Of a stretch of 64,000 nt of DNA, positions 1 through 64,000 are shown one piece after another; position 1 is the stretch's first letter, and every line of letters starts with the position of its first letter. This DNA comes from an uncultured Flavobacteriales bacterium (GTDB lineage Bacteria > Bacteroidota > Bacteroidia > Flavobacteriales > Schleiferiaceae), in contig CAJXKC010000001.1 in assembly GCA_913055685.1 (NCBI GenBank), positions 1,054,001 to 1,118,000 of the forward strand, read 5' to 3'. Position numbers and translations under genes: made by a program. Under the pieces are notes generated by a model that made no database searches, was not told the DNA's origin, and saw only the letters and a program-made list of their open reading frames with translations.

Positions 1-209
1 TAGGGGTGGAAGAGCGCTTATTCATGGAGTTTGTTATTAATGAATTTGGAGAAGTACAGTCGATAGAAGCGGTGCGCGGCAAAGAGCAAGAATTTATCAA
101 GGAGGCCAAGCGCGTACTCGAATCCATGCCGCCTTTTGAGCCAGCTAGCCAGCAAGGTAATCCGGTGCCAGTGCGAATTATTATTCCTGTGAATTTCAAA
201 TTGCAGTAG
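1..209 (+). CDS. TonB-family energy transducer, C-terminal part (cut at 5' by window edge)
   Basis: Only the TonB C-terminal domain is present, and the reading frame is open to the window start, so the gene begins upstream. Visible hallmarks are a strand-turn-strand stretch (FVINEFGEVQSIEAVRG), then an amphipathic helix ending MPPFEPASQQGNPVPVRI and a final beta strand ending in LQ. This domain contacts TonB boxes of outer-membrane receptors and passes on proton-motive energy. The next gene has the same C-terminal pattern, so the two are probably tandem paralogs. The GTG at base 6 is an internal Val codon by this reading, not the start. Confidence 0.8.
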   Translation, partial: GVEERLFMEFVINEFGEVQSIEAVRGKEQEFIKEAKRVLESMPPFEPASQQGNPVPVRIIIPVNFKLQ

Positions 210-273
210 AAATCCATTTTGGATTTCCAAGGCTGCAGTTTTTAATTATCTTTACCCCTGCAAAATCTAAGAG

Positions 274-981
274 ATGCAACCAAAAAAATCAGAAAAAGCC
301 GATTTGGAAAACTACCGCGGACTGTTCATGCAGTTCGGATTGGTAGTGGCGCTTCTACTTTGTATTATTTTAATCGAGTGGAAGACTTATGATCAATCTG
401 TGGCAAACCTAGGTGAGCTAGAGGTTGAAATTGAGGATGAAATTATTCCGATTACCCAAAGGGAAATTGCACCCCCACCACCCCCACCACCCCCACCCCC
501 AGAAGTGATTGAAGTTGTTGAGGATGACGTAGAGTTGGAAGAAGAATTAGAAATCCAAACTACCGAAACCGATATGATGGAAGAAGTGGAGGTAATTGAG
601 ATGGAAGAAGAGGTATCCGATGAGGTACTTAGCTTCGCGGTGGTAGAATCGGTACCAGTATTTCCTGGTTGTGAGGATGCTAAAGACAATAATGAACGTA
701 AGATGTGCTTCCAGCAGAATATCTTAAGGTTCGTGAGCCGAAACTTCGAGTTTCCCGAAATGGCACGCCAGATGGGAATTCAGGGTCGGGTTTACGTAAA
801 CTTTGTGATTGAAAAAGATGGTAGCGTATCTAATGTGGAAGTGGTGCGGGGTATTGATGCCTTATTGGATGATGAGGCCGTTCGCGTAGTAAAAAAGTTA
901 CCCAAATTTACTCCTGCAAAACAACGTGGTAAACCGGTTCGAATGAGCTTTACTTTACCGATAAACGCTAAGCTACAATAA
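274..981 (+). CDS. TonB-family energy transducer
   Basis: Protein of 235 aa. A single membrane anchor lies at about residues 19-37, followed by a run of ten prolines near residues 68-77, a strongly acidic Glu/Asp segment, and a TonB C-terminal domain (about 145-235, with QGRVYVNFVIEKDGSV and VVKKLPKFTPAKQRGKPV). It should span the periplasm from the inner membrane and energise TonB-dependent receptors, of which three lie in this window. The proline run followed by acidic residues replaces the Pro-Glu/Pro-Lys spacer of proteobacterial TonB. Cys at VFPGCEDA and RKMCFQQN precede the domain, a pattern common in Bacteroidota TonB proteins. Confidence 0.9.
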   Translation: MQPKKSEKADLENYRGLFMQFGLVVALLLCIILIEWKTYDQSVANLGELEVEIEDEIIPITQREIAPPPPPPPPPPEVIEVVEDDVELEEELEIQTTETDMMEEVEVIEMEEEVSDEVLSFAVVESVPVFPGCEDAKDNNERKMCFQQNILRFVSRNFEFPEMARQMGIQGRVYVNFVIEKDGSVSNVEVVRGIDALLDDEAVRVVKKLPKFTPAKQRGKPVRMSFTLPINAKLQ

Positions 982-1001
982 GACATTTATCGTAACTTTA
1001 T

Positions 1002-1034
1002 AGCCGCTGCGAAGCTTTCGTAGCGGCTTTTTTT
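1002..1034 (+). terminator. Rho-independent terminator after the tonB pair
   Basis: AGCCGCT and AGCGGCT flank an inner CGAA/TTCG stem, followed by seven T residues. It lies 21 bp after the tonB stop and ends transcription before cysQ. Confidence 0.85.
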
Positions 1035-1053
1035 ATTCCCTAAATTTAAAACC

Positions 1054-1863
1054 ATGGACCATATCGAAACCAAAGTTTTGCTTTTTGATGCTGTGCTAGC
1101 ATCCATTGAAGCAGGAAAGGAGATATTAGATGTATATGAGAACACCTTCGAGGTAGAATATAAAGACGATAACTCACCCCTAACCATTGCCGATAAACGA
1201 GCGCATCGTAAAATCATGCAGATGCTCGAGGAAACCGGTATTCCAGTTTTGAGTGAAGAAGGTAAGCAGCTGGCCTACGAGGAGCGAGCTAAATGGGGGA
1301 CTTTATGGATCGTTGATCCGCTTGATGGAACCAAAGAGTTTATCAAACAAAATGGCGAGTTTACCGTAAATATTGCCCTAGTGGAAAAAGGGGTTCCGGT
1401 GCTTGGGGTAATCTACGTTCCAGTAGATGAAACCCTTTATTTTGGCTGTCCGAAATTAGGCGCTTACCGTGTAGATTCGGCTGCGCATTTAAAGGAGAGT
1501 GACAATATAGAAGACTGGGTAGCCAAAGGAATGAAGCTTCCAGAAAAGCAAAACCGACCCTTTACTATGGTGGGCAGTCGTTCGCATATGAGTGATGAAA
1601 CTGCTGCCTATTTCGATGATGTGCGTCGGGAGCATCCAGAAGCAGAAATTATTTCTAAAGGATCCAGTCTTAAAATTTGTATGGTGGCCGAAGGCTCAGC
1701 CGATGTTTATCCCCGCTTTGCTCCTACTATGGAGTGGGATACTGCAGCTGGTCATGCAATTGCGAAAGCAGCCGGCTTTGAAGTATACCAGGCCAAGCGA
1801 GAAGGTGAAGCATTGGTCTACAATAAAGAGGATTTACTGAACCCTTGGTTCATTGTAAAATAG
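1054..1863 (+). CDS. cysQ: 3'(2'),5'-bisphosphate nucleotidase CysQ
   Basis: Protein of 269 aa of the inositol monophosphatase/FIG superfamily. The metal-binding motif DPLDGTKEFI is at about residue 89, preceded by the SEEGK acidic loop; the second signature is WDTAAGHAIAKAAG near residue 230. Family members hydrolyse 3'-phosphoadenosine 5'-phosphate to AMP, removing the by-product of sulfate assimilation. The combination with GSSLKICMVAEGSADVYPRF fits CysQ better than inositol monophosphatase. It stands alone between a terminator and the cyoE promoter. Confidence 0.9.
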   Translation: MDHIETKVLLFDAVLASIEAGKEILDVYENTFEVEYKDDNSPLTIADKRAHRKIMQMLEETGIPVLSEEGKQLAYEERAKWGTLWIVDPLDGTKEFIKQNGEFTVNIALVEKGVPVLGVIYVPVDETLYFGCPKLGAYRVDSAAHLKESDNIEDWVAKGMKLPEKQNRPFTMVGSRSHMSDETAAYFDDVRREHPEAEIISKGSSLKICMVAEGSADVYPRFAPTMEWDTAAGHAIAKAAGFEVYQAKREGEALVYNKEDLLNPWFIVK

Positions 1864-1886
1864 GGCTAAGTTAGAATCACTCTAAT

Positions 1887-1917
1887 TTGTTGGGTATGGG
1901 CTAGTAATGTATTTTTG
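1887..1917 (+). promoter_or_regulatory. Predicted Bacteroidota sigma-A promoter for cyoE operon
   Basis: TTG at 1887-1889 and TATTTTTG at 1910-1917 are separated by 20 bp, matching the Bacteroidota -33/-7 consensus (TTG, TAnnTTTG). It ends 18 bp before the cyoE start and probably drives the whole oxidase cluster. Confidence 0.6.
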
Positions 1918-1935
1918 CGGCCTTAAGTTTAAGGC

Positions 1936-2838
1936 TTGAACACGAGTACAGATATTGAAATGCCACCCCAAACCTTTGCTTTGAAAGCTAAGGCAGTTTT
2001 GGATCTCACCAAAGCTAGATTAAACCTAAGTGTTGTTTATTCGGCACTAGCAGGTTACCTCTTGGGTGCTCCTAAGATTGACTGGCTAGCGGTACTCTTA
2101 CTTTCTTTTGGTGGCTTTCTAGTAGTTGGTTCTGCCAATGGCTTTAATCAGGTAATTGAAAAGGACCGCGATGCCTTAATGGATCGCACCAAGAATCGCC
2201 CGCTGCCTAGTGGAAGGCTAAGCGTATTGGAGGCCTTGATTGCCTCTACTATCATGGGGGTTCTTGGTTTGGCTTTGCTTTACTTCATCAACCCTTTAAC
2301 GGTGGGTTTTGGTGCCTTTGCCCTCTTCATGTATGTATTGGTTTATACTCCGCTTAAGGCTAAGGGACCAATTGCGGTATTTGTTGGCGCTATTCCCGGT
2401 GCAATTCCGGCTCTTTTGGGTTGGGTAGCTGCTACTAATGATTTTGATATCGAACCCGGAACCCTATTTGCGATTCAATTTTTATGGCAGTTTTCACACT
2501 TCTGGGCTATCGCCTGGATTGCGGATGATGATTATAAAAAGGCGAATTATATTCTGCTTCCTTCCGGAGGGCGCGATACTAAAAGTGCCATGCAGATACT
2601 GCTTTATACCTTCTTTATCATTCCAGTAAGTATGTTGCCTGCCTTTGGCCTTACCGGCAGTTTAGTGTTTTCGCCTATAGCGGGTATCCTATGCTTCGGG
2701 TTAGGTTTAGGCTTTTTATATTACGCATGGCGTTTGTTTATTTCTAGGGAAATTAAGGACGCTCGAAAATTGATGTTCTACAGTATTATCTACCTGCCAT
2801 TAATCCAATTGTTGTTGGTAATGGATAAATTCATTTGA
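1936..2838 (+). CDS. cyoE: Protohaem IX farnesyltransferase (haem O synthase)
   Basis: Protein of 300 aa, UbiA superfamily, with about eight to nine membrane segments. The Asp-rich prenyl-diphosphate motif appears as NGFNQVIEKDRDALMDRTKN (about 73-92) and the family signature YTPLKAKGPIAVFVGAIPGA follows; QFLWQFSHFWAIAWIADDDY is the second substrate site. It attaches a farnesyl group to haem B to make haem O for the terminal oxidase whose subunits follow. The start used is TTG at 1936; an ATG at 1960 is possible. It begins the oxidase cluster, with a good promoter just upstream. Confidence 0.93.
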   Translation: MNTSTDIEMPPQTFALKAKAVLDLTKARLNLSVVYSALAGYLLGAPKIDWLAVLLLSFGGFLVVGSANGFNQVIEKDRDALMDRTKNRPLPSGRLSVLEALIASTIMGVLGLALLYFINPLTVGFGAFALFMYVLVYTPLKAKGPIAVFVGAIPGAIPALLGWVAATNDFDIEPGTLFAIQFLWQFSHFWAIAWIADDDYKKANYILLPSGGRDTKSAMQILLYTFFIIPVSMLPAFGLTGSLVFSPIAGILCFGLGLGFLYYAWRLFISREIKDARKLMFYSIIYLPLIQLLLVMDKFI

Positions 2839-2839
2839 T

Positions 2840-3415
2840 GTGGGAAAGTTAACGGCAGAAGAAAAGAAGAAGGTACAGAAGCCACTGTTGTGGATAGGTA
2901 TGGCGAGTATTGTTATGACTTTCGCTGGACTTACCAGTGGCTATGTGGTAAGTCGCTCGGCTTTAATAGAGGATAACCGCTGGCTGCAATTTGAACTGCC
3001 TCCGCAGTTTGCCTATGCTACCGCTGCCATTCTTCTTAGTAGTTTATTAATGATAATGGCCAAGCGCCAGGTAAAGGACTCAAAGTTAAAATCGGCTGCT
3101 CAGTATATTCTATCGGCTCTGGTTTTAGGGATTGCTTTTTTGGTATTACAATGGATGGGTGCTGGTGATTTAACCGCAAGAGGTCTATACTTCACTGGTG
3201 GAAATTCGGCCAGTTCATGGGTTTATGTGATTGCCTTCCTGCACTGGGCCCATGTCCTAAGTGGAATTATTGTTTTATTTTACACCTGGCTTAAGGCCAG
3301 AAAAGGTGCCTACACCGCAGCAGAGCACCAAGGTTTATCGGTAAGTAGCATTTACTGGCATTTCCTTGACGCTCTCTGGTTGTATTTGTACCTCTTTTTA
3401 TTAATTATTCGCTAA
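2840..3415 (+). CDS. Haem-copper oxidase subunit III (short form)
   Basis: Protein of 191 aa with five predicted membrane helices, the short COX3 form. The C-terminal half carries FLHWAHVLSGIIVLFY and YWHFLDALWLYLYLFLL, the conserved His and Glu/Asp-containing helices of subunit III. The start is GTG, one base after the cyoE stop, indicating translational coupling. It is the first of two tandem subunit III genes. Subunits I and II are not in the window. Confidence 0.88.
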   Translation: MGKLTAEEKKKVQKPLLWIGMASIVMTFAGLTSGYVVSRSALIEDNRWLQFELPPQFAYATAAILLSSLLMIMAKRQVKDSKLKSAAQYILSALVLGIAFLVLQWMGAGDLTARGLYFTGGNSASSWVYVIAFLHWAHVLSGIIVLFYTWLKARKGAYTAAEHQGLSVSSIYWHFLDALWLYLYLFLLIIR

Positions 3416-3435
3416 ACTTGCAAAAATTTTAATGC

Positions 3436-4359
3436 ATGGCTAACGGAGCTGCTTTAGAACAAAATACCTCATCCCTCTGGGGAGGTGGTCGCCAGCCTTT
3501 CGGCGCGAGTTATGGTAAAATGATGATGTGGTTCTTCCTATTGTCAGATGCCCTTACTTTTTCAGGATTCCTTACTGCAATGGGCTTGTACCGATTCAAG
3601 TACGAAGAAACCTGGCCGGTAGCGGAAAACGTATTTACTCACTTTCCATTTTTACACGGGGAGCATCCTTTGCTCTTTGTGGCCTTAATGACCTTTATTC
3701 TTATTGTGAGTTCCGTAACCATGGTACTTGCGGTAAATGCTGGTCATAAAATGAATACCAAAGGTGTAGTTCTTTGGTTAGGCTTAACCATCGTAGGTGG
3801 TTTTACTTTCTTGGGCTCACAGGCTTGGGAGTGGTATCACTTTATCAATGGTGACAAGGGAGCCATCATGTTGGAGGATCAAACCATTATGTACTTTACC
3901 AAAGCCGGTAGCGAAGGAGAGATTCTTAGCGTATACGAATTGGTGACTGGTCAGGAGAAACCACATGGAGACCATTCAGAGTTTCAAACCGCAGATGTTA
4001 TTTCGGCTTTCGGTTTAAACGAGGACGTTACTTTACGTATGCCGGGTAAGGAAAAGATTACCCTTAGCCGTGAAGAAGCAAAAGCAGCCATGGCTAATGC
4101 CAAGCTTATTCAAGGCGCAGGTATGCGTGCTAATGAGTACGGCAACGTACTTTTTGCCGACTTTTTCTTCTTTGTAACAGGTTTCCACGGAACACACGTG
4201 TTCTCCGGAGTAGTATTAAATATCATCATCTTCATTAATGTTTTAATGGGCACTTACGAGCGTCGCGGACATTATGAAATGGTTGAAAAAGTTGGTTTGT
4301 ACTGGCACTTTGTAGACTTAGTGTGGGTATTCGTATTTACCTTCTTCTATCTTGTATAA
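3436..4359 (+). CDS. Haem-copper oxidase subunit III with hydrophilic insertion
   Basis: Protein of 307 aa. N-terminal and C-terminal helices match COX3 (FHGTHVFSGVVLNIIIFINV, then GLYWHFVDLVWVFVFTFFYL), but roughly 100 residues between helices, about 137-235, are hydrophilic (GDKGAIMLEDQ to GMRANEYGN). Such a loop is absent from the preceding 191-aa paralog. It would face one side of the membrane and may contact another oxidase or supercomplex partner; that role is inference. Tandem COX3 genes are usual in this flavobacterial cluster. Confidence 0.88.
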   Translation: MANGAALEQNTSSLWGGGRQPFGASYGKMMMWFFLLSDALTFSGFLTAMGLYRFKYEETWPVAENVFTHFPFLHGEHPLLFVALMTFILIVSSVTMVLAVNAGHKMNTKGVVLWLGLTIVGGFTFLGSQAWEWYHFINGDKGAIMLEDQTIMYFTKAGSEGEILSVYELVTGQEKPHGDHSEFQTADVISAFGLNEDVTLRMPGKEKITLSREEAKAAMANAKLIQGAGMRANEYGNVLFADFFFFVTGFHGTHVFSGVVLNIIIFINVLMGTYERRGHYEMVEKVGLYWHFVDLVWVFVFTFFYLV

Positions 4360-4381
4360 TCTTATTTAGCGCAGAATAATC

Positions 4382-4735
4382 ATGGCAGAAAATAACGCAT
4401 ATCCAAGCGAACACCACGAAGGACCAGAAGGAACTAAATGGATTTGGAAAGTATTCTGGATTCTCCTAATTGTTACTACAGTAGAGGTTGCCCTAGGTAT
4501 TATTAAGCCCGATTTTTTAATGGGTAAACTTCTTGGCACTAGTCTATTGAATATCATTTTCATTGTACTAACCATTGCCAAAGCTTACTATATCGTGTCT
4601 GAGTTTATGCACTTAGGCCACGAGCGTAAGAACTTTATCTGGACTATCACCTTACCTATAGTGATATTAATTCCGTACTTGACTTTTATTTTGCTTACTG
4701 AAGGCGGATACATGAATGTATTGATGAATCAGTAA
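4382..4735 (+). CDS. Cytochrome c oxidase subunit IV family protein (CyoD/CtaF-like)
   Basis: Protein of 117 aa with three membrane helices (about 20-38, 48-68, 80-103) and a short hydrophilic N-terminus rich in His and Glu. It fits the prokaryotic COX4 family by size, topology and position after two subunit III genes. Subunit IV is thought to help assembly or stability. The TAA stop overlaps the next ATG by one base (TAATG). Confidence 0.85.
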   Translation: MAENNAYPSEHHEGPEGTKWIWKVFWILLIVTTVEVALGIIKPDFLMGKLLGTSLLNIIFIVLTIAKAYYIVSEFMHLGHERKNFIWTITLPIVILIPYLTFILLTEGGYMNVLMNQ

Positions 4736-5481
4736 TGAATAGAAACATATTTAATAAGAAGGCAGTGCTAATCGCAGTTTTAGTACTGCCTTCTGTGCTT
4801 TATTTCATCTTTGTTTACGGTGCAGAGGATACTTTCTTTCAGACCCTAGACTATGTGGGTCCATCTAAAGTTGTGGAGCGAGTTGATAATGGTGAAGTTT
4901 ACCAAGACACCCTACCATACCAAATTCCTCCTTTCGAATTCACTACTCAGGATGATACCCTGTTAAGTAGCGATGAAATGCGCGGAAAGATTTACGTGGC
5001 CAATTTCTTCTTTAGCACTTGTCCGACCATTTGTCCGGCGATGAACTTTAATGTAAAGCAGGTGCAAGACCGCTTTATTGGCTATGAGGATATCTATTAT
5101 CTGTCATTTACTGTAGATCCTGAACACGATAGTGTAGAGGTTTTAAAAGCTTACGAAAAGGAAATCGGAGCGGTTAATGGTCGATGGTATTTCCTAACCG
5201 GTGAGAAGTCGGAAATCTATAAAACGGCTAAAGACTTTTTCTTGAATGCCATGGAAGATGCCGCCGCAGAAGGTGGTTTCTTGCACTCAGAGCAATTGGT
5301 TTTAATCGATTGGGAAGGAAGAATTCGCAGTCGCCGCGACGATAATGGAAACCTCCTAGCCGTTTATGATGGCCTTTCGGCTGATGAAATTGGTAAACTA
5401 AAAGACGATATAAAGGTTTTAATAGCTGAGTACGAGAAGTACAAATCGGTTAGTGAATATAAAGCCTCAAAGAAAGATTGA
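4735..5481 (+). CDS. SCO1/SenC family copper chaperone
   Basis: Protein of 248 aa with an N-terminal membrane anchor (about 9-28) and a thioredoxin-like periplasmic domain. The copper ligands are visible: CPTIC (near residue 100) and the distal His in FLHSEQLVLID; SFTVDPEHD is also typical. SCO proteins deliver copper to the CuA site of oxidase subunit II. Position among oxidase genes supports this. Start overlaps the previous stop. Confidence 0.92.
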   Translation: MNRNIFNKKAVLIAVLVLPSVLYFIFVYGAEDTFFQTLDYVGPSKVVERVDNGEVYQDTLPYQIPPFEFTTQDDTLLSSDEMRGKIYVANFFFSTCPTICPAMNFNVKQVQDRFIGYEDIYYLSFTVDPEHDSVEVLKAYEKEIGAVNGRWYFLTGEKSEIYKTAKDFFLNAMEDAAAEGGFLHSEQLVLIDWEGRIRSRRDDNGNLLAVYDGLSADEIGKLKDDIKVLIAEYEKYKSVSEYKASKKD

Positions 5482-5482
5482 A

Positions 5483-6043
5483 ATGGGAGCATTGCGAGAT
5501 TTACCAAGTCAGAACCGAAAGAACGATAAGGTAGTAATACCTATCATTATCGTTTTGTCGGTTTTAGTGCCGGTAGCGGTAGCCTTACTTATTGTATTTC
5601 CCGACTTTTTTAAACTGGAAATGGGCATCGACCGTGCAACCTTACCAGCTTTCCACGCTATTTTAAATGGTCTTACTGCCGTTTTACTAATTGCGGGCCT
5701 TTATTTCATTATGAATAAGAATATTGCCGCCCACCGAGTGGTAATGATGGCTGCCTTTGGCCTTTCGGCGGTTTTTTTAGTTTCCTACGTTATCTCAAAG
5801 CTTAACGCTGATCCCATCCCCTATGGGGGTGAAGGTAGCCTGCGTTATGTCTACTTCTTCATTTTAATAAGTCATATCCTTTTAAGTGTTCCTGTTTTAC
5901 CCCTAGCCATGTTCTCGATTTACCGGGGTTGGACCCAGGAGTATGAAAAGCACCGGAAAGTAGTACGCTATACTTTTCCTATCTGGTTATACGTTGCCGT
6001 TACGGGGGTGTTGGTATATTTATTCATGCAACCTTATTATTAA
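5483..6043 (+). CDS. DUF420 family membrane protein
   Basis: Protein of 186 aa from ATG 5483, one base after the SCO stop; an upstream in-frame GTG (5453) would overlap the SCO gene and is less likely. It has about five membrane helices with conserved His (FHAILNGLTAVLL, NIAAHRVVMMAA, LISHILLSVPVLPLA). DUF420 (YozB-like) proteins regularly accompany cytochrome oxidase and SCO genes, and a role in oxidase biogenesis or haem or copper handling is suspected but unproven. Confidence 0.85.
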   Translation: MGALRDLPSQNRKNDKVVIPIIIVLSVLVPVAVALLIVFPDFFKLEMGIDRATLPAFHAILNGLTAVLLIAGLYFIMNKNIAAHRVVMMAAFGLSAVFLVSYVISKLNADPIPYGGEGSLRYVYFFILISHILLSVPVLPLAMFSIYRGWTQEYEKHRKVVRYTFPIWLYVAVTGVLVYLFMQPYY

Positions 6044-6300
6044 TGATGCGCATTTTAAATCGAATTTTTCTTTTGCTAACAGTGGGTCTATTAGTGATGC
6101 CCTTCGATTCTGTAGCGCAATGTGCTATGTGTAAGGCGGTAGCTGAATCGAGTACTGAAACGGGTAGCACTGTTGCTACTGGTCTTAATGCGGGAATTCT
6201 CTACCTCATGATTTTCCCCTATTTAATTATCGGTGCTGTGTCTTATGCCATTTACCGCCATCGAAAAGCACAAAGAGCTAGTCTAGAGTCTGAGGATTAG
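6043..6300 (+). CDS. Small membrane protein with CxxC motif, oxidase-cluster associated
   Basis: Protein of 85 aa: signal peptide ending near SVAQ, then QCAMCKAVAESS with a CxxC pair just after the cleavage site, a single C-terminal helix (about 50-70) and a basic tail. Overlap of one base with the DUF420 stop places it in the oxidase operon. The CxxC on the periplasmic side could bind copper or haem or act in thiol exchange; this is inference from sequence and context. No named family recognised. Confidence 0.75.
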   Translation: MMRILNRIFLLLTVGLLVMPFDSVAQCAMCKAVAESSTETGSTVATGLNAGILYLMIFPYLIIGAVSYAIYRHRKAQRASLESED

Positions 6301-6310
6301 CCTTATCTGC

Positions 6311-6318
6311 TATCTTTG
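6311..6318 (+). promoter_or_regulatory. Candidate -7 element (TATCTTTG) upstream of tolC
   Basis: Exact TAnnTTTG match 29 bp before the TolC start; no TTG is visible at the expected -33 spacing. Confidence 0.4.
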
Positions 6319-6347
6319 TAAGGCTACTTGAACAGGCAAAAACCTCT

Positions 6348-7787
6348 ATGATGTTAAAAATCAGAACAAGCCTGCTGGCCTTAACCATTTTATGGCTTCC
6401 CCTTTGTGCCCAAAATGAGCTTCCAAGTGTATGGACTTTGGAGGACTGTGTGGCTTATGCTTTGGAGAAGAATATTAATGTGCGGCAAGCTCAGATGCAA
6501 TTGAATATTGCAGATAATAATCTACAGACCGCTCAGTTTGATTATCTACCTAATTTAAATTTTAGCTCAAATTATTTCTGGAATTTCGGATTGAACATTG
6601 ACCCGGTAACCAACCAGATATCACAGCAAAATAGGCAGACCGCAAATTTTAACCTGAGCTCTAATTGGTTGATCTATAATGGTGGTCGCAAGTACAATAG
6701 CATTTCTCAAAATAAATTTAACGCCAAAGCGGCTCAGCTCGACTACCAGCAGGCACGCAATGACATTAGCTTAAATGTTGCATCGGCCTACTTACGAATT
6801 TTGCTGAATCAAGAAATTGCTGCGGTAGCCACTGAGCAATTACGAATCTCTACTTTACAGGTAAACCGCACGGCTAAATTGGTGGAGGCTGGGAGTTTAG
6901 CAAAAGGAGAATTATTGCAATTAGAAGCGCAGTTGGCGCGTGACCGGCAGAATTCAATTGCCACCGAGAATGCGGTTGCCATTAGCAAATTGCAATTGGC
7001 CAACCTCTTGCAATTGGAAAACCCCGATGAGTTTAATGTGGGTAGTCCGCAGCTTAGTTTGCCCAATCCCAGTATTCTTAGCCGTAGTCCTCAAAGTGTT
7101 TATTATGCGGCCTTGGAAACCCAGCCTAATATAAAAGCTGCTGAGGTGCGAACCTTAGCAAGCGAAGAGGCAGTAGATGTAGCACAAGGTGGCTATTTGC
7201 CCACCCTAAGCATGATCGCGCAGATTGGCTCCAATTATTCCGATCAAATACCAAATGTTACCGGTTCAACTTCGCAGCTTTTACCAATCGGACAAGTAGC
7301 TAGTACCGGAGATTTGGTAACTACCTTACAGCCGCAAACTATCCCACAAATTGATGGAGTTAAGCCTTTTAATTCCCAGTTTACTGATAACCTTAATGAG
7401 GTGGTAGGTCTTAATCTGCAAATCCCCATCTTTAATCGTTTGTCGGTAAAGAATGCGGTGCAGAACGCTAAGATTAATGCCGACCTCGCACGCCTAAACT
7501 TTGAGTCAGAGAAAAACATATTACGTCAAACAATTTACCAGGCTCATGCCGATGCGAAGGCGGCCTATTTACAGTACCAAGCAGCAGAAAAGGCGGTTTT
7601 AGCCAATAAAGAGGCCTTCGATTATGCCCAAAAGCGTTTTGAAGTTGGTGCAATCAACCAGGTCGATTTTGAGGCAGCTAAGAATAATTTAGCTTCTGCC
7701 CAGAGCCAGTTTGTACAGGGTAAATACGACTACATTTTCCGGATTAAGATTCTGGAGTTCTATTTAACCAATGCCGTAAAGCTGTAA
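6348..7787 (+). CDS. TolC family outer-membrane efflux protein
   Basis: Protein of 479 aa with a signal peptide (about 1-21, ending CAQ) and two outer-membrane efflux protein repeats. The opening WTLEDCVAYALEKNINVRQA is the classic start of mature TolC-type proteins, and long helical Ala/Gln-rich segments follow (for example AHADAKAAYLQYQAAEKAV). It should form a trimeric outer-membrane channel. The adaptor gene starts 2 bp after its stop; no ABC or RND pump follows. Confidence 0.9.
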   Translation: MMLKIRTSLLALTILWLPLCAQNELPSVWTLEDCVAYALEKNINVRQAQMQLNIADNNLQTAQFDYLPNLNFSSNYFWNFGLNIDPVTNQISQQNRQTANFNLSSNWLIYNGGRKYNSISQNKFNAKAAQLDYQQARNDISLNVASAYLRILLNQEIAAVATEQLRISTLQVNRTAKLVEAGSLAKGELLQLEAQLARDRQNSIATENAVAISKLQLANLLQLENPDEFNVGSPQLSLPNPSILSRSPQSVYYAALETQPNIKAAEVRTLASEEAVDVAQGGYLPTLSMIAQIGSNYSDQIPNVTGSTSQLLPIGQVASTGDLVTTLQPQTIPQIDGVKPFNSQFTDNLNEVVGLNLQIPIFNRLSVKNAVQNAKINADLARLNFESEKNILRQTIYQAHADAKAAYLQYQAAEKAVLANKEAFDYAQKRFEVGAINQVDFEAAKNNLASAQSQFVQGKYDYIFRIKILEFYLTNAVKL

Positions 7788-7789
7788 GC

Positions 7790-9061
7790 ATGAGTAAGAC
7801 TTTAAAAATCATCATCATTGTAGCCGTTCTTCTAATAGTAGGGCTTATCCTGGCTAAGAAACAAGGTTGGATTGGCAAGGAAGAAGGCTTGGCCATCGAA
7901 GTGGCGACAGTTGAAAAGCGAGCGATCACCGAAACCGTAATTGCTAGTGGTAAAATTCAGCCTGAGGTTGAAGTGAAAATAAGTGCAGAAGTATCTGGGG
8001 AAATCATCGAACTCCCTTTTCAGGAAGGTGCTAGCGTAAAGAAGGGGGATCTTTTAGTTAAGATTAACCCCGATTTATTCCAAGCAGCCGTAAACCGCAG
8101 CAGGGCTTCTGTAAACACCGCTAAGGCCTCATTGGCGACTGCTAAGGCGCAGTTCATCGAAGCAGAGCGTAATTACAATAGGAATAAAAAGCTCCATGAG
8201 CAGAATGTGATTAGTGATGCTGAATTTGATGCAGCCAAAAGAGCTTATCAAGTAGGCGAGCTCGGAGTTGAGTCGGCTCAGTATCAATTACAAAGTGCGG
8301 AGGCGACCTTACAGGAGGCTAAGGATAACCTAGCCCGTACCACCATTTATGCCCCAATGGATGGAACCATTAGTATGCTTAATTCAGAAGTGGGTGAGCG
8401 CGTGGTAGGTACCATTCAGATGACTGGTACCGAAATTCTACGTGTAGCCAATTTGGATCTCATGGAGGTCTTGGTGGAGGTGAATGAGAACGATATCATT
8501 CGTGTGCAAATTGGCGATACGGCCTTGGTGGAAGTGGATGCTTATCTCGACCAGGAGTTTAAAGGTATTGTTACGGAAATTGCCAATTCGGCTAAGCTTC
8601 AAGGCACAACGATTGACCAAGTAACCAATTTTGAGGTGAAAGTCCGCATTTTAAAAGAGTCGTATGAAGACTTAGTGCAGGAAGGACAGCTTAATCCTTT
8701 CCGCCCTGGGATGACCGCTTCTTTGGAAATCCTTACCAATAGTAAGTCTGATATCATCGCTGTTCCTATTCAATCGGTTACCACACGAGCCGATACCAGT
8801 AATGCCCCAGTTTACGAGCGCAAAGAAGCGGGAGATGATGATGAGATCTTTGAGGTGGTATTTGTGATGGAAGGAGGCAAAGCCAAACTCCGGGTAGTTG
8901 AAACGGGTATTCAGAACGACGAGTATATCGAAATCTCGAAAGGTTTAAGCCAAGGAGAAGAGGTAATAACCGGACCGTATTCGGCTGTTTCTAAACTCCT
9001 AAAGCCTAATTCGACTGTACACGTGAAAGAAGAGGCCAAAGATCAGGATCAGAAGGATTAA
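7790..9061 (+). CDS. Efflux periplasmic adaptor (MacA/HlyD-like membrane fusion protein)
   Basis: Protein of 423 aa with an N-terminal membrane anchor (about 5-21), a lipoyl-like half-motif (SGKIQPEVEVKISAEVSGEI), a helical hairpin (about 100-180) and the second lipoyl half (ARTTIYAPMDGTISMLNSEV), then beta-barrel and membrane-proximal domains. It would bridge an inner-membrane pump and TolC. The usual ABC permease-ATPase (MacB type) is not next to it; tsaB follows with a 1-bp TAATG overlap, so the pump must be encoded elsewhere or shared. Confidence 0.88.
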   Translation: MSKTLKIIIIVAVLLIVGLILAKKQGWIGKEEGLAIEVATVEKRAITETVIASGKIQPEVEVKISAEVSGEIIELPFQEGASVKKGDLLVKINPDLFQAAVNRSRASVNTAKASLATAKAQFIEAERNYNRNKKLHEQNVISDAEFDAAKRAYQVGELGVESAQYQLQSAEATLQEAKDNLARTTIYAPMDGTISMLNSEVGERVVGTIQMTGTEILRVANLDLMEVLVEVNENDIIRVQIGDTALVEVDAYLDQEFKGIVTEIANSAKLQGTTIDQVTNFEVKVRILKESYEDLVQEGQLNPFRPGMTASLEILTNSKSDIIAVPIQSVTTRADTSNAPVYERKEAGDDDEIFEVVFVMEGGKAKLRVVETGIQNDEYIEISKGLSQGEEVITGPYSAVSKLLKPNSTVHVKEEAKDQDQKD

Positions 9062-9744
9062 TGATTTATTTAGCGCTTGAAACTTCTACACGCAACTGTT
9101 CAGTTGCTGTTTTTAAAGGTGAAGAGCTCTTGGCACTAGTAGAGGCTCATTCCGATCAATACATTCATTCGGAAAAATTACACCTCTTTATCGAGGAGGC
9201 TCTCGAGAAGGCAAATCTTAAAGCGGCCGACCTTGAAGCGGTGGCAGTGGGTTCGGGTCCCGGTTCTTATACCGGTCTTCGAATTGGTGTCGCATCAGCG
9301 AAAGCTTTGGCTTATGCTTTAAAAGTACCGCTCTACAGTGCTAAAGGAACGGAGTTATTGGTGGCCGGCTTGCGCGAAGAATTTGAAATTGAACCTGAGG
9401 CGGTTTTGCAACCCATGATTGATGCGCGTAGAATGGAAGTATACACGGCATCTTATTATCAGGAAAAGGAACATTGGACAGAGGTGACGGCTAAGATTAT
9501 CGATGCCAATTCCTTCCAAGAAATAGATTCGGAGCTTTATTATTTTGGGGATGGTGCAGAAAAGTGCCAATCGCTGTTAAGGGCTCCGAAATGCAAATAC
9601 CTCGATTTTCCCTTTCCCTCAGCGCGCTTTTTTAAAACGATTATTCCAGAAAAAATACGTTTAAAGCAGGAAGAAGATATCGCCTATTTTGAGCCGTTTT
9701 ATTTGAAGTCCTTTCAGGCTATAAAGCCGAAAAGCTTACTTTAG
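9061..9744 (+). CDS. tsaB: tRNA threonylcarbamoyladenosine biosynthesis protein TsaB
   Basis: Protein of 227 aa, ASKHA fold. Start MIYLALETSTRNCSVAVF and the motif GSGPGSYTGLRIGVASAKALA (here split at about residues 63-84) are diagnostic. TsaB is the scaffold partner of TsaD and TsaE in making t6A at position 37 of ANN-decoding tRNAs. It lies in an efflux operon by overlap only; no functional link is expected. Confidence 0.93.
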   Translation: MIYLALETSTRNCSVAVFKGEELLALVEAHSDQYIHSEKLHLFIEEALEKANLKAADLEAVAVGSGPGSYTGLRIGVASAKALAYALKVPLYSAKGTELLVAGLREEFEIEPEAVLQPMIDARRMEVYTASYYQEKEHWTEVTAKIIDANSFQEIDSELYYFGDGAEKCQSLLRAPKCKYLDFPFPSARFFKTIIPEKIRLKQEEDIAYFEPFYLKSFQAIKPKSLL

Positions 9745-9750
9745 TAAGCT

Positions 9751-11514
9751 ATGGACTTTTTAAGCGAACTGAACTTTAATACCTTCTCGCTTGCGCTGAT
9801 TTCTTCGGCCAGTTTCGCCTTTCTTTTAAGTCTGTGGATTATCCGTAGAAAAGGTGCCGTTTTTAAGTGGTTTAGCTTAATGCTTGGTGCCTCGGCGTGG
9901 TGGGCAATGGCCTATGGATTTGAATTGGCGAGTAGCCGCTTAGATCAAATGCTTTTTTGGATAAAAGTGGAGTACTTAGGTATAAGCACCCTACCATCGC
10001 TCTTTCTAATATTCTGTTATACTTTCATCGGACGCACAAGCCGCCTGGTAAATTTCACTTACATAGTTCTGTTTGGCTATTCCATAATTACCTACTTAGC
10101 GGTCCTTAGCAATGATTGGCATCATTTGTTTTATACTGCTACTACTGTTGATTCAAGCGGCCCCTTTCCATTACTGGATATAGACCCTGGGCCATGGTAT
10201 CAAATTCACACCATTATATTTTATGGTCTGGTGATTGCAGCTTATTGGGCCCTAATCGATAATATGCGGCATACCCGTAAAGTTTTTGTCCGTCAGAACC
10301 GTTTGTTGGTAATTGGAACTCTGGTGCCGCTATTGGTGAATTTTGGGTATATATTTTTCGATTGGCGTCCTTACGGTCACCTCGATCTCACTCCCTTTGC
10401 CTTTCTTTTCACCTCCTTTATAATCGCGGTTGGCTTGTTGCGCTTCGGTTTGTTTGATATTAGTCAGACTGCCCGTAGCAAAGTAATTTCTGATTTGAGT
10501 GATGGGGTGGTTGTAATTGACGCTTTTCAGCGGATTATCGATTACAACCAAGCTTTTGAAAAGCTATTGGCTGCTCAGCAAGCCGACTTAATTGGCGTAG
10601 AAATAGTAAGTTTTTTTCCAAAGGACAAATTCCCTAGCGATCTTCTCAGCGATGAAGTTTTATCCAATGAAGCGCTAATTCTCCAGGTGAAAGAGAGGCA
10701 TTTCGAAGTCTCCATCACCGGCTTATACGAAAAGGGGAAAGTCTTAAATGGCGCGGCCTTAATTTTTAAAGATGTGAGCTCTAGGGTGCAAGCGCAGGCG
10801 GAGCTTTTAAATAAGACCTTGGAGCTGCAAAAGCTTAATAAATTAAAAGACCGGCTCTTTTCCATTATTGCTCATGATTTACGTGGCCCTTTATTGAATC
10901 TTCAGGAATTAATGCGCTTAATTAATGAAGGGGTTTTAAGTAAGGAGGAAAGTGCCGATATGTTGAAGGCCCTCGGTGCAAATGTAGATCAGAGTGTGTC
11001 CTTAATGCAGAATCTACTCACCTGGGCACAGAGTCAGCAGAAAGGCGAGCGCCTAAGTCTAAGCAGCTTTAGGCTGAAGGACTTAGTGGCAGAAGTACAT
11101 GCTAATCTGGTAGCCGTTCTCGCAAAAAAAGATCTCGACTTTACAATAAATGTCCAAGCAGAAACGCAGGTGTTTGCCGACCGGGAAATGATTCACATCG
11201 TGATTCGAAACTTAATTTCAAATGCGGCAAAATTTACCCCTGAGGGCGGCCTTATTGAAGTGAGCTGCAGAGCCGATGAGGAAAATTGTTGGGTTTCAGT
11301 GAAGGATAATGGGATGGGCATGCAAGACGATGTCTTGGAAAAACTGCGCGCCGAAGAGATGGTTACCACCTACGGAACGGCCCAGGAAGAAGGTTCTGGC
11401 TTGGGACTAATCCTCTGTCGTGATTTCGTTCGTAAGAATGGTGGTCAACTTTATTTCGAAAGCGAAGTGGGCAAAGGGACTACCATTAGCTTTAATATTC
11501 CTTTGTCTAAATAG
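9751..11514 (+). CDS. Sensor histidine kinase with 7TM N-terminal and PAS domains
   Basis: Protein of 587 aa. The N-terminal ~230 residues contain about seven hydrophobic helices resembling the histidine-kinase 7TM sensor domain. A PAS-like region follows (about 250-340, starting SDLSDGVVVIDAFQRIIDYN), then the H-box SIIAHDLRGPLLNLQELM, N-box VIRNLISNAAKFTPEGG, and G-boxes VKDNGMGMQ and GSGLGLILC. All kinase boxes look intact, so it should autophosphorylate on His. No response regulator is adjacent. The stop abuts the convergent glycosyltransferase with no gap. Confidence 0.9.
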   Translation: MDFLSELNFNTFSLALISSASFAFLLSLWIIRRKGAVFKWFSLMLGASAWWAMAYGFELASSRLDQMLFWIKVEYLGISTLPSLFLIFCYTFIGRTSRLVNFTYIVLFGYSIITYLAVLSNDWHHLFYTATTVDSSGPFPLLDIDPGPWYQIHTIIFYGLVIAAYWALIDNMRHTRKVFVRQNRLLVIGTLVPLLVNFGYIFFDWRPYGHLDLTPFAFLFTSFIIAVGLLRFGLFDISQTARSKVISDLSDGVVVIDAFQRIIDYNQAFEKLLAAQQADLIGVEIVSFFPKDKFPSDLLSDEVLSNEALILQVKERHFEVSITGLYEKGKVLNGAALIFKDVSSRVQAQAELLNKTLELQKLNKLKDRLFSIIAHDLRGPLLNLQELMRLINEGVLSKEESADMLKALGANVDQSVSLMQNLLTWAQSQQKGERLSLSSFRLKDLVAEVHANLVAVLAKKDLDFTINVQAETQVFADREMIHIVIRNLISNAAKFTPEGGLIEVSCRADEENCWVSVKDNGMGMQDDVLEKLRAEEMVTTYGTAQEEGSGLGLILCRDFVRKNGGQLYFESEVGKGTTISFNIPLSK

Positions 11515-12513
11515 TTAGAGGTACCAATAATCTTCTCCCATTTGTAAATGTCTTGAAAAAAGAAAGTCTTCGATGGAGCGACGGGCAGAAGGATTAGGGT
11601 AAACACCAATCAATAGTTTTTGTCCTGCTTGTGGACTTAAATTGCGGAAGTCTTCGATAGGGTGACCTTTAATTCCGTCCGGATAGCGCTGTGGTTCCAT
11701 ATCCATCCAGCGAAAGCTTATTTGATGTCGGTCTAGGAAGGCGGCGGTAATACGCGCTTTGCGACCACTACCCCAGAGCACGAGATGGTCAAAGCTTTCC
11801 AGTTCTAGAAAGCGCGTCAATTTTAATTGAAAAAATTGGTCTTGCTGATAATTTTCGGAGTTTCGAGAAGTGCGCAGGGGATGTTCTCTCCAAAGCAAGG
11901 TTGTGCTATGTAGGCAGGCGATTTCGAATCTCGCTTTGTAAAAGCGAAAGCACCAATCGTAATCCTCCGGATAGCTGAGTCCTTCAAAGCCCCCCATTTT
12001 TTTTAATTCATCGGTTCGCATGAGCCAGTTGGGAGAAGCAATAACACACTCTCGGTAAATCTCCCGCCATTGATCTTTGTTTAAGTTCACCTCATTTAGC
12101 CAGTGCTGGTACTTTTGGTAACCCTTGGAAATAGGGCGGTCCGAAAAGTATTGGACCATGCCAGTGACGATGGTTTGTTGGGCGGATTTTTCTAAGAGAT
12201 CATGCATTTTTTTAAGTCGACCCTGGGGCATTATATCATCGGCGTCAAAGCGACTCACCATCTCCGCTTGGCAATGTGACAAGGCTAGTTGTAGGGCTGG
12301 TAAAATACCTTCTCCCTTATTTTCAAAAAAGCTAATGCGAGGGTCACGTTCTGAGTAAGTTTTCAGCAGCTTGGGGCCTTCATCGACAGAATGATCATTA
12401 ACGGCAATGAGCTGCCAATCGTAAAAGTCCTGTTGCAAAATAGATTCAATGGCCTCAGCAATCCAGGGTGCGGCATCTTTGAAGGGCATAAGAATTCCTA
12501 TCTTGAACGACAT
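11515..12513 (-). CDS. Family 2 glycosyltransferase with extra C-terminal domain
   Basis: Protein of 332 aa. Residues 1-230 are a GT-A fold: IGILMPFKDAAPWIAEAIE at the start, VNDHSVDEG, and the metal-binding FDADDIM, with WLMRTDELKKMGGF in the acceptor half. The last ~90 residues (from about DHLVLWGSGRKARITAAFLD) look like a separate Rossmann-like segment with a glycine-rich start, similar in kind to sugar acyltransferase N-terminal nucleotide-binding modules. Substrate cannot be told; cell-surface glycan synthesis is probable. Confidence 0.85.
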   Translation of the reverse strand: MSFKIGILMPFKDAAPWIAEAIESILQQDFYDWQLIAVNDHSVDEGPKLLKTYSERDPRISFFENKGEGILPALQLALSHCQAEMVSRFDADDIMPQGRLKKMHDLLEKSAQQTIVTGMVQYFSDRPISKGYQKYQHWLNEVNLNKDQWREIYRECVIASPNWLMRTDELKKMGGFEGLSYPEDYDWCFRFYKARFEIACLHSTTLLWREHPLRTSRNSENYQQDQFFQLKLTRFLELESFDHLVLWGSGRKARITAAFLDRHQISFRWMDMEPQRYPDGIKGHPIEDFRNLSPQAGQKLLIGVYPNPSARRSIEDFLFSRHLQMGEDYWYL

Positions 12514-12534
12514 TAACGAAAACTATTAGAGGCC

Positions 12535-13701
12535 ATGCAGAAGTTAGCCTTATTCCTGAGCATACTCGTGCTCGTTTCCTGTAAAAATAGTGAAGTTCTA
12601 TTTGGGCAAGGGGCGGTGAGTAAAAAGAACGAGCAGCCAGTCTCCCTGCCGGTTGAAATTTATCGAAACCTAATTTTTGTTCCTGTGGAGATCGACGGAA
12701 AGACCTACCGCTTTCTATTCGATAGTGGCGCTCCGATGGTGGTTTCTAAAGAGCTTCGGGAAAGTTTGGCTATGAAAATTGAGAAAAGGAGTCCGGTGCG
12801 CGATTCACAGGGTAAGGTGGCCTATCAAAACTATGTGCGCATGCCCCGATTTTCAATAGGCGGGGAGGAGTTTAGAAACTTTGTTGCCATTGAAGCCGAT
12901 TTAAGGTTTAGCCCTTTGCTCAATTGCCTCAATTTTGACGGCATTATTGGTGCGAACCTGATGCAATTCAAGTATTGGGAAATGAATGTTAGGGATAGTT
13001 TGCTGTTAATGTCCAATACTAAAGACCATTGGAGCTTAGAGGGAGAACGTAGCTATCGCATTCCTTTTCAAACCAAAACTACCCGCACACCAGTAATTCA
13101 ATTGCCAATTAATGGCTTTCGAGTGAAGAACATCACCTTCGATACAGGTTCTACCGGAGTTTTGTCTCTGGCGAAGGATGAGGCCGGTCCGCTGCTAAAA
13201 GGACAGGAAGCCTATTTCCGCCGCCAAGGGTTTTTAAGTGGAGGATTATATGGGTCAAAGGCAGATACGGCAGAAGAATACCAGGTAAACTTCGATTTCC
13301 CAGATACCAATTTCACCTTTCCTCTGGAAGTGGCCTATGGCAAAGATTCGCGGCTTTTAGGAATGAGTTTTTTAAGTCAGTTTCGGGTCTTTATTGATTA
13401 CCCAGCTCAGGAAATTTTATTGCAACCAATTGCTAGCTATACGGCTAATCCCTTGTGGCCAGTAAGTCCCTATTTTAATGGGAAGATTATTGTAGGGCAG
13501 ACAAACACCCTCTTGGAGCGTTCGAGAATAGACATCGCATTGGGGGATACCATTATCGCTTGCAATGGGGTCGATTATAATGATGCTACCAAAGATGATT
13601 ATTGTCAGATCATCGAACAGTTTTCCACCGGAGCAGATAGCTTAAATCTTACAATCAAGGGAAAAGGGGACTTTATGATTTTTCGAGAGTCAGTTTATTA
13701 A
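12535..13701 (+). CDS. Retropepsin-like aspartyl protease lipoprotein with PDZ-like C-terminus
   Basis: Protein of 388 aa with a lipoprotein-type signal (LSILVLVSC). Two aspartyl protease half-domains are visible: [12 protein letters not shown] (about residue 62) and [14 protein letters not shown] (about residue 202). A PDZ-like stretch ends the protein ([12 protein letters not shown]-type strand read here as [18 protein letters not shown]). Having both D-S/T-G motifs in one chain suggests an intramolecular protease pair. The last 29 bp overlap the end of the convergent YyaL-like gene. Function in the periplasm is unknown. Confidence 0.8.
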
Positions 13702-15799
13702 AATTATTTAGAAAGGACTGAGCTTCCTTTGGCTCCTTCATAGGTAAGCGGCAAGAACCTTCTTGACAAGGGTAAATTAAGGTTCCCTCCGCCGGAAGGC
13801 GTTCCTCTAATAAGGGAATAGTAGAGGACTCTTTAGACCAAACTAGCAGTCCATTGGGAATAAAGCTTTCCATAATCTTTGTGAAGAAAAGATCGGCTTC
13901 AGGTCCTGAGATCGCTATTTCATAGAAGGGATAGGCCTGATAAAGTCCTAATCGAGCCCAATTAGCATAGGATTCGCCGTAGTCCTTTGCTTGTGCACTT
14001 AAATGAGCCAGATTTTGACGCGCTTGTTCGAGGTAAGCGGATTTTGAATAAATCAGTCCTAGTCGAAAAAGATTATGCGCCATAACCGAATTAGCGCTGG
14101 GGATTACATTGTCGGCGGTTTCCATGCTGCGAGCGATAAGCTGCTCTCCCGTATGAGGTCGAGTATAGAATAGGCCGCTATTACGATCCTCGAATTCGCG
14201 CTGCGCAAATTGCATCCAGCGAAGTGCCTGCTCTAGGTAGGATTCTTTTCCGGTACAGCTATAAAGGTCGATAAAAGCCTGGATCGCAAAAGCATAATCC
14301 TCTAGTAGGCCTTCGATATGGCTATGCCCATTGCGCCAGGCATGTCTTAATTGATCTTGGTCGCTTTGTTCTTTTAAAAGCCATTCGGCAGTTTCTTCAG
14401 CTAGATCTAGATAGCTCCTTTCATTAAAGCTGCGATAGGCTTCGGTGAAGCCTGAAATAGCCAAAGCATTCCAAGAACTTAAAGCCTTATCATCTAGTCC
14501 GGGCCTAATGCGCTTGCCCCGATACTCCATCAAAATCGCCTGCCACTGTTTTTTGCGATTCTCTAATTCGCTTAAACTTAGCTCAAAGTTTGCGGCGATT
14601 TCATTATCGTCTTTTTGTCTTAGTAAAATGTAGTTGCCGTGCTCCCATAGTCCTTCATTATTTACATTGTAGTAGGCAGCAAATAAGGCCCAATCGGCAG
14701 CCGGTATAAGTTTTTGCAGTTCCTCGGCTTTCCAGATGTAAAACTTACCTTCTTCCCCTTCGCTATCTGCATCTAAAGCCGAATAAAAAGCACCGCTTTC
14801 GTCCCGCATCTCCCGAATTATAAAATCGACGCTTTGCTTGACAATTTCGGCATAGAGAGGATCCGCTTTTAAGCGATAAGCTTTGGAGTAGAGTCCTATT
14901 AGCTGGGCATTATCGTAGAGCATTTTTTCGAAATGCGGTACTTTCCAATAGGCATCCACACTATAGCGCGCAAAACCACCACCGATCTGGTCGTAAATGC
15001 CTCCGTAGGCCATTTTTTTAAGGCTAAGCTTTACATGTTGCCAAGCCTCTTCATTGCCACTTAGACTGGCATATTCCATTAGGTAATCCAAGTTTACCGG
15101 CATGGGGAATTTGGGCGCGCGCTTTGGTCCTCCTTCTTCTGGGTCTAGGCTAGCCCGCCAATTTTCGAAAACCGAGTCGGCGTCTACTTCGGTATAACTA
15201 AGCGCTTCTCTTTTTAAGGCTATCAATTGACTTTGCTGAATTCCTTGCGTGAGTTGCTCGGCGTAGTTTTCAACTTTTTCGCGGTCATCGCGATATAAAT
15301 TCTTGAGCTCCCTTAAAACCTGCATCCATTTTTCGCGTGGCACATAGGTCGCTCCCCATATAGGTTTCCCATTAGGTAAGCAGACCACATTTAAGGGCCA
15401 GCCCCCTTGATTAGTCATTAATTGCAAGGCACGCATGTAAATTTCATCGATATCGGGACGTTCTTCACGATCCACTTTAATGCTAATGAAGTCGGCGTTC
15501 ATTACTGCGGCGGCAGAATCGTTTTCAAAAACCTCATGTTCCATAACATGACACCAATGGCAAGCACTGTATCCAATGCTAACAATCAGCAACTTATCTT
15601 CAGTGCTTGCTCTATTTAAGGCTTCATCTCCCCATGGATACCAGTTTACTGGGTTTTCGGCATGTTGGAGTAAATAGGGACTTTGAGATTTCGCAAGCTT
15701 ATTGTGGGGATTCGACATATTGCTAGTATTTTCGCAGCCGGTGCAAATTAAAGCCCAAAGCAAGGTAATTAATGGGACCTTTGTTGCAATACGACGCAT
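13673..15799 (-). CDS. Thioredoxin-domain protein of the YyaL/DUF255 family, lipoprotein
   Basis: About 708 aa from the ATG giving [22 protein letters not shown], a clear lipoprotein signal; upstream in-frame ATGs at 15808 and 15832 would disrupt it. The N-terminal domain has [18 protein letters not shown] and SACHWCHVM, the CxxC of this thioredoxin-like family, and the rest is an alpha/alpha-barrel like N-acylglucosamine epimerases ([32 protein letters not shown]). Biochemical role in the family is poorly defined. A lipoprotein version is notable because many homologs are cytoplasmic. Confidence 0.87.
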
Positions 15800-15865
15800 C
15801 GTTAACATGGGGATAACATTAAAAGTCAACATTTGTGATCAAATTTAAACGCTACCCGGCCATTC

Positions 15866-17401
15866 ATGGATAGTTATCTAATTTTGGTAATAGCTTTATT
15901 GATTCTCGCTATAGGCGACCTCGTTGTTGGGGTTAGTAATGATGCGGTTAATTTTTTAACCTCTGCGATTGGATCTAAGGTAGCTTCCCGCAAGACTATT
16001 TTAATTATTGCCGCCCTGGGTGTATTTGTGGGTGCCGCATTTTCATCGGGAATGATGGAAGTGGCCCGCAAAGGCATCTTTAATCCGGGGTATTTCTCTT
16101 ATGCTGAGGTGATGATCATTTTTATGGCGGTAATGATTACCGACCTTATCCTGCTAGACACCTTTAATACCTTTGGTTTACCCACCAGTACTACCGTTTC
16201 CATAGTTTTTGAATTATTAGGTGCCAGTTTTATGGTTGGTTATTTGATGCTAAGTGAGGGCGTACACCCCGAGCTTGGAATCTGGGATTTAATTAATACC
16301 GCTAAGGCGGGACAGATTATATCAGGAATTTTTATTTCTATCGGAGTAGCCTTTTCTATTGGAGCCTTGGCACAATGGATTTCGCGCTTGTGGTTTACCT
16401 TTAATATCCGACGGGGAGTAAAGAGGTATGGCGCTTTGTTTGGAGCCATTTGCATGACCATTATTATTTATTTCCTATTAATTAAGGGAATAAAGGGAGC
16501 GGACTTTGGCAGGGCGGTTAACAACTTTTTTAAAGAAGCCACCCTGCAAATAGTAGCTTATACTTTCGGTTTCAGTTTGCTCTTGCTCTACCTTTTACAA
16601 AGAATATGGTCTATTAATCCCCTTAAGCTAGTAGTCTTGGCGGGAACCTTTTCCTTGGCCATGGCTTTTGCTGGAAACGATTTGGTGAATTTCATTGGTG
16701 TACCCATAACCGGTTATCAATCTTATTTTTTATGGCAGGATTCGGGTCTAGCTGCCGAAGCATTTAGCATGAGTTCTTTAGCGGAGGCCGTGCAAACGCC
16801 TAAGATATTATTACTTATTGCCGGACTAATAATGGTGGTAACCTTATGGTTTTCGGCCAAAGCCCGCAAGGTTACCGATACTTCCGTCAAACTAGGATCG
16901 CAGGGTAGCGTGGATGAGCGTTTTAAGCCCAATGTAATTTCGAATGGAATTTTAAGCCTAGCAACGGGCTTCTCTAATTTCTTCACCGCCATTATTCCCA
17001 AGGCTACTAAGCAAAAGATTGATGCTCGTTTTAGTTTGGAAGAAATTTCGGATCAGGATAAACCGGCCTTCGATTTACTAAGAGCCTCCGTGAACCTAGT
17101 TATTGCCAGTATTTTAATCGCCTTTGCGAGCTCATTGAAATTGCCCTTATCAACCACCTATGTTTCTTTTATGGTGGCTATGGGAGCTAGTTTGGCGGAT
17201 CGTGCCTGGGGTGCTGGCTCGGCTCCTTATCGCGTGGTTGGAGTGGTGAGCGTTATCGGCGGTTGGTTCTTAACGGCCTTTGCCGCCTTCTCAGCTTCCG
17301 CACTAGTGGCCTTAGCTATTTATTACGGCGGATTTTGGGTGGCTATGCTGCTTTTCCTGGTGGCTTTGGGTGCCTTAGTACACAGCAATCGAAGAAAGTA
17401 A
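15866..17401 (+). CDS. Inorganic phosphate transporter, PiT family
   Basis: Protein of 511 aa with about ten to twelve membrane helices. The two inverted PiT signatures are visible: GVSNDAVNFLTSAIGSKVAS near the N-terminus, and AFAGNDLVNFIGVPITGYQS (about 271-290), with LPTSTTVSIVFELLGAS and LPLSTTYVSFMVAMGAS. It carries phosphate with a cation across the inner membrane. No phoU-like gene is adjacent. A bidirectional terminator follows. Confidence 0.92.
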   Translation: MDSYLILVIALLILAIGDLVVGVSNDAVNFLTSAIGSKVASRKTILIIAALGVFVGAAFSSGMMEVARKGIFNPGYFSYAEVMIIFMAVMITDLILLDTFNTFGLPTSTTVSIVFELLGASFMVGYLMLSEGVHPELGIWDLINTAKAGQIISGIFISIGVAFSIGALAQWISRLWFTFNIRRGVKRYGALFGAICMTIIIYFLLIKGIKGADFGRAVNNFFKEATLQIVAYTFGFSLLLLYLLQRIWSINPLKLVVLAGTFSLAMAFAGNDLVNFIGVPITGYQSYFLWQDSGLAAEAFSMSSLAEAVQTPKILLLIAGLIMVVTLWFSAKARKVTDTSVKLGSQGSVDERFKPNVISNGILSLATGFSNFFTAIIPKATKQKIDARFSLEEISDQDKPAFDLLRASVNLVIASILIAFASSLKLPLSTTYVSFMVAMGASLADRAWGAGSAPYRVVGVVSVIGGWFLTAFAAFSASALVALAIYYGGFWVAMLLFLVALGALVHSNRRK

Positions 17402-17421
17402 AATCTATAGATAAGATAAAT

Positions 17422-17452
17422 AAAAAGCCCCGCTCAGTGCGGGGCTTTTTTT
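17422..17452. terminator. Bidirectional rho-independent terminator
   Basis: AAAAAGCCCCGC, a 5-base loop, then GCGGGGCTTTTTTT. The A-run and T-run on both sides let it serve the PiT gene (+) and the convergent dipeptidase gene (-). Confidence 0.9.
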
Positions 17453-17453
17453 A

Positions 17454-18842
17454 TTAAGCTTTCTGACTTTTAAAGTGCTTAAAGAATAAGGGGATAGTCT
17501 CAATGCCCTTGTAAAAGTTGAAAAGACCGTAATGCTCATTTGGCGAGTGGATAGCATCGCTGTCCAAACCAAAGCCCATTAGAATGGATTTTAAACCTAA
17601 TTCTTGCTCAAACAGGGCTACGATAGGAATACTACCACCGCTACGAACGGGAACGGGCGTTTTGCCGAAACTTTCTTCCATAGCCGCGCTAGCTGCTTTA
17701 TAACCTGGATCGTCTACTGGCGATACATAAGGTAAACCACCATGGTGAGGGGTAACCTCTACTTTAACGCTCGCCGGCGCTATTTTGGTAAAGTGATCCA
17801 TAAAGAGATTGGTTATCTTTTCTGGATCTTGATTGGGTACTAAGCGCATGGAAATTTTAGCCTTGGCCCAAGAAGGAATTACCGTTTTGGCGCCTTCTCC
17901 AGTATATCCACCCCAAATACCATTAACGTCTAAGGTCGGGCGAATAGAGGCGCGCTCAGGGGTGCTGTAGCCCAGCTCTCCATGCACATCGCTTAAATCG
18001 AGGGCCTTTTTGTAAGCGTCTAGACTAAAGGGTGCTTCGGCCATAGCCTTGCGTTCTGTTTCGCTTAGCTCTTGTACATCCTCGTAAAAGCCAGGGATGG
18101 TAATATGAAGATTGTCGTCCTGTAGACTAGCAATCATATTGGACAACACGTTTATAGGGTTTGCCACAGCACCGCCATATAAACCCGAATGTAAGTCCCT
18201 ATTTGGACCGGTTACTTTAACTTCAACATAGCTTAGGCCACGCAATCCAGTAGTGATACTAGGAGTGTCATTGGCAATCATGCCAGTGTCTGAAATTAAA
18301 ATAACATCTGCGGCAAGTTTTTCTTTATTGCGTTTAACAAACCATCCTAGGTTTTCGGATCCAACTTCCTCTTCCCCTTCAATCATAAACTTGATGTTGC
18401 AAGCGAGGCTATCGGTGGCATTCATTACCTCTAAGGCTTTCACGTGCATAAACATTTGCCCCTTATCGTCGCAAGCTCCACGTGCGAATATTGCTCCGTC
18501 TGGGTGGATGTCCGTTTTGCGAACCACCGGATCAAAAGGTTCGGTGGTCCATAATTCCATGGGATCGGGGGGTTGTACATCGTAATGGCCATAAACCAGA
18601 ACGGTCGGTAAGCTTGGGTCTACAAGTTTTTCACCATAAACGATTGGGTAACCTGGCGTTTCACATATTTCAACCGTATCGGCTCCGGCCTTTTTTAGGC
18701 TTTCTGCCACTGCTTCAGCAGTTTTTAAAACATCGCCTTTATATTGGCTATCGGCCGAAATGCTGGGAATACGTAAGATTTCAAAAAGCTCTTCTAAAAA
18801 GCGCTCTTTGTTATTTTCAATAAACTCTTTCTGAGATGACAT
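17454..18842 (-). CDS. M20 family dipeptidase
   Basis: Protein of 462 aa of the M20/M25/M40 metallopeptidase family. Zinc-site motifs are VYGHYDVQPPDPMELW (His and the following Asp), the bridging Asp in GACDDKGQ, EGEEEVGSENLGWF (catalytic Glu pair) and the last His in DAIHSPNEHYGLFNF. The long insert with GLRGLSYVEVKVTGPNRDLH is the dimerisation (lid) domain. Cytoplasmic, hydrolysing short peptides; substrate range cannot be read from sequence. Confidence 0.9.
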   Translation of the reverse strand: MSSQKEFIENNKERFLEELFEILRIPSISADSQYKGDVLKTAEAVAESLKKAGADTVEICETPGYPIVYGEKLVDPSLPTVLVYGHYDVQPPDPMELWTTEPFDPVVRKTDIHPDGAIFARGACDDKGQMFMHVKALEVMNATDSLACNIKFMIEGEEEVGSENLGWFVKRNKEKLAADVILISDTGMIANDTPSITTGLRGLSYVEVKVTGPNRDLHSGLYGGAVANPINVLSNMIASLQDDNLHITIPGFYEDVQELSETERKAMAEAPFSLDAYKKALDLSDVHGELGYSTPERASIRPTLDVNGIWGGYTGEGAKTVIPSWAKAKISMRLVPNQDPEKITNLFMDHFTKIAPASVKVEVTPHHGGLPYVSPVDDPGYKAASAAMEESFGKTPVPVRSGGSIPIVALFEQELGLKSILMGFGLDSDAIHSPNEHYGLFNFYKGIETIPLFFKHFKSQKA

Positions 18843-18857
18843 CTAACTGATTTTTCT

Positions 18858-18865
18858 CAAAGGTA
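18858..18865 (-). promoter_or_regulatory. Candidate -7 element (TACCTTTG) for the M20 dipeptidase
   Basis: Exact TAnnTTTG on the minus strand, 15 bp upstream of the start codon. The -33 element is not obvious. Confidence 0.4.
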
Positions 18866-18925
18866 AGAAGGAGAAAGGGAAAGGCCAGATATTGGGACTG
18901 TTTTCCATCCGCCGAAAGGCGAATT

Positions 18926-19807
18926 CTAAGCCAACAGAATTAGACTAAAAATACCTCCTACAATCATCAAGCGGTATAAATAGTTTAGGTAATGAAAATG
19001 TTCTTTTTTCTCCGCGAAAGCTAAAAGTCCCGCGCTAAAGAATAGGGCGGCTAAGCCAGCTATCATAAAATAACTAATCCCTTGGAAGCCCACTTTATAT
19101 ACTACCGCCGCTCCAGGAGCTAAACCACTTAAAGTAAATAAAGCCACTAGCCATTTAGTTTTTTCCACGCCAATGGTGGCAGGTAAGGTAGGATAGCCAA
19201 TAATTACATCCCCTTTTAGAGCTTCTAAGTCTTTGATTATTTCGCGTATGAATATTACCAGTAAGAGGAAGCTTACATAGGTAAGAATTAATAAATCCTC
19301 GAGGTGGAAGTAGAGGAAAATGGCGAAGAAGGGGGTGATAGTTAGTAAGGCTGCCATGAGATTACCAATGAAGGTTATCTTCTTTAGTTTATGCGAATAG
19401 AACCAGAGGGCGAAATTGAAAAAGGCAAAGAAGAAAAGCACATTCCAACTAACCGACCATGCAAAAATTGCTGCTGTAAAGGTGAATAGGAAGTAAAGCC
19501 TTAGGGTGGTGCTTTGCTTTAAGAGCTTTTCATATAGGGTTTTATTGGGTCTATTTATAAGATCTTTTTCTAGGTCGTAGAAATTGTTGATTATATAGCC
19601 AGCCGCAATCGAGAAAAGCGAGGCAAAAACAATAAGGTGGACATTTGGATCTAAGAGAATTGACTTCCACAGACTGGGTTCATTGAGCACAAATATCACC
19701 GCCAAATATTGCGATAAAGCCAAAAAGAAAATATTATACCAACGTACTAGCGATAGTAGTGCGGAAACCTTGAAAAGTAAAATTTTGTCTCTACGGCGCA
19801 GTGCCAT
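18926..19807 (-). CDS. UbiA family prenyltransferase, digeranylgeranylglyceryl-phosphate synthase-like
   Basis: Protein of 293 aa with about eight or nine membrane helices. The first Asp-rich motif is NNFYDLEKDLINRPNK (about 69-84) and the second IREIIKDLEALKGD. UbiA enzymes of this flavobacterial type are usually annotated as geranylgeranylglycerol-phosphate geranylgeranyltransferases. It directly abuts mevalonate kinase and mvaD, and a GGGP synthase is present at 44676, which supports a prenyl-glycerol ether lipid role over menaquinone or haem synthesis. Substrate remains inference. Confidence 0.85.
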   Translation of the reverse strand: MALRRRDKILLFKVSALLSLVRWYNIFFLALSQYLAVIFVLNEPSLWKSILLDPNVHLIVFASLFSIAAGYIINNFYDLEKDLINRPNKTLYEKLLKQSTTLRLYFLFTFTAAIFAWSVSWNVLFFFAFFNFALWFYSHKLKKITFIGNLMAALLTITPFFAIFLYFHLEDLLILTYVSFLLLVIFIREIIKDLEALKGDVIIGYPTLPATIGVEKTKWLVALFTLSGLAPGAAVVYKVGFQGISYFMIAGLAALFFSAGLLAFAEKKEHFHYLNYLYRLMIVGGIFSLILLA

Positions 19808-20749
19808 TTAGAGACGGTAGATGAGTTCGGTGTCGTAACCTTTAAGCAGTTTTTGAGCCTTTTCGTAATCGGGCGTAAAGCCCAATACAAAGCCACCACC
19901 TCCGCTTCCGCAAAGTTTTAGATAGTAGGCATTGGTCTCGATACCTTGTTGCCAAAGATCTTTCACGCTATGAGGGATCATAGGGGTGAAGTTTTCAAAA
20001 ACCAAATGGCTCAGGTGTTTTAAATTGCTAAATAAAGGTTTGGTGTCGCCTTTGAGAAAAGCGGCAATACAAGCATCATTGTACTTGGTGAACTGTTCCT
20101 TCATAACTTTACGGAAACCTTCGTTCTTCATTTTCTCCATGAAAATGTTCACCATAGGTTGGGTTTCGCCAGGCTGACCACTATTAAGAAGGAAAATGGC
20201 ACCTTTACCTTCACGTTCTGGAATGCTTACCGTACCTAATTCGTCCTTCGAATGAATAAGAACGGGTAATTGTAAATAGCAAATAAGTGGATCTAAGCCG
20301 GAAGACTTACCGTGGAAATAAGATTCCATCTGACCCAATATTTGCTTTAACTTTTGAATGTTTTCACGGCTAATATCTGCCTCTGGATCAATTCTATCCA
20401 AGGCATAGCGATCGTAAATTGCCGCACAAAGAGCACCACTACTTCCTACTCCGTATCCTTCAGGGATTGAACTATCGAAAAAGAATCCATTATCAATATC
20501 CGCTTGAAAAGCTTCAAGGTCTAAAGGAGCAATAATTTCACCGCTGGCCTGGAGTTTTTGCAAGTGCAGAAAATATTCTTGCAGACTTTTATTTGACTTT
20601 AAAGCTGCGCCTTCAAGCTTATCCGCCTTCTGGAATGCTCCTTTATAATAGTTGTAAGGCACCGATAAACCCTTGGAATCATTGATGATTCCGTATTCTC
20701 CGAAGAGAAGGATTTTGGCGTAATAAAGCGGATTACTCTTCATTCTCAA
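19808..20749 (-). CDS. Mevalonate kinase (GHMP family)
   Basis: Protein of 313 aa. GHMP motif 2, the ATP loop, is PEGYGVGSSGALCAAIY (about residues 100-116); motif 3 is YLKLCGSGGGGFVLGF near the C-terminus; the N-terminus has KILLFGEYGII. It should phosphorylate mevalonate in the classical mevalonate pathway. Its start overlaps the mvaD stop by 4 bp, and the UbiA gene begins right after its stop, so the three form one operon. Other GHMP sugar kinases are less likely given this context. Confidence 0.85.
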   Translation of the reverse strand: MRMKSNPLYYAKILLFGEYGIINDSKGLSVPYNYYKGAFQKADKLEGAALKSNKSLQEYFLHLQKLQASGEIIAPLDLEAFQADIDNGFFFDSSIPEGYGVGSSGALCAAIYDRYALDRIDPEADISRENIQKLKQILGQMESYFHGKSSGLDPLICYLQLPVLIHSKDELGTVSIPEREGKGAIFLLNSGQPGETQPMVNIFMEKMKNEGFRKVMKEQFTKYNDACIAAFLKGDTKPLFSNLKHLSHLVFENFTPMIPHSVKDLWQQGIETNAYYLKLCGSGGGGFVLGFTPDYEKAQKLLKGYDTELIYRL

Positions 20750-21780
20750 AGCTTTACAGGTCCATTTCCAACCTGGTCACAAATATACTCTCCTTTTTTT
20801 AAGTAGGAACTGACTTTTGTCTTAACGAATTCCAAAGCTTCTTGTTCGATGGCCGCCGGATATAGTAAATGCACATTAGCCCCCGCGTCTAGGGTAAAGT
20901 GAACTGGCTTCCCCGTTTCTTTGCGGAAGGCCCAAATTTCTTCGATAATTTTTAAAGTGTTGGGCTTCATTAAAATGAAATAGGGCTGTGAGGTCATCAT
21001 CATCGCGTGAAGGGTGAGGGCTTCATGTTCTACAAGCTGACCAAAAGCTTCCAAATCCCCCGAGGCGAGAATGGTCTTAAGCTTGTCCATGTTCTCATGA
21101 GCCTGAGCAAAGCGGTTTTTCGCAAAGGGATGTCCGTTCATTAAACCATGTCCAGCCGTACTGCTAACCGCCTTTTGACCTTTTTCTACTAATAAAATAG
21201 TGTCGCGGTAATCTTCGAAAACCTCGTGAACAGGCCCTTGGTAAGGTATTGCATATTCGTCGCTGCTGGCGCTTTCGGACTCAAGTTTCCCCCATAGTCC
21301 CAATCTAGGGTATACCGATCTACTGGCCGAACCCGATCCTAAACGAGCCCAAATGGAGGCTTCCTGTAAAAAAGCTTCGCTCATTGCCGCTGGTGCTCCT
21401 GGTTTTAAGTCAAGCAAGCAGAGGGCTAAGGCACTCATGCCACTAGCGGAGCTAGCTATACCGCTTGAATGCGGAAAACTATTATGAGTGTCTATTCTAA
21501 ATTTATGCCCTTTGAGAAAGTCGAGTTCTGCACTAATGCGCGCTAGAAACTTCTCAATTTTGGGCTTAAAATCATCAGCCTTCTGACCAGATAAATAGAT
21601 TTCAAAATCAAATTCTTGGTCAGCCTCCTCCTCCAAAATAGTTAGGGTAGTTTCGGTATAGCTATTACTAAGGGTGAAACTTAAACTTGCATTGGCAGGT
21701 AGTTGCGGCTCATATTTACCCCAGTACTTAACTAAGGCAATATTCGAAGGACTACGCCAGGTGGTGGCTTTCTGATTCAT
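20746..21780 (-). CDS. mvaD: Diphosphomevalonate decarboxylase
   Basis: Protein of 344 aa, GHMP family. Signatures are PSNIALVKYWGKYEPQLP at the N-terminus, the ATP loop HSSGIASSASGMSALALCL, GSGSASRSVYPRLGLWG and the C-terminal FTLDAGANVHLLYP, all typical of this enzyme. It makes isopentenyl diphosphate from mevalonate diphosphate. It leads the operon with mevalonate kinase and UbiA. Confidence 0.93.
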   Translation of the reverse strand: MNQKATTWRSPSNIALVKYWGKYEPQLPANASLSFTLSNSYTETTLTILEEEADQEFDFEIYLSGQKADDFKPKIEKFLARISAELDFLKGHKFRIDTHNSFPHSSGIASSASGMSALALCLLDLKPGAPAAMSEAFLQEASIWARLGSGSASRSVYPRLGLWGKLESESASSDEYAIPYQGPVHEVFEDYRDTILLVEKGQKAVSSTAGHGLMNGHPFAKNRFAQAHENMDKLKTILASGDLEAFGQLVEHEALTLHAMMMTSQPYFILMKPNTLKIIEEIWAFRKETGKPVHFTLDAGANVHLLYPAAIEQEALEFVKTKVSSYLKKGEYICDQVGNGPVKL

Positions 21781-21811
21781 GCGTGAGATAACCCCTTTTT
21801 AGGAATAAGGT

Positions 21812-22684
21812 TTAAGCGCTCGCTACTTCTGCCTCGCGGTGAATTTTTTTCACTAGGCCTTGAAGCACTTTTCCTGGACCTACCTCGGTAAAGTGACTAG
21901 CGCCATCCGCTACCATTTGTTGCACGCTTTGCGTCCACTTCACTGGAGCAGTAAGCTGAGCGATTAAATTCTTTTTAATGGCTTCTGGGTCTATAACGGC
22001 TGTGGTAGTTACATTCTGGTACACAGGACAGCTAGGGGTGTTGAAGTTTGTATTCTCAATCGCAGCCGCCAGTTTTTCTTCCGCGGGTTTCATTAAAGGG
22101 GAGTGGAAGGCTCCACCTACAGGAAGAATTAGAGCTCTTCTCGCCCCGGCTTCTTTCATTTTTTCGCAGGCCGCTTCTACTGCCGGTACAGCACCAGAGA
22201 TTACCAATTGACCTGGACAATTGTAATTGGCTGGAACTACTACTCCTTCGATTTCAGCGCAAAGCTTTTCAACTACTTCGTCTTCTAAGCCTAAAACTGC
22301 GGCCATAGTGCTGGGCTCTGCTTCACAGGCTTCTTGCATGGCTAGGGCACGCTGACTCACCAAGCGCAGACCATCTTCAAAGGCTAGAGTTCCATTGGCA
22401 ACTAAAGCGGAGAATTCACCAAGAGAGTGACCAGCAACCATATCAGGGGCAAAGTCACCTAAGGTCTTAGCAAGAATTACCGAGTGCAAGAAAATTGCGG
22501 GCTGGGTAACCTTGGTTTGTTTTAACTCCTCATCGGTTCCGGAAAACATGATGTCTGTAATTCGGAAGCCTAATATTTCGTTGGCACGCTCAAACATTGC
22601 CTTTGCTTCTGCGTGGTTGTCGTACAAATCTTTACCCATTCCAATAAACTGGGCACCTTGACCTGGGAATACGTATGCTTTCAT
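21812..22684 (-). CDS. fabD: Malonyl-CoA:ACP transacylase
   Basis: Protein of 290 aa. FPGQGAQFIGMGKDLYD at the N-terminus, the nucleophile elbow GHSLGEFSAL (Ser near residue 90), and GGAFHSPLMKPAEEKL holding the catalytic His. It loads malonyl groups onto acyl carrier protein for fatty acid synthesis. It stands 31 bp upstream of mvaD in the same direction and may be cotranscribed with it. Confidence 0.94.
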   Translation of the reverse strand: MKAYVFPGQGAQFIGMGKDLYDNHAEAKAMFERANEILGFRITDIMFSGTDEELKQTKVTQPAIFLHSVILAKTLGDFAPDMVAGHSLGEFSALVANGTLAFEDGLRLVSQRALAMQEACEAEPSTMAAVLGLEDEVVEKLCAEIEGVVVPANYNCPGQLVISGAVPAVEAACEKMKEAGARRALILPVGGAFHSPLMKPAEEKLAAAIENTNFNTPSCPVYQNVTTTAVIDPEAIKKNLIAQLTAPVKWTQSVQQMVADGASHFTEVGPGKVLQGLVKKIHREAEVASA

Positions 22685-22728
22685 TTTAATAGTATCTAGT
22701 ATTAGTACTTAGTAGTTAGACTTTGAGC

Positions 22729-23142
22729 TTATTCCCCAAAGTATTCTACTGCATTGTTGATGGTTTCTTCTAACCTAATCTTGTGCAATTGACAACCATG
22801 CTTCGCGATTTCCGGGGCTAGAATTTTCCAGAATTCCTCGGCCAAAACTTCCGTGCTCGCAAATTTTCCTTTCATAAAAGGAACATCGTGGTTGAGGTTA
22901 GCGTGGTCTACCACTTCAATAACTTCTTCTTGAATAATCTTTTTAAGATCCACCAAGTTCATGACGAAGCCCGTATCGGGATTAATTTCTCCTTTTACGG
23001 TTACAATTAATGTGAAGTTATGTCCGTGAAAGTGTTTGTTGGCACATTTCCCAAAAACAGCATCGTTCTGCTCTGCGGTCCAATTGGGATTGTATAATTG
23101 ATGCGCGGCGCTAAAGCGCTCTTTTCTTTCAATGTAAATCAT
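22729..23142 (-). CDS. queD: 6-pyruvoyl-tetrahydropterin synthase / 6-carboxytetrahydropterin synthase family
   Basis: Protein of 137 aa with zinc ligands in FSAAHQL and HFHGHNF and the catalytic Cys in GKCANKHFHGHN. Family members make 6-carboxy-5,6,7,8-tetrahydropterin for queuosine, or act in pterin synthesis. No other queuosine gene is nearby, so the exact pathway is uncertain; length and motifs match QueD. Confidence 0.85.
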   Translation of the reverse strand: MIYIERKERFSAAHQLYNPNWTAEQNDAVFGKCANKHFHGHNFTLIVTVKGEINPDTGFVMNLVDLKKIIQEEVIEVVDHANLNHDVPFMKGKFASTEVLAEEFWKILAPEIAKHGCQLHKIRLEETINNAVEYFGE

Positions 23143-23164
23143 AGCCTAGGGCCAAAAATTTTTG

Positions 23165-23172
23165 CAAAGATA
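23165..23172 (-). promoter_or_regulatory. Candidate -7 element (TATCTTTG) upstream of queD
   Basis: Exact TAnnTTTG on the minus strand about 22 bp before the queD start; no clear -33 TTG. Confidence 0.4.
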
Positions 23173-23192
23173 GCCAATGTGCTTGGGCTTAA

Positions 23193-23522
23193 TTACTTCA
23201 GTTTCTCATTATTGTGATGACGGTCATGATCGCGCTTGGTCTTATGATCCATTTTGCGGTCGAATGCCGCTTGAAGATCGGTACCCGTTTGGTTGGCCAA
23301 GCATAAAACCACGAACAGAACATCAGCCAATTCTTCGCCTAAATCTTTGGCCTTGTCACTTTCTTTTTCACTTTGTTCACCATAGCGACGGGCGATAATT
23401 CGTGCCACTTCGCCTACTTCTTCCGTAAGCTGAGCCATGTTTGTAAGCTCATTGAAGTAGCGGACCCCGTGATTTTGTATCCATTGGTCTACCTGCTCCT
23501 GTAGTTCGCTTATACCTTTCAT
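23193..23522 (-). CDS. MazG-like nucleotide pyrophosphohydrolase
   Basis: Protein of 109 aa from the ATG overlapping the dtd stop; an upstream in-frame ATG at 23549 would run 28 bp into dtd. The all-alpha NTP-PPase metal motif is visible as LTEEVGEVARIIARRYG and the downstream DLGEELADVLFVVLCLAN (ExxE...ExxD). The C-terminus is rich in His, Lys and Asp (KRDHDRHHNN), which is unusual. It likely hydrolyses non-canonical or excess nucleoside triphosphates. Confidence 0.85.
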   Translation of the reverse strand: MKGISELQEQVDQWIQNHGVRYFNELTNMAQLTEEVGEVARIIARRYGEQSEKESDKAKDLGEELADVLFVVLCLANQTGTDLQAAFDRKMDHKTKRDHDRHHNNEKLK

Positions 23523-23977
23523 TACTCCTTGTTTTTTGTGTCTATCCAAATGGTAACCGGACCATCATTAATCAAATCTACTTCCATATGCGCACCAAAT
23601 TTGCCGGCTGCTACTCGCTCAGTGCCCAAGCATTTACGGGCCTCGCTTAAAAATGATTCATAAAGTTTTTCGGCCATATCCGGTGGCGCTGCCTTAGCAT
23701 ATGAGGGGCGGGTGCCTTTTTTCACCTTTGCATGCAGAGTAAACTGACTAACCACCAGCAAATCGCCTCCCACATCCTCTACCGAAAGGTTCATCAGGCC
23801 TTCCGCATCATTAAAAATCCGCAGTTTTAAAATTTTTTGCAAGAGCCATTCGAAATCCTGCTCATCGTCATCAGGACCAACCCCTAAAAAGATCAAAAGG
23901 CCTTTGGCGATGGACCCGGTCACTTGATTGTCTACTCGAACTTCTGCCTGCGAACAGCGCTGAATGAGGGCTCTCAT
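23522..23977 (-). CDS. dtd: D-aminoacyl-tRNA deacylase
   Basis: Protein of 151 aa. Both DTD motifs are present: SQFTLHAKVKKGTRPSYAKA and NDGPVTIWIDTKN near the C-terminus. It removes D-amino acids and glycine from mischarged tRNAs. Its start overlaps the phosphatase gene by 4 bp and its stop overlaps the MazG-like gene by one base, so the three are translationally coupled. Confidence 0.94.
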   Translation of the reverse strand: MRALIQRCSQAEVRVDNQVTGSIAKGLLIFLGVGPDDDEQDFEWLLQKILKLRIFNDAEGLMNLSVEDVGGDLLVVSQFTLHAKVKKGTRPSYAKAAPPDMAEKLYESFLSEARKCLGTERVAAGKFGAHMEVDLINDGPVTIWIDTKNKE

Positions 23978-24747
23978 CGTTTGCTGTTTAGCTGCGTTTT
24001 TAAGGCTTCACCTAAGCTGGGATAGGCCGACTTAATGCTGTCGGGAAGACGAGTGAACTCGCCATACATCGGATTAGGGATCACCACAATTTTTCCCTTT
24101 AACTGCCTTTCGGCGGATGCGAAATCTTGGGCAAAGTCGCCCGTCTGGTCGCCAATTAAGAGTGCAATTTCATGCTTCTCAGCAACTTGGGCTCTCCTTG
24201 CACTTTTATCGGAAACCTCCTTCCTTAATAGTACCGTATTTGAATCAGCTTGTGGAACACCAAGGGCCAATAAGTTTTGCAGAGTGAAAGCCCGGTTTTC
24301 ATGTCGTCGATTGGAAACGTAAAAAAGTGACACTCCGATGGAATCGGCGAAGTGCAAAAAATCCAAAGCCCCGGGAATGGCATCCGCATTAGCTTCTTTA
24401 ACCCATAGGGCCCAGGATTCGGGTTCATAGCTTTTACCGTCTTGAATAACCCTTGCTTCATAAGGGGAGTTGTCGACCACCGTTTCATCGAGGTCCAATA
24501 CCACCGCTAGTTTCGAGAGGCTGTCCCTGCCTGCTATTTTTTCAAGCAGCAATCGTTTCGCATAATCAAAAGATTGCTCACAGGCTAAACGGGCAGTTTC
24601 GCCCTTTTGAAACCATAATACGGCCGCGGTTAGGTGGTCGCTGTTATTGCTTGTTGGACTTTCGTCTAATGGCTTGGTCGGAGACTGGCATGCCATCAGC
24701 CCTAGGAGGCTAATTAGCGTAAATATCTTTCCGGTAGTGTTCATCAT
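23974..24747 (-). CDS. 5'-nucleotidase, lipoprotein e(P4) family (class C acid phosphatase)
   Basis: Protein of 257 aa with a lipoprotein signal (LISLLGLMAC). The HAD catalytic motif is VVLDLDETVVDNSPYE (DxDxT variant), then FYVSNRRHENR and the third motif around LLIGDQTGDFAQDF. This family dephosphorylates nucleotides at the outer membrane, in Haemophilus supporting NAD scavenging. It overlaps the rsgA 3' end by 38 bp, so its start is set by the lipobox; a second ATG one codon later is equally possible. Confidence 0.9.
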   Translation of the reverse strand: MMNTTGKIFTLISLLGLMACQSPTKPLDESPTSNNSDHLTAAVLWFQKGETARLACEQSFDYAKRLLLEKIAGRDSLSKLAVVLDLDETVVDNSPYEARVIQDGKSYEPESWALWVKEANADAIPGALDFLHFADSIGVSLFYVSNRRHENRAFTLQNLLALGVPQADSNTVLLRKEVSDKSARRAQVAEKHEIALLIGDQTGDFAQDFASAERQLKGKIVVIPNPMYGEFTRLPDSIKSAYPSLGEALKTQLNSKR

Positions 24748-25663
24748 CGTCGTTTCCTTCTATAAAATTAACATAGCTTTCGTAACGGGTATAGGCTAGT
24801 TTATTGGCTTCTACGGCCTCCTTAACCGCGCAGCCAGGTTCATGCCTATGCGTACAATTATTGAATTTACATTCGCCTTTAAGACGAAATATTTCGGGGA
24901 AATAGTCGCCTAACTCTTGGTCTTCCATATCGACGAGACCAAATCCTCTAATTCCGGGACTGTCGATAATATAGCCTCCAAAGCTTAAGGCATGCATTTC
25001 GGCGAAGGTAGTGGTATGCTGACCTTGCTCATGGGCTTCAGAAATGGATTTTGTTTTAAGATCGAGTTGCGGTTCTAAGCGATTTACTAAACTACTTTTT
25101 CCAACCCCACTGTGGCCGCTTAGTAGACTAGTTTTATCTTTCAGTAGTTCCTTTAGTTCTTCAATTCCCTCTCCTGTTTCCGCTGAGCACTCCATTACCT
25201 TATATCCGGCATCTTGGTACACGAAACGCAGGAATTCCATTTCTTCTTTTAAAGCCTCATTGTAAAGGTCTACTTTGTTAAATACCAGTACAAAGGGAAT
25301 GTCATAGGCTTCGGCCGATACAGCAAAGCGATCGATAAAGCGCAAATGGGTTTTGGGGTATTCCAAGGTGGCAATAAGTAAGGCTTGGTCGAGGTTGGCG
25401 GCGAGAATTTGCGTTTGCTTGGATAGGTTTACCGACTTGCGTATGATGTAGTTTTTACGCTCCAGCAGCTTTACAATTTTTCCTTGGTTTTCTTCCTCTG
25501 GCATTATTTCTACCAGCACCCGGTCACCCACTGCCACGGGGTTCGTGCTCTTTATACCCTTGAGTCGAAGCTTACCCACTATACGGCAATCGAGAAGCCC
25601 AGCAGAGCTTTCTACCTTATACCAGGAGCCGGTCGATTTAAGTATCAATCCTTCCAATTGCAT
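24710..25663 (-). CDS. rsgA: Ribosome small subunit-dependent GTPase A
   Basis: About 317 aa starting at MQLEGLILKSTGSWYKV, the usual N-terminal OB-fold start; an upstream in-frame ATG at 25696 adds 11 residues. The circularly permuted GTPase order is clear: G4 VFNKVDL, then G1 GHSGVGKSSLVNRL, then G3 DSPGIRGFG. The C-terminal zinc knuckle is CKFNNCTHRHEPGC. It helps late maturation of the 30S subunit. Confidence 0.93.
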   Translation of the reverse strand: MQLEGLILKSTGSWYKVESSAGLLDCRIVGKLRLKGIKSTNPVAVGDRVLVEIMPEEENQGKIVKLLERKNYIIRKSVNLSKQTQILAANLDQALLIATLEYPKTHLRFIDRFAVSAEAYDIPFVLVFNKVDLYNEALKEEMEFLRFVYQDAGYKVMECSAETGEGIEELKELLKDKTSLLSGHSGVGKSSLVNRLEPQLDLKTKSISEAHEQGQHTTTFAEMHALSFGGYIIDSPGIRGFGLVDMEDQELGDYFPEIFRLKGECKFNNCTHRHEPGCAVKEAVEANKLAYTRYESYVNFIEGNDDDEHYRKDIYAN

Positions 25664-25728
25664 TTTGCAAAGGTGCAGAATCTCTTCCTTGGACAAAAGC
25701 TTTACCTTCGTGGCTCTAAAATCTTTGC

Positions 25729-26625
25729 ATGTCCATTAGTGTTTCTCATCTTACCAAGCGTTACGGCGAGCAAAAAGCGCTCGACGCAGTAGACTTTAAG
25801 ATAGATAAAGGGGAGATAGTTGGTTTTTTAGGTCCGAATGGGGCAGGGAAATCAACAATGATGAAGATTCTCACCGGTTATATTCCACAATCGGAAGGAG
25901 AAGCGAAAGTTTGTGGCTTGGATGTTAGCGATGAAAGTATTGAGGTAAGGCAGAAAGTGGGTTACTTACCAGAGCACAATCCGCTTTACCTAGAAATGTA
26001 TGTGAAGGAATATTTGCTTTTCATCGCAGGTGTGCACAAGGTCGAAAAGTCGAAAGTAGACACCATGATCGAAAAGGTGGGGCTTTCGCCTGAAAAGAAT
26101 AAAAAACTAGGACAGCTTTCCAAAGGATACCGTCAGCGGGTTGGCCTCGCAGCGGCCCTTTTGCATGAACCAGAAGTACTTATTTTGGATGAGCCTACCA
26201 CTGGCTTAGATGTAAACCAATTGGTAGAAATCCGTCAGTTAATTAAGGAAGCTGGCGCAGATAAAACCGTGATGTTAAGTACCCACATTATGCAAGAAGT
26301 GGAATTTCTCTGCGATAGGGTAATCATCATCAATAAGGGCAAGATTGTGGCCGACCGGCCTATTGCCGATCTTAAAGATTTAGCCTCGGGCATTCGTTTC
26401 CGGGTAGAATTTGATAAACCCTTTACTAAGTCTGCTTTAAAAAAGCTCGGTGGTTTAAAGAGTCTAGAAGAGCTTGGGGATAATAAGTGGATCTTCGAAT
26501 CAAGACCCGATGTCGATTTACGCGCTAAAGTTTTTCAATTCGCTGTAGAGCATGAAGCCGCGGTGCTGGAAATTCAAAAGGAATCGGCCAGCCTCGAAGA
26601 TGTATTTAAAAAATTGACCCAGTAG
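25729..26625 (+). CDS. gldA: Gliding-motility ABC transporter ATP-binding subunit GldA
   Basis: Protein of 298 aa. Walker A GPNGAGKSTMMKILTGY, signature LSKGYRQRVGLAAAL, Walker B VLILDEPTTGLD and H-loop LSTHIMQEV are all intact, with a C-terminal extension typical of GldA. GldA works with GldF and GldG as an ABC transporter needed for gliding in some flavobacteria; those partners are not here. gldB and gldC lie nearby at 29446-30808. A general ABC-2 type exporter ATPase is the alternative. Confidence 0.82.
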   Translation: MSISVSHLTKRYGEQKALDAVDFKIDKGEIVGFLGPNGAGKSTMMKILTGYIPQSEGEAKVCGLDVSDESIEVRQKVGYLPEHNPLYLEMYVKEYLLFIAGVHKVEKSKVDTMIEKVGLSPEKNKKLGQLSKGYRQRVGLAAALLHEPEVLILDEPTTGLDVNQLVEIRQLIKEAGADKTVMLSTHIMQEVEFLCDRVIIINKGKIVADRPIADLKDLASGIRFRVEFDKPFTKSALKKLGGLKSLEELGDNKWIFESRPDVDLRAKVFQFAVEHEAAVLEIQKESASLEDVFKKLTQ

Positions 26626-26627
26626 AT

Positions 26628-27932
26628 TTATTTTTTTCTCAGGTAAATCTGAATCGGGAGCCCGTTAAAATCGAAGTTTTCACGCAATTTATTCTCCAAG
26701 AATCGCTTGTAGGGATCTTTTACGTATTGCGGTAAATTGGCGAAAAAGGCAAAGCTCGGTGCTTTGGTAGGTAACTGAGTACAGAACTTTATTTTAATCA
26801 ATTTCCCTTTGGTTGCGGGTGGTGGGAATGCTTCAATAATTGGAAGCATTAAGTCGTTCAACTTGCGTGTGGGAATTTTTTGTTCACGACGATCATAAAC
26901 CGCTACGGCTTCTTCTACCGCTTTATAAATACGTTGCTTAGTAAGCACCGACATAAAAATGATGGGCACATCAGTAAAAGGGGCGATTTTTTTACGGATC
27001 TGCTCCTCAAACTTCTTGGACGTATGGGTGTCCTTCTCTACCAGATCCCATTTATTTACCAAGATCACGATCCCTTTGCGGTTTCTTTCTGCCAAGGAGA
27101 AGATGGCCAAATCCTGACCTTCAAAGCCTCTCTCCGCGTCGACAAGAAGTACACAAATGTCGGCTTCCTCAATAGCACGCACGGAGCGCAATACCGAGTA
27201 GAATTCTAGATTTTCATGCACCTTAGATTTCTTGCGAAGCCCAGCGGTGTCTACCAGAATAAAGTCTTTACCATAAAGGTTGTATCGGGTATTGATGGCA
27301 TCTCGGGTAGTGCCAGCAACATCGGTTACAATATTGCGGTCGATGCCTGTAATGGCATTAATGAAGGAGGACTTTCCGGCATTAGGTCGGCCAATTACGG
27401 CGATCTTGGGAATGTCCAATTCTTCTTCCTCTTGGTCGGGTGGTAGCAGGTCCACCATGGCCTCCAGCATTTCACCGGTACCACTGCCATTAACTGCAGA
27501 AATATTATAAACCTCTCCTAATCCTAAACCGTAAAACTCGGCACTTTGAGTTTGACGAAGGGCATTATCTACCTTGTTGGCGATAAGCATTACCGGCTTT
27601 TCGGTGCGTCGCAAAACATTGGCGACTTCTTCATCCATACCGGTGATGCCGTCTTCCGCATCTACGAGAAAGAGGATAAGATTGGCTTCTTCAATGGCAA
27701 TTTGGACTTGCTTGCGGATTTCTTCCTCAAAAACATCATCGCTACCCACGATGTAACCACCCGTGTCTATAACCGAGAACTGACGACCAGCCCACTCTGC
27801 TTTTCCATACAAACGATCACGTGTAACTCCCGCTACCGAATCAACGATTGCGGTACGTTTTTCGGTTAAACGATTAAAGAAAGTAGACTTGCCTACATTA
27901 GGTCTTCCTACGATGGCGACGATATTGCCCAA
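26628..27932 (-). CDS. der: Ribosome biogenesis GTPase Der (EngA)
   Basis: Protein of 434 aa with two tandem GTPase domains: G1 motifs [14 protein letters not shown] (about 8) and [14 protein letters not shown] (about 180), each followed by DT(A/G)G and NK(V/W)D motifs, then a KH-like C-terminal domain. Needed for 50S assembly. It converges with gldA with a 2-bp gap. Confidence 0.95.
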
Positions 27933-27947
27933 AACTTAAAATTTTGG

Positions 27948-27955
27948 CAAAGATA
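27948..27955 (-). promoter_or_regulatory. Candidate -7 element (TATCTTTG) for der
   Basis: Exact TAnnTTTG on the minus strand, 15 bp before the der start, in the 53-bp gap after nadE. -33 element weak. Confidence 0.45.
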
Positions 27956-27985
27956 GGCTAATGTTAGGGAGCAATGCTAATTGTT

Positions 27986-28777
27986 TTACTGCAATAGCTC
28001 AGCTGGAATTTCACAAACGGGAATAGGCTCCATTTTATGGCGGTTGGCCCGATGGAGACGACTGTAAATTTTAAACACCTCTGCTTCACGGCCGCTGAAG
28101 TCTTCTACGCTTTTACCCGCTTTTTGCTGTTCCATAGCCCATTCGAGTTCGGGGTAGGAGGCGCCAATTTGATCTTCGTCGGTGCGGTCATCGCCCCATA
28201 GTCCGTCGGTCGGAGGAGCGACTAGAATCTCATCGATAATCTCCATTTCTTGTGCTAACTCGTAAACCTGAGTTTTATAGAGATCGGCAATCGGCGAAAG
28301 GTCGACACCACCATCGCCATATTTCGTGTAAAAACCCACGCCAAAGTCCTCTACTTTATTACCAGTGCCCGCAACTAATTTTCCTTCTAAGGCTGCAAAG
28401 TAGTAAAGGGTAGTCATGCGTAAGCGCGCCCGAGAGTTTACGAGGCTCATTTCCTTTTGTTCGCTGTTCGGAACATTGGGTAGAGCCCCCAAGAAATGAT
28501 CAAAAACAGGGGTGAGGTCTACTTGGACCCGACTCACATTGGAATGTCTTTTTTGCAATTCCTCGATATGCTTGCGGGCTCTCGATACCTGATCAGGGCT
28601 TTGGTAGATGGGCATTTCTACACAAGTTACTGGATAACCTGTAGCCGCTACCAATGAAGAGGTAAGGGCCGAGTCAATGCCGCCTGAAACCCCTACTACA
28701 TAACCTTTGGTGCCTGAATTTTCTGTGTAAGTCTTGAGCCAATTAACGATGTGCTCAATTACGCCTTTGCGGTCCAT
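27986..28777 (-). CDS. nadE: NH3-dependent NAD+ synthetase
   Basis: Protein of 263 aa. The ATP pyrophosphatase P-loop is GVSGGIDSALTSSL (about 28-41); GTGNKVEDFGVGFYTKYGD and ADLYKTQVYELA are typical of NadE. No glutaminase domain is attached, so ammonia is the expected nitrogen donor. It converts deamido-NAD to NAD. It follows the beta-barrel gene by 2 bp. Confidence 0.93.
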   Translation of the reverse strand: MDRKGVIEHIVNWLKTYTENSGTKGYVVGVSGGIDSALTSSLVAATGYPVTCVEMPIYQSPDQVSRARKHIEELQKRHSNVSRVQVDLTPVFDHFLGALPNVPNSEQKEMSLVNSRARLRMTTLYYFAALEGKLVAGTGNKVEDFGVGFYTKYGDGGVDLSPIADLYKTQVYELAQEMEIIDEILVAPPTDGLWGDDRTDEDQIGASYPELEWAMEQQKAGKSVEDFSGREAEVFKIYSRLHRANRHKMEPIPVCEIPAELLQ

Positions 28778-28779
28778 GC

Positions 28780-29403
28780 TTAAAATATTACGCCTACGCT
28801 TAAGGAGATATAATCGAATCGATATTGATATTGTTCGTCCAGACGAGCATCTTCACTGGCCAATAAATTATTAGCCAATGCACGGTGGTATTGCAGTCGA
28901 CCTAGGAGTCGAGTGTCTCCACCCAAGTCGTATTCCATGCCAATGCCAATACGAAAATTGGCATCAAAAAGACTTACTAGGCTTTCGCTAATATTACTTG
29001 GTGTACTAGGTTCCCATTCTACTTTTTCACCGGTTTCAAAACCAATGGCAAAACCCATCTCGGCGAAATAAGTATTGTAGCCGAATTGGCGCGTGCGCAT
29101 TTTTATTTGCAATGGAATTTGGATGTATTGCGCCCGGTAATTGCCGGTGGTATCCATGCTGGTTAGCGAGCCACCACGATTCAGAAACTCGAAACCAGAG
29201 CTAAAAGAATAGCGATCAGCAAAATGATATTCTGCGATTCCACCAAAGCCGAATAAAAGGGCTGCACCAGTTTCCACGTCCGGCTGATTACTATTGATGT
29301 AACTAATTTGGCTGCTGCCTAAAATTCCTAATTGGAATTTACGTTCCTGTGCTTGGAGTCCAAGAACGGTAAGGAGTAAAAGGGAGCTTATTAGAAATCG
29401 CAT
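28780..29403 (-). CDS. Outer-membrane beta-barrel protein (PorT-like family)
   Basis: Protein of 207 aa with a signal peptide (about 1-18, ending LQAQ) and alternating amphipathic beta strands such as YRFDYISLSVGVIF at the C-terminus, ending in Phe as outer-membrane barrels do. It resembles the flavobacterial outer membrane beta-barrel (PorT-like) family of about 200 aa. Substrate or role cannot be read; it may be cotranscribed with nadE. Confidence 0.75.
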   Translation of the reverse strand: MRFLISSLLLLTVLGLQAQERKFQLGILGSSQISYINSNQPDVETGAALLFGFGGIAEYHFADRYSFSSGFEFLNRGGSLTSMDTTGNYRAQYIQIPLQIKMRTRQFGYNTYFAEMGFAIGFETGEKVEWEPSTPSNISESLVSLFDANFRIGIGMEYDLGGDTRLLGRLQYHRALANNLLASEDARLDEQYQYRFDYISLSVGVIF

Positions 29404-29445
29404 AGAATTGGATTAGATTTGAACAAAATTAAGACCATTGCTACA

Positions 29446-30441
29446 ATGAGGCACCTAAGAAGGAAGCTTTTATTTAACAGTTTTATTGTAAGTATAGTTT
29501 TCGTTTTGGCGGGAGCTTGTAATCCGGAGCATGACATAGACCTAGATCAAATTCCGATTGAAACCAAACTGCAAAGATTTGATCTAGCCTTTTTTGAAAC
29601 CGATACCACGGATTTTGAAAGTGAATTGCAAAAACTTCAAGCGCAATACCCACCTTTTTTTAGTTCCAAGAGTGAGTTAATTTTTTGGGAAAATCAAAGA
29701 AGAGACCCACTGCAATTGGAATTATTTGAAAAAGTGCAGGCGGTTTTTGGAGATATGGCTGCTTATGAACTTGAACTGTCTAATATTCTAAAACGCTATT
29801 ATTATTACTTTGGAATCGAGGATAGTATTAAGGCCTATTCTTACATTTCGAGACTTGATTTTAATTTTCCCGTTGTTTTTGCCCCGCCCTATTTGTTTCT
29901 GGCCACCGACTTGTATTTAGGAGAGCCGGGTCAAAAGTTTTATGCGCCCCTTCCGCAGTATTTACAATTCGAGCGTCAACCCTCATTTTTGCTAAGAGAT
30001 GCGGCCTATGCATTGGCAGAGTCTAAGGTTCCTAAACCTGCCGAACCCCAGTCTTTTTTAGACGCTATGCTCTACCACGGCAAGCTTTTGTGGCTCACAG
30101 AAAGACTTATTCCCTCGATAATTGAAGCCGGTCTTCTAAAGTACCCGCAAGCTAAATTCGACTTTAGTCTTGCGCATGAAAAGGAGATGTGGGTATATTT
30201 TATCGAGAACGAATTGCTTTTTAAGTCCGATCAAGAAACCCAGCGTCGCTTTTTGGAGGTAGCTCCCTTTTCAAAATTCAGAACTCAAATAGATCAAGAA
30301 ACGCCTGGTCGTATTGGGCAGTGGTTTGGTTATAAAGTCTTTTCCGAATATGCTGCTTCAGCAGATGATATAAGCTTAAATGCGCTATTAAGGGAGATGG
30401 ACAGTAGAAAGGTTTTAAAACTTTCAGGCTACAAGCCATAG
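29446..30441 (+). CDS. gldB: Gliding motility lipoprotein GldB
   Basis: About 331 aa from ATG 29446, which gives a clean lipoprotein signal ending VLAGAC; an upstream TTG adds nine residues. After the Cys, IPIETKLQRFDLAFFE and the following helical domain match GldB. GldB is an essential gliding protein of uncertain biochemical role in flavobacteria. gldC follows 25 bp downstream, the usual order. Confidence 0.87.
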   Translation: MRHLRRKLLFNSFIVSIVFVLAGACNPEHDIDLDQIPIETKLQRFDLAFFETDTTDFESELQKLQAQYPPFFSSKSELIFWENQRRDPLQLELFEKVQAVFGDMAAYELELSNILKRYYYYFGIEDSIKAYSYISRLDFNFPVVFAPPYLFLATDLYLGEPGQKFYAPLPQYLQFERQPSFLLRDAAYALAESKVPKPAEPQSFLDAMLYHGKLLWLTERLIPSIIEAGLLKYPQAKFDFSLAHEKEMWVYFIENELLFKSDQETQRRFLEVAPFSKFRTQIDQETPGRIGQWFGYKVFSEYAASADDISLNALLREMDSRKVLKLSGYKP

Positions 30442-30444
30442 TGC

Positions 30445-30452
30445 TACCTTTG
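30445..30452 (+). promoter_or_regulatory. Candidate -7 element (TACCTTTG) upstream of gldC
   Basis: Exact TAnnTTTG 14 bp before gldC, inside the gldB-gldC gap; TTT lies at the -33 position. May allow gldC expression apart from gldB. Confidence 0.4.
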
Positions 30453-30466
30453 CCAAAAATTTAAAC

Positions 30467-30808
30467 ATGGCAGTAGCACATAATTCCGATATTTCAATCA
30501 CTGTAGGTCTAGACGAAAACAAAGTTCCGGAAGAGCTCACTTGGTCGGCACCCGATAGTGGCGTGCAAGACTCAAAAACCAAGGCCGCCATGATTTCGGT
30601 TTGGGACGATAAGGCCCAGGAAACCTTGCGTATTGATTTGTGGACAAAGGATATGCCCTTGGATCAGATGAAGAAATACATCCACCAAAATATTATGGCC
30701 TTAGGTGATACCCTTGAAAGAGCTGGAGGCGAAAAGGAATTAGCGCAAGAATTGCGGGAATACGCGATTAGCTTAGGTGAGAAACTAAATGTGCTTAAGC
30801 GGGGCTAA
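30467..30808 (+). CDS. gldC: Gliding motility protein GldC
   Basis: Protein of 113 aa, cytoplasmic, with [16 protein letters not shown] and [20 protein letters not shown] typical of GldC. GldC assists GldB function in gliding. The TAA stop overlaps the TAG stop of convergent engB by sharing CTAA. Confidence 0.88.
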
Positions 30809-31413
30809 GATTTTAAATCGAGGCGCTCGTTGATAGACCCGATATAACTTAGAATTTCTGCCCGACCGGCGCCGGTCTCCGCAGAGGTAGCAAAGTGCAC
30901 CGGTACTTCGGACCAATTCTCAAGCATCTTCTTAAAGTATACCTTCAGGTTTTTATTGAGTTGATTGGCTTTAAGCTTATCGATCTTGGTGAAAACCATG
31001 GAAAAAGGAATGCCGTTCTCGCCGCACCATTCCATAAATTCAAGGTCTATTTTTTGCGGCTCATGTCTTGAGTCAATCAATACAAATAGATTGATGAGGT
31101 TTGGGCGTTCCAGAATATAGTCCTCAATCATTTTCTGGAACTTTTGACGCGAGGTTTTAGAAACCTTAGCATAACCATATCCAGGTAAGTCGACCAGATA
31201 CCAGGCTTTATTAATTAAAAAGTGGTTGATAAGCTGGGTCTTTCCGGGTTTACCCGAAGTGTGAGCCAGGTTTTTAACGCCTACTAAGCGATTAATAAGA
31301 CTGCTCTTTCCTACATTACTGCGGCCAATAAAGGCGTATTCGGCTAAGCCATCGGTGGGGCAGTGGGCAATCTTGGTATTGCTTATCGTAAATTCGGCAC
31401 TAGTAATTTCCAT
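30805..31413 (-). CDS. engB: Ribosome biogenesis GTP-binding protein EngB (YihA/YsxC)
   Basis: Protein of 202 aa. G1 [15 protein letters not shown]3 [12 protein letters not shown]4 FTKIDK. Single-domain GTPase for 50S assembly. It has a TACCTTTG element just upstream (31418-31425). Confidence 0.93.
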
Positions 31414-31417
31414 GCTG

Positions 31418-31425
31418 CAAAGGTA
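31418..31425 (-). promoter_or_regulatory. Candidate -7 element (TACCTTTG) for engB
   Basis: Exact TAnnTTTG on the minus strand 4 bp before the engB start, implying a very short or leaderless transcript. No TTG found at -33. Confidence 0.35.
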
Positions 31426-31473
31426 ATATTGCTAATGAGCTTCTTGCTTGTTAGCTTAGCTTAAAAATAGAAT

Positions 31474-32166
31474 ATGCGCGGATTGATACTTAGCTGGATA
31501 TTATTAGTGCTTATGGCTTGCGCCAAAGAAAGCAATCTGCCTAGTCCGGACTCAAACCAAACTTACCGCTATTTAGCCTTGGGCGATTCTTATACCATCG
31601 GCACTGCTATTGGCCAAGATTCAAGCTATTCTGCACTTTTAGCCGATTCTCTACGTAAAAGCTCTCAAGATTCTATTTTCTACCAGGTGATTGCGACCAA
31701 TGGTTGGACCACTGCAGACCTACAAGCAGGGATAGTGGAGGCAGCACCCGATTCTAACTTCGACCTGGTGTCAATTTTAATTGGGGTGAACAATCAATAT
31801 CAAGGTCGTTCCATAACCGAATATCGCCGCGAATTTAAGGACTTGGCCTTGCAGGCAATCGCTTTCGCTGATGGGGACCCTCGTAAAGTGATGGTCTTTA
31901 GTATCCCCGATTGGGGTGTGAGTCCAGCTGGTAGTGGTCGTAATCGCACCCAAACTTCGATTGAAATTAATGCATTCAATGCAGCGCAAAAGGCTATTGC
32001 CGATTCCTTAAATCTGGACTTTTTCGATATTACCACTTCGAGCCGTAAAGGACTGCAAGACCCAAGTTTGATTGCATCAGATGGGCTCCATTTTTCGGCG
32101 AAAATGCATTTGGAATGGATGCGTGCTAATTATGCCGCTTGGTACCAAAAACTCATCCGCCCTTGA
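31474..32166 (+). CDS. SGNH/GDSL-family lipoprotein hydrolase
   Basis: Protein of 230 aa with a lipoprotein signal (LLVLMAC). SGNH blocks: YLALGDSYTIGT (nucleophile Ser), SILIGVNNQYQGR (block III with Asn), and SDGLHFSAK (block V Asp-x-x-His). An esterase or lipase acting in the periplasm or at the outer membrane is likely; the substrate is unknown. The following PagL-like gene starts inside its stop codon. Confidence 0.85.
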   Translation: MRGLILSWILLVLMACAKESNLPSPDSNQTYRYLALGDSYTIGTAIGQDSSYSALLADSLRKSSQDSIFYQVIATNGWTTADLQAGIVEAAPDSNFDLVSILIGVNNQYQGRSITEYRREFKDLALQAIAFADGDPRKVMVFSIPDWGVSPAGSGRNRTQTSIEINAFNAAQKAIADSLNLDFFDITTSSRKGLQDPSLIASDGLHFSAKMHLEWMRANYAAWYQKLIRP

Positions 32167-33245
32167 GGCTAATTTTATGTATAAGCGTTTTGGTCTTTGG
32201 CTTAAGCCTCAAAGCCCAGTATTCCTTCTCAGCGGAGGTGGAGCAAGGCTTTCTTTTTTTACATTCTCAAGATGTAGCTCCGATTGGCCAGTCATATCCC
32301 CGCGGACTTAATTTAGCCTACAGTCGTTGGCTCCTGGATAGCAGTGATTGGCAGGATTGTCATTGCTTTCCGCGCCTCGGATTTAGTTTAGGTGTCCATC
32401 ATTACGATAATCCCAGGGTATTAGGATGGGGCTTACCCATTTATGGTTTTTTAGAGCCTTGGTATAAGTTATCCGATACTTGGTTTTTACAACTTAAAGC
32501 GGCGGCCGGATTTATCTATTTGTCGCGGCCCTACGATGAGGTTAATAATCCGCTTAACTTAAGTTATAGTTTACCTCTAAGTGCTTATCTAAGTTTAGGT
32601 TTAGGGCTTGTAATAGAAATAAATTCCAATTTCCGTCTTGGCTTACAAATAGCTTATGATCATACTTCCAATGGCGGCATACGTGAACCTAATAAGGGTT
32701 TAAACTATCCTATGCTCGGACTATTGTTGGATTACAGTCCGATGGCTATTGAGTTTGAAAGCGGCCATCAGCAAAAGTTCGATCGCCAAAAGGCAAAAAA
32801 GCAGCTGCGTTTTATGGGGTCCTTGGCGGCGCAAGCTGGAGCGAGAATAGGTGAAGGAGCCAATGAACAGGATCTAACCTATTTGGTGGGAGGCTTAGCT
32901 TTGCGTTATTCACATCAGGTGACTCGCACTTCTGCCTTGTTTACCGAGCTGGAGTGGGTGAATAATCAGGCCTATGCCCGTCAAATTGAAAGAGCCGACT
33001 TGGGTTTAAGTGCAAATCAATGGGGACTTCAAATAGGCCATGAGTTTTTACTGGGGAAATTTGTTTTTAGTCAGGCTATGGGATTCTACCTCTTCAAGCA
33101 ATATGGGGCTAGTAGTGACCTTTACCAACGCTATACTTTATTATATTATCCCTGGAGGCGTTTGGGCTTTGGTCCGGGTTTAAAGGCGCATGCCCATGTA
33201 GCGGAGTATTTAGAATTTAGAATTGTTTACGATCTTATTCCTTAG
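32163..33245 (+). CDS. PagL-like acyloxyacyl hydrolase / outer-membrane barrel
   Basis: About 360 aa from TTG 32163, which overlaps the previous stop and gives a clean signal peptide (MRLILCISVLVFGLSLKAQ). The stretch YDHTSNGGIREPNKGLNYPM (about 173-192) matches the catalytic His-x-Ser-Asn signature of lipid A 3-O-deacylase PagL and related flavobacterial acyloxyacyl hydrolases. The rest is beta-strand rich. It could trim acyl chains from lipid A in the outer membrane. It is about twice the length of canonical PagL. Confidence 0.72.
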   Translation: MRLILCISVLVFGLSLKAQYSFSAEVEQGFLFLHSQDVAPIGQSYPRGLNLAYSRWLLDSSDWQDCHCFPRLGFSLGVHHYDNPRVLGWGLPIYGFLEPWYKLSDTWFLQLKAAAGFIYLSRPYDEVNNPLNLSYSLPLSAYLSLGLGLVIEINSNFRLGLQIAYDHTSNGGIREPNKGLNYPMLGLLLDYSPMAIEFESGHQQKFDRQKAKKQLRFMGSLAAQAGARIGEGANEQDLTYLVGGLALRYSHQVTRTSALFTELEWVNNQAYARQIERADLGLSANQWGLQIGHEFLLGKFVFSQAMGFYLFKQYGASSDLYQRYTLLYYPWRRLGFGPGLKAHAHVAEYLEFRIVYDLIP

Positions 33246-33259
33246 AATTCAGCAAAGCT

Positions 33260-33267
33260 TACCTTTG
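33260..33267 (+). promoter_or_regulatory. Candidate -7 element (TACCTTTG) upstream of the OmpH gene
   Basis: Exact TAnnTTTG 20 bp before the start codon; no clear -33. Confidence 0.4.
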
Positions 33268-33287
33268 CGAAAAGCTAATTTTATTTC

Positions 33288-33881
33288 ATGAAAAACTTAG
33301 GTACTATCCTTTCTGCCATTGCTCTTGTAGGGGTAATCTATTTATTGGTTCAAGGCAATGATTCAAATGCTGAAACAACCGTTCAAATGCCTGCGAAAGC
33401 AGAAGGTGAATTACGTTTGGCTTATGTGAATACCGATACTTTGCTTTCGAAATATGAATTGCATAAAGAACTAAAGTTGCAATTAGAGGAAAAGGCCAAA
33501 GAAATAGAGCAGTCCTTAGCGGATAAGACCGCAGCTTTTCAGGAGAACTTTAAATACTTGGAGCAGCAAGCAGGTTCTATGACTCAGGAGCAAATCCAAC
33601 AAACCCAAATGGAATTGCAGCAGATACAACAGCAGATTTTGCAATACCGTGATGAGCGCACTCAGGAATTAGTTCAGGAAGAACAAAAACTGGTGGAGCT
33701 TATTCGTGAAGATATGGACGCTATCATTGATAGCTTAAAAGTGGAGCAGGGTTATGATTTTATTTTCAGCTTTGACCAGGCAAGTAACCTATTAGGAGCC
33801 AACCCTGCCTTTGATATTACCGATATAGTAGTAAAGGCATTAAATGAAACTTACGCAGCAAAAAAGGAGTCAGAAGAATAA
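33288..33881 (+). CDS. OmpH/Skp family periplasmic chaperone
   Basis: Protein of 197 aa with an N-terminal signal or anchor (about 5-21), the start LRLAYVNTDTLLSKYEL typical of OmpH, a long Gln/Glu-rich coiled coil (about 60-145) and a C-terminal return strand (QGYDFIFSF). Skp-type trimers hold unfolded outer-membrane proteins. The end overlaps the next ORF by 38 bp. Confidence 0.87.
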   Translation: MKNLGTILSAIALVGVIYLLVQGNDSNAETTVQMPAKAEGELRLAYVNTDTLLSKYELHKELKLQLEEKAKEIEQSLADKTAAFQENFKYLEQQAGSMTQEQIQQTQMELQQIQQQILQYRDERTQELVQEEQKLVELIREDMDAIIDSLKVEQGYDFIFSFDQASNLLGANPAFDITDIVVKALNETYAAKKESEE

Positions 33882-34284
33882 ATGGTTTCGACTCTTAGGT
33901 CTATTCTCCTTCCTGCTTTTAAGCCTGGTAGCTTGCGAGCAAGACGATCCTTTTGAGGACCATATTGCTAATCGAGGCAGATACTTGGGAGTTTGGCAGG
34001 TAACCGAGAATACGGGGATTAATCACCCCCAGTTTTATTCGGTAAATATTAGTGCCGGAACCCAGGACGATGAAATAGTAATAGCCGGCCTTTACAATGA
34101 GCCAAACACGCGCGTAGCCGCTTTGGTAAGCGGAAACTCCATTACTATTCCCAATCAAACTACTGATGGAATTTTCTTTTCAGGCGATGGAAGTGCTAAC
34201 TCAGATTTTAGTCAGATACTGCTAAGTTTCACTGCCGATGACGGAAGCGGCCCCGACGTAGTGGAAGCAGTGATGGTTCCCTAG
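33844..34284 (+). CDS. Small lipoprotein of unknown function
   Basis: Protein of 146 aa with a strong lipoprotein signal (LFSFLLLSLVAC). The remainder is beta-rich and acidic, with GRYLGVWQVTEN resembling lipocalin-like or calycin starts seen in Bacteroidota lipoproteins; no named family recognised. It starts inside the OmpH gene in another frame and ends sharing CTAG with the convergent barrel gene. Confidence 0.7.
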   Translation: MKLTQQKRSQKNKWFRLLGLFSFLLLSLVACEQDDPFEDHIANRGRYLGVWQVTENTGINHPQFYSVNISAGTQDDEIVIAGLYNEPNTRVAALVSGNSITIPNQTTDGIFFSGDGSANSDFSQILLSFTADDGSGPDVVEAVMVP

Positions 34285-35027
34285 AATCGTAAACGAAGGC
34301 CGGTATTAGCGCCAAAATTAATTAGGGTTTCACGTGGCCAAAGGAAATCCTCGCTGCGCTGTACCATATCGTTTAGCATGTATTTCACCGATCCACGGAA
34401 GAAAAGACCAAATTCATTGGTGAACCAATAGGTTCCTCCTAGAGCAATACCGACACTCCAATTTAAATTCCGCAGACGATCGTTTAGTTTAAAACTCGTG
34501 TCGGCTGGGGCATTACTTCCTTTAAAAGACCAAATGGAATTGTAATTATCCAAAAAGTTCATTTCCACCATCGGAAGTACCTCTAGACTAAAGACATCAG
34601 AGATCTGGGTAGTGAAGTTAATTTTTATGGGTACCGACCACATCGATACCGCTACTTCGTTATCGAAGGTGAGGTCTGGTAAAAGGGAGTCGCCACCGCT
34701 TACATTTCGCCAGGTATAGGCACCATAAGAACGTCCGATTCCCACTCCGATATGGAATGAAGGGCCAATCTCATAAAATAGGTCAAGGCCATAGTCCAGA
34801 CGAAAGTTACCATCTGCTTCAATCGCCTCTGAAAAGGTATTAAACTGGCTACTGGCCGCATCGTCGTTGATAAGACGCATGTCGGTGAAGTAGGGGTTTA
34901 AGTTTAAGGCCAAATTAAAACGCGAGTCTTTCACATCCGAATCGGTGTAATAAACGATGTCGTCATCGGGCTGGGCCATAGCGCCCAAGGCGAAAAGGCT
35001 GAGAATTAGGCTAAAAAGTTTTTTCAT
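34281..35027 (-). CDS. Outer-membrane beta-barrel protein
   Basis: Protein of 248 aa with signal peptide ending MAQ. Alternating strands and a C-terminal strand NFGANTGLRLRF ending in Phe indicate an outer-membrane barrel. Identity within the porin-like group is not clear. It follows alaS by 4 bp. Confidence 0.72.
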   Translation of the reverse strand: MKKLFSLILSLFALGAMAQPDDDIVYYTDSDVKDSRFNLALNLNPYFTDMRLINDDAASSQFNTFSEAIEADGNFRLDYGLDLFYEIGPSFHIGVGIGRSYGAYTWRNVSGGDSLLPDLTFDNEVAVSMWSVPIKINFTTQISDVFSLEVLPMVEMNFLDNYNSIWSFKGSNAPADTSFKLNDRLRNLNWSVGIALGGTYWFTNEFGLFFRGSVKYMLNDMVQRSEDFLWPRETLINFGANTGLRLRF

Positions 35028-35031
35028 GTCT

Positions 35032-37653
35032 TTAGTTTAATAGTTCTTTCGCGGCTTCAAGTGCATTCGAGATGCCCTCGGGCTTACTGCCTCCTGCCAT
35101 AGCAAAACCAGGCTGTCCGCCTCCACCGCCGCCAATTTTGGCCGCTAAATCTTTCACTATTGCTCCGGCTTTCCAATCGCTGTTGGCCAACAGTTCATCA
35201 CCAATCGCAACCGCGATTTGTGCTTTGCCCTCGCCTTTAGTGGCTAATACGGCTACTAAGTTAGGATGCTCACCTTTTAATTGAAACAATGCATCCTTAA
35301 TTCCTTTTCCGTCTAAAGTGGTTTCGAGAATCAGTCGTTTAAACTGGCCTTTATCTTCAATCGCATCAAGCCACGCCTTTTTCTCTAGCATCGCCTGGGC
35401 TTGTTTAAAAGCTTCAACTTCCTTCCGAAGTTTATTGTTTTCTTCCTTTATTTTTTTGAGTCCACCTAAGGGATCCTTGGGACTTTTTAATTCTTCTTGA
35501 ATCTCCTGTAAAACCTGGGCTTTATGGCGAAGATAATTCTGAGCCTTGGCTCCGGTATAGGCCTCAATACGGCGTACACCGGCGGCAACGGCACCTTCGG
35601 ATACGATGGTGAATAAACCAATTTCTCCGGTGGCTCCTGCGTGGATTCCACCACAGAGTTCAATGCTCTCCCCAAACTTGATTACCCGCACCGTGTCGCC
35701 ATATTTTTCTCCAAAAAGGGCCATGGCCCCCATTTCCTTTGCTTCATCAATGGGGAGGGTGCGGAATTCTTCTAAAGTGTAGTTGTCACGGATATGTTGA
35801 TTCACTAAATCCTCGATTTGCTCCAACTCATCTGCCTCAACTTTACTAAAATGGCTAAAGTCGAATCGTAAATGATCGGGGTGAACCAAACTACCTTTTT
35901 GTTCTACATGGCTGCCCAATACCTCGCGCAGTGCTTGGTGTAGAAGGTGAGTGGCACTATGGTTTAAGCTGGTGATTTTGCGCTTATCGGAATTTACCAC
36001 TGCTTTAAACGCGGCATGCGGATTTGCGGGAATTTTATTCGCAAAATGAATAATTAATCCATGCTCCTTCTTAGTATCGCTAATAAATACTTCCTCTTCA
36101 TCGCTGATAAGCTTCCCGGTATCGCCAACCTGGCCGCCACCTTCTGGATAAAAAGGAGTGAGGTTTAAAACTATTTGATACAGGGTTTTATTTTTCGCCT
36201 TCACCTCACGGTAACGGGTAATCTTAACCTTTGCTTCGGTATGATCATAACCTACAAACTCTTCGTGGTCATCCTCTTTTAGAATTACCCAGTCACCAGT
36301 GTCCATTTTTGTAGCCGAACGCGCTCTTTCTTTTTGTTTCTGCATTTCCGATTCAAAGACCTCCGAATTGAAATCTTTGCCTTGTTCGCGTAAAATAAGA
36401 GCCGTTAAATCGGGTGGGAAGCCGAAAGTGTCGTAGAGTTCAAAAACTTTAGCACCGTCTACCTCATGGCCCTTAGTTTCACTTACAATTTGCTCTAAGC
36501 GATTTAGTCCTTGCTCCAAGGTGCGTAAAAATGAATGTTCTTCTTCCTTGATTACGCGTTTTACTAATTCCCGCTGACTCTCAATTTCGGGGAAAAATTC
36601 ACCCATTTGCTCAGCTAGGATGTCTACCAATTGGTAAATAAACTCCTCTTTGGCATCAAGGTAAGAGAATCCATAACGGATTGCCCTGCGCAGGATGCGG
36701 CGAATAACGTAACCAGCGCCGTTGTTGGAAGGTAATTGTCCATCCGCAATAGCGAAGGCCACCGCCCGAACGTGGTCGGAAATAACCCTTAGAGCGATAT
36801 CCACCTTTTCTTCCTCACCGTATTTCTTGTTGGTTATACTGCCAATTTTTGAAATAAGAGGCTGGAAAACATCAGTGTCATAATTGGATTTCTTCCCTTG
36901 CAAAGCCATGCACAAGCGCTCGAAGCCCATGCCAGTATCTACATGTTGAGCCGGCAATTTCACCAAGCTGCCATCGGCCATGCGGTTAAATTCCATGAAT
37001 ACAAGGTTCCAAACTTCCACCACTTGCGGGTGATCCATATTCACCAAGCTGGCTCCATCCGTAGCGGCGCGCTCTTCATCGCTGCGTAAGTCGATATGAA
37101 TTTCGGAACATGGGCCACAGGGACCAGTAGCGCCCATTTCCCAGAAATTATCCTTCTTATTGCCATCAAGGATACGTACGGGGTTTATATGTTGTTTCCA
37201 AGCATTTTCGGCATCTACATCCCGACCTAGCTTTTCAATAGCATCACCTTCGAAAACGGTCACATATAAACGGTCCTTTTCTAATTTGAATACTTCCGTT
37301 AGTAATTCCCAGGCCCAAGCGATTGCCTCCTCTTTGAAGTAGTCGCCAAAGCTCCAGTTTCCGAGCATTTCAAACATGGTGTGGTGGTAGGTATCGTGAC
37401 CTACTTCCTCCAAATCATTATGCTTACCGCTAACACGCAAGCACTTTTGGGTGTCTGAAATCCGGTTAGAGCTAGGCTTAGTGTGACCCAAAAAGGCATC
37501 CTTAAACTGATTCATACCGGCATTGGTAAACATCAGGGTAGGGTCACCTTTAATAACCATAGGGGCGGATGGCACAATTTCGTGGCCTTTTTCCTTAAAG
37601 AAGTCAAGGAATTTTTGGCGAATCTCTTTAGCGGTCCAATTTGCTTGTGTCAT
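35032..37653 (-). CDS. alaS: Alanyl-tRNA synthetase
   Basis: Protein of 873 aa, full length. Class II catalytic region (FTNAGMNQFKDAFLG, CLRVSGKHNDLEEVGHDTYH), editing domain zinc motif HSATHLLHQAL and CGGIHAGATGEIG, and C-terminal Gly-rich DHHA1 region GGGGGGQPGFAMAGG. Charges tRNA-Ala and edits Ser and Gly mischarging. Divergent from the M23 gene, the common Bacteroidota arrangement. Confidence 0.97.
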   Translation of the reverse strand: MTQANWTAKEIRQKFLDFFKEKGHEIVPSAPMVIKGDPTLMFTNAGMNQFKDAFLGHTKPSSNRISDTQKCLRVSGKHNDLEEVGHDTYHHTMFEMLGNWSFGDYFKEEAIAWAWELLTEVFKLEKDRLYVTVFEGDAIEKLGRDVDAENAWKQHINPVRILDGNKKDNFWEMGATGPCGPCSEIHIDLRSDEERAATDGASLVNMDHPQVVEVWNLVFMEFNRMADGSLVKLPAQHVDTGMGFERLCMALQGKKSNYDTDVFQPLISKIGSITNKKYGEEEKVDIALRVISDHVRAVAFAIADGQLPSNNGAGYVIRRILRRAIRYGFSYLDAKEEFIYQLVDILAEQMGEFFPEIESQRELVKRVIKEEEHSFLRTLEQGLNRLEQIVSETKGHEVDGAKVFELYDTFGFPPDLTALILREQGKDFNSEVFESEMQKQKERARSATKMDTGDWVILKEDDHEEFVGYDHTEAKVKITRYREVKAKNKTLYQIVLNLTPFYPEGGGQVGDTGKLISDEEEVFISDTKKEHGLIIHFANKIPANPHAAFKAVVNSDKRKITSLNHSATHLLHQALREVLGSHVEQKGSLVHPDHLRFDFSHFSKVEADELEQIEDLVNQHIRDNYTLEEFRTLPIDEAKEMGAMALFGEKYGDTVRVIKFGESIELCGGIHAGATGEIGLFTIVSEGAVAAGVRRIEAYTGAKAQNYLRHKAQVLQEIQEELKSPKDPLGGLKKIKEENNKLRKEVEAFKQAQAMLEKKAWLDAIEDKGQFKRLILETTLDGKGIKDALFQLKGEHPNLVAVLATKGEGKAQIAVAIGDELLANSDWKAGAIVKDLAAKIGGGGGGQPGFAMAGGSKPEGISNALEAAKELLN

Positions 37654-37683
37654 AAGGAATTACACAAAGGAGTGTTTATTACG

Positions 37684-37691
37684 TAACTTTG
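37684..37691 (+). promoter_or_regulatory. Candidate -7 element (TAACTTTG) for the M23-merR pair
   Basis: Exact TAnnTTTG in the 109-bp alaS-M23 divergent gap, about 70 bp before the M23 start; -33 not obvious. Confidence 0.35.
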
Positions 37692-37762
37692 TTCTTTGTT
37701 TAACCGTTATAATGCTTGGTAAATTAGTAGCGGTTAAATTTAAAAGGCCAAAATTAAGGATT

Positions 37763-38734
37763 ATGGCGAAGGTCAAGTACTACTACGACCCGAAAACACT
37801 TTCTTATCGAAAAATAGAGAAGACTCCGGCCTATCGGCTGCAGCAATCTTTGATATATCTAGCGGCGGTTTCCCTTATGGGCTTTCTGTTTTATATGCTG
37901 GCAGATAGCTTTATAGATTCACCGAAAGAAAAGCGTTTAAGGCGGGAATTGGAAAATATGAAGATCCAATATTCTATTCTGAATGAACGAATGGATCAGG
38001 TTTCAAATGTATTGGCCGATTTACAAGAGCGCGACGATAATATTTATCGGGTAATTTTTGAAGCGGAGCCATTACCATCGTCGGTGCGACAAGCTGGTTT
38101 TGGTGGTGCCAATCGCTATAAGAAGCTGGAAGGCTTCGAGAATAGCGAGCTCATTAGTCAGACTAGCCAAAAACTAGACCATCTCACAAAACAGGTTTAT
38201 GTGCAATCCAAATCATTCGATGAGATTGTGGACATGGCTAAGGATAAAACGGAGTTTCTCGCCAGTATTCCGGCAATACAACCAGTGGCTAATGACGATT
38301 TAAAAAGAATGGCTTCGGGCTATGGTTGGCGACTAGATCCTTTTACCAAGACGCGAAAGATGCACTACGGTATGGATTTCTCTGCCGAAACAGGAACACC
38401 AGTTTATGCTACTGGAGATGGGGTAGTGCTTAGAGCCGATAGCCGATCGAGTGGTTTTGGAAGGCATATTCGTATCGATCATGGCTATGGTTATGTGACA
38501 ATTTATGCGCACTTGAATGACTATAATGTGCGGAAAGGTCAAAATGTTAAGCGTGGCGATTTAATCGGTTTTGTAGGAAATAGCGGGCGCTCGCGTGGTC
38601 CTCACTTGCATTATGAAGTACATCACAATGGTAAAAAGCTGAATCCGGTGAACTTCTATTATGGTGAATTATCGGCTGACGAATTCAGCACTATTATTGA
38701 AATGGCCAGTCAGTCTAACCAATCATTTGACTAA
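37763..38734 (+). CDS. M23 family metallopeptidase
   Basis: About 323 aa from ATG 37763 (MAKVKYYYDPKTLSYRKIEK); the longer reading frame from 37523 overlaps alaS and is rejected. One membrane helix (about 32-52), a coiled coil, then the LytM domain with HYGMDFSAETGTPVYATGDG and HLHYEVHHNGK zinc and catalytic His. It likely cleaves or regulates peptidoglycan cross-bridges during cell elongation or division. The TAA overlaps the merR ATG. Confidence 0.92.
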   Translation: MAKVKYYYDPKTLSYRKIEKTPAYRLQQSLIYLAAVSLMGFLFYMLADSFIDSPKEKRLRRELENMKIQYSILNERMDQVSNVLADLQERDDNIYRVIFEAEPLPSSVRQAGFGGANRYKKLEGFENSELISQTSQKLDHLTKQVYVQSKSFDEIVDMAKDKTEFLASIPAIQPVANDDLKRMASGYGWRLDPFTKTRKMHYGMDFSAETGTPVYATGDGVVLRADSRSSGFGRHIRIDHGYGYVTIYAHLNDYNVRKGQNVKRGDLIGFVGNSGRSRGPHLHYEVHHNGKKLNPVNFYYGELSADEFSTIIEMASQSNQSFD

Positions 38735-39084
38735 TGGAGGACTTCCTAGACGAAGAGAAGCGGTATTATACCATTGGTGAAGTAGCGGCGATGTTCGACG
38801 TTAATACTTCTCTGATACGATTTTGGGAGGGAGAGTTTGATATCCTCAAACCCAAAAAAAATAAAAAGGGAAATCGCCTTTTTACCCCTAAGGACGTCAA
38901 GAACTTAAAGATTATTTATCACTTGGTGAAGGAGCGGGGTTTTACCCTGAAAGGGGCTAAGGCTAAGCTCAAGGAAAACCATGAGGATACTGCGAAGATT
39001 TCGGAGGTAGTGGATCGCCTGAAGATGATAAAGCAAGCCCTCGGCGAAATCCGCCGAGAGCTCGATTCTGATTTAGATCAATAG
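38734..39084 (+). CDS. MerR family transcriptional regulator
   Basis: Protein of 116 aa. The N-terminal HTH is YYTIGEVAAMFDVNTSLIRF with the wing NRLFTPKDVKNLKIIYHLV; a short dimerisation helix follows. No Cys or metal-binding C-terminal domain is seen, so the signal is unknown. Translationally coupled to the M23 gene. Its stop overlaps the convergent TonB receptor stop by 7 bp. Confidence 0.87.
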   Translation: MEDFLDEEKRYYTIGEVAAMFDVNTSLIRFWEGEFDILKPKKNKKGNRLFTPKDVKNLKIIYHLVKERGFTLKGAKAKLKENHEDTAKISEVVDRLKMIKQALGEIRRELDSDLDQ

Positions 39085-41024
39085 CTTAATTTATATTTTA
39101 ATCCGCCCGTAACCCAGAGACCAGGTAGTTCTACATTGGCGCGATCAAAATACTTTTGGTCCAATAGGTTTTGGGCGCTAATAAAGAACTGCGCATTTTT
39201 CCATTGGTAGTTTAAACTAAGGTTTAAGAGCAGCACATCTTCGTATTCTTGTAATATTCCGCTTGAGGCATTTAGAAATTCACCGGCCCTTTTTTGATAG
39301 GATAGAAAATAGTTTAGACTAAGTTTTTCGAATAAATTCTGTCTAATTCTTAGGCTGGCTTTGTGCTGTAAATAGTCGAATACATAAAGCGATCGAAATA
39401 CATTGGGGTCTTGTTGTTCTTCATTAGCTAAATAAGAGTAACCCAATTCCAAATATTGTATCCCCAAGAGCTTGGAGCTTAAGTTTTTTCGGATACTTAA
39501 TTCCAGTCCGTTGAAATTTACCTTACTGGTATTTCCCGCGATTAAATCGCAAGTATCGCAAGCTTGCGTCCAGTCGATAATATTTTCACCCTGTCGGCGA
39601 AATAAACTGATATTGGCGTACCAAGTATGAGCCATAAAGCGGTAGCCTAGCTCATAGTTTATAGACTCTTCTTGTTTTAAATCTTTACTACCGATTGCGC
39701 CACCTAGGCGATAATATAAATCGGTATAAGAGGGAAAGCGGAAGGAGCGGTTAATACTGGTGTAGAGCTTTTGGTTCTTGGAAACACGATAACCCGCATT
39801 GAAGGCTGGGTAAAAGCCAATACCAAAATCGCTGTTGTAATTCGCTTGAAGAGCTGCACTTAGCTGCAACTTTTTATAATTCCATTGATGCTGTGCTGCT
39901 AAAGAAAGGTTGTGGCGTTGCGCTCCGAGGTAATAGGCATCTCGTTTAGAAGGTATGTCAATGCTATTTTCCAGGCTATCCCCAAGGTTATTGCTTCGTA
40001 CCTGTTCAAACCGGTAATCTAGGCCCAGTGCCGAGAGGCCAAATTTGCTTTCTATTTCAGCGTTAAGCTTGGCGCCAGCAACATCACTGCGATGGTAGTT
40101 ATGGCGGGTATACCAAGATGGTGCTGCTCCGTAATCACTCAGAAATTCGCCGTTTTCAAAACGATAAAATCCATCACTTTCTCGGTACAATTGGAATTCA
40201 TCCCAGTTTCGACGCCAATAAAGCTCTCGGTTAAGACGAAGTTTACCTTCCGACTGCCAATTTAAGCTCCCAAATAAGGTGCGCGTCCTTTCGTATTGCT
40301 CGGGGAAATTACTGGAGTAAAAGTTTTGAGCGCCAAAGCCTTGGTCGGTGTAACCAGCTTGCAATTTTATTTGGTCACTGCCCCATTTAAAGTCACTTTG
40401 TAAAGAGGCATTACTATGGATAAAGTCGGTGTTTCGCCTAAAACCGTCGGAGCGGTTGTGGCTAGCCGAAATTCTAGTTTGGTGCTTTTTTGTTTTAAGA
40501 CTTTGACTTACTTGTGTCTGAAGGGTGTTATAGGAGCCATAACTCAGGGATGCTGCGGTGCTATTTTCGCGGGCCTCTTTGGTGATGATATTCACTGCGC
40601 CACTAAAAGCATTGGCCCCAAAAATATAGGATCCACCTCCCAGTAAAACCTCAATTCGCTTGATGTCGTCCTTGGCGACTGGTAAATTCATGAGGTGATG
40701 TCCAGTTTGAGGGTCGCCTAAGCGGACGCCGTTTACTAGTACTAGTACTTGTTCGAAATTACCGCCGCGAATACTAAGGTCGGTTTGGGTGCCGTAAATT
40801 CCGCGTTGCCGAGCATCGATTCCAACCATGAAATCCAGGAGTTCAGCTACGGTATTTACCGGGGCCTTTTCAATTTCTTCACCACTAATGATTTGCACAT
40901 TTCGCGTACTATTCATTAAACTTTGTTCAAAGCGAGCCGCAGATACGACTATGGTGTCGAGTACTTCTTGAGCCCAGACCTGGGGACTAAAAAGGATTAA
41001 GAGAGAGGTAATAGTTCGTTTCAT
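39078..41024 (-). CDS. TonB-dependent outer-membrane receptor
   Basis: Protein of 648 aa with signal peptide (about 1-18), plug domain (LDTIVVSAARFEQSLMNSTR; TDLSIRGGNFEQVLVLVNG; IEVLLGGGSYIFGANAFSGA) and a C-terminal 22-strand barrel. It is closest in layout to BtuB/FepA-type receptors of about 650 aa. It is divergent from the TPP-riboswitch receptor. No riboswitch of its own is visible in its leader; the substrate is unknown, and a vitamin or metal chelate is plausible. Confidence 0.88.
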   Translation of the reverse strand: MKRTITSLLILFSPQVWAQEVLDTIVVSAARFEQSLMNSTRNVQIISGEEIEKAPVNTVAELLDFMVGIDARQRGIYGTQTDLSIRGGNFEQVLVLVNGVRLGDPQTGHHLMNLPVAKDDIKRIEVLLGGGSYIFGANAFSGAVNIITKEARENSTAASLSYGSYNTLQTQVSQSLKTKKHQTRISASHNRSDGFRRNTDFIHSNASLQSDFKWGSDQIKLQAGYTDQGFGAQNFYSSNFPEQYERTRTLFGSLNWQSEGKLRLNRELYWRRNWDEFQLYRESDGFYRFENGEFLSDYGAAPSWYTRHNYHRSDVAGAKLNAEIESKFGLSALGLDYRFEQVRSNNLGDSLENSIDIPSKRDAYYLGAQRHNLSLAAQHQWNYKKLQLSAALQANYNSDFGIGFYPAFNAGYRVSKNQKLYTSINRSFRFPSYTDLYYRLGGAIGSKDLKQEESINYELGYRFMAHTWYANISLFRRQGENIIDWTQACDTCDLIAGNTSKVNFNGLELSIRKNLSSKLLGIQYLELGYSYLANEEQQDPNVFRSLYVFDYLQHKASLRIRQNLFEKLSLNYFLSYQKRAGEFLNASSGILQEYEDVLLLNLSLNYQWKNAQFFISAQNLLDQKYFDRANVELPGLWVTGGLKYKLSY

Positions 41025-41043
41025 GAGTTTGATTTAGCGGCCG

Positions 41044-41051
41044 CAAAGCTA
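41044..41051 (-). promoter_or_regulatory. Candidate -7 element (TAGCTTTG) for the minus-strand TonB receptor
   Basis: Exact TAnnTTTG on the minus strand, 19 bp before the receptor start; no TTG at -33 spacing. The plus-strand promoter opposite uses the same TAGCTTTG octamer. Confidence 0.4.
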
Positions 41052-41075
41052 GAAGCATCTTTTTTTCGGGAGCTA

Positions 41076-41106
41076 TTGACATATTTCTTTTTTGGTGATA
41101 GCTTTG
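41076..41106 (+). promoter_or_regulatory. Predicted promoter driving the TPP riboswitch
   Basis: TTG at 41076-41078 and TAGCTTTG at 41099-41106 are 20 bp apart, an ideal Bacteroidota promoter. The transcription start would fall at about 41112, exactly where the TPP aptamer begins. Confidence 0.7.
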
Positions 41107-41111
41107 CCGCT

Positions 41112-41212
41112 CTCACGGGGTGCTTTTTACACTTAGTAAAAGGCTGAGATTATACCCAGCTCTTCTCCAGAAGGGCAAACCTGATCCGGATAATGCCGGC
41201 GTAGGGATATTA
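41112..41212 (+). promoter_or_regulatory. TPP (thi-box) riboswitch
   Basis: The conserved thi-box elements are in order: CGGGGTGC (41116-41123), AGGCTGAGAT with ATACCC (41141-41156), then ACCTGATCCGGATAATGCC (41179 onward) and GGCGTAGGGA (41198-41207). These are the P2, J2/4 and P4/P5 core of the TPP aptamer; the P3 arm is short (TTTTTACACTTAGTAAAA). It should lower expression of the downstream TonB receptor when thiamine diphosphate is plentiful. Confidence 0.95.
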
Positions 41213-41278
41213 GGGAATCAATTAAATAATTAACCGCAAAAGGAGCATACCCCGGTTTCTTTTCATAATATAAGATTT

Positions 41279-43351
41279 ATGAAAAGGCATCTATTTGTTC
41301 TTGCATTAATGGGTTTGAGCCCCCATCTTACCAAGGCTCAATCGGACACGCTGCGAGTCCAAGAATTGGAAGAAGTTACCATTAGTGCGATTCGCGCCAA
41401 TGCTAAGGCCCCGGTGGCTCAGATTACCGCTGGCCTAAAGGAAATCCAGCAAAATTTCAATGGTCAAGATGGGGCTTTTTTGTTGGAGCGCTTAAGTCCA
41501 TCCTTGGTTACCTACTCGGAGTCTGGTACGGGCTTTTCAAATTATGGTCAGATGCGCTTGCGTGGGATTGACCAAACGCGAATTAACATCACCTTGAACG
41601 GAGTGCCCCTTAACGACATGATTGACCAGGGCGTCTTCTTTTCCAACTTCACCGACTTTGGCAATAGTGTGCATTCGGTACAGGTGCAAAGAGGCGTGGG
41701 TACTTCTAGCAATGGGGTAGCTTCCTATGGCGGATCGGTGAACTTCGAGTCGGTGTCCTTAACTAAGACCAAACCCAGTGCAGAATTGCAATTTACGGGG
41801 GGCTCCTTCAATACTTTCAGGGCCAGTGCCGAGGTTCATACCGGCCTAATGGAGAACAAGACCGCCTTTTATGCGCGCATGAGTCGCTTGCAAAGTGATG
41901 GTTACCGTGATCACTCTGGAACCGAGTCCAATTCACTGTTCTTTTCAGGTGGCTACTTTGGAGAAAGTCATGCCATAAAGTTTACGGGCTTCGCCGGTAA
42001 TACAAAAAATGACTTGGCTTATGTGCCTACGCCACTTAGTCTAATCGAGCAGGATCCCAGAACCAACCTTCTGTCCGATAATGATATAGATGATTTTGGG
42101 CAGTGGTTGTTTCAGCTCCAGCATACTTGGCGCTTAAGCGAGAGATCAACTTTAGTGAATACCCTTTATTACGGTGGAGCGGGAGGAGACTTCCCTTATT
42201 CCTATGCCGATACCACTGCGGCGGCAGGCATTAGCACCATTAACTACCCATTGTACAATAATCACTTTGGCTTTATGTCTAATTACAATTTGGACACTAA
42301 ATATGGGGGTATCAATATTGGGGTCCACGCCTATACTTTTAGACGTGAGAATCAAGAGTTGATTGAACCTGATATCAATAATCCTTACTATCAAGATCAA
42401 AGTACCAAGGATGAGGTATCAGCTTTCGCTAAATGGGAGAAAGCCTTTGGCGATTTCACATTATTTGCCGACGTACAGGCCCGTTCGGTGCAGTTGAGTT
42501 TAGGTGGCGATGCCTCTTATTTGGGGGAAGATCCGGCGATTCCTACGCGGGATTATTTTTTCCTGAACCCAAAATTAGGAGCCACTTATGATATTAAGGA
42601 TAATTGGCAGGTATATGCTTCTTTTGGTAGAAGTGGTCGGGAGCCCACCCGGACAGATATTTTAGGTAGTCTTCAGATTAACAGTTTTAACATTGCCGAT
42701 GTACGTAATGTAAATAGTGTGGAGGCGGAATATGTAAATGACCTAGAAGCGGGTACGCGTTTTCAATTAGCAGGCCTAAAACTGGATCTAAACTTATTCT
42801 ACATGAGTTTTGAGAACGAGATTGCTCCTATTGGGGTCTACATTCCCGAAGGTTTCTATCAGGTCTACCTTAACCAAGAGCCTAGCTACAGAGCGGGAGT
42901 GGAGTTGATGGCTAGCTATGATTTCACCGAGTCTTTATCTTTTCAAACGCAAGTTTCTTATTTAAATGCCCGCATTAGTTCCTATACTCCAGCGGCTATT
43001 GATGTTGTTTATACCGATATTCAACCTATTCTTAGTCCCGAATGGAATGCCAATCTCTCAGTGAATTATCAAATCAATGAGGATCTACGTATGTCGTTGC
43101 GAGGGCGTTATTTATCGGAGCAATTTATGGAGCTAAGTAATGATCCGAATTTGGTTGTACCAAGCTCTTTTATACTCGACTTTAATGCCAGCTGGCAGTT
43201 TTATAAGGAGCATGAATTCTCCATTATGGTCAATAATCTTACTAATGAGCTTTATTATACTTACGGTGCTCCGGATGCTTTTAGCGGTGAACCCGCCTTT
43301 TTGGTGCAAGCGCCGATTAACCTTTATGGAACCTTGCGATTAAGGTTCTAA
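41279..43351 (+). CDS. TonB-dependent receptor under TPP riboswitch control (predicted thiamine receptor)
   Basis: Protein of 690 aa. Signal peptide (about 1-20), plug domain (LEEVTISAIRANAKAPVAQ, GQMRLRGIDQTRINITLNGV, VQRGVGTSSNGVASYGGSVN) and barrel with a C-terminal strand ending in Phe (LYGTLRLRF). The TPP riboswitch 66 nt upstream marks it as a thiamine or thiamine-phosphate outer-membrane transporter, as known for riboswitch-controlled receptors in Bacteroides. Tail to tail with the kinase gene of a likely transport operon (4-bp stop overlap). Confidence 0.9.
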   Translation: MKRHLFVLALMGLSPHLTKAQSDTLRVQELEEVTISAIRANAKAPVAQITAGLKEIQQNFNGQDGAFLLERLSPSLVTYSESGTGFSNYGQMRLRGIDQTRINITLNGVPLNDMIDQGVFFSNFTDFGNSVHSVQVQRGVGTSSNGVASYGGSVNFESVSLTKTKPSAELQFTGGSFNTFRASAEVHTGLMENKTAFYARMSRLQSDGYRDHSGTESNSLFFSGGYFGESHAIKFTGFAGNTKNDLAYVPTPLSLIEQDPRTNLLSDNDIDDFGQWLFQLQHTWRLSERSTLVNTLYYGGAGGDFPYSYADTTAAAGISTINYPLYNNHFGFMSNYNLDTKYGGINIGVHAYTFRRENQELIEPDINNPYYQDQSTKDEVSAFAKWEKAFGDFTLFADVQARSVQLSLGGDASYLGEDPAIPTRDYFFLNPKLGATYDIKDNWQVYASFGRSGREPTRTDILGSLQINSFNIADVRNVNSVEAEYVNDLEAGTRFQLAGLKLDLNLFYMSFENEIAPIGVYIPEGFYQVYLNQEPSYRAGVELMASYDFTESLSFQTQVSYLNARISSYTPAAIDVVYTDIQPILSPEWNANLSVNYQINEDLRMSLRGRYLSEQFMELSNDPNLVVPSSFILDFNASWQFYKEHEFSIMVNNLTNELYYTYGAPDAFSGEPAFLVQAPINLYGTLRLRF

Positions 43352-43884
43352 TCTGCGGAGAAGAGGGAAGGAACTAATTGATGAAGAGCGGCCAAAGCAT
43401 TTTTGAGTCGCTCTTCTTTTTGCCCTTTAATTATTTTCAGAGGGCGGTTTAAGCCTTCTATTAGCTGCTGGTGCTCGAAGAAAATATCCAGGCGATCATT
43501 GGGGTTTTCTCTTAAACGATCGGGCTCCCAAGGAAGATCTGGATAGCATAGAAGGTATTGATGCGCTTTTTCATCTTGGAGACCTTTTTCAATTGGGTCA
43601 GGCACTCTAGCAAATACCCTTTGCGACCAAACTTTATAATTGATGCTATCGGTATCAAATAGAATAAACTCTGGATTATTTTTTAAGGCTGACTCTTGCT
43701 TTTTAAGGTGGCCCTGATATATTTCTATGAGGGTCTCGTAATCATAACCAGGTCCTTTGTCCTCTAAAAATTCACGCGCATATTCGGGAACCCATGGGCA
43801 ATCTAAGGCATTGCTTAGGGATTCGCATAAAGCCGATTTCCCTGAACTTTCGGGTCCTGTTACAACAACTATAATTGGCTCCAT
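43348..43884 (-). CDS. NadR-like ATP-dependent kinase (AAA family)
   Basis: Protein of 178 aa. Walker A VTGPESSGKSALCESL, then WVPEYAREFLEDKG and LFDTDSINYKVWSQ, the arrangement of the ribosylnicotinamide kinase domain of NadR. No nicotinamide-mononucleotide adenylyltransferase domain is attached. Together with the adjoining PnuC-like gene (16-bp overlap) it would trap an imported vitamin by phosphorylation. Because of the TPP-riboswitch receptor and YkoF-like neighbour, thiamine is a possible substrate in place of nicotinamide riboside. Confidence 0.8.
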   Translation of the reverse strand: MEPIIVVVTGPESSGKSALCESLSNALDCPWVPEYAREFLEDKGPGYDYETLIEIYQGHLKKQESALKNNPEFILFDTDSINYKVWSQRVFARVPDPIEKGLQDEKAHQYLLCYPDLPWEPDRLRENPNDRLDIFFEHQQLIEGLNRPLKIIKGQKEERLKNALAALHQLVPSLFSAD

Positions 43885-44411
43885 TGGAAATACCCATTTA
43901 TAGCCAATAAGGTGTAGAGGCCAAATAATATCGAGCTCAGCTTAAGGCCTCTGCGGTAATATAAAGCAATTGAAACGGTGTCGATAGCTATCCAGTAAAG
44001 CCAGTTTTCACGATATAGTAAAACCATCAGGGCAGTTGCAGCTAGACTAAAAACAGTGGTAAAAGAATCGAGGAAGGGGAGCTGTGAATTACTGAGGTTC
44101 TTTAATGAAATACCACTCACAAATACGATTAATCCGGCGCCGCCAATAATCATGAGATGGCTAGTCCAGCTTAATGGGGCCGGACTTTCACTTAGTCCCT
44201 TTCCCCAATTAAGAAAACCGTAAATGGCCATGAAAATGTAAAAGCCTTGCAAGGCGACTTCTGCATAGATCCTTTTTTGATAGCAAAGAATTAAGAAAAG
44301 TAAGCCAGAGAAAAAGGCAAAAAACCAGCACCAAACGCTGTTGTAGGTAATTAGGATGGTATAAGCCAAACTAGATATTACTGCCGCTATTTCCAGGGCC
44401 GAAATGCGCAA
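43869..44411 (-). CDS. PnuC/PnuT family vitamin transporter
   Basis: Protein of 180 aa with six to seven membrane helices. The C-terminal half has ENWLYWIAIDTVSIALYYRRG and the LFGLYTLLAINGYFQW ending, typical of Pnu transporters. These are facilitators for nicotinamide riboside (PnuC) or thiamine (PnuT). The TTG start at 44411 lies just after the stop of the 87-aa gene. Context favours thiamine, but sequence alone cannot decide. Confidence 0.85.
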   Translation of the reverse strand: MRISALEIAAVISSLAYTILITYNSVWCWFFAFFSGLLFLILCYQKRIYAEVALQGFYIFMAIYGFLNWGKGLSESPAPLSWTSHLMIIGGAGLIVFVSGISLKNLSNSQLPFLDSFTTVFSLAATALMVLLYRENWLYWIAIDTVSIALYYRRGLKLSSILFGLYTLLAINGYFQWSQL

Positions 44412-44412
44412 A

Positions 44413-44676
44413 TTAATAGTCTTTGATTTCCATGTCCGACAAGTCCCCTTTAAGAATCTTTAACACGAAGGGACTCTGACCATTTTCGAAGGAACGGTTA
44501 ATTTCGGTTTCTAAAGCTTGGAATATCAAAGCAGACTCACCATAGATTTGGGTACTAATGGGGGTCACCTTGATTTTTAAATCTGCGTATTTGTGGAGGC
44601 GATCAAGAAAATCATCGACTCTATCCAGATAACTTTCAGTCAGTGGATATTTAGAAATTTCTACACTTATTTTCAT
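44413..44676 (-). CDS. YkoF-like putative thiamine/HMP-binding protein
   Basis: Protein of 87 aa: MKISVEISKYPLTESYLDRV, then KIKVTPISTQIYGESALIF, then a C-terminal strand. The ferredoxin-like pattern and the STQIYGE segment resemble the YkoF/MTH1187 thiamine-binding fold, about half the length of B. subtilis YkoF. Such proteins bind thiamine or hydroxymethylpyrimidine, with unclear physiological role. It lies 1 bp before the PnuC-like gene and overlaps the GGGP synthase stop by one base. Confidence 0.6.
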   Translation of the reverse strand: MKISVEISKYPLTESYLDRVDDFLDRLHKYADLKIKVTPISTQIYGESALIFQALETEINRSFENGQSPFVLKILKGDLSDMEIKDY

Positions 44677-45422
44677 TAGATGGACTTGATGGCGGCTGCA
44701 ATTTCGGGCAGTGCCTCTGGATTGGATTCAAATAAATTTCCCACCACAATAACATCCGCTCCAGCTTGAGCTAACTCTTTCGCCTTCGCCGCAGTGCGAA
44801 TGCCACCACCGAGGATAATCGGTTTATCGATTGAAGCTCGAACTTGACTAATCATTTCCGCGCTAACTGTTTGCTGGGCACCACTACCTCCGTCCAGGTA
44901 AAAGAATTGTAGGCCTAACATCTCGCCAGCCATGGCGGTACAGGCAGCAATTTCCGATTTGTCGTAGGGGATAGGCTGACTATTACTCATGTAAATAGCC
45001 GTAGTGGTTTTGCCACAATCAACCAGCATATAGGCGGTGGGCAGGATGTCGAGCTGCGATTGCTTAAGATAAGGAGCGGCAATAACTTGGTTGCCAATAA
45101 GCAAATCAGGATTTCGACCCGAAATAAGGCTTAAGAACAAAATTCCGTCTGCCAAATCCGAAACTTGTAAAACGCTGCCGGGGAAAAGTAGAATTGGTAA
45201 ACTCGAATGCTGTCGTATTTCGGCTAAACAAGCTTCCAAATTGTCTTTGGTAAGTAAGCTGCCTCCAACGAAGATTAAATCTGCTCCGCCTTGCTCCGCT
45301 AAATGGCACAGGTTTTTAATGGCCTTACTGCCAGGCTTATCAGGGTCGATAAGCACGGCTAAAAGCTTTTTTTGGTCCTGGTAGGCTTGCTTAATTATTT
45401 GCGAAACATCGGCTTTGCTCAT
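44676..45422 (-). CDS. Geranylgeranylglyceryl/heptaprenylglyceryl phosphate synthase
   Basis: About 248 aa from ATG 45422; a TTG at 45431 adds three residues. TIM barrel with LLAVLIDPDKPGSKAIKNL, FVGGSLLTKDNLEA, FFYLDGGSGAQQTVS and PIILGGGIRTAAKA, the phosphate and glycerol-1-phosphate binding signatures of GGGPS. It forms the sn-glycerol-1-phosphate prenyl ether of archaeal-type lipids. With the UbiA gene at 18926 it suggests a prenyl ether-lipid pathway. Confidence 0.92.
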   Translation of the reverse strand: MSKADVSQIIKQAYQDQKKLLAVLIDPDKPGSKAIKNLCHLAEQGGADLIFVGGSLLTKDNLEACLAEIRQHSSLPILLFPGSVLQVSDLADGILFLSLISGRNPDLLIGNQVIAAPYLKQSQLDILPTAYMLVDCGKTTTAIYMSNSQPIPYDKSEIAACTAMAGEMLGLQFFYLDGGSGAQQTVSAEMISQVRASIDKPIILGGGIRTAAKAKELAQAGADVIVVGNLFESNPEALPEIAAAIKSI

Positions 45423-45428
45423 ACAGGA

Positions 45429-45436
45429 CAAACCTA
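45429..45436 (-). promoter_or_regulatory. Candidate -7 element (TAGGTTTG) for the GGGPS-YkoF-Pnu-kinase operon
   Basis: Exact TAnnTTTG on the minus strand, 6 bp before ATG 45422, so transcription would begin at or next to the start codon (leaderless). No riboswitch can fit in this leader. Confidence 0.35.
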
Positions 45437-45464
45437 CTAAATATTAGAATTAGAAAAAGACATT

Positions 45465-46094
45465 TCAGGCCTCGTAACTAAAGCAAAGACAAAAATCTTT
45501 TTCGAATTTGAAAAAGAGGGGATAGGACTTGATTTTTTCTTTTTTACGAATGATACCCTGAGTCATTCCGCTTTGCCTATAAGGAAATGGGCTAATGCGC
45601 ATTTCTTTTCTTAGGTCCAAACCCGGGTTGTCTTCCATTTTAATGAGGGTTTCTTTGGCACTCCAATAAGCAAGACACATGCTCTCCTCATTGCTGGGTT
45701 TAAGAGAGTTCAATTCTTGATTACTAAGATAGCGCTCAGCTAACCTTAGCATCTGGGGTCGAAAGGCTTCTAGGTCGATGGCTACCCGATGCTCTTTACT
45801 CACGATCACTGCGCTGTAATTAGCATTGTGGCTTATTGAAACCCCTCGGTAGCCCTTCAGTTGAGGGGCACCGCGCTCCGAATAACTTAAATCGATATTT
45901 CCTTCGGTTAAATGATGCAATGCAGCTCGGGTACTTAGAAACTCCAATTGCTTCTTCGGGTTCTTTAGATGTTTATACCTGTTCTGATCCGCTTTGGATA
46001 AGCGTTCTGTCCAGTAGTCTTCATCAATAGCATCTTCAATTTCCCAAACCAAGGCTTGAAGATGTTCCCATTGATAAAGTTTATAGACTGCCAT
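45465..46094 (-). CDS. 4'-phosphopantetheinyl transferase family protein
   Basis: Protein of 209 aa (Sfp-type half length). Key residues: GVSISHNANYSAVIVSK, then VAIDLEAFRPQM (Mg-binding Asp and Glu), then YWSAKETLIKM. It transfers phosphopantetheine from CoA to carrier proteins. No polyketide or peptide synthase is in the window, so it may modify the primary acyl carrier protein. Confidence 0.87.
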   Translation of the reverse strand: MAVYKLYQWEHLQALVWEIEDAIDEDYWTERLSKADQNRYKHLKNPKKQLEFLSTRAALHHLTEGNIDLSYSERGAPQLKGYRGVSISHNANYSAVIVSKEHRVAIDLEAFRPQMLRLAERYLSNQELNSLKPSNEESMCLAYWSAKETLIKMEDNPGLDLRKEMRISPFPYRQSGMTQGIIRKKEKIKSYPLFFKFEKDFCLCFSYEA

Positions 46095-46110
46095 TCCGAA
46101 TTAATTAGCT

Positions 46111-46140
46111 TTTGAATGCGAATTACTTAAGGTATCTTTG
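46111..46140 (+). promoter_or_regulatory. Predicted promoter for ahcY
   Basis: TTTG at 46111-46114 and TATCTTTG at 46133-46140, 18-bp spacing, 30 bp before the start. Confidence 0.55.
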
Positions 46141-46170
46141 CGCAAATTTTGAAATACGAATATAAATAAG

Positions 46171-47487
46171 ATGAGTACAGCTGTAGGAAAATACATTCCA
46201 TATAAAGTTAAAGATATTTCTTTAGCTGAATGGGGAAGACGCGAGATTGAGTTAGCCGAGGCCGAAATGCCAGGCTTGATGGCATTGCGCGAAGAGTATG
46301 GAAAAGATAAGCCTTTGCAAGGAGCCCGCATTGCTGGTTGTTTACACATGACCATTCAGACTGCGGTTTTGATTGAAACTTTAGTAGAGCTTGGCGCTGA
46401 TGTAACTTGGTCTTCATGTAATATTTATTCTACTCAGGATCACGCTGCGGCGGCCATTGCGAAAGCGGGTATTCCAGTTTACGCCTGGAAAGGAATGACC
46501 GAAGAGGAGTTTGACTGGTGTATCGAGCAAACTTTATTCTTTGGTGAAGAGCGTGAGCCTCTAAATATGATCTTGGACGATGGTGGTGATTTAACCAATA
46601 TGGTGCTTGATCAATATCCAGAATTAGCCAAAGGCGTTAAAGGTCTTAGTGAAGAGACTACCACTGGTGTTCACCGCTTGTACGAGCGCATGCGTAAGGG
46701 AACTTTACCTATGCCGGCTATTAACGTAAATGATTCGGTTACAAAATCTAAATTCGACAACAAATACGGATGTCGCGAATCGGCGGTAGATGCGATTCGT
46801 CGTGCTACCGATATTATGATGGCCGGTAAAGTGGCAGTTGTTGCTGGTTACGGTGATGTGGGTAAAGGTACTGCCGCCTCATTACGCGGAGCTGGTTGTC
46901 GAGTAATTGTTACCGAGATCGATCCAATTTGTGCGCTTCAAGCAGCGATGGATGGCTTTGAAGTGAAGAAAATGGACAGCGCTGTAGACGAAGCGGATAT
47001 CATTATCACGGCTACTGGCAATAAAGATATTGTGGTAGGTCGTCACTTCGAAAACATGAAGGACAAGGCGATTGTGTGTAATATCGGCCACTTCGATAAT
47101 GAAATTGACGTAGCTTGGTTAAAAACCAATCACGGCGAAAGCCATGTGGAAATTAAGCCACAGGTAGATAAGTATACGGTAAATGGCAAGGATATAATTC
47201 TTCTGGCTCAGGGCCGATTAGTAAACTTAGGCTGTGCTACTGGTCACCCTAGCTTTGTAATGTCTAACTCTTTTACGAATCAAACCCTTGCTCAAATTGA
47301 GCTATGGAAAAATTCGGACAATTACAAGAATGAGGTATACACCTTACCTAAACATTTAGATGAGAAAGTAGCCGAATTGCACCTTTCTAAAATTGGGGTG
47401 GAGCTCGAAGAATTATCGGAAGAGCAAGCTACTTATATCGGAGTTACGGTTGAAGGTCCCTTCAAACCTGAGTACTACCGATACTAG
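46171..47487 (+). CDS. ahcY: Adenosylhomocysteinase
   Basis: Protein of 438 aa. The NAD-binding Rossmann motif is [20 protein letters not shown] (about 220-239); upstream substrate motifs include [17 protein letters not shown] and [11 protein letters not shown]; the C-terminus ends KPEYYRY as in the family. It reversibly hydrolyses S-adenosylhomocysteine, keeping the methyl cycle running. Strong promoter and terminator flank it, so it is a single-gene unit with high-expression codon use. Confidence 0.96.
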
Positions 47488-47509
47488 CATATTTTCACTA
47501 TCAAATTTT

Positions 47510-47545
47510 AAAGGCCTGCTAAAAATAGCGGGCCTTTATTTTTTT
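47510..47545 (+). terminator. Rho-independent terminator after ahcY
   Basis: AAAGGCCTGCT, a short A/T loop, AGCGGGCCTTT, then a T-rich run. Confidence 0.85.
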
Positions 47546-47622
47546 AGACACTCTTAAATGTTCAGTGTTCATTAGGATTAAAGGATTTTTGTTGTAATAT
47601 TGTTAGTGCAAAAACCTTTATA

Positions 47623-48702
47623 ATGTTTTCTACAATGAATGTTTATCAGCTCATCGCGATGCATACCACAGACATGGTATGTTTGCATGATGCGGATAAT
47701 ACCATTCGATTCGCAACTCCGAGTTCTGAAAACATTTTAGGTTTCAAATCCGATCAACTTATTGGTAAAAAACTCACCGACTTTTTATCGGAAGAATTTA
47801 TCAATGAAATGGACTTCACCACCTTGATGCGATTTTTTGATCAGCCGGGCACTCGCATACGCTATCAAATAAATCATGGTGAAGGTCGCTTGCGTTGGTT
47901 GGAGACTTCGTATACCATATTAGAGGGGATTGGAAATGTCCAATACCGAAGCTTAAGCACTACCCGAGACATTACCGAAAGTGTTCATCTTACCGAGGAT
48001 TTGATGAACGCCCTTTCGAAGGAACAAGAATTATCGAAGTTCAAAACCAATTTGTATTCGGTGGCGAGCCATGAGTTTAAAACACCCTTGGCAGTGATTC
48101 AAGCAAACATAGAGATGTTAAAAGTGAAGCAAACTCCAAAATTGCTGAGCTTAGGTCTAAGCACCATGGAGGAAGAGGTCGATCGCCTCAATACCATGAT
48201 TATGGATATGCTTGAATTGAAGAAGCTAACTACCGGGCGTAGGAACTTTAATTTGAGTGATGTCGATTTGGTGCAAACGCTCAAGGAGTTAATCAAAGAG
48301 CATCGCGAATCGCCCTCTAAGCCGGTGAATATTAATTACGAAATTGAGGGTGAGCCTCATTCTTATCAAGCCGATTATTCATTAATCCGCTACATATTTA
48401 GTAATCTCCTCGGCAATGCAGTAAAATTCTCTCCCGAAAATGGGGAGGTGAATGTGAAGTTAATCTATCAGGATGACTTTATAGAAATTGCCTTTGCCGA
48501 TCATGGTATTGGTATTCCCAAGGAAGATCAAGCCAAAGTATTTCAGTCCTTTTTCCGGGCCTCCAATGTGGGTAATATCCAGGGAACCGGAGTGGGACTA
48601 TCAATTGTATCCGAATTCATTAAGCTACATAAAGGAAAGATTAGACTGCAAAGCGAGGAAGGTGAGGGAAGTACCTTTATCGTGAGTCTGCCAAAAACGT
48701 AA
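47623..48702 (+). CDS. PAS-domain sensor histidine kinase
   Basis: Protein of 359 aa with no membrane segment. PAS fold at about 5-120 (DNTIRFATPSSENILGFKSD), H-box SVASHEFKTPLAVIQANI, N-box YIFSNLLGNAVKFSPENG, G-boxes FADHGIGIP and GTGVGLSIV. A cytoplasmic sensor. Followed 4 bp later by a response regulator, then a CheY-like gene, forming a three-gene signalling cassette. Confidence 0.9.
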   Translation: MFSTMNVYQLIAMHTTDMVCLHDADNTIRFATPSSENILGFKSDQLIGKKLTDFLSEEFINEMDFTTLMRFFDQPGTRIRYQINHGEGRLRWLETSYTILEGIGNVQYRSLSTTRDITESVHLTEDLMNALSKEQELSKFKTNLYSVASHEFKTPLAVIQANIEMLKVKQTPKLLSLGLSTMEEEVDRLNTMIMDMLELKKLTTGRRNFNLSDVDLVQTLKELIKEHRESPSKPVNINYEIEGEPHSYQADYSLIRYIFSNLLGNAVKFSPENGEVNVKLIYQDDFIEIAFADHGIGIPKEDQAKVFQSFFRASNVGNIQGTGVGLSIVSEFIKLHKGKIRLQSEEGEGSTFIVSLPKT

Positions 48703-48706
48703 GCCC

Positions 48707-49447
48707 ATGCAGAAGAAATTATTAATTGTAGAAGACAACGAAAAATTGTTGAACTCGATGACCGCCTTATTTGAGGACTATTTTGAGGTTTATGAAGCCT
48801 CAAATGGTTTGGAAGGTCTAGAGAAATGTCGTCTTAATATGCCTGATATTATTATCAGTGATATTATGATGCCAGAGATGAATGGTTATGAGTTTACCGA
48901 GAATGTAAAGTCTAATGACCGCACTTCACATATTCCAATTATTCTCCTAACTGCGCTGGGGGAAGATGAAAGACGTATCGAGGGCTATAACTTTGGTGCT
49001 GATGATTACATCGTAAAGCCGTTTAAGTTTGACATTCTATTGGCTAGGGTAAATAACCTGCTAAAAACTAGAGAACAGCTGCGGAAAATCTATGATACGG
49101 CCGCACCCATTCATCATGAGTTTGGAATCAAGGATCCGGTGCTGTCCCATATGGAGGCCCTTTTAGTGAATCATTTCCGCTTTCGTAACTTTAGCATTCC
49201 GGAGATTGCGGATATGATGAATATGACGACTCCTAAATTGGAGCGAGAGGTAAAGCGCTTAACTGGTATGACTCCAATTCAGTACATCAATGATTTCCGA
49301 TTGCATAAGGCTAAGAACATGTTGCAAACTGAAGATATGAGCATTTTTGAAGTGTCCCATGCTTTGGGATTCCGCAGTCTCAGTTATTTCGGTAAGGCCT
49401 ATAAAGACAAGTTTGGGGTGTCGCCTTCAAAGACTAAAAAGCTATGA
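48707..49447 (+). CDS. Response regulator with AraC-type DNA-binding domain
   Basis: Protein of 246 aa. Receiver (1-122): LIVEDNEKLLNS, phospho-acceptor Asp in IIISDIMMPEMNGYEF, and conserved Lys in YIVKPFKFD. AraC HTH pair (about 145-246): IADMMNMTTPKLEREVKRL and VSHALGFRSLSYFGKAYKDK. The kinase at 47623 is the likely partner. It activates or represses unknown targets. Confidence 0.92.
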   Translation: MQKKLLIVEDNEKLLNSMTALFEDYFEVYEASNGLEGLEKCRLNMPDIIISDIMMPEMNGYEFTENVKSNDRTSHIPIILLTALGEDERRIEGYNFGADDYIVKPFKFDILLARVNNLLKTREQLRKIYDTAAPIHHEFGIKDPVLSHMEALLVNHFRFRNFSIPEIADMMNMTTPKLEREVKRLTGMTPIQYINDFRLHKAKNMLQTEDMSIFEVSHALGFRSLSYFGKAYKDKFGVSPSKTKKL

Positions 49448-49857
49448 GTGATAAGGCAATAAGCATAATGATAGTGGATAATGATCAGGTCAACAGCTTT
49501 GTGCTGAAGAACATCATTACCCGTAATTATGCAGATGCTAAAGTGGAACTTTTCCCCGATGGAGCAGAGGCTTTGTCTGAATTGCGTCGGCTTGATAAAA
49601 ACTCTGAAACTTTCCCGGCGGTAATCCTACTCGACATATACATGCCGGTGATGGACGGATTCGAATTTTTAGATGAGTATGTCCAGGACTTTGCCCATAA
49701 GCAAACCATTATCTTCGCGATGAGTAACTCTCTGATTAAAGACGATCAGCAAAGAGCTAATGAATACGAGGTGGTTAAGGGCTTTATTACCAAGCCGCTG
49801 ATTTATAATAATATTGAGTTTATTGTTGAGACCTACCTTCAGGAATACGGTAGCTAA
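49444..49857 (+). CDS. CheY-like single-domain response regulator
   Basis: Protein of 137 aa, a lone receiver: IMIVDNDQVNSFVLKNI, Asp in AVILLDIYMPVMDGFEFL, Thr/Ser switch region IFAMSNS, Lys in GFITKPLIY. Its start overlaps the AraC regulator stop by 4 bp. It may act as a phosphate relay or sink for the kinase above. A terminator follows. Confidence 0.9.
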   Translation: MSDKAISIMIVDNDQVNSFVLKNIITRNYADAKVELFPDGAEALSELRRLDKNSETFPAVILLDIYMPVMDGFEFLDEYVQDFAHKQTIIFAMSNSLIKDDQQRANEYEVVKGFITKPLIYNNIEFIVETYLQEYGS

Positions 49858-49878
49858 GCAATTGCTTAAAATAAATGG

Positions 49879-49906
49879 AAAAGGATCGCGTAAGCGGTCC
49901 TTTTTG
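49879..49906 (+). terminator. Rho-independent terminator after the signalling cassette
   Basis: AAAAGGATCGC and GCGGTCCTTTTT pair with one G-T wobble, followed by T-rich sequence. Confidence 0.8.
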
Positions 49907-49953
49907 TTTTGGACGACATACGCTATTGGTTACCTAAGCTCATCAAGTGTTAA

Positions 49954-50110
49954 GACCGGATTGACCTTCGCTGCGCTCGGTCGGACTGGTATTGGGTGCT
50001 AGATTAAGTAAAGCCTCAAACCTCATTACATTCGGTTTGCCTTTTTTCATTTAAGCCCCTGCGCTCAAGCAGCCCTTGGCGTGCTTGGCTTGTGTCTTAA
50101 ATGAAAAAAG
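49954..50110. repeat. Three successive hairpin-forming inverted repeats in non-coding DNA
   Basis: No gene is seen from 49907 to 50141. Instead there are (i) GACC..GGTC at 49963/49979 inside an ACCGG/CTGGT stem; (ii) CAAACC (50017-50022) and GGTTTG (50034-50039); (iii) a perfect 15-bp inverted repeat, 50041-50055 with 50096-50110, enclosing an inner 9-bp hairpin (CAAGCAGCC and GGC-g-TGCTTG, 50066-50087). The right arm of (iii) includes the T-run of the tRNA terminator on the other strand. Function unknown. Confidence 0.6.
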
Positions 50111-50136
50111 CCTCGAAACTTTCGTTCCAAGGCTTT
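50104..50136 (-). terminator. Terminator downstream of initiator tRNA
   Basis: On the minus strand: AAAGCCT, inner GGAAC/GTTTC stem, AGGCTTTTTT. It begins 6 bases after the tRNA end. Confidence 0.75.
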
Positions 50137-50141
50137 CTTTG

Positions 50142-50214
<73 letters not shown>

Positions 50215-50241
50215 ATATGCGTTTTTCCCTTAATGGGGCGG

Positions 50242-50272
50242 CAAATATAAAATGAAATTCGAAACCTCACAA
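50242..50272 (-). promoter_or_regulatory. Predicted promoter of the initiator tRNA
   Basis: On the minus strand TTG (50270-50272) and TATATTTG (50242-50249) are 20 bp apart, an exact Bacteroidota consensus, 27 bp before the tRNA 5' end. Confidence 0.65.
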
Positions 50273-50301
50273 GCTATTTTCTTTTTCTCTACATTAGAGG
50301 C

Positions 50302-52332
50302 ATGGCGAATAGAAGGAATGTCTTTAGCTTGCTTTTCGCTTTACTCTGTAGCTCAGTCACTTGGGCGCAAAAGCCCTATACATCGGAGTATTGGGAAGAA
50401 AATTGGCGCGATTGGCCACGACCTCGATTTGACCATCGGGTGGACTCCTTTGTGGCGGTTGAAAATATCATTTTGCGGGAATTTTTTAATTCCAATTCCA
50501 ATAGTTCTGGTGAATTGTATCGGCATTATGCGCGCTTCCAATACCCGAATGAAAGTTCTATTCGTGATCACGGAAGCGTGATTATACAGCTTCCTAATTA
50601 TGAGTTTTTAGAGGATATCGACTTTAGAGTTTGGCAGGGTGGATTGCTAGTTTATGAGGCAAGAGCGGCAGCGATTGAGGCCTATTATCTGGATACCCTT
50701 GGAGCAGATCCATTTACTAAGAAGATGTTTGTTTTTCAATTAAGTTTCCCTGATTTGAAACCTGGGTCAATTGTGGAAATGATGGTAAGTTGTAAGGGCG
50801 TGCCTTTGCCTTATCGACTCTCTTTCGAACAAAGCTTCCCGATTCTAACTGCTTCGCAACGCATTAAAATTCTCTCTGCTTATCCTTTACGCTACCATGC
50901 CGATTCCACAGTGCAGTTAGAGCAAGAGGAAATATGGGATTACGACTTGTATAAATTTAGCCGTAAAGAATTACAGGCTTATGGCATTGAAACGAGCTTA
51001 TCGACAGCGGCAGCCGATTTCCCAGGAGTTTGGCTCGATTGGAAAGACCAGGTATTTTATTACGATCGCGATGAAAGTGACGATTGGCGAGAATTGCTGC
51101 CTTATTTGTTTTATCAAGGGGATTTAAAGGACTTTGTCGTTTACCGCAATTCCCTAGCTGAGGATTTTGGTCGCCAGCAATTTTATTCGAGTTGGATCCG
51201 ACCGGTACGTTATTTTCATAGTCGGGGTGAGGAGTTTCAAGCTAATTCGGCTTATGCTGAAGGACGTTTAAAACTCTCTAAAGCTTATGCCAAGCGTTGG
51301 ATTAAGGTTCAGGAAGATTTAGAGCATATTGTTATTGATAATGCAGTGCCCGATTTTAATGAAGCCTTGCGCTTGGTTCTTAAATCACAGAAGAAGGCAG
51401 TTCGCTCCTATTTAAAAGATTTGCCGATTGAACCACCTATCTTCACCGAGTACGGATTACTCTGTTCGCATTTAGAAAAGCTTTTTCAATACTTTCGGTA
51501 CGATTACCGTTTGGCTTTGTTTGGACCGGCTCGATTTGCTAAGCCACCAGCGAACTTTGCTTCTCCATGGACCGCGGTAGCTAGGGGTTTATTGTTTAGA
51601 AAGGATAGCAGTGAAAAGTGGAATTTCATCATACCTGGTCCCTATATGTCGCAATTTTATGGCCCCAATCAATTACCGCCGGATTTAAGCCTCGGGTGGA
51701 TTCAGGCTTTTGAGCGGGGGGACTCGGTTCCGGAAATTATTCCATTGGCAAAAACCCGTGTCAAAAATGGATTTAGGCATGTGTTCTATCAGCGTAAGCG
51801 AGCGGCAAAAGGGTATTGGCAACAGCGAGATACTGTGCACTTTAACGGCGCTTTTCGCTCCATTTTGGCTGCTGGATATTTGAGGAGCGACTCGGTGCAG
51901 GATCAACTAGGGTACACCCAACATCAATTACTCTATCAATTTGAACAGAGTGACTCTTTGCTCATCGGTCGCCCACAAGCTACTAAGCTGCAAGATACCC
52001 TAATTTATCGCTTGCCTTTAGAGGAGGCATGGGCCTTCAAAGCCAATCCAAGTGCGGGTAGAAGCTTAGCCAACCCTATGCCCTTTCAGGCGCTTTGGCA
52101 ATATCGCTTCGAAACGAATGATAGCCTTGAAATAGCCGTACCTTTACCACCAGAAATTTCGAATTCCGTTTTCCGGTTTACTTATACCTGGCAGCGACAA
52201 GGCAGGTTTTGGCTATTAAGTTTTAAACTTATGCAGGACCAATTGCTAATTAAACCAGAAGCGCGAAGGGAGTACGAAGAACTGCAAGCCTTTTTTAAGC
52301 AAGGTTTAGAATTTAAAGTCTGGAGCAAATGA
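50302..52332 (+). CDS. Secreted DUF3857/transglutaminase-like protein, apparently degenerate
   Basis: Protein of 676 aa with a signal peptide (about 1-22, ending TWAQ). The first ~300 residues are beta-rich and, with LKPGSIVEMMVSCKGV, resemble the DUF3857 domain; a helical middle segment (about 345-415) sits where a transglutaminase core would be, and the C-terminal part is beta-rich again. I see no clear Cys-His-Asp transglutaminase triad. Function unknown. The last 4 bp overlap era. Confidence 0.6.
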   Translation: MANRRNVFSLLFALLCSSVTWAQKPYTSEYWEENWRDWPRPRFDHRVDSFVAVENIILREFFNSNSNSSGELYRHYARFQYPNESSIRDHGSVIIQLPNYEFLEDIDFRVWQGGLLVYEARAAAIEAYYLDTLGADPFTKKMFVFQLSFPDLKPGSIVEMMVSCKGVPLPYRLSFEQSFPILTASQRIKILSAYPLRYHADSTVQLEQEEIWDYDLYKFSRKELQAYGIETSLSTAAADFPGVWLDWKDQVFYYDRDESDDWRELLPYLFYQGDLKDFVVYRNSLAEDFGRQQFYSSWIRPVRYFHSRGEEFQANSAYAEGRLKLSKAYAKRWIKVQEDLEHIVIDNAVPDFNEALRLVLKSQKKAVRSYLKDLPIEPPIFTEYGLLCSHLEKLFQYFRYDYRLALFGPARFAKPPANFASPWTAVARGLLFRKDSSEKWNFIIPGPYMSQFYGPNQLPPDLSLGWIQAFERGDSVPEIIPLAKTRVKNGFRHVFYQRKRAAKGYWQQRDTVHFNGAFRSILAAGYLRSDSVQDQLGYTQHQLLYQFEQSDSLLIGRPQATKLQDTLIYRLPLEEAWAFKANPSAGRSLANPMPFQALWQYRFETNDSLEIAVPLPPEISNSVFRFTYTWQRQGRFWLLSFKLMQDQLLIKPEARREYEELQAFFKQGLEFKVWSK

Positions 52333-53210
52333 GTCACCGTGCCGGTTACGTAAATATTATTGGCAATCCTAATGTGGGGAAGTCGACCTTATTAAATGCC
52401 TTATTGGGCGAGCAATTGTCTATAACCACTCCCAAGGCTCAGACAACCAGGCATCGCATTTTTGGGATGTTAAATGGCGAGGATTACCAAATAGTTTTTT
52501 CGGATACGCCCGGAATTATTAAGCCCGCCTATGCTTTGCAGGAAAGTATGATGGACTTTGTTTTATCCTCTTTCGAAGATGCGGACGTTTTCCTTTACTT
52601 GGTGGAACCTGGAATTCGTAGTCTTAAAGACGAGCAGATTTATGCGCGCTTAAAAAAGGTGCAGGAGCCGGTTTTTATTATTTTAAATAAGATCGATAAG
52701 ATCGACCAGGGGAAACTTGAGGCAGAAGTCGAGTATTGGCACAGCGAATTTCCTTCGGCAGAGATATTACCAGTTTCCGCCTTGCAGAATTTTAACCTCG
52801 AAGTGCTGCTGGATCGCCTCAAAGAATTGCTACCAGAGTCTCCTCCCTTTTACGATAAGGAAGACCTTAGTGATCGCAATGAGCGCTTTTTTGTAGAGGA
52901 AATGATTCGGGAGCAAATTCTGCTCAATTACAGCAAGGAGATTCCTTATGCTGTAGAAGTGGAGGTTGAAGAATTTAAGGAAGACGAAAAGATTATTCGC
53001 ATTCGCGCTAATATCTACACGGAGCGCAATACTCAGAAAGGAATTATTGTAGGTGCCAAGGGTTCTATGATAAAGAAAACTGGCACTGGTGCACGCCTTA
53101 AAATGGAGAAGTTTTTTAAGAAAAAGGTTTTCCTAGATCTCTTTGTGAAAGTGCGCAAAGACTGGCGCAGTAATGAGAATGAATTAAAGCGCTTTGGTTA
53201 TAAACGCTAG
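52329..53210 (+). CDS. era: GTPase Era
   Basis: Protein of 293 aa. G1 GNPNVGKSTLLNALLG, G2 QTTRHR, G3 SDTPGI, G4 LNKIDK; C-terminal KH domain with GIIVGAKGSMIKKTGT. Binds 16S rRNA during 30S maturation. Stop codon shares CTAG with the convergent LRR gene. Confidence 0.95.
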   Translation: MSHRAGYVNIIGNPNVGKSTLLNALLGEQLSITTPKAQTTRHRIFGMLNGEDYQIVFSDTPGIIKPAYALQESMMDFVLSSFEDADVFLYLVEPGIRSLKDEQIYARLKKVQEPVFIILNKIDKIDQGKLEAEVEYWHSEFPSAEILPVSALQNFNLEVLLDRLKELLPESPPFYDKEDLSDRNERFFVEEMIREQILLNYSKEIPYAVEVEVEEFKEDEKIIRIRANIYTERNTQKGIIVGAKGSMIKKTGTGARLKMEKFFKKKVFLDLFVKVRKDWRSNENELKRFGYKR

Positions 53211-53770
53211 TCACAGTCGCAGCCCCAAGTGCTTTCGATTGTAGTTTTGGGCAGGCATTCGAAAAGCCATTTAAGATCACGAGTGCCTAAAAAATTCCGA
53301 CGCAGGTCCATCCACTTCAAATTCTTTAACTCACAAATTTCAGGGCTAATGTATCTTACTTGAGCGTCCCATAGATCTAGCTTATTCAGTTTCGGAAAAT
53401 CTCCTATTGTGACGATAAGACTATCAATGGGGTTCTGATCGAGCTGAATTTCCTCCAAGTTGGGGTGCTTACGCAAAGCGAAAGGTAAATGCTTGATATC
53501 ATTTTTGGAAAGGATTAAAACTTTCAAACTGCGAAGCTTTAGAATTTCTGCGGGAATAGTCTGCAGATCATTCTTACTTAAATCGAGTTTTTCCAGATTC
53601 ACACAATCCCAAAGGCTAGGAGGTATTTCCTTTAAATCACAGCGATGAAGGTCTAGGCTTTTTAGCTCCAATCGATTTGTGTCGGCTAAAAAACTTTCCA
53701 GTCTTTTTTGTCCCTTGGCCAGGAAACTAGCGCAAATTAAAAGTCCGACGAGCAGCCTTTTCATCTTCAA
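53207..53770 (-). CDS. Secreted leucine-rich repeat protein
   Basis: Protein of 187 aa with signal peptide (about 1-20). About five LRR units of 22-23 residues follow, such as LKSLDLHRCDLKEIPPSLWD and LEKLDLSKNDLQTIPAEIL. The C-terminus carries Cys pairs (LFECLPKTT, WGCDCD). Probably a periplasmic or surface binding protein; partner unknown. Its 5' end overlaps ribF by 44 bp. Confidence 0.8.
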   Translation of the reverse strand: MKMKRLLVGLLICASFLAKGQKRLESFLADTNRLELKSLDLHRCDLKEIPPSLWDCVNLEKLDLSKNDLQTIPAEILKLRSLKVLILSKNDIKHLPFALRKHPNLEEIQLDQNPIDSLIVTIGDFPKLNKLDLWDAQVRYISPEICELKNLKWMDLRRNFLGTRDLKWLFECLPKTTIESTWGCDCD

Positions 53771-54668
53771 ACAATTGTTTTTTAAGGGCTTCGGGTCCTT
53801 CGAATTTCATTTCCTTCCGCAATGATTTCACGAAACGGATTTCTAATTGCTGTCCATAGAGATTCTCCTCGAAGTCAAAAATATGCACCTCGATGGTTTG
53901 AAACTTGCCTCCGAAGGTGGGGCGAATGCCGATATTGCACATGCCGAAGGCTGCTTCTTTTTCTGTCTCATTTGGAAACAAAACCCGAACAGCATATACT
54001 CCATTGGCGGGTATAATTTTATAGGAATCGCCTACTACGATATTGGCAGTGGGAAAACCGATGGTGTGACCAATTTTCTCGCCCGGGACAACTTTGCCGC
54101 TCAAAGGAAACTCGTAATCTAAATATTGATTGGCAATTTCAATGGTTCCTTCACTAATGGCCTTTCTAATTTTAGTGCTGCTTACAGTGGTATCGTCAAT
54201 GTCTTGGGCCGAGATTTCTTCTACCTCGAATCCGTATAAAGGGCCGAATTCTTTAAGATGTTCGAAGCTGCCCTCCCGATTGCGACCGAAATGATGATCG
54301 TAACCAATCACCAATTTCTTAGCGCCAATTTGGTTGACTAAAATATTGCGTACAAAATCCAATGAACTAGTGCGGCTAAACTCAGCGGTAAAGGGATGGA
54401 TAATAAGATGGTCGAGTCCAGTAGATTTTAAAAGTTCAATTTTTTCTTTTTGGGAATTGAGGAGTTTTAAATCTAGGTCGGGTTGAAGCACCATTCTTGG
54501 ATGGGGAAAGAATGTGAGCAATACACTTTCACCATCAATATTTTTAGCGCTTTGGTTTAATTGGGCGAGTATTTTACGATGTCCTAAATGGACACCATCA
54601 AAGGTGCCGGTAGTTACCGCGGCTTTTTCCAATTTTTGAAAGTCGTCGATTGAATAGTAAACCTTCAA
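53727..54668 (-). CDS. ribF: Bifunctional riboflavin kinase / FAD synthetase
   Basis: Protein of 313 aa. The FAD synthetase nucleotidyl-transfer motif is GTFDGVHLGHRKIL, with SSTKIRKAI of the same domain; the kinase domain starts near GKVVPGEKIGHTIGFPTANI. It makes FMN and FAD from riboflavin. It ends inside the following LRR gene. Confidence 0.94.
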   Translation of the reverse strand: MKVYYSIDDFQKLEKAAVTTGTFDGVHLGHRKILAQLNQSAKNIDGESVLLTFFPHPRMVLQPDLDLKLLNSQKEKIELLKSTGLDHLIIHPFTAEFSRTSSLDFVRNILVNQIGAKKLVIGYDHHFGRNREGSFEHLKEFGPLYGFEVEEISAQDIDDTTVSSTKIRKAISEGTIEIANQYLDYEFPLSGKVVPGEKIGHTIGFPTANIVVGDSYKIIPANGVYAVRVLFPNETEKEAAFGMCNIGIRPTFGGKFQTIEVHIFDFEENLYGQQLEIRFVKSLRKEMKFEGPEALKKQLFEDEKAARRTFNLR

Positions 54669-54782
54669 ATTATCAATATTTTAGCGTGCTTAAGAGTGAA
54701 ACCTCGCACTTTGTTAGTTACCTGTTCAAAATTAGCCAAATTAAAATTCCAACAAGGTCCTGTTAGTTAATATAAAATGGAC

Positions 54783-54790
54783 TAATTTTG
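54783..54790 (+). promoter_or_regulatory. Candidate -7 element (TAATTTTG) for atpD
   Basis: Exact TAnnTTTG 45 bp before atpD; only a weak -33 (CTG) at the right spacing. Confidence 0.45.
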
Positions 54791-54832
54791 CCGGCAAATT
54801 AAGAAAACCCACCAGGGTACAATAAATTGTAA

Positions 54833-56347
<1,515 letters not shown>

Positions 56348-56376
56348 GTTTCATCAAAGCGATTTAAACTAGAATT

Positions 56377-56667
56377 ATGAATTTAGAAATTATCACCCCG
56401 GAAGCCAAAATTTTTGAAGGTCCCGCTGATGCCGTGGCATTGCCAGGTAAAGATGGTCGCTTTCAAATTTTGAACGGACACGCTCCTTTGATCAGTACGC
56501 TGACGGAGGGCGAGGTGAAAATCGATATTCCAAATTCATCGAAAACTATCGAAGGCCTTCACGGAAGTATTGTTTCCGATAAAAGCAACGATAAAGTACT
56601 TCGATTGAATGTAAAAGGTGGAGTAGTAGAAGTTCAGCAGAATAAAGTGATTTTGTTGGCCGACTAA
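56377..56667 (+). CDS. atpC: ATP synthase F1 epsilon subunit (short form)
   Basis: Protein of 96 aa: MNLEIITPEAKIFEGPADAV, PGKDGRFQILNGHAPLISTL typical of the epsilon beta-sandwich. The C-terminal two-helix domain of longer epsilon subunits is absent, which would remove its inhibitory arm. Operon with atpD; a terminator follows. Confidence 0.92.
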   Translation: MNLEIITPEAKIFEGPADAVALPGKDGRFQILNGHAPLISTLTEGEVKIDIPNSSKTIEGLHGSIVSDKSNDKVLRLNVKGGVVEVQQNKVILLAD

Positions 56668-56688
56668 TTGCCAAAAACCTAAATAATT

Positions 56689-56722
56689 AAAAAAGGCCTC
56701 GAAATTTTCGGGGCCTTTTTTT
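56689..56722 (+). terminator. Rho-independent terminator after atpDC
   Basis: AAAAAGGCC-TCGAAA paired with TTTTCGGGGCCTTTTTTT; long U-run. Confidence 0.85.
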
Positions 56723-56735
56723 ATGCTTCAACATC

Positions 56736-57167
56736 CTAATTACTCACGCGGATGATTGCACCATCAAAGGTGCATCGGTATTCGACCATGCTTGTGGTGG
56801 CGTTTTCTGCCGGGGCACCATCAAATAAAACATACTTTTCTCCGTGACAGGGGCAAACCGCATAGAGTCTATCGTCGTCTAATTCTAAAGCACTGCAATC
56901 TTCGCGGTAATGCTCGGGACAAGCGCGATCAAAAGCGCCAAAATCATTGATGTCGTTGTTCGAAAAACGTCGGTATATGATTAAACCGCGGTAACCACCG
57001 CCGTAGGTAATGGCACCACCAGGATTTTGCAGTTCTAAATTTTGAGGGTTGTTGAGGTAGATGTATTCATCAATGCTCACAATTGGGAAGTCGCGCTGCT
57101 GACTTTTTTTGCAAGCCGAGGCAACTATCAGAAAAAATAGGGTCAAATACAGTGAATGTCGCTTCAT
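56736..57167 (-). CDS. Rieske-like [2Fe-2S] lipoprotein
   Basis: About 143 aa from ATG 57167, giving a lipoprotein signal (FFLIVASAC). The Rieske-like pair is FDRACPEHYREDC and AVCPCHGEKYVLFDG. The first half reads C-P-E-H rather than the usual C-x-H, and an extra Cys follows. If the cluster forms, it would be a periplasmic electron carrier; otherwise the Cys/His may hold another metal. Upstream in-frame ATGs at 57191 and 57197 are less likely starts. Confidence 0.75.
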   Translation of the reverse strand: MKRHSLYLTLFFLIVASACKKSQQRDFPIVSIDEYIYLNNPQNLELQNPGGAITYGGGYRGLIIYRRFSNNDINDFGAFDRACPEHYREDCSALELDDDRLYAVCPCHGEKYVLFDGAPAENATTSMVEYRCTFDGAIIRVSN

Positions 57168-57322
57168 AATTGAGTACTGCAAGTTCTGCATTTTCAAGAA
57201 AAACGGCCTTCAGATGTTAAAATTTTACCGCTTATGAACTTATTCTTAAAATTATGTTAACACTTAAGGGTTCATTTTCAAGAAATTATTGAGAAACTCT
57301 GTGATTCCTCGGAATTTAGCTT

Positions 57323-57353
57323 TTGTTGTGAAGCTTGTTTTAGGTTATATTTA
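57323..57353 (+). promoter_or_regulatory. Predicted strong promoter for the large TonB receptor operon
   Basis: TTG at 57323-57325 (within TTTTG) and TATATTTA at 57346-57353, spacing 20 bp. One mismatch in the -7 octamer (A for G). Confidence 0.55.
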
Positions 57354-57398
57354 CGGCCTTTAAAATTCAGGAGGGATCTCTATAACCTAATAAATAGT

Positions 57399-60300
57399 AT
57401 GGGAAAGAAACTACTCTTACTGCTATTCGTCACTTTAAGCACATTGACATATGCTCAACAACGCCCCGGATCTTTGCGTGGTGTGGTGACTGATGCTAAA
57501 ACCGGCGAAACCGTACCTTTTGCCAATGTTGTAATCAAGGATGCGTCTGGTTCACTGGTAACTGGTGGAACGACTGACCTTGATGGTAAGTACAATATTA
57601 ACCCAGTAAATGCGGGTACCTATACCGTAGAGGCTTCATTTGCTGGTTACGCAACTGTTAAGATTACTGGAGTAGTTGTTGCTCCAAACTCACCAACCTT
57701 GCAAGACTTTAAAATGCAAGAAGAATCGGCAATGCTGACAGAGGTAACTATTACTTACGAAGCTCCGCTGATTGATAAAACTAAAAGTTCGAAGGTTACT
57801 ACCGCAGAAGATATTCAGAATATGGCGGTACGTGACATTACTTCGGTAGCGGGCCAAACAGCTGGGGTAACTCAGGATGCTAATGGTAATACTAACATTC
57901 GTGGTGCTCGTGGTGAAGGTACTGTTTACTTCATTGATGGTGTAAAGGTGCGTGGTAGTGTAAACATTCCACAAGCAGCAATTGCTCAGACCGAGGTTAT
58001 CACCGGGGGTTTACCTGCTCAATACGGTGATGCGATCGGTGGGGTAATTAACACCACTACTCGTGGTCCATCCGGCCAGTGGTTTGGAACGGCGGAGATT
58101 TTAACTTCTATGCCTTTTAAATTTTTAACCGCCGGCGACGGTAGCCCTATTTTGGATGGACAGAATTACAACCTTGGTGCATTTACCATTGGTGGTCCAT
58201 TATATAAGAACAAAGAAGGTCAGTCTATCGTAGGTTTCTTATTCAGTTCGGAGTTCCTTTATATTGAGGAGCCTCGTCCAGTGCCTGCAGGAATCCCTTA
58301 TATTTCTTTAAAGGATGAAGTATTACAAAGTCTCGAGCAAAATCCAATTCAAGTAGATCCTTCTGGTCGCGCTATTATCTTGAATTCGGAATTTGTTACC
58401 GAAGACGACATGAACAATACTTGGCAAAGACCTAACTCTTACGCCAATGACATGCGTTTTAATGGTAATATCCAGATTAAACCATCGAAAAACACCAACT
58501 TAACCATTGGTGGTCGTTGGGTTTATTCGGATGACCGCGCCGAAAGCTACGGAAGCCATATCTTCAACTTCCAGAATAATATGCGTACCATTAATAATGA
58601 CTGGCAAGCATATGTTCGTTTCCAACAAACATTTGATAACGATCCTGAAGGAAATAGCTTAATTAAAAACGCTTACTATACCGTTCAGGTAGATTATACT
58701 CGTGATAACAATGAAACCGAAGATGTAGAACATGGTAAGGATTTCTTCCGCTATGGCTACACTGGTAAATATGATGTTTCTTCTACGCCAGCTTATGTGT
58801 TTGGAACCGACTCGGTTAATGGTCAGCCATTAGACGGATGGTTATACGTAGGTGACTTCGATGAAGGTATTAGCTGGACTCCCGGTGGATACAATCCAAT
58901 CCGTGAAAACTACATTCGTGACTTCTTCAATATTGCAGCCGATAATCCTGGTATTAATGCCCGTACCTTAGATGATGTTCTAGGTTACGGTATGCCAATT
59001 AACGGTTTTAACCCTCGTAGCGTATTTGGTTTGTGGACCAACACAGGTTCTCAGCAAGGTGGTTACAATGTTAGCCGCAACAGCCAGTTCCGGGTTACTG
59101 CCTCTACCAACTTCGATATTAAAGATCACTCTTTAATTATGGGATTTGAGTACGAGCAGCGAATCGACCGTGCTTACGATCTAGGAGCGCAGGGACTTTG
59201 GACTCGTATGCGTTTGTTACAAAACCAACCTAACTCGCAGTTAGACCTTGATAACCCACTTCCGGTATATGACCAGTTTGGTAACTATCAGGATACTATT
59301 AATTACAACTATCAATACATCGCCCAAGATGCTTCTCAGTTCTCTGAGGAAATCCGTCGTGCTTTAGGTTTAGACCCATTTGGAGTTGAGCAAATTAATA
59401 TCGACAACCTAGATCCTTCTATGTTCCGTTTAGATATGTTCTCTGCCGATGAGATCATTAACCCTAACGGTGCGCGTGGTGTATCTTACTACGGTTTCGA
59501 TTACTTAGGAAATGTTCAATCTGGTAACCCAAGCATTTCTGAGTTCTTCCAAGCACGTGATGAAAACGGTCGTTACACTCGTCCGGTTGCGGCTTTCCAA
59601 CCGATTTATATCGCTGGATATATTCAGGATCAGTTTACTTTCCGCGACCTTACCTTCAACGTTGGGGTTCGTGTAGACCGCTTCGACTTAAACCAAAGTG
59701 TATTGCGTGATCCATATATCTTATACCCTGCTTACACGGTATCGGACTTAAGTAATTCTCCATTATCTCCTGAGGCATATGCTAATGTGCCTGCTGGTAT
59801 TGGTCAGGATTACGCAGTTTACGTAAGTAGCTTTGACTACGGTTCTGCGAGCATTGTAGGTTTCCGTAACGGAGACCAGTTCTACAATGCCAATGGTGAG
59901 CCTATCACCGACCCAGGTATTCTATCTGATGCTGCTGGTGGTGGTATTAAGCCATTCTTGGTTACCCCTCCTGGATCTGAAGAAACTGTAGGTCGTGACA
60001 TCCCATCTGAGTCATTTGTAGATTACGAGCCACAAACAGTGGTGATGCCTCGTATTGCCTTTAACTTCCCAATTACGGATGAGGCAATCTTTATTGCTCA
60101 CTACGATGTATTAGCTCAGCGTCCTACTACTGGTTTCTCACGTTTAGATCCATTCGATTACTTAGACTTAACTAACCTTCGTAATGGTGCAATCCTAAAC
60201 AACCCGAACTTATTACCACAACGTACTACCGAGTATGAATTGGCATTTAAACAATTACTTTCTAAAAAGTCTGCTTTAAAGATTGCTGCTTTCTACCGTG

Positions 60301-61088
60301 AGTTACGTGACTTACTACAAGCAGTGGCTTTCCCAGAAGCTTACCCTATTACTTATGTAGCTTATGGTAACCGCGACTTTGGTACTGTAAAAGGTTTCAC
60401 CTTAGAGTATGAATTACGTCGTACTAACAATATTAAAATTGATGCGAACTATACCCTACAGTTTGCTAGTGGTACTGGTTCTAGTGCTACTACCGGTGCT
60501 AACTTAGCACGTGTAGGTGCCGCTTCTTTACGTACTTTATTACCATTCGATTACGATAACCGTCACCAAATCTTAGTTCGTATGGACTGGAGATATGGTC
60601 GTGGTATGAACTACAATGGTCCTAAGATTAATGGTAAAAACATTCTTGAGAACTTCGGGGTAAACGTTACTTGTAATGCGTTATCTGGTCGTCCTTACAC
60701 ACGTCGTGATCGTGCTTATGCGGTCAGTGCTTCTGCTTCAGCAGCAGCTCAGACTGAAGGTCAGATCAACGGTTCTCGCTTACCATGGCAAGTAACCTTT
60801 GACGCTCGTATCAATAAAAGCTTTATGCTAAACAAAAAAGGTTCTAAGAGTCTTGATGTTTACTTACAAATCTTAAACTTGTTTAACACGATGAACGTAG
60901 TGAACGTATATCCTTTCACTGGTTCTGCTGATGATGATGGATTCTTGGCCTCTCAAGCGGGTCAATCGCAAATTAATGGTCAGGTAAGTGAGCAATCATT
61001 TATCGATCTGTACAATCGTAGAATGGTTAGTCCATTCAACTTCTCATTACCTCGTCGCTTCCGTTTAGGAATCGCTTATAACTTCTAA
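57399..61088 (+). CDS. Large TonB-dependent receptor with carboxypeptidase-regulatory domain
   Basis: Protein of 1229 aa. Signal peptide (about 1-20, ending TYAQ), CarboxypepD_reg-like beta domain (about 22-110, with GSLRGVVTDAKTGETVPFA), plug (NTNIRGARGEGTVYFIDGVK; ITGGLPAQYGDAIGGVINTT) and a very large barrel ending RRFRLGIAYNF. Codon use shows high-expression bias. The next gene, a large secreted protein, starts 23 bp later and probably cooperates with it. Substrate unknown; a surface nutrient is likely. Confidence 0.92.
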   Translation: MGKKLLLLLFVTLSTLTYAQQRPGSLRGVVTDAKTGETVPFANVVIKDASGSLVTGGTTDLDGKYNINPVNAGTYTVEASFAGYATVKITGVVVAPNSPTLQDFKMQEESAMLTEVTITYEAPLIDKTKSSKVTTAEDIQNMAVRDITSVAGQTAGVTQDANGNTNIRGARGEGTVYFIDGVKVRGSVNIPQAAIAQTEVITGGLPAQYGDAIGGVINTTTRGPSGQWFGTAEILTSMPFKFLTAGDGSPILDGQNYNLGAFTIGGPLYKNKEGQSIVGFLFSSEFLYIEEPRPVPAGIPYISLKDEVLQSLEQNPIQVDPSGRAIILNSEFVTEDDMNNTWQRPNSYANDMRFNGNIQIKPSKNTNLTIGGRWVYSDDRAESYGSHIFNFQNNMRTINNDWQAYVRFQQTFDNDPEGNSLIKNAYYTVQVDYTRDNNETEDVEHGKDFFRYGYTGKYDVSSTPAYVFGTDSVNGQPLDGWLYVGDFDEGISWTPGGYNPIRENYIRDFFNIAADNPGINARTLDDVLGYGMPINGFNPRSVFGLWTNTGSQQGGYNVSRNSQFRVTASTNFDIKDHSLIMGFEYEQRIDRAYDLGAQGLWTRMRLLQNQPNSQLDLDNPLPVYDQFGNYQDTINYNYQYIAQDASQFSEEIRRALGLDPFGVEQINIDNLDPSMFRLDMFSADEIINPNGARGVSYYGFDYLGNVQSGNPSISEFFQARDENGRYTRPVAAFQPIYIAGYIQDQFTFRDLTFNVGVRVDRFDLNQSVLRDPYILYPAYTVSDLSNSPLSPEAYANVPAGIGQDYAVYVSSFDYGSASIVGFRNGDQFYNANGEPITDPGILSDAAGGGIKPFLVTPPGSEETVGRDIPSESFVDYEPQTVVMPRIAFNFPITDEAIFIAHYDVLAQRPTTGFSRLDPFDYLDLTNLRNGAILNNPNLLPQRTTEYELAFKQLLSKKSALKIAAFYRELRDLLQAVAFPEAYPITYVAYGNRDFGTVKGFTLEYELRRTNNIKIDANYTLQFASGTGSSATTGANLARVGAASLRTLLPFDYDNRHQILVRMDWRYGRGMNYNGPKINGKNILENFGVNVTCNALSGRPYTRRDRAYAVSASASAAAQTEGQINGSRLPWQVTFDARINKSFMLNKKGSKSLDVYLQILNLFNTMNVVNVYPFTGSADDDGFLASQAGQSQINGQVSEQSFIDLYNRRMVSPFNFSLPRRFRLGIAYNF

Positions 61089-61111
61089 GAAAGAATTAAT
61101 TAAATAGCTGT

Positions 61112-64000
61112 ATGAAGATCAGAAGCTTTTTAACTTACTCGTTGGTTCTTGCCGTTTTTACCGGATTGAATGCAAAGGAAACGCCAGCGATCAATAACAA
61201 CAAGAAGTCTGCTTTAGAAGCGCTTGCCGAGGGTTGTGCCCCTGCAACTGCACAGACAGACTTAAACATTAACAACGTAAGAGCTCGTATCCTTGGGGGT
61301 GGCGACATGTGGTGGGATCTTAACGATGCCCAGTACGAGGTGCCTAAAGGATCCAATAAGCACTCCATGTTTGCTGGTGCGCTTTGGTTAGGAGGTATCG
61401 ATGATGCCGATCAGCTTAAGCTGGCTGCCATGACTTACCGTCAGCGTGGGGTAGATTATTGGCCTGGCCCACTAGACGACAATGCTTCGATTACGGAAGG
61501 TACTTGTCAGGATTACGACCAACACTGGACCGTTTTCCGTAGTGAGGTTGAAACCCACAAGTCTTGGATTGAGTGTAAGGAAGATCCTACCTGTAACGCC
61601 GAACTTCGTTTCCCAGGCTATGCAGGAAATATTCCTCAAAGTATTATGGAATGGCCGGGTAATGGCGTAGACGGAGAATTGCCTTATAAGTTGGCACCTT
61701 TCGTTGAGTCAGATACCAATGGTATTCCTGGATTCTATGAGCCGGAATGGGATTACCCAGGATATGACTTCACTCGTGAAGCTGACTGTCAGGCTAAAGA
61801 AGTTGATTTATTATACGGTGACCAGACTATCTGGTGGGTATATAATGATAAGGGTAATATCCACACCGAAACCAATGCTTCTGCACTAGGTTTTGAAATT
61901 CGCGCTCAAGCTTTTGCCTTTACCGCGAATGATGAGGTGAATAACATGACCTTTAATAACTACCGTATTATTAACCGCTCTACCTTCCGCTTACGCGATA
62001 CTTATTTCGGTACTTGGTTTGACGCGGATTTAGGTAACCCTTATGATGACATTATCGGTTCGGATATTGCTCGTGGTTTGGGTTATGTTTATAATGGTGA
62101 TAATGATGATGAAGGTGCCTTAGGTTATGGTAGCAATCCTCCTGCGGTTGGATTTGACTTCTTCCAAGGTCCTTTTGCTGATTATTTTAATGGTATTGAT
62201 GACGACCGTGATGGTTGTGTCGATGGTATTCGTATCGACGGAATTTGTCAGGCAGAAGATCCTACTATCGGTCGTAACGAGCGTATTATCATGTCTGGTT
62301 TCATGTACTACAACAACCGCTCTAACTTTAGCGGTCCTTCTGGTACCACCGACCCAGCCAACGCTCAGGAATTCTATAACCTCTTACAGTCGATTTGGAA
62401 GGATGGTCGTCCTTTAGTTATTGAGACGCCTTCTGGTCCTGGTAACACTGGTAACGGTGATGGATATTCTCTAGATCCTTCTTTGGTGCAAACCAAGTTT
62501 GCTTATCCTGGAAACTCTATTGACACCACCGGTGCTTATGAGCCTTTCCAACCAATTAACTGGTTTGAATCTCCAAACAATCAAGCAGATAAGCGTGGTC
62601 TTCACTGTGCAGGACCATTCTCACTTGCTCCTGGTGCGCTTAACTTCATCACCACTGGTGCAGTTTGGGCGCGTAACTTTGCCTCACAAGATTTATTTGC
62701 TTCAGTAAACGATGTAATTGTTGCCGATGATAAAGCGCAGCAATTATTCGATAACTGTTTCCAAGTATTGGATGGTCCACGTGCTCCAGATATCGAGATT
62801 GTTGAATTAGACCGTGAGTTGGTAATCAATTTGGTAAATGCTTACGATGAGCGTACCATGGGTTACGTGCAAAAAGATCCACGTATTCCACCAGTACCAA
62901 CCTGGACTCCAGCGCAAATCGACTCAGCCGAGCAAGAGAATTATTTCTCATACGTATTCGAAGGTTTCCAAATTTTCCAAGTGGCTAATGCCGATGTGGG
63001 TGTAGATGACCTTTACGATGTGAGCCAATCTCGTCTAATTGCTCAATCTGACCTTAAGAATGGCATCGGACAATTAGTAAACTACTTCGAATCTCCAGAC
63101 TTATTAGGTAACCCACTTACTCCACAAGACATGACCTTACAGGCCAATGACCAAGGAGTTGAGTTAAGCTACCGAGTTTTAGAGGACGCTTTCGCAGAAG
63201 GAGATCGTCGCCTAGTTAACAATAAGGAGTACTACTTCTATGTACTTGCTTATGCACAGAATAACTACCGCACCTTTAATCCTGGTAATACTGGTGATAA
63301 TGCAGATGCGCAGAAAACGCCTTACCTAGCAGGTCGTCTTAATATTGGTTTAAACTCTAAGCCTTACCAAGGTATTCCTTCTAAAGTGGAAAACCGTAAT
63401 AATGGTACTAAGCTTAATGCAAGCTGGGGTGATCAAATTGAGGTAACTCGTATTAGCGGAAAAGGTAATGGTAATACCTACTTAAGAGTATCTCAGGAAA
63501 GTCAGGATGCGATTATTAATAATAACGGATTCCAAGAAGTTAAATACGAACCTGGCTTTAGTCCGGTTGAAATTAAAGTAGTGAATCCTTACGAAATTGG
63601 TGAGGGAACTTATCAATTACGTTTCACAGATTTAAATAGCTCTCGTAGTTGGGAACTTTATGATGACCAAGGTGACTTGGTAGCGGAAAGTGAGCAAGGC
63701 ATCGATTACAGTGCCGAGCAGATCGTAATTTCTCGCGATACTATCTCGGGTGTAGAAACTCCGTTAGGGTTCTCCATTAGCGTAGACGAGGCGATTGCTC
63801 CTGGATTTGAACGTGAAGGTTCGGTTAATAACGGGGTTATCGGTGGATCTATCACTTATGCAGATCCTACTAAACCATGGTTATCAGGTGTGCCTGATTC
63901 AGATGCTGAGAATCCAACCAACTGGATTTTAGCTGGATCGAATAATATTTCGGATAATGATAACCTTCCTTCAGTTTACTATAATGACCATAGCGCTGGT
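61112..64000 (+). CDS. Very large secreted protein, truncated by window edge
   Basis: An open frame of at least 963 codons starts at ATG 61112 and has no stop to base 64000. It begins MKIRSFLTYSLVLAVFTGL, a signal peptide, then about NNKKSALEALAEGCAPA. There are many Asp/Gly-rich stretches (GIDDDRDGCVDGIRIDG) that look like calcium-binding thrombospondin-3-like loops. Codon use is strongly biased, as for the receptor before it. A type IX secretion C-terminal domain may lie beyond the window; that cannot be seen. No named family recognised. Confidence 0.85.
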   Translation, partial: MKIRSFLTYSLVLAVFTGLNAKETPAINNNKKSALEALAEGCAPATAQTDLNINNVRARILGGGDMWWDLNDAQYEVPKGSNKHSMFAGALWLGGIDDADQLKLAAMTYRQRGVDYWPGPLDDNASITEGTCQDYDQHWTVFRSEVETHKSWIECKEDPTCNAELRFPGYAGNIPQSIMEWPGNGVDGELPYKLAPFVESDTNGIPGFYEPEWDYPGYDFTREADCQAKEVDLLYGDQTIWWVYNDKGNIHTETNASALGFEIRAQAFAFTANDEVNNMTFNNYRIINRSTFRLRDTYFGTWFDADLGNPYDDIIGSDIARGLGYVYNGDNDDEGALGYGSNPPAVGFDFFQGPFADYFNGIDDDRDGCVDGIRIDGICQAEDPTIGRNERIIMSGFMYYNNRSNFSGPSGTTDPANAQEFYNLLQSIWKDGRPLVIETPSGPGNTGNGDGYSLDPSLVQTKFAYPGNSIDTTGAYEPFQPINWFESPNNQADKRGLHCAGPFSLAPGALNFITTGAVWARNFASQDLFASVNDVIVADDKAQQLFDNCFQVLDGPRAPDIEIVELDRELVINLVNAYDERTMGYVQKDPRIPPVPTWTPAQIDSAEQENYFSYVFEGFQIFQVANADVGVDDLYDVSQSRLIAQSDLKNGIGQLVNYFESPDLLGNPLTPQDMTLQANDQGVELSYRVLEDAFAEGDRRLVNNKEYYFYVLAYAQNNYRTFNPGNTGDNADAQKTPYLAGRLNIGLNSKPYQGIPSKVENRNNGTKLNASWGDQIEVTRISGKGNGNTYLRVSQESQDAIINNNGFQEVKYEPGFSPVEIKVVNPYEIGEGTYQLRFTDLNSSRSWELYDDQGDLVAESEQGIDYSAEQIVISRDTISGVETPLGFSISVDEAIAPGFEREGSVNNGVIGGSITYADPTKPWLSGVPDSDAENPTNWILAGSNNISDNDNLPSVYYNDHSAG

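Follow-up and report, generated by a model that had tools for sequence, protein, structure and literature searches.

The Escherichia coli thiamine kinase ThiK (YcfN), on which Melnick and colleagues are said to have reported in 2004, reportedly converts thiamine to thiamine monophosphate (TMP), on which ThiL then acts. ThiK is an aminoglycoside-phosphotransferase-like protein. In Bacteroides, the OMR1/OMthi-PnuT-Tnr3 system joins a TonB receptor behind a TPP riboswitch, a Pnu transporter and a thiamine-phosphorylating enzyme, the thiamine pyrophosphokinase (TPK) Tnr3 (PMC5613172). For the Flavobacteriales and Cytophagales, a survey inferred thiamine salvage from the presence of ThiL and omr1 without key biosynthesis genes; the passage on these two groups names no thiamine kinase, and ThiK appears in general in the legend of the pathway figure (PMC12236431).

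Here we describe a locus within a 64,000-nt stretch of DNA (the window) from an uncultured Flavobacteriales bacterium (GCA_913055685.1, contig CAJXKC010000001.1, positions 1,054,001-1,118,000). The locus has the same component types as the B. thetaiotaomicron genes BT2390 and BT2396-BT2397. It differs in that a NadR-fold kinase without a match to the TPK model stands in place of TPK, in that a YkoF-like gene is added, and in that pnu and the kinase gene are not behind the riboswitch. We consider it very probable that the locus serves B1 scavenging by a thiamine auxotroph, and that the kinase, converting thiamine to TMP for subsequent use by ThiL, is a non-orthologous replacement of TPK that occurs in much of the Bacteroidota; the substrate is inferred, without activity data. 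In the mechanism that we propose, the riboswitch-controlled TonB receptor would take thiamine through the outer membrane, Pnu would equilibrate it across the inner membrane, and the kinase would trap it by phosphorylation to TMP, from which ThiL, encoded elsewhere, would make TPP. Cytoplasmic binding of thiamine is the probable role of the YkoF-like protein, an inference for which there are no binding data.

Gene content of the locus

The ykoF-like, pnu and kinase genes form a compact run on the minus strand (Table 1), as the initial annotation had proposed, with a 1 bp gap between the first two and a 16 bp overlap between pnu and the kinase gene. The run converges on the receptor gene, and the 3' ends of the kinase and receptor genes overlap by 4 bp, again in agreement with that annotation. 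The ykoF-like gene shares 1 bp with the GGGPS-family gene upstream of it, and the operon therefore probably extends to this gene and to the phosphopantetheinyl transferase gene, neither of which the initial annotation had listed.

Table 1. Features of the locus and their positions in the window
Feature	Position	Strand	Length	Proposed role or remark
TPP riboswitch aptamer, 5' of the TonB receptor	41106..41226	+		Under the Rfam gathering score
TonB-dependent outer-membrane receptor	41279..43351	+		Proposed thiamine receptor (OMR1/OMthi type)
NadR-type ribosylnicotinamide-kinase-fold kinase, without adenylyltransferase domain	43348..43884	-	178 aa	Proposed thiamine kinase (thiamine + ATP -> TMP)
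Pnu-family inner-membrane transporter	43869..44411	-	180 aa	Proposed PnuT (thiamine)
YkoF/Thiamine_BP-like single-domain protein	44413..44676	-	87 aa	Proposed to bind thiamine in the cytoplasm
Geranylgeranylglyceryl/heptaprenylglyceryl phosphate synthase (PcrB/GGGPS) family gene	44676..45431	-		Operon membership probable; conserved neighbour
4'-phosphopantetheinyl transferase family gene	45465..46094	-		Probable first gene of operon

An ordinary Rfam scan found no TPP riboswitch (RF00059) in the window at the gathering score of 54.3, a score that was exceeded somewhere in 25 of the 119 genomes sampled from the order. With an E-value threshold, the riboswitch 5' of the receptor gene was detected at 41.5 bits (E 8e-7). 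It aligns to positions 1-105 of the model, that is, to the full-length aptamer consensus including CUGAGA and the P4/P5 core (alignment of 29 sequences). The riboswitch precedes the receptor gene and not the kinase operon; with no riboswitch directly 5' of it, pnu is linked to the aptamer via the overlapping convergent receptor gene. A TPP riboswitch adjoins the kinase gene in each of the six further members of the window's genus, and in four of the six the receptor is followed by an NMT1/THI5-like protein with a lipobox-like N-terminus (PF09084 in the three scanned).

The kinase matches PF13521 (94.3 bits) and gave no match to PF04263 (TPK_catalytic) in a Pfam profile search. Its match to the NadR model TIGR01526 (69.6 bits, cut-off 341.15) covers only positions 164-322 of the 325 in the model, its C-terminal half, and the adenylyltransferase domain is thus absent, as had been noted initially. 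The AF2 model (pLDDT 95.9), compared with 8x7f, has the fold of the C-terminal RNK P-loop kinase, and the nearest solved structures are both NadR (8x7f, Z 21.1 over 175 residues; 6gyf, Z 20.9).

The 87-aa protein had been described as YkoF/MTH1187-like. Taken by itself it remains below the Pfam cut-off (PF07615, 19.4 bits against 21); the profile of its 22-member family matches YkoF structures (E 3.6e-6), and its predicted fold matches TM0486 (Z 10.2) and SP2199 (Z 10.0), with the best unrelated entry at 8.7. Sequence and fold are therefore of the YkoF/MTH1187 type. The relation to YkoF/Thiamine_BP, whose absence would have refuted the initial annotation, stands, whereas MTH1187 itself reaches only Z 8.0, the same level as unrelated entries.

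The window's genome is 99.9% complete. Profile searches of it returned a single Pnu gene and no TPK (PF04263), and hence no separate complete PnuT-TPK pair, the presence of which would have told against the initial annotation. Neither ThiC nor ThiE was detected in the genome (the sole PF02581 match, at 20.1 bits, is the GGGPS gene), and ThiL is present (318 bits). The step from thiamine to TMP is thus missing unless the kinase fills it, with the reservation that ThiK was not among the genes screened.

Distribution of the kinase across Bacteroidota

In a sample of 197 genomes of the class, the kinase is present in 106, TPK in 39 and ThiC in 62. Cultured carriers of the kinase include Pontibacter, Algoriphagus and Mongoliitalea. 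Among the 135 genomes without ThiC, 99 have only the kinase, 29 only TPK, 7 neither and none both (Fisher P 3e-23, kinship ignored). The order sample gives the same picture: of its 119 genomes 107 lack ThiC, with 92 carrying the kinase only, 4 TPK only, 11 neither and, again, none both. Exclusion of ThiC is observed within families as well, since 158 TPK-less genomes contain 3 co-occurrences of kinase and ThiC against a mean of 9.1 expected (permutation, P about 5e-5). Kinase and TPK occur together in four genomes of one genus, all with ThiC; there the kinase lies inside a frame of 730-800 aa (a DUF4301 fusion in the one scanned), and in one of them it is 240 kb from the riboswitch. In genomes without ThiC the kinase fills the thiamine-activating slot as TPK does, yet is not a member of the TPK family. 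The exclusion is an observation and supports the earlier suggestion that a NadR-like kinase takes the place of TPK; that its substrate is thiamine remains an inference.

At one TPK locus (L183) the order is riboswitch-receptor-Pnu-TPK, which repeats that of the Bacteroides system. Of the 13 TPK loci examined, only L183 and L190 have TPK next to Pnu, so that occupation of the 'same place' is a minority arrangement in the sample.

A TPP riboswitch was detected in 88 of the 95 kinase genomes of the order. In 67 of these 88 it lies on the same contig as the kinase gene, within 10 kb in 66, and in 42 genomes it is at most 300 bp downstream of the kinase gene on the same strand. In the other 21 the two are on separate contigs, and in at least one genome they are truly distant. 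These separations count against the thiamine reading, as does the placement of the riboswitch downstream of the kinase gene in the 42 closest cases and the convergent arrangement in the window, by which the kinase operon itself escapes riboswitch control. Six loci keep the kinase without Pnu, and in one genus it forms a fusion with the phosphopantetheinyl transferase immediately ahead of the riboswitch (all three loci scanned). In a wider scan, 13 of 80 kinase loci had a riboswitch within 7 kb; three proteobacterial loci gave no Rfam matches, and the scanned neighbours of Pnu-kinase pairs in the wider set are unrelated to thiamine (for example glycosyltransferase, UvrB and peptidases). The survey of kinase neighbours for riboswitches versus NAD genes, which the initial annotation had suggested, thus points to thiamine in the order and only partly so in the wider sample.

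ThiE is absent above the cut-off from 86 of the 95 kinase genomes of the order, the window's included, and ThiL exceeds its cut-off in 76 of these 86. We know of no way for genomes without ThiE to obtain TMP other than to import it or to make it with a thiamine kinase, and the observed retention of ThiL therefore leads us to infer TMP as the product. A ThiL match over the cut-off is lacking in 10 of the 95 kinase genomes, 8 of which are in at least 70 contigs.

Substrate and product of the kinase

A Pnu transporter with a NadR-like kinase is the textbook nicotinamide riboside pair, and the kinase could be a nicotinamide riboside kinase served by a PnuC transporter, with an accidental position beside a thiamine receptor. 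In addition to the structural proximity to NadR, NCBIfam names the Pnu protein PnuC (85.3 bits, cut-off 42.45). A quick kinase tree, with quick support values only, likewise leaves room for this explanation: several kinase branches and NadR arise from one unresolved fork, with no single kinase clade that excludes NadR. In the same tree the kinase domains of bifunctional NadR cluster (support 94, unstarred) apart from the window-type kinases, which speaks for the thiamine reading. The PnuC call is not discriminating, because the same model also labels the TPK-linked Pnu behind the L183 TPP riboswitch as PnuC. A role in NAD salvage predicts neither the exclusion of TPK nor that of ThiC within families, and it leaves unexplained the linkage to TPP riboswitches and YkoF-like genes, which persists without Pnu. 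Four kinase genomes, moreover, already contain a bifunctional NadR with an adjacent Pnu. We thus judge a nicotinamide riboside kinase very unlikely.

Comparison of the substrate-site residues of the Pnu protein (PF04973, 157.4 bits; PnuC structure 4qtn, E 2.4e-8) with those of PnuT and PnuC had been suggested as a check; residues and tree did not by themselves separate the two. The Asn/Asp residue that follows the W..W motif was discarded as a specificity marker, as it varies among kinase-linked and TPK-linked Pnu. In the Pnu tree, which includes no characterised PnuT sequence, the four Pnu linked to NadR come together in one starred group and two TPK-linked Pnu join some kinase-linked Pnu (93), with the window's Pnu placed elsewhere; kinase-linked Pnu are not cleanly split from other types. 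Thiamine as the substrate of the window's Pnu, in a PnuT role, is thus inferred.

Residue D116 of the kinase was dropped as a diagnostic against PDB NadR sequences, since it is common to four of five Bacteroidota NadR. A second AAA_28 gene of the window's genome (C2:567644) was rejected as a family member, as it scores no more than 19.6 bits against the kinase profile; it adjoins a 632-aa gene whose counterpart at another locus is RecQ-like, and with four counterparts it forms a separate group in the kinase tree (100, starred). A long kinase frame of 343-348 aa in one genome (G027) is not a fusion, and owes its extra length to a shifted reading frame that stays open across pnu. That of another genome (G047), the sequence of which was not read through, resembles this case.

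Slightly less credible than the nicotinamide riboside kinase is a pyrophosphokinase that makes TPP directly and not TMP. It would accord with the assumption of the TPK role by the kinase, and ThiL does not decide against it: 193 of the 197 class genomes carry ThiL, genomes with TPK among them, so that its presence alone says little, and we largely abandoned it as a means of telling TMP from TPP. However, the fold is typical of P-loop phosphotransferases that move one phosphate (NadR, thymidylate and deoxynucleoside kinases in the structure comparison), and ThiL, widely kept in the ThiE-less kinase genomes, is below the cut-off in three TPK genomes of one family. The least plausible proposal, in which the kinase acts not on thiamine but on one of its precursors (hydroxymethylpyrimidine, aminopyrimidine or thiazole alcohol), can draw on Bacillus YkoF, which is part of a pyrimidine-precursor uptake operon, and on the NMT1/THI5-like lipoproteins of the window's genus, and is opposed by the lack of ThiE above the cut-off in most kinase genomes, the window's included, which leaves them without the known enzyme for joining the precursors.

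Relation to known kinases and thiamine salvage

Returning to the reading of the protein as a thiamine kinase, we hold, a shade less firmly than its role at this locus, the broader view that it represents a third, NadR-fold family of thiamine-activating kinases, unrelated to TPK and ThiK. This family would be the main route of B1 activation in thiamine-auxotrophic Bacteroidota, as judged from its share of the sampled ThiC-less class genomes, and would swap with ThiC inside seven families. We found no description of a NadR-type thiamine kinase in the literature searched, with most subscription papers outside reach. If true, the kinase would supply the thiamine kinase that the survey's passage on the Flavobacteriales and Cytophagales does not name (PMC12236431). 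B1-auxotrophy calls would change across much of the Bacteroidota, many genes annotated as 'NadR-like ATPase' or 'PnuC' would need correction, and an enzyme of NAD salvage would have been re-tooled for another vitamin.

The kinase has the fold and P-loop of the NadR ribosylnicotinamide kinase domain (1LW7, 6GYE and 8X7F), and the positions E34, R37, D77, D122 and R125 are common to both. Unlike NadR, it has no NMN adenylyltransferase domain, its W86, E126 and P128 differ from the corresponding positions of five Bacteroidota NadR, and its genomic context is thiamine. The 87-aa protein is related to the YkoF/MTH1187 proteins (Thiamine_BP, PF01910) by its profile match to YkoF and its TM0486-type fold, and differs from them in being a single domain that alone remains under the Pfam cut-off. 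ThiK of E. coli catalyses the same reaction as that proposed for the window's kinase, with an unrelated fold.

Organization of the kinase locus

The window's genome (G000; 2.96 Mb, 99.9% complete), the named close relatives of which belong to the Flavobacteriales, carries the NadR-type kinase gene at the end of a row of five genes (table), the successive junctions of which measure +33, −1, +1 and −16 bp. The tight packing of the YkoF-like, Pnu and kinase genes described in the initial annotation is thus borne out, as is the 3′ overlap of the kinase gene with the plus-strand TonB receptor gene, which amounts to 4 bp. The TPP riboswitch of this receptor scores 41.5 bits (E = 8e-7), below the Rfam gathering score of 54.3. 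Because it does not lie ahead of the kinase operon, TPP control of that operon has not been shown. The GGGPS/PcrB and phosphopantetheinyl transferase genes, upstream neighbours of the thiamine genes, are widely kept in the order.

Coordinates of the window's features and of related loci (L-numbers, fetched loci; genera g4, g12 and g21)
Feature	Position	Strand	Remark
Phosphopantetheinyl transferase gene	45465–46094	−	First in row of five
GGGPS/PcrB-family gene	44676–45431	−	Second in row
YkoF-like gene (87 aa)	44413–44676	−	Third in row, between GGGPS and Pnu genes
Pnu transporter gene	43869–44411	−	Fourth in row, ahead of kinase
NadR-type kinase gene (178 aa)	43348–43884	−	Last in row; 3′ end meets TonB receptor gene
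TPP riboswitch	41106–41226		Ahead of TonB receptor gene
TonB receptor gene	41279–43351	+	
Second TonB receptor gene	39078–41024		Divergent from riboswitch–receptor unit
NMT1/THI5-like genes	L031:5689–6711; L032:1524–2552; L035:6499–7521; L036:5641–6660		Window's genus
Regions with second Pnu gene	L040:6996–8731; L065:4737–6473		g4
Second AAA_28 kinase gene	L073:7597–8160 (G000:C2:567644–568132)		
Phosphopantetheinyl transferase–kinase fusions	L049:1232–2461; L066:1482–2687; L090:2503–3708		g12
DUF4301–kinase fusion	L070:7269–9389		g21

The Pnu protein is the sole PF04973 match in the genome, and its substrate specificity is not settled by sequence. The proposed kinship of the 87-aa protein with YkoF held: its family profile matches YkoF (E = 3.6e-6), and its predicted fold resembles TM0486 (Z = 10.2) and SP2199 (Z = 10.0). 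PF01910 and PF07615 were each matched in 17 of 22 family members (E up to 0.1); the comparison with MTH1187 gave Z = 8.0, and unrelated rows reach 8.7.

The kinase belongs to PF13521 and matches only the kinase half of NadR, as expected of the NadR-type kinase without an adenylyltransferase domain that had been inferred. A 35-member profile retrieves NadR structures at E values of 6e-26 to 2e-19, and structural alignment of the AF2 model (pLDDT 95.9) with NadR gives Z scores of 17.9 to 21.1. Five class-sample genomes contain a second, weaker profile match of 320–352 aa; these proteins align over the full length of the NadR model, with its adenylyltransferase part, at scores under the model's cut-off. 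A Pnu gene adjoins four of the five, and the linked Pnu proteins form one starred group. In a quick tree, the kinase domains of the five cluster together (support 94, unstarred); a single clade of the 74 kinases that leaves these domains outside is neither shown nor excluded at this quick support. Five residues that 85% or more of 133 kinase sequences share (Y39, Y47, W86, E126 and P128) are absent from the five NadR-like proteins and are candidate specificity residues on sequence grounds; the window's own kinase has F at 39.

Several neighbouring observations concern other genes. At the place of the second receptor, six other genus members have an ORF of 651–688 aa, labelled receptor-like by profile in one (L031). 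In four of these six, an NMT1/THI5-like gene directly follows the TPP-controlled receptor, and none does so in the window; the proteins have lipobox-like N termini (PF09084 in the three scanned) and are likely periplasmic binding lipoproteins for thiamine or a precursor. In genus g4 (two genomes, G009 and G042), a second Pnu gene lies directly behind its own TPP riboswitch, followed in the one locus scanned (L040) by an acyl-CoA-dehydrogenase/flavin-monooxygenase-like gene; the two genes perhaps serve to take up and convert a compound related to thiamine. A second, widespread AAA_28 kinase is distinct from both NadR and the thiamine-locus kinase, and in the scanned locus L074 its gene neighbours one for a RecQ-like helicase.

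Distribution of the kinase, TPK and ThiC

ThiL is present in the window's genome (318 bits), and searches of that genome found no ThiC, no TPK and, apart from one weak match located in the GGGPS gene, no ThiE; the organism should therefore be a thiamine auxotroph. For ThiL to act, thiamine must be converted to TMP, unless TMP or TPP is imported, and no known gene for this step was found in a search that did not include ThiK-type genes. With a single Pnu gene and no TPK, there is no separate PnuT–TPK pair, which would have spoken against the proposal.

Among 119 genomes of the order, the kinase (E up to 1e-25) is present in 95, TPK in 12 (none of 72 in the window's family), ThiC in 12, the TPP riboswitch in 103 and Pnu in 112. 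The 107 genomes without ThiC comprise 92 with the kinase only, 4 with TPK only, 11 with neither and none with both. A ThiL match over the cut-off was not found in 10 of the 95 kinase genomes.

In the class sample of 197 evenly drawn genomes (kinase in 106, TPK in 39, ThiL in 193, ThiC in 62), 135 lack ThiC; of these, 99 carry the kinase without TPK, 29 carry TPK without the kinase, 7 have neither and none has both (Fisher's P = 3e-23, a value that ignores kinship by taking the genomes as independent when they are not). The 62 ThiC-bearing genomes divide into 4 with both enzymes, 3 with the kinase only, 6 with TPK only and 49 with neither. Within families, the kinase avoids ThiC (3 seen against 9.1 expected; permutation P = 5e-5, limited to 158 TPK-less genomes), and seven families (f16, f26, f33, f34, f49, f53 and f56) mix genomes having ThiC without the kinase and the reverse. 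Of 65 families, 30 include genomes with the kinase and 15 include genomes with TPK; f3 and f48 are the only two where both enzymes are represented. One of the 106 kinase genomes (G245) yielded no ThiL match over the cut-off.

Genomic linkage of the kinase

Kinase and riboswitch co-occur in 88 genomes of the order, on the same contig in 67 and within 10 kb in 66; the riboswitch follows the kinase on the same strand within 300 bp in 42. They lie on separate contigs of draft assemblies in 21, at least one of which (G020) has them truly far apart, and in G113 the distance is 240 kb. The usual order is ahcY / ppt–ggp–ykoF–pnu–kinase–riboswitch–receptor. In 42 fetched kinase loci, Pnu is adjacent in 32, the YkoF-like gene lies within 1.5 kb in 25 and a GGGPS gene is no more than 3 kb away in 31, fractions that are biased because loci were picked by Pnu, kinase or riboswitch places.

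A scan of named genomes considered the best 80 of 425 relatives, at least four of which (L094, L097, L099 and L156) are also in the order survey. Pnu lies within 150 bp of the kinase in 57 of these 80 loci and the YkoF-like gene nearby in 14; neighbours scanned in other loci were unrelated. The expected linkage to TPP riboswitches, seen in the order, recurs in only 13 of the 80. Three proteobacterial kinases (L095, L096 and L098) form a starred group (98), itself nested in a larger starred group (95) of 15 rows that also holds kinases from the window's family, a placement that suggests gene transfer; no TPP riboswitch was found near them. Their hosts are marine Proteobacteria (Amphritea and others), where the kinase adjoins a very divergent Pnu and, in two, a 350-aa gene lies upstream (an FMN oxidoreductase in L095, the sole one scanned).

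Fusions also occur. In g12, a small-genome genus, a 4′-phosphopantetheinyl transferase–kinase fusion gene lies directly upstream of a TPP riboswitch and receptor. Genus g21, with a DUF4301–kinase fusion (PF14134, 670 bits), also has TPK and ThiC, and its kinase may serve a different purpose.

Proposed pathway and known systems

The reading that fits best by a wide margin is a NadR-fold thiamine kinase in place of TPK, which is, in our judgement, highly probable. Its basis is the exclusion and the linkage rather than the tree, and the phosphorylation of thiamine raised in the initial annotation is supported to that extent, the activity being inferred without an assay. Thiamine would cross the outer membrane through the TPP-controlled receptor, diffuse through Pnu and be trapped through phosphorylation by the kinase, after which ThiL would act. 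Facilitated diffusion is the mechanism reported for PnuT (Jaehme et al. 2018), and it would require such trapping.

Pnu specificity is argued to be readable from riboswitch class (PMC7749635), thiamine salvage in Flavobacteriales and Cytophagales is inferred from ThiL and omr1 (PMC12236431), and the trapping enzyme of Bacteroides is TPK, in OMthi-PnuT-Tnr3 (PMC5613172). Of 13 TPK loci retrieved, 11 have TPK apart from Pnu; locus L183 has the same order as the Bacteroides OMthi-PnuT-Tnr3 system, and the TPP riboswitch ahead of it scores 62.9 bits.
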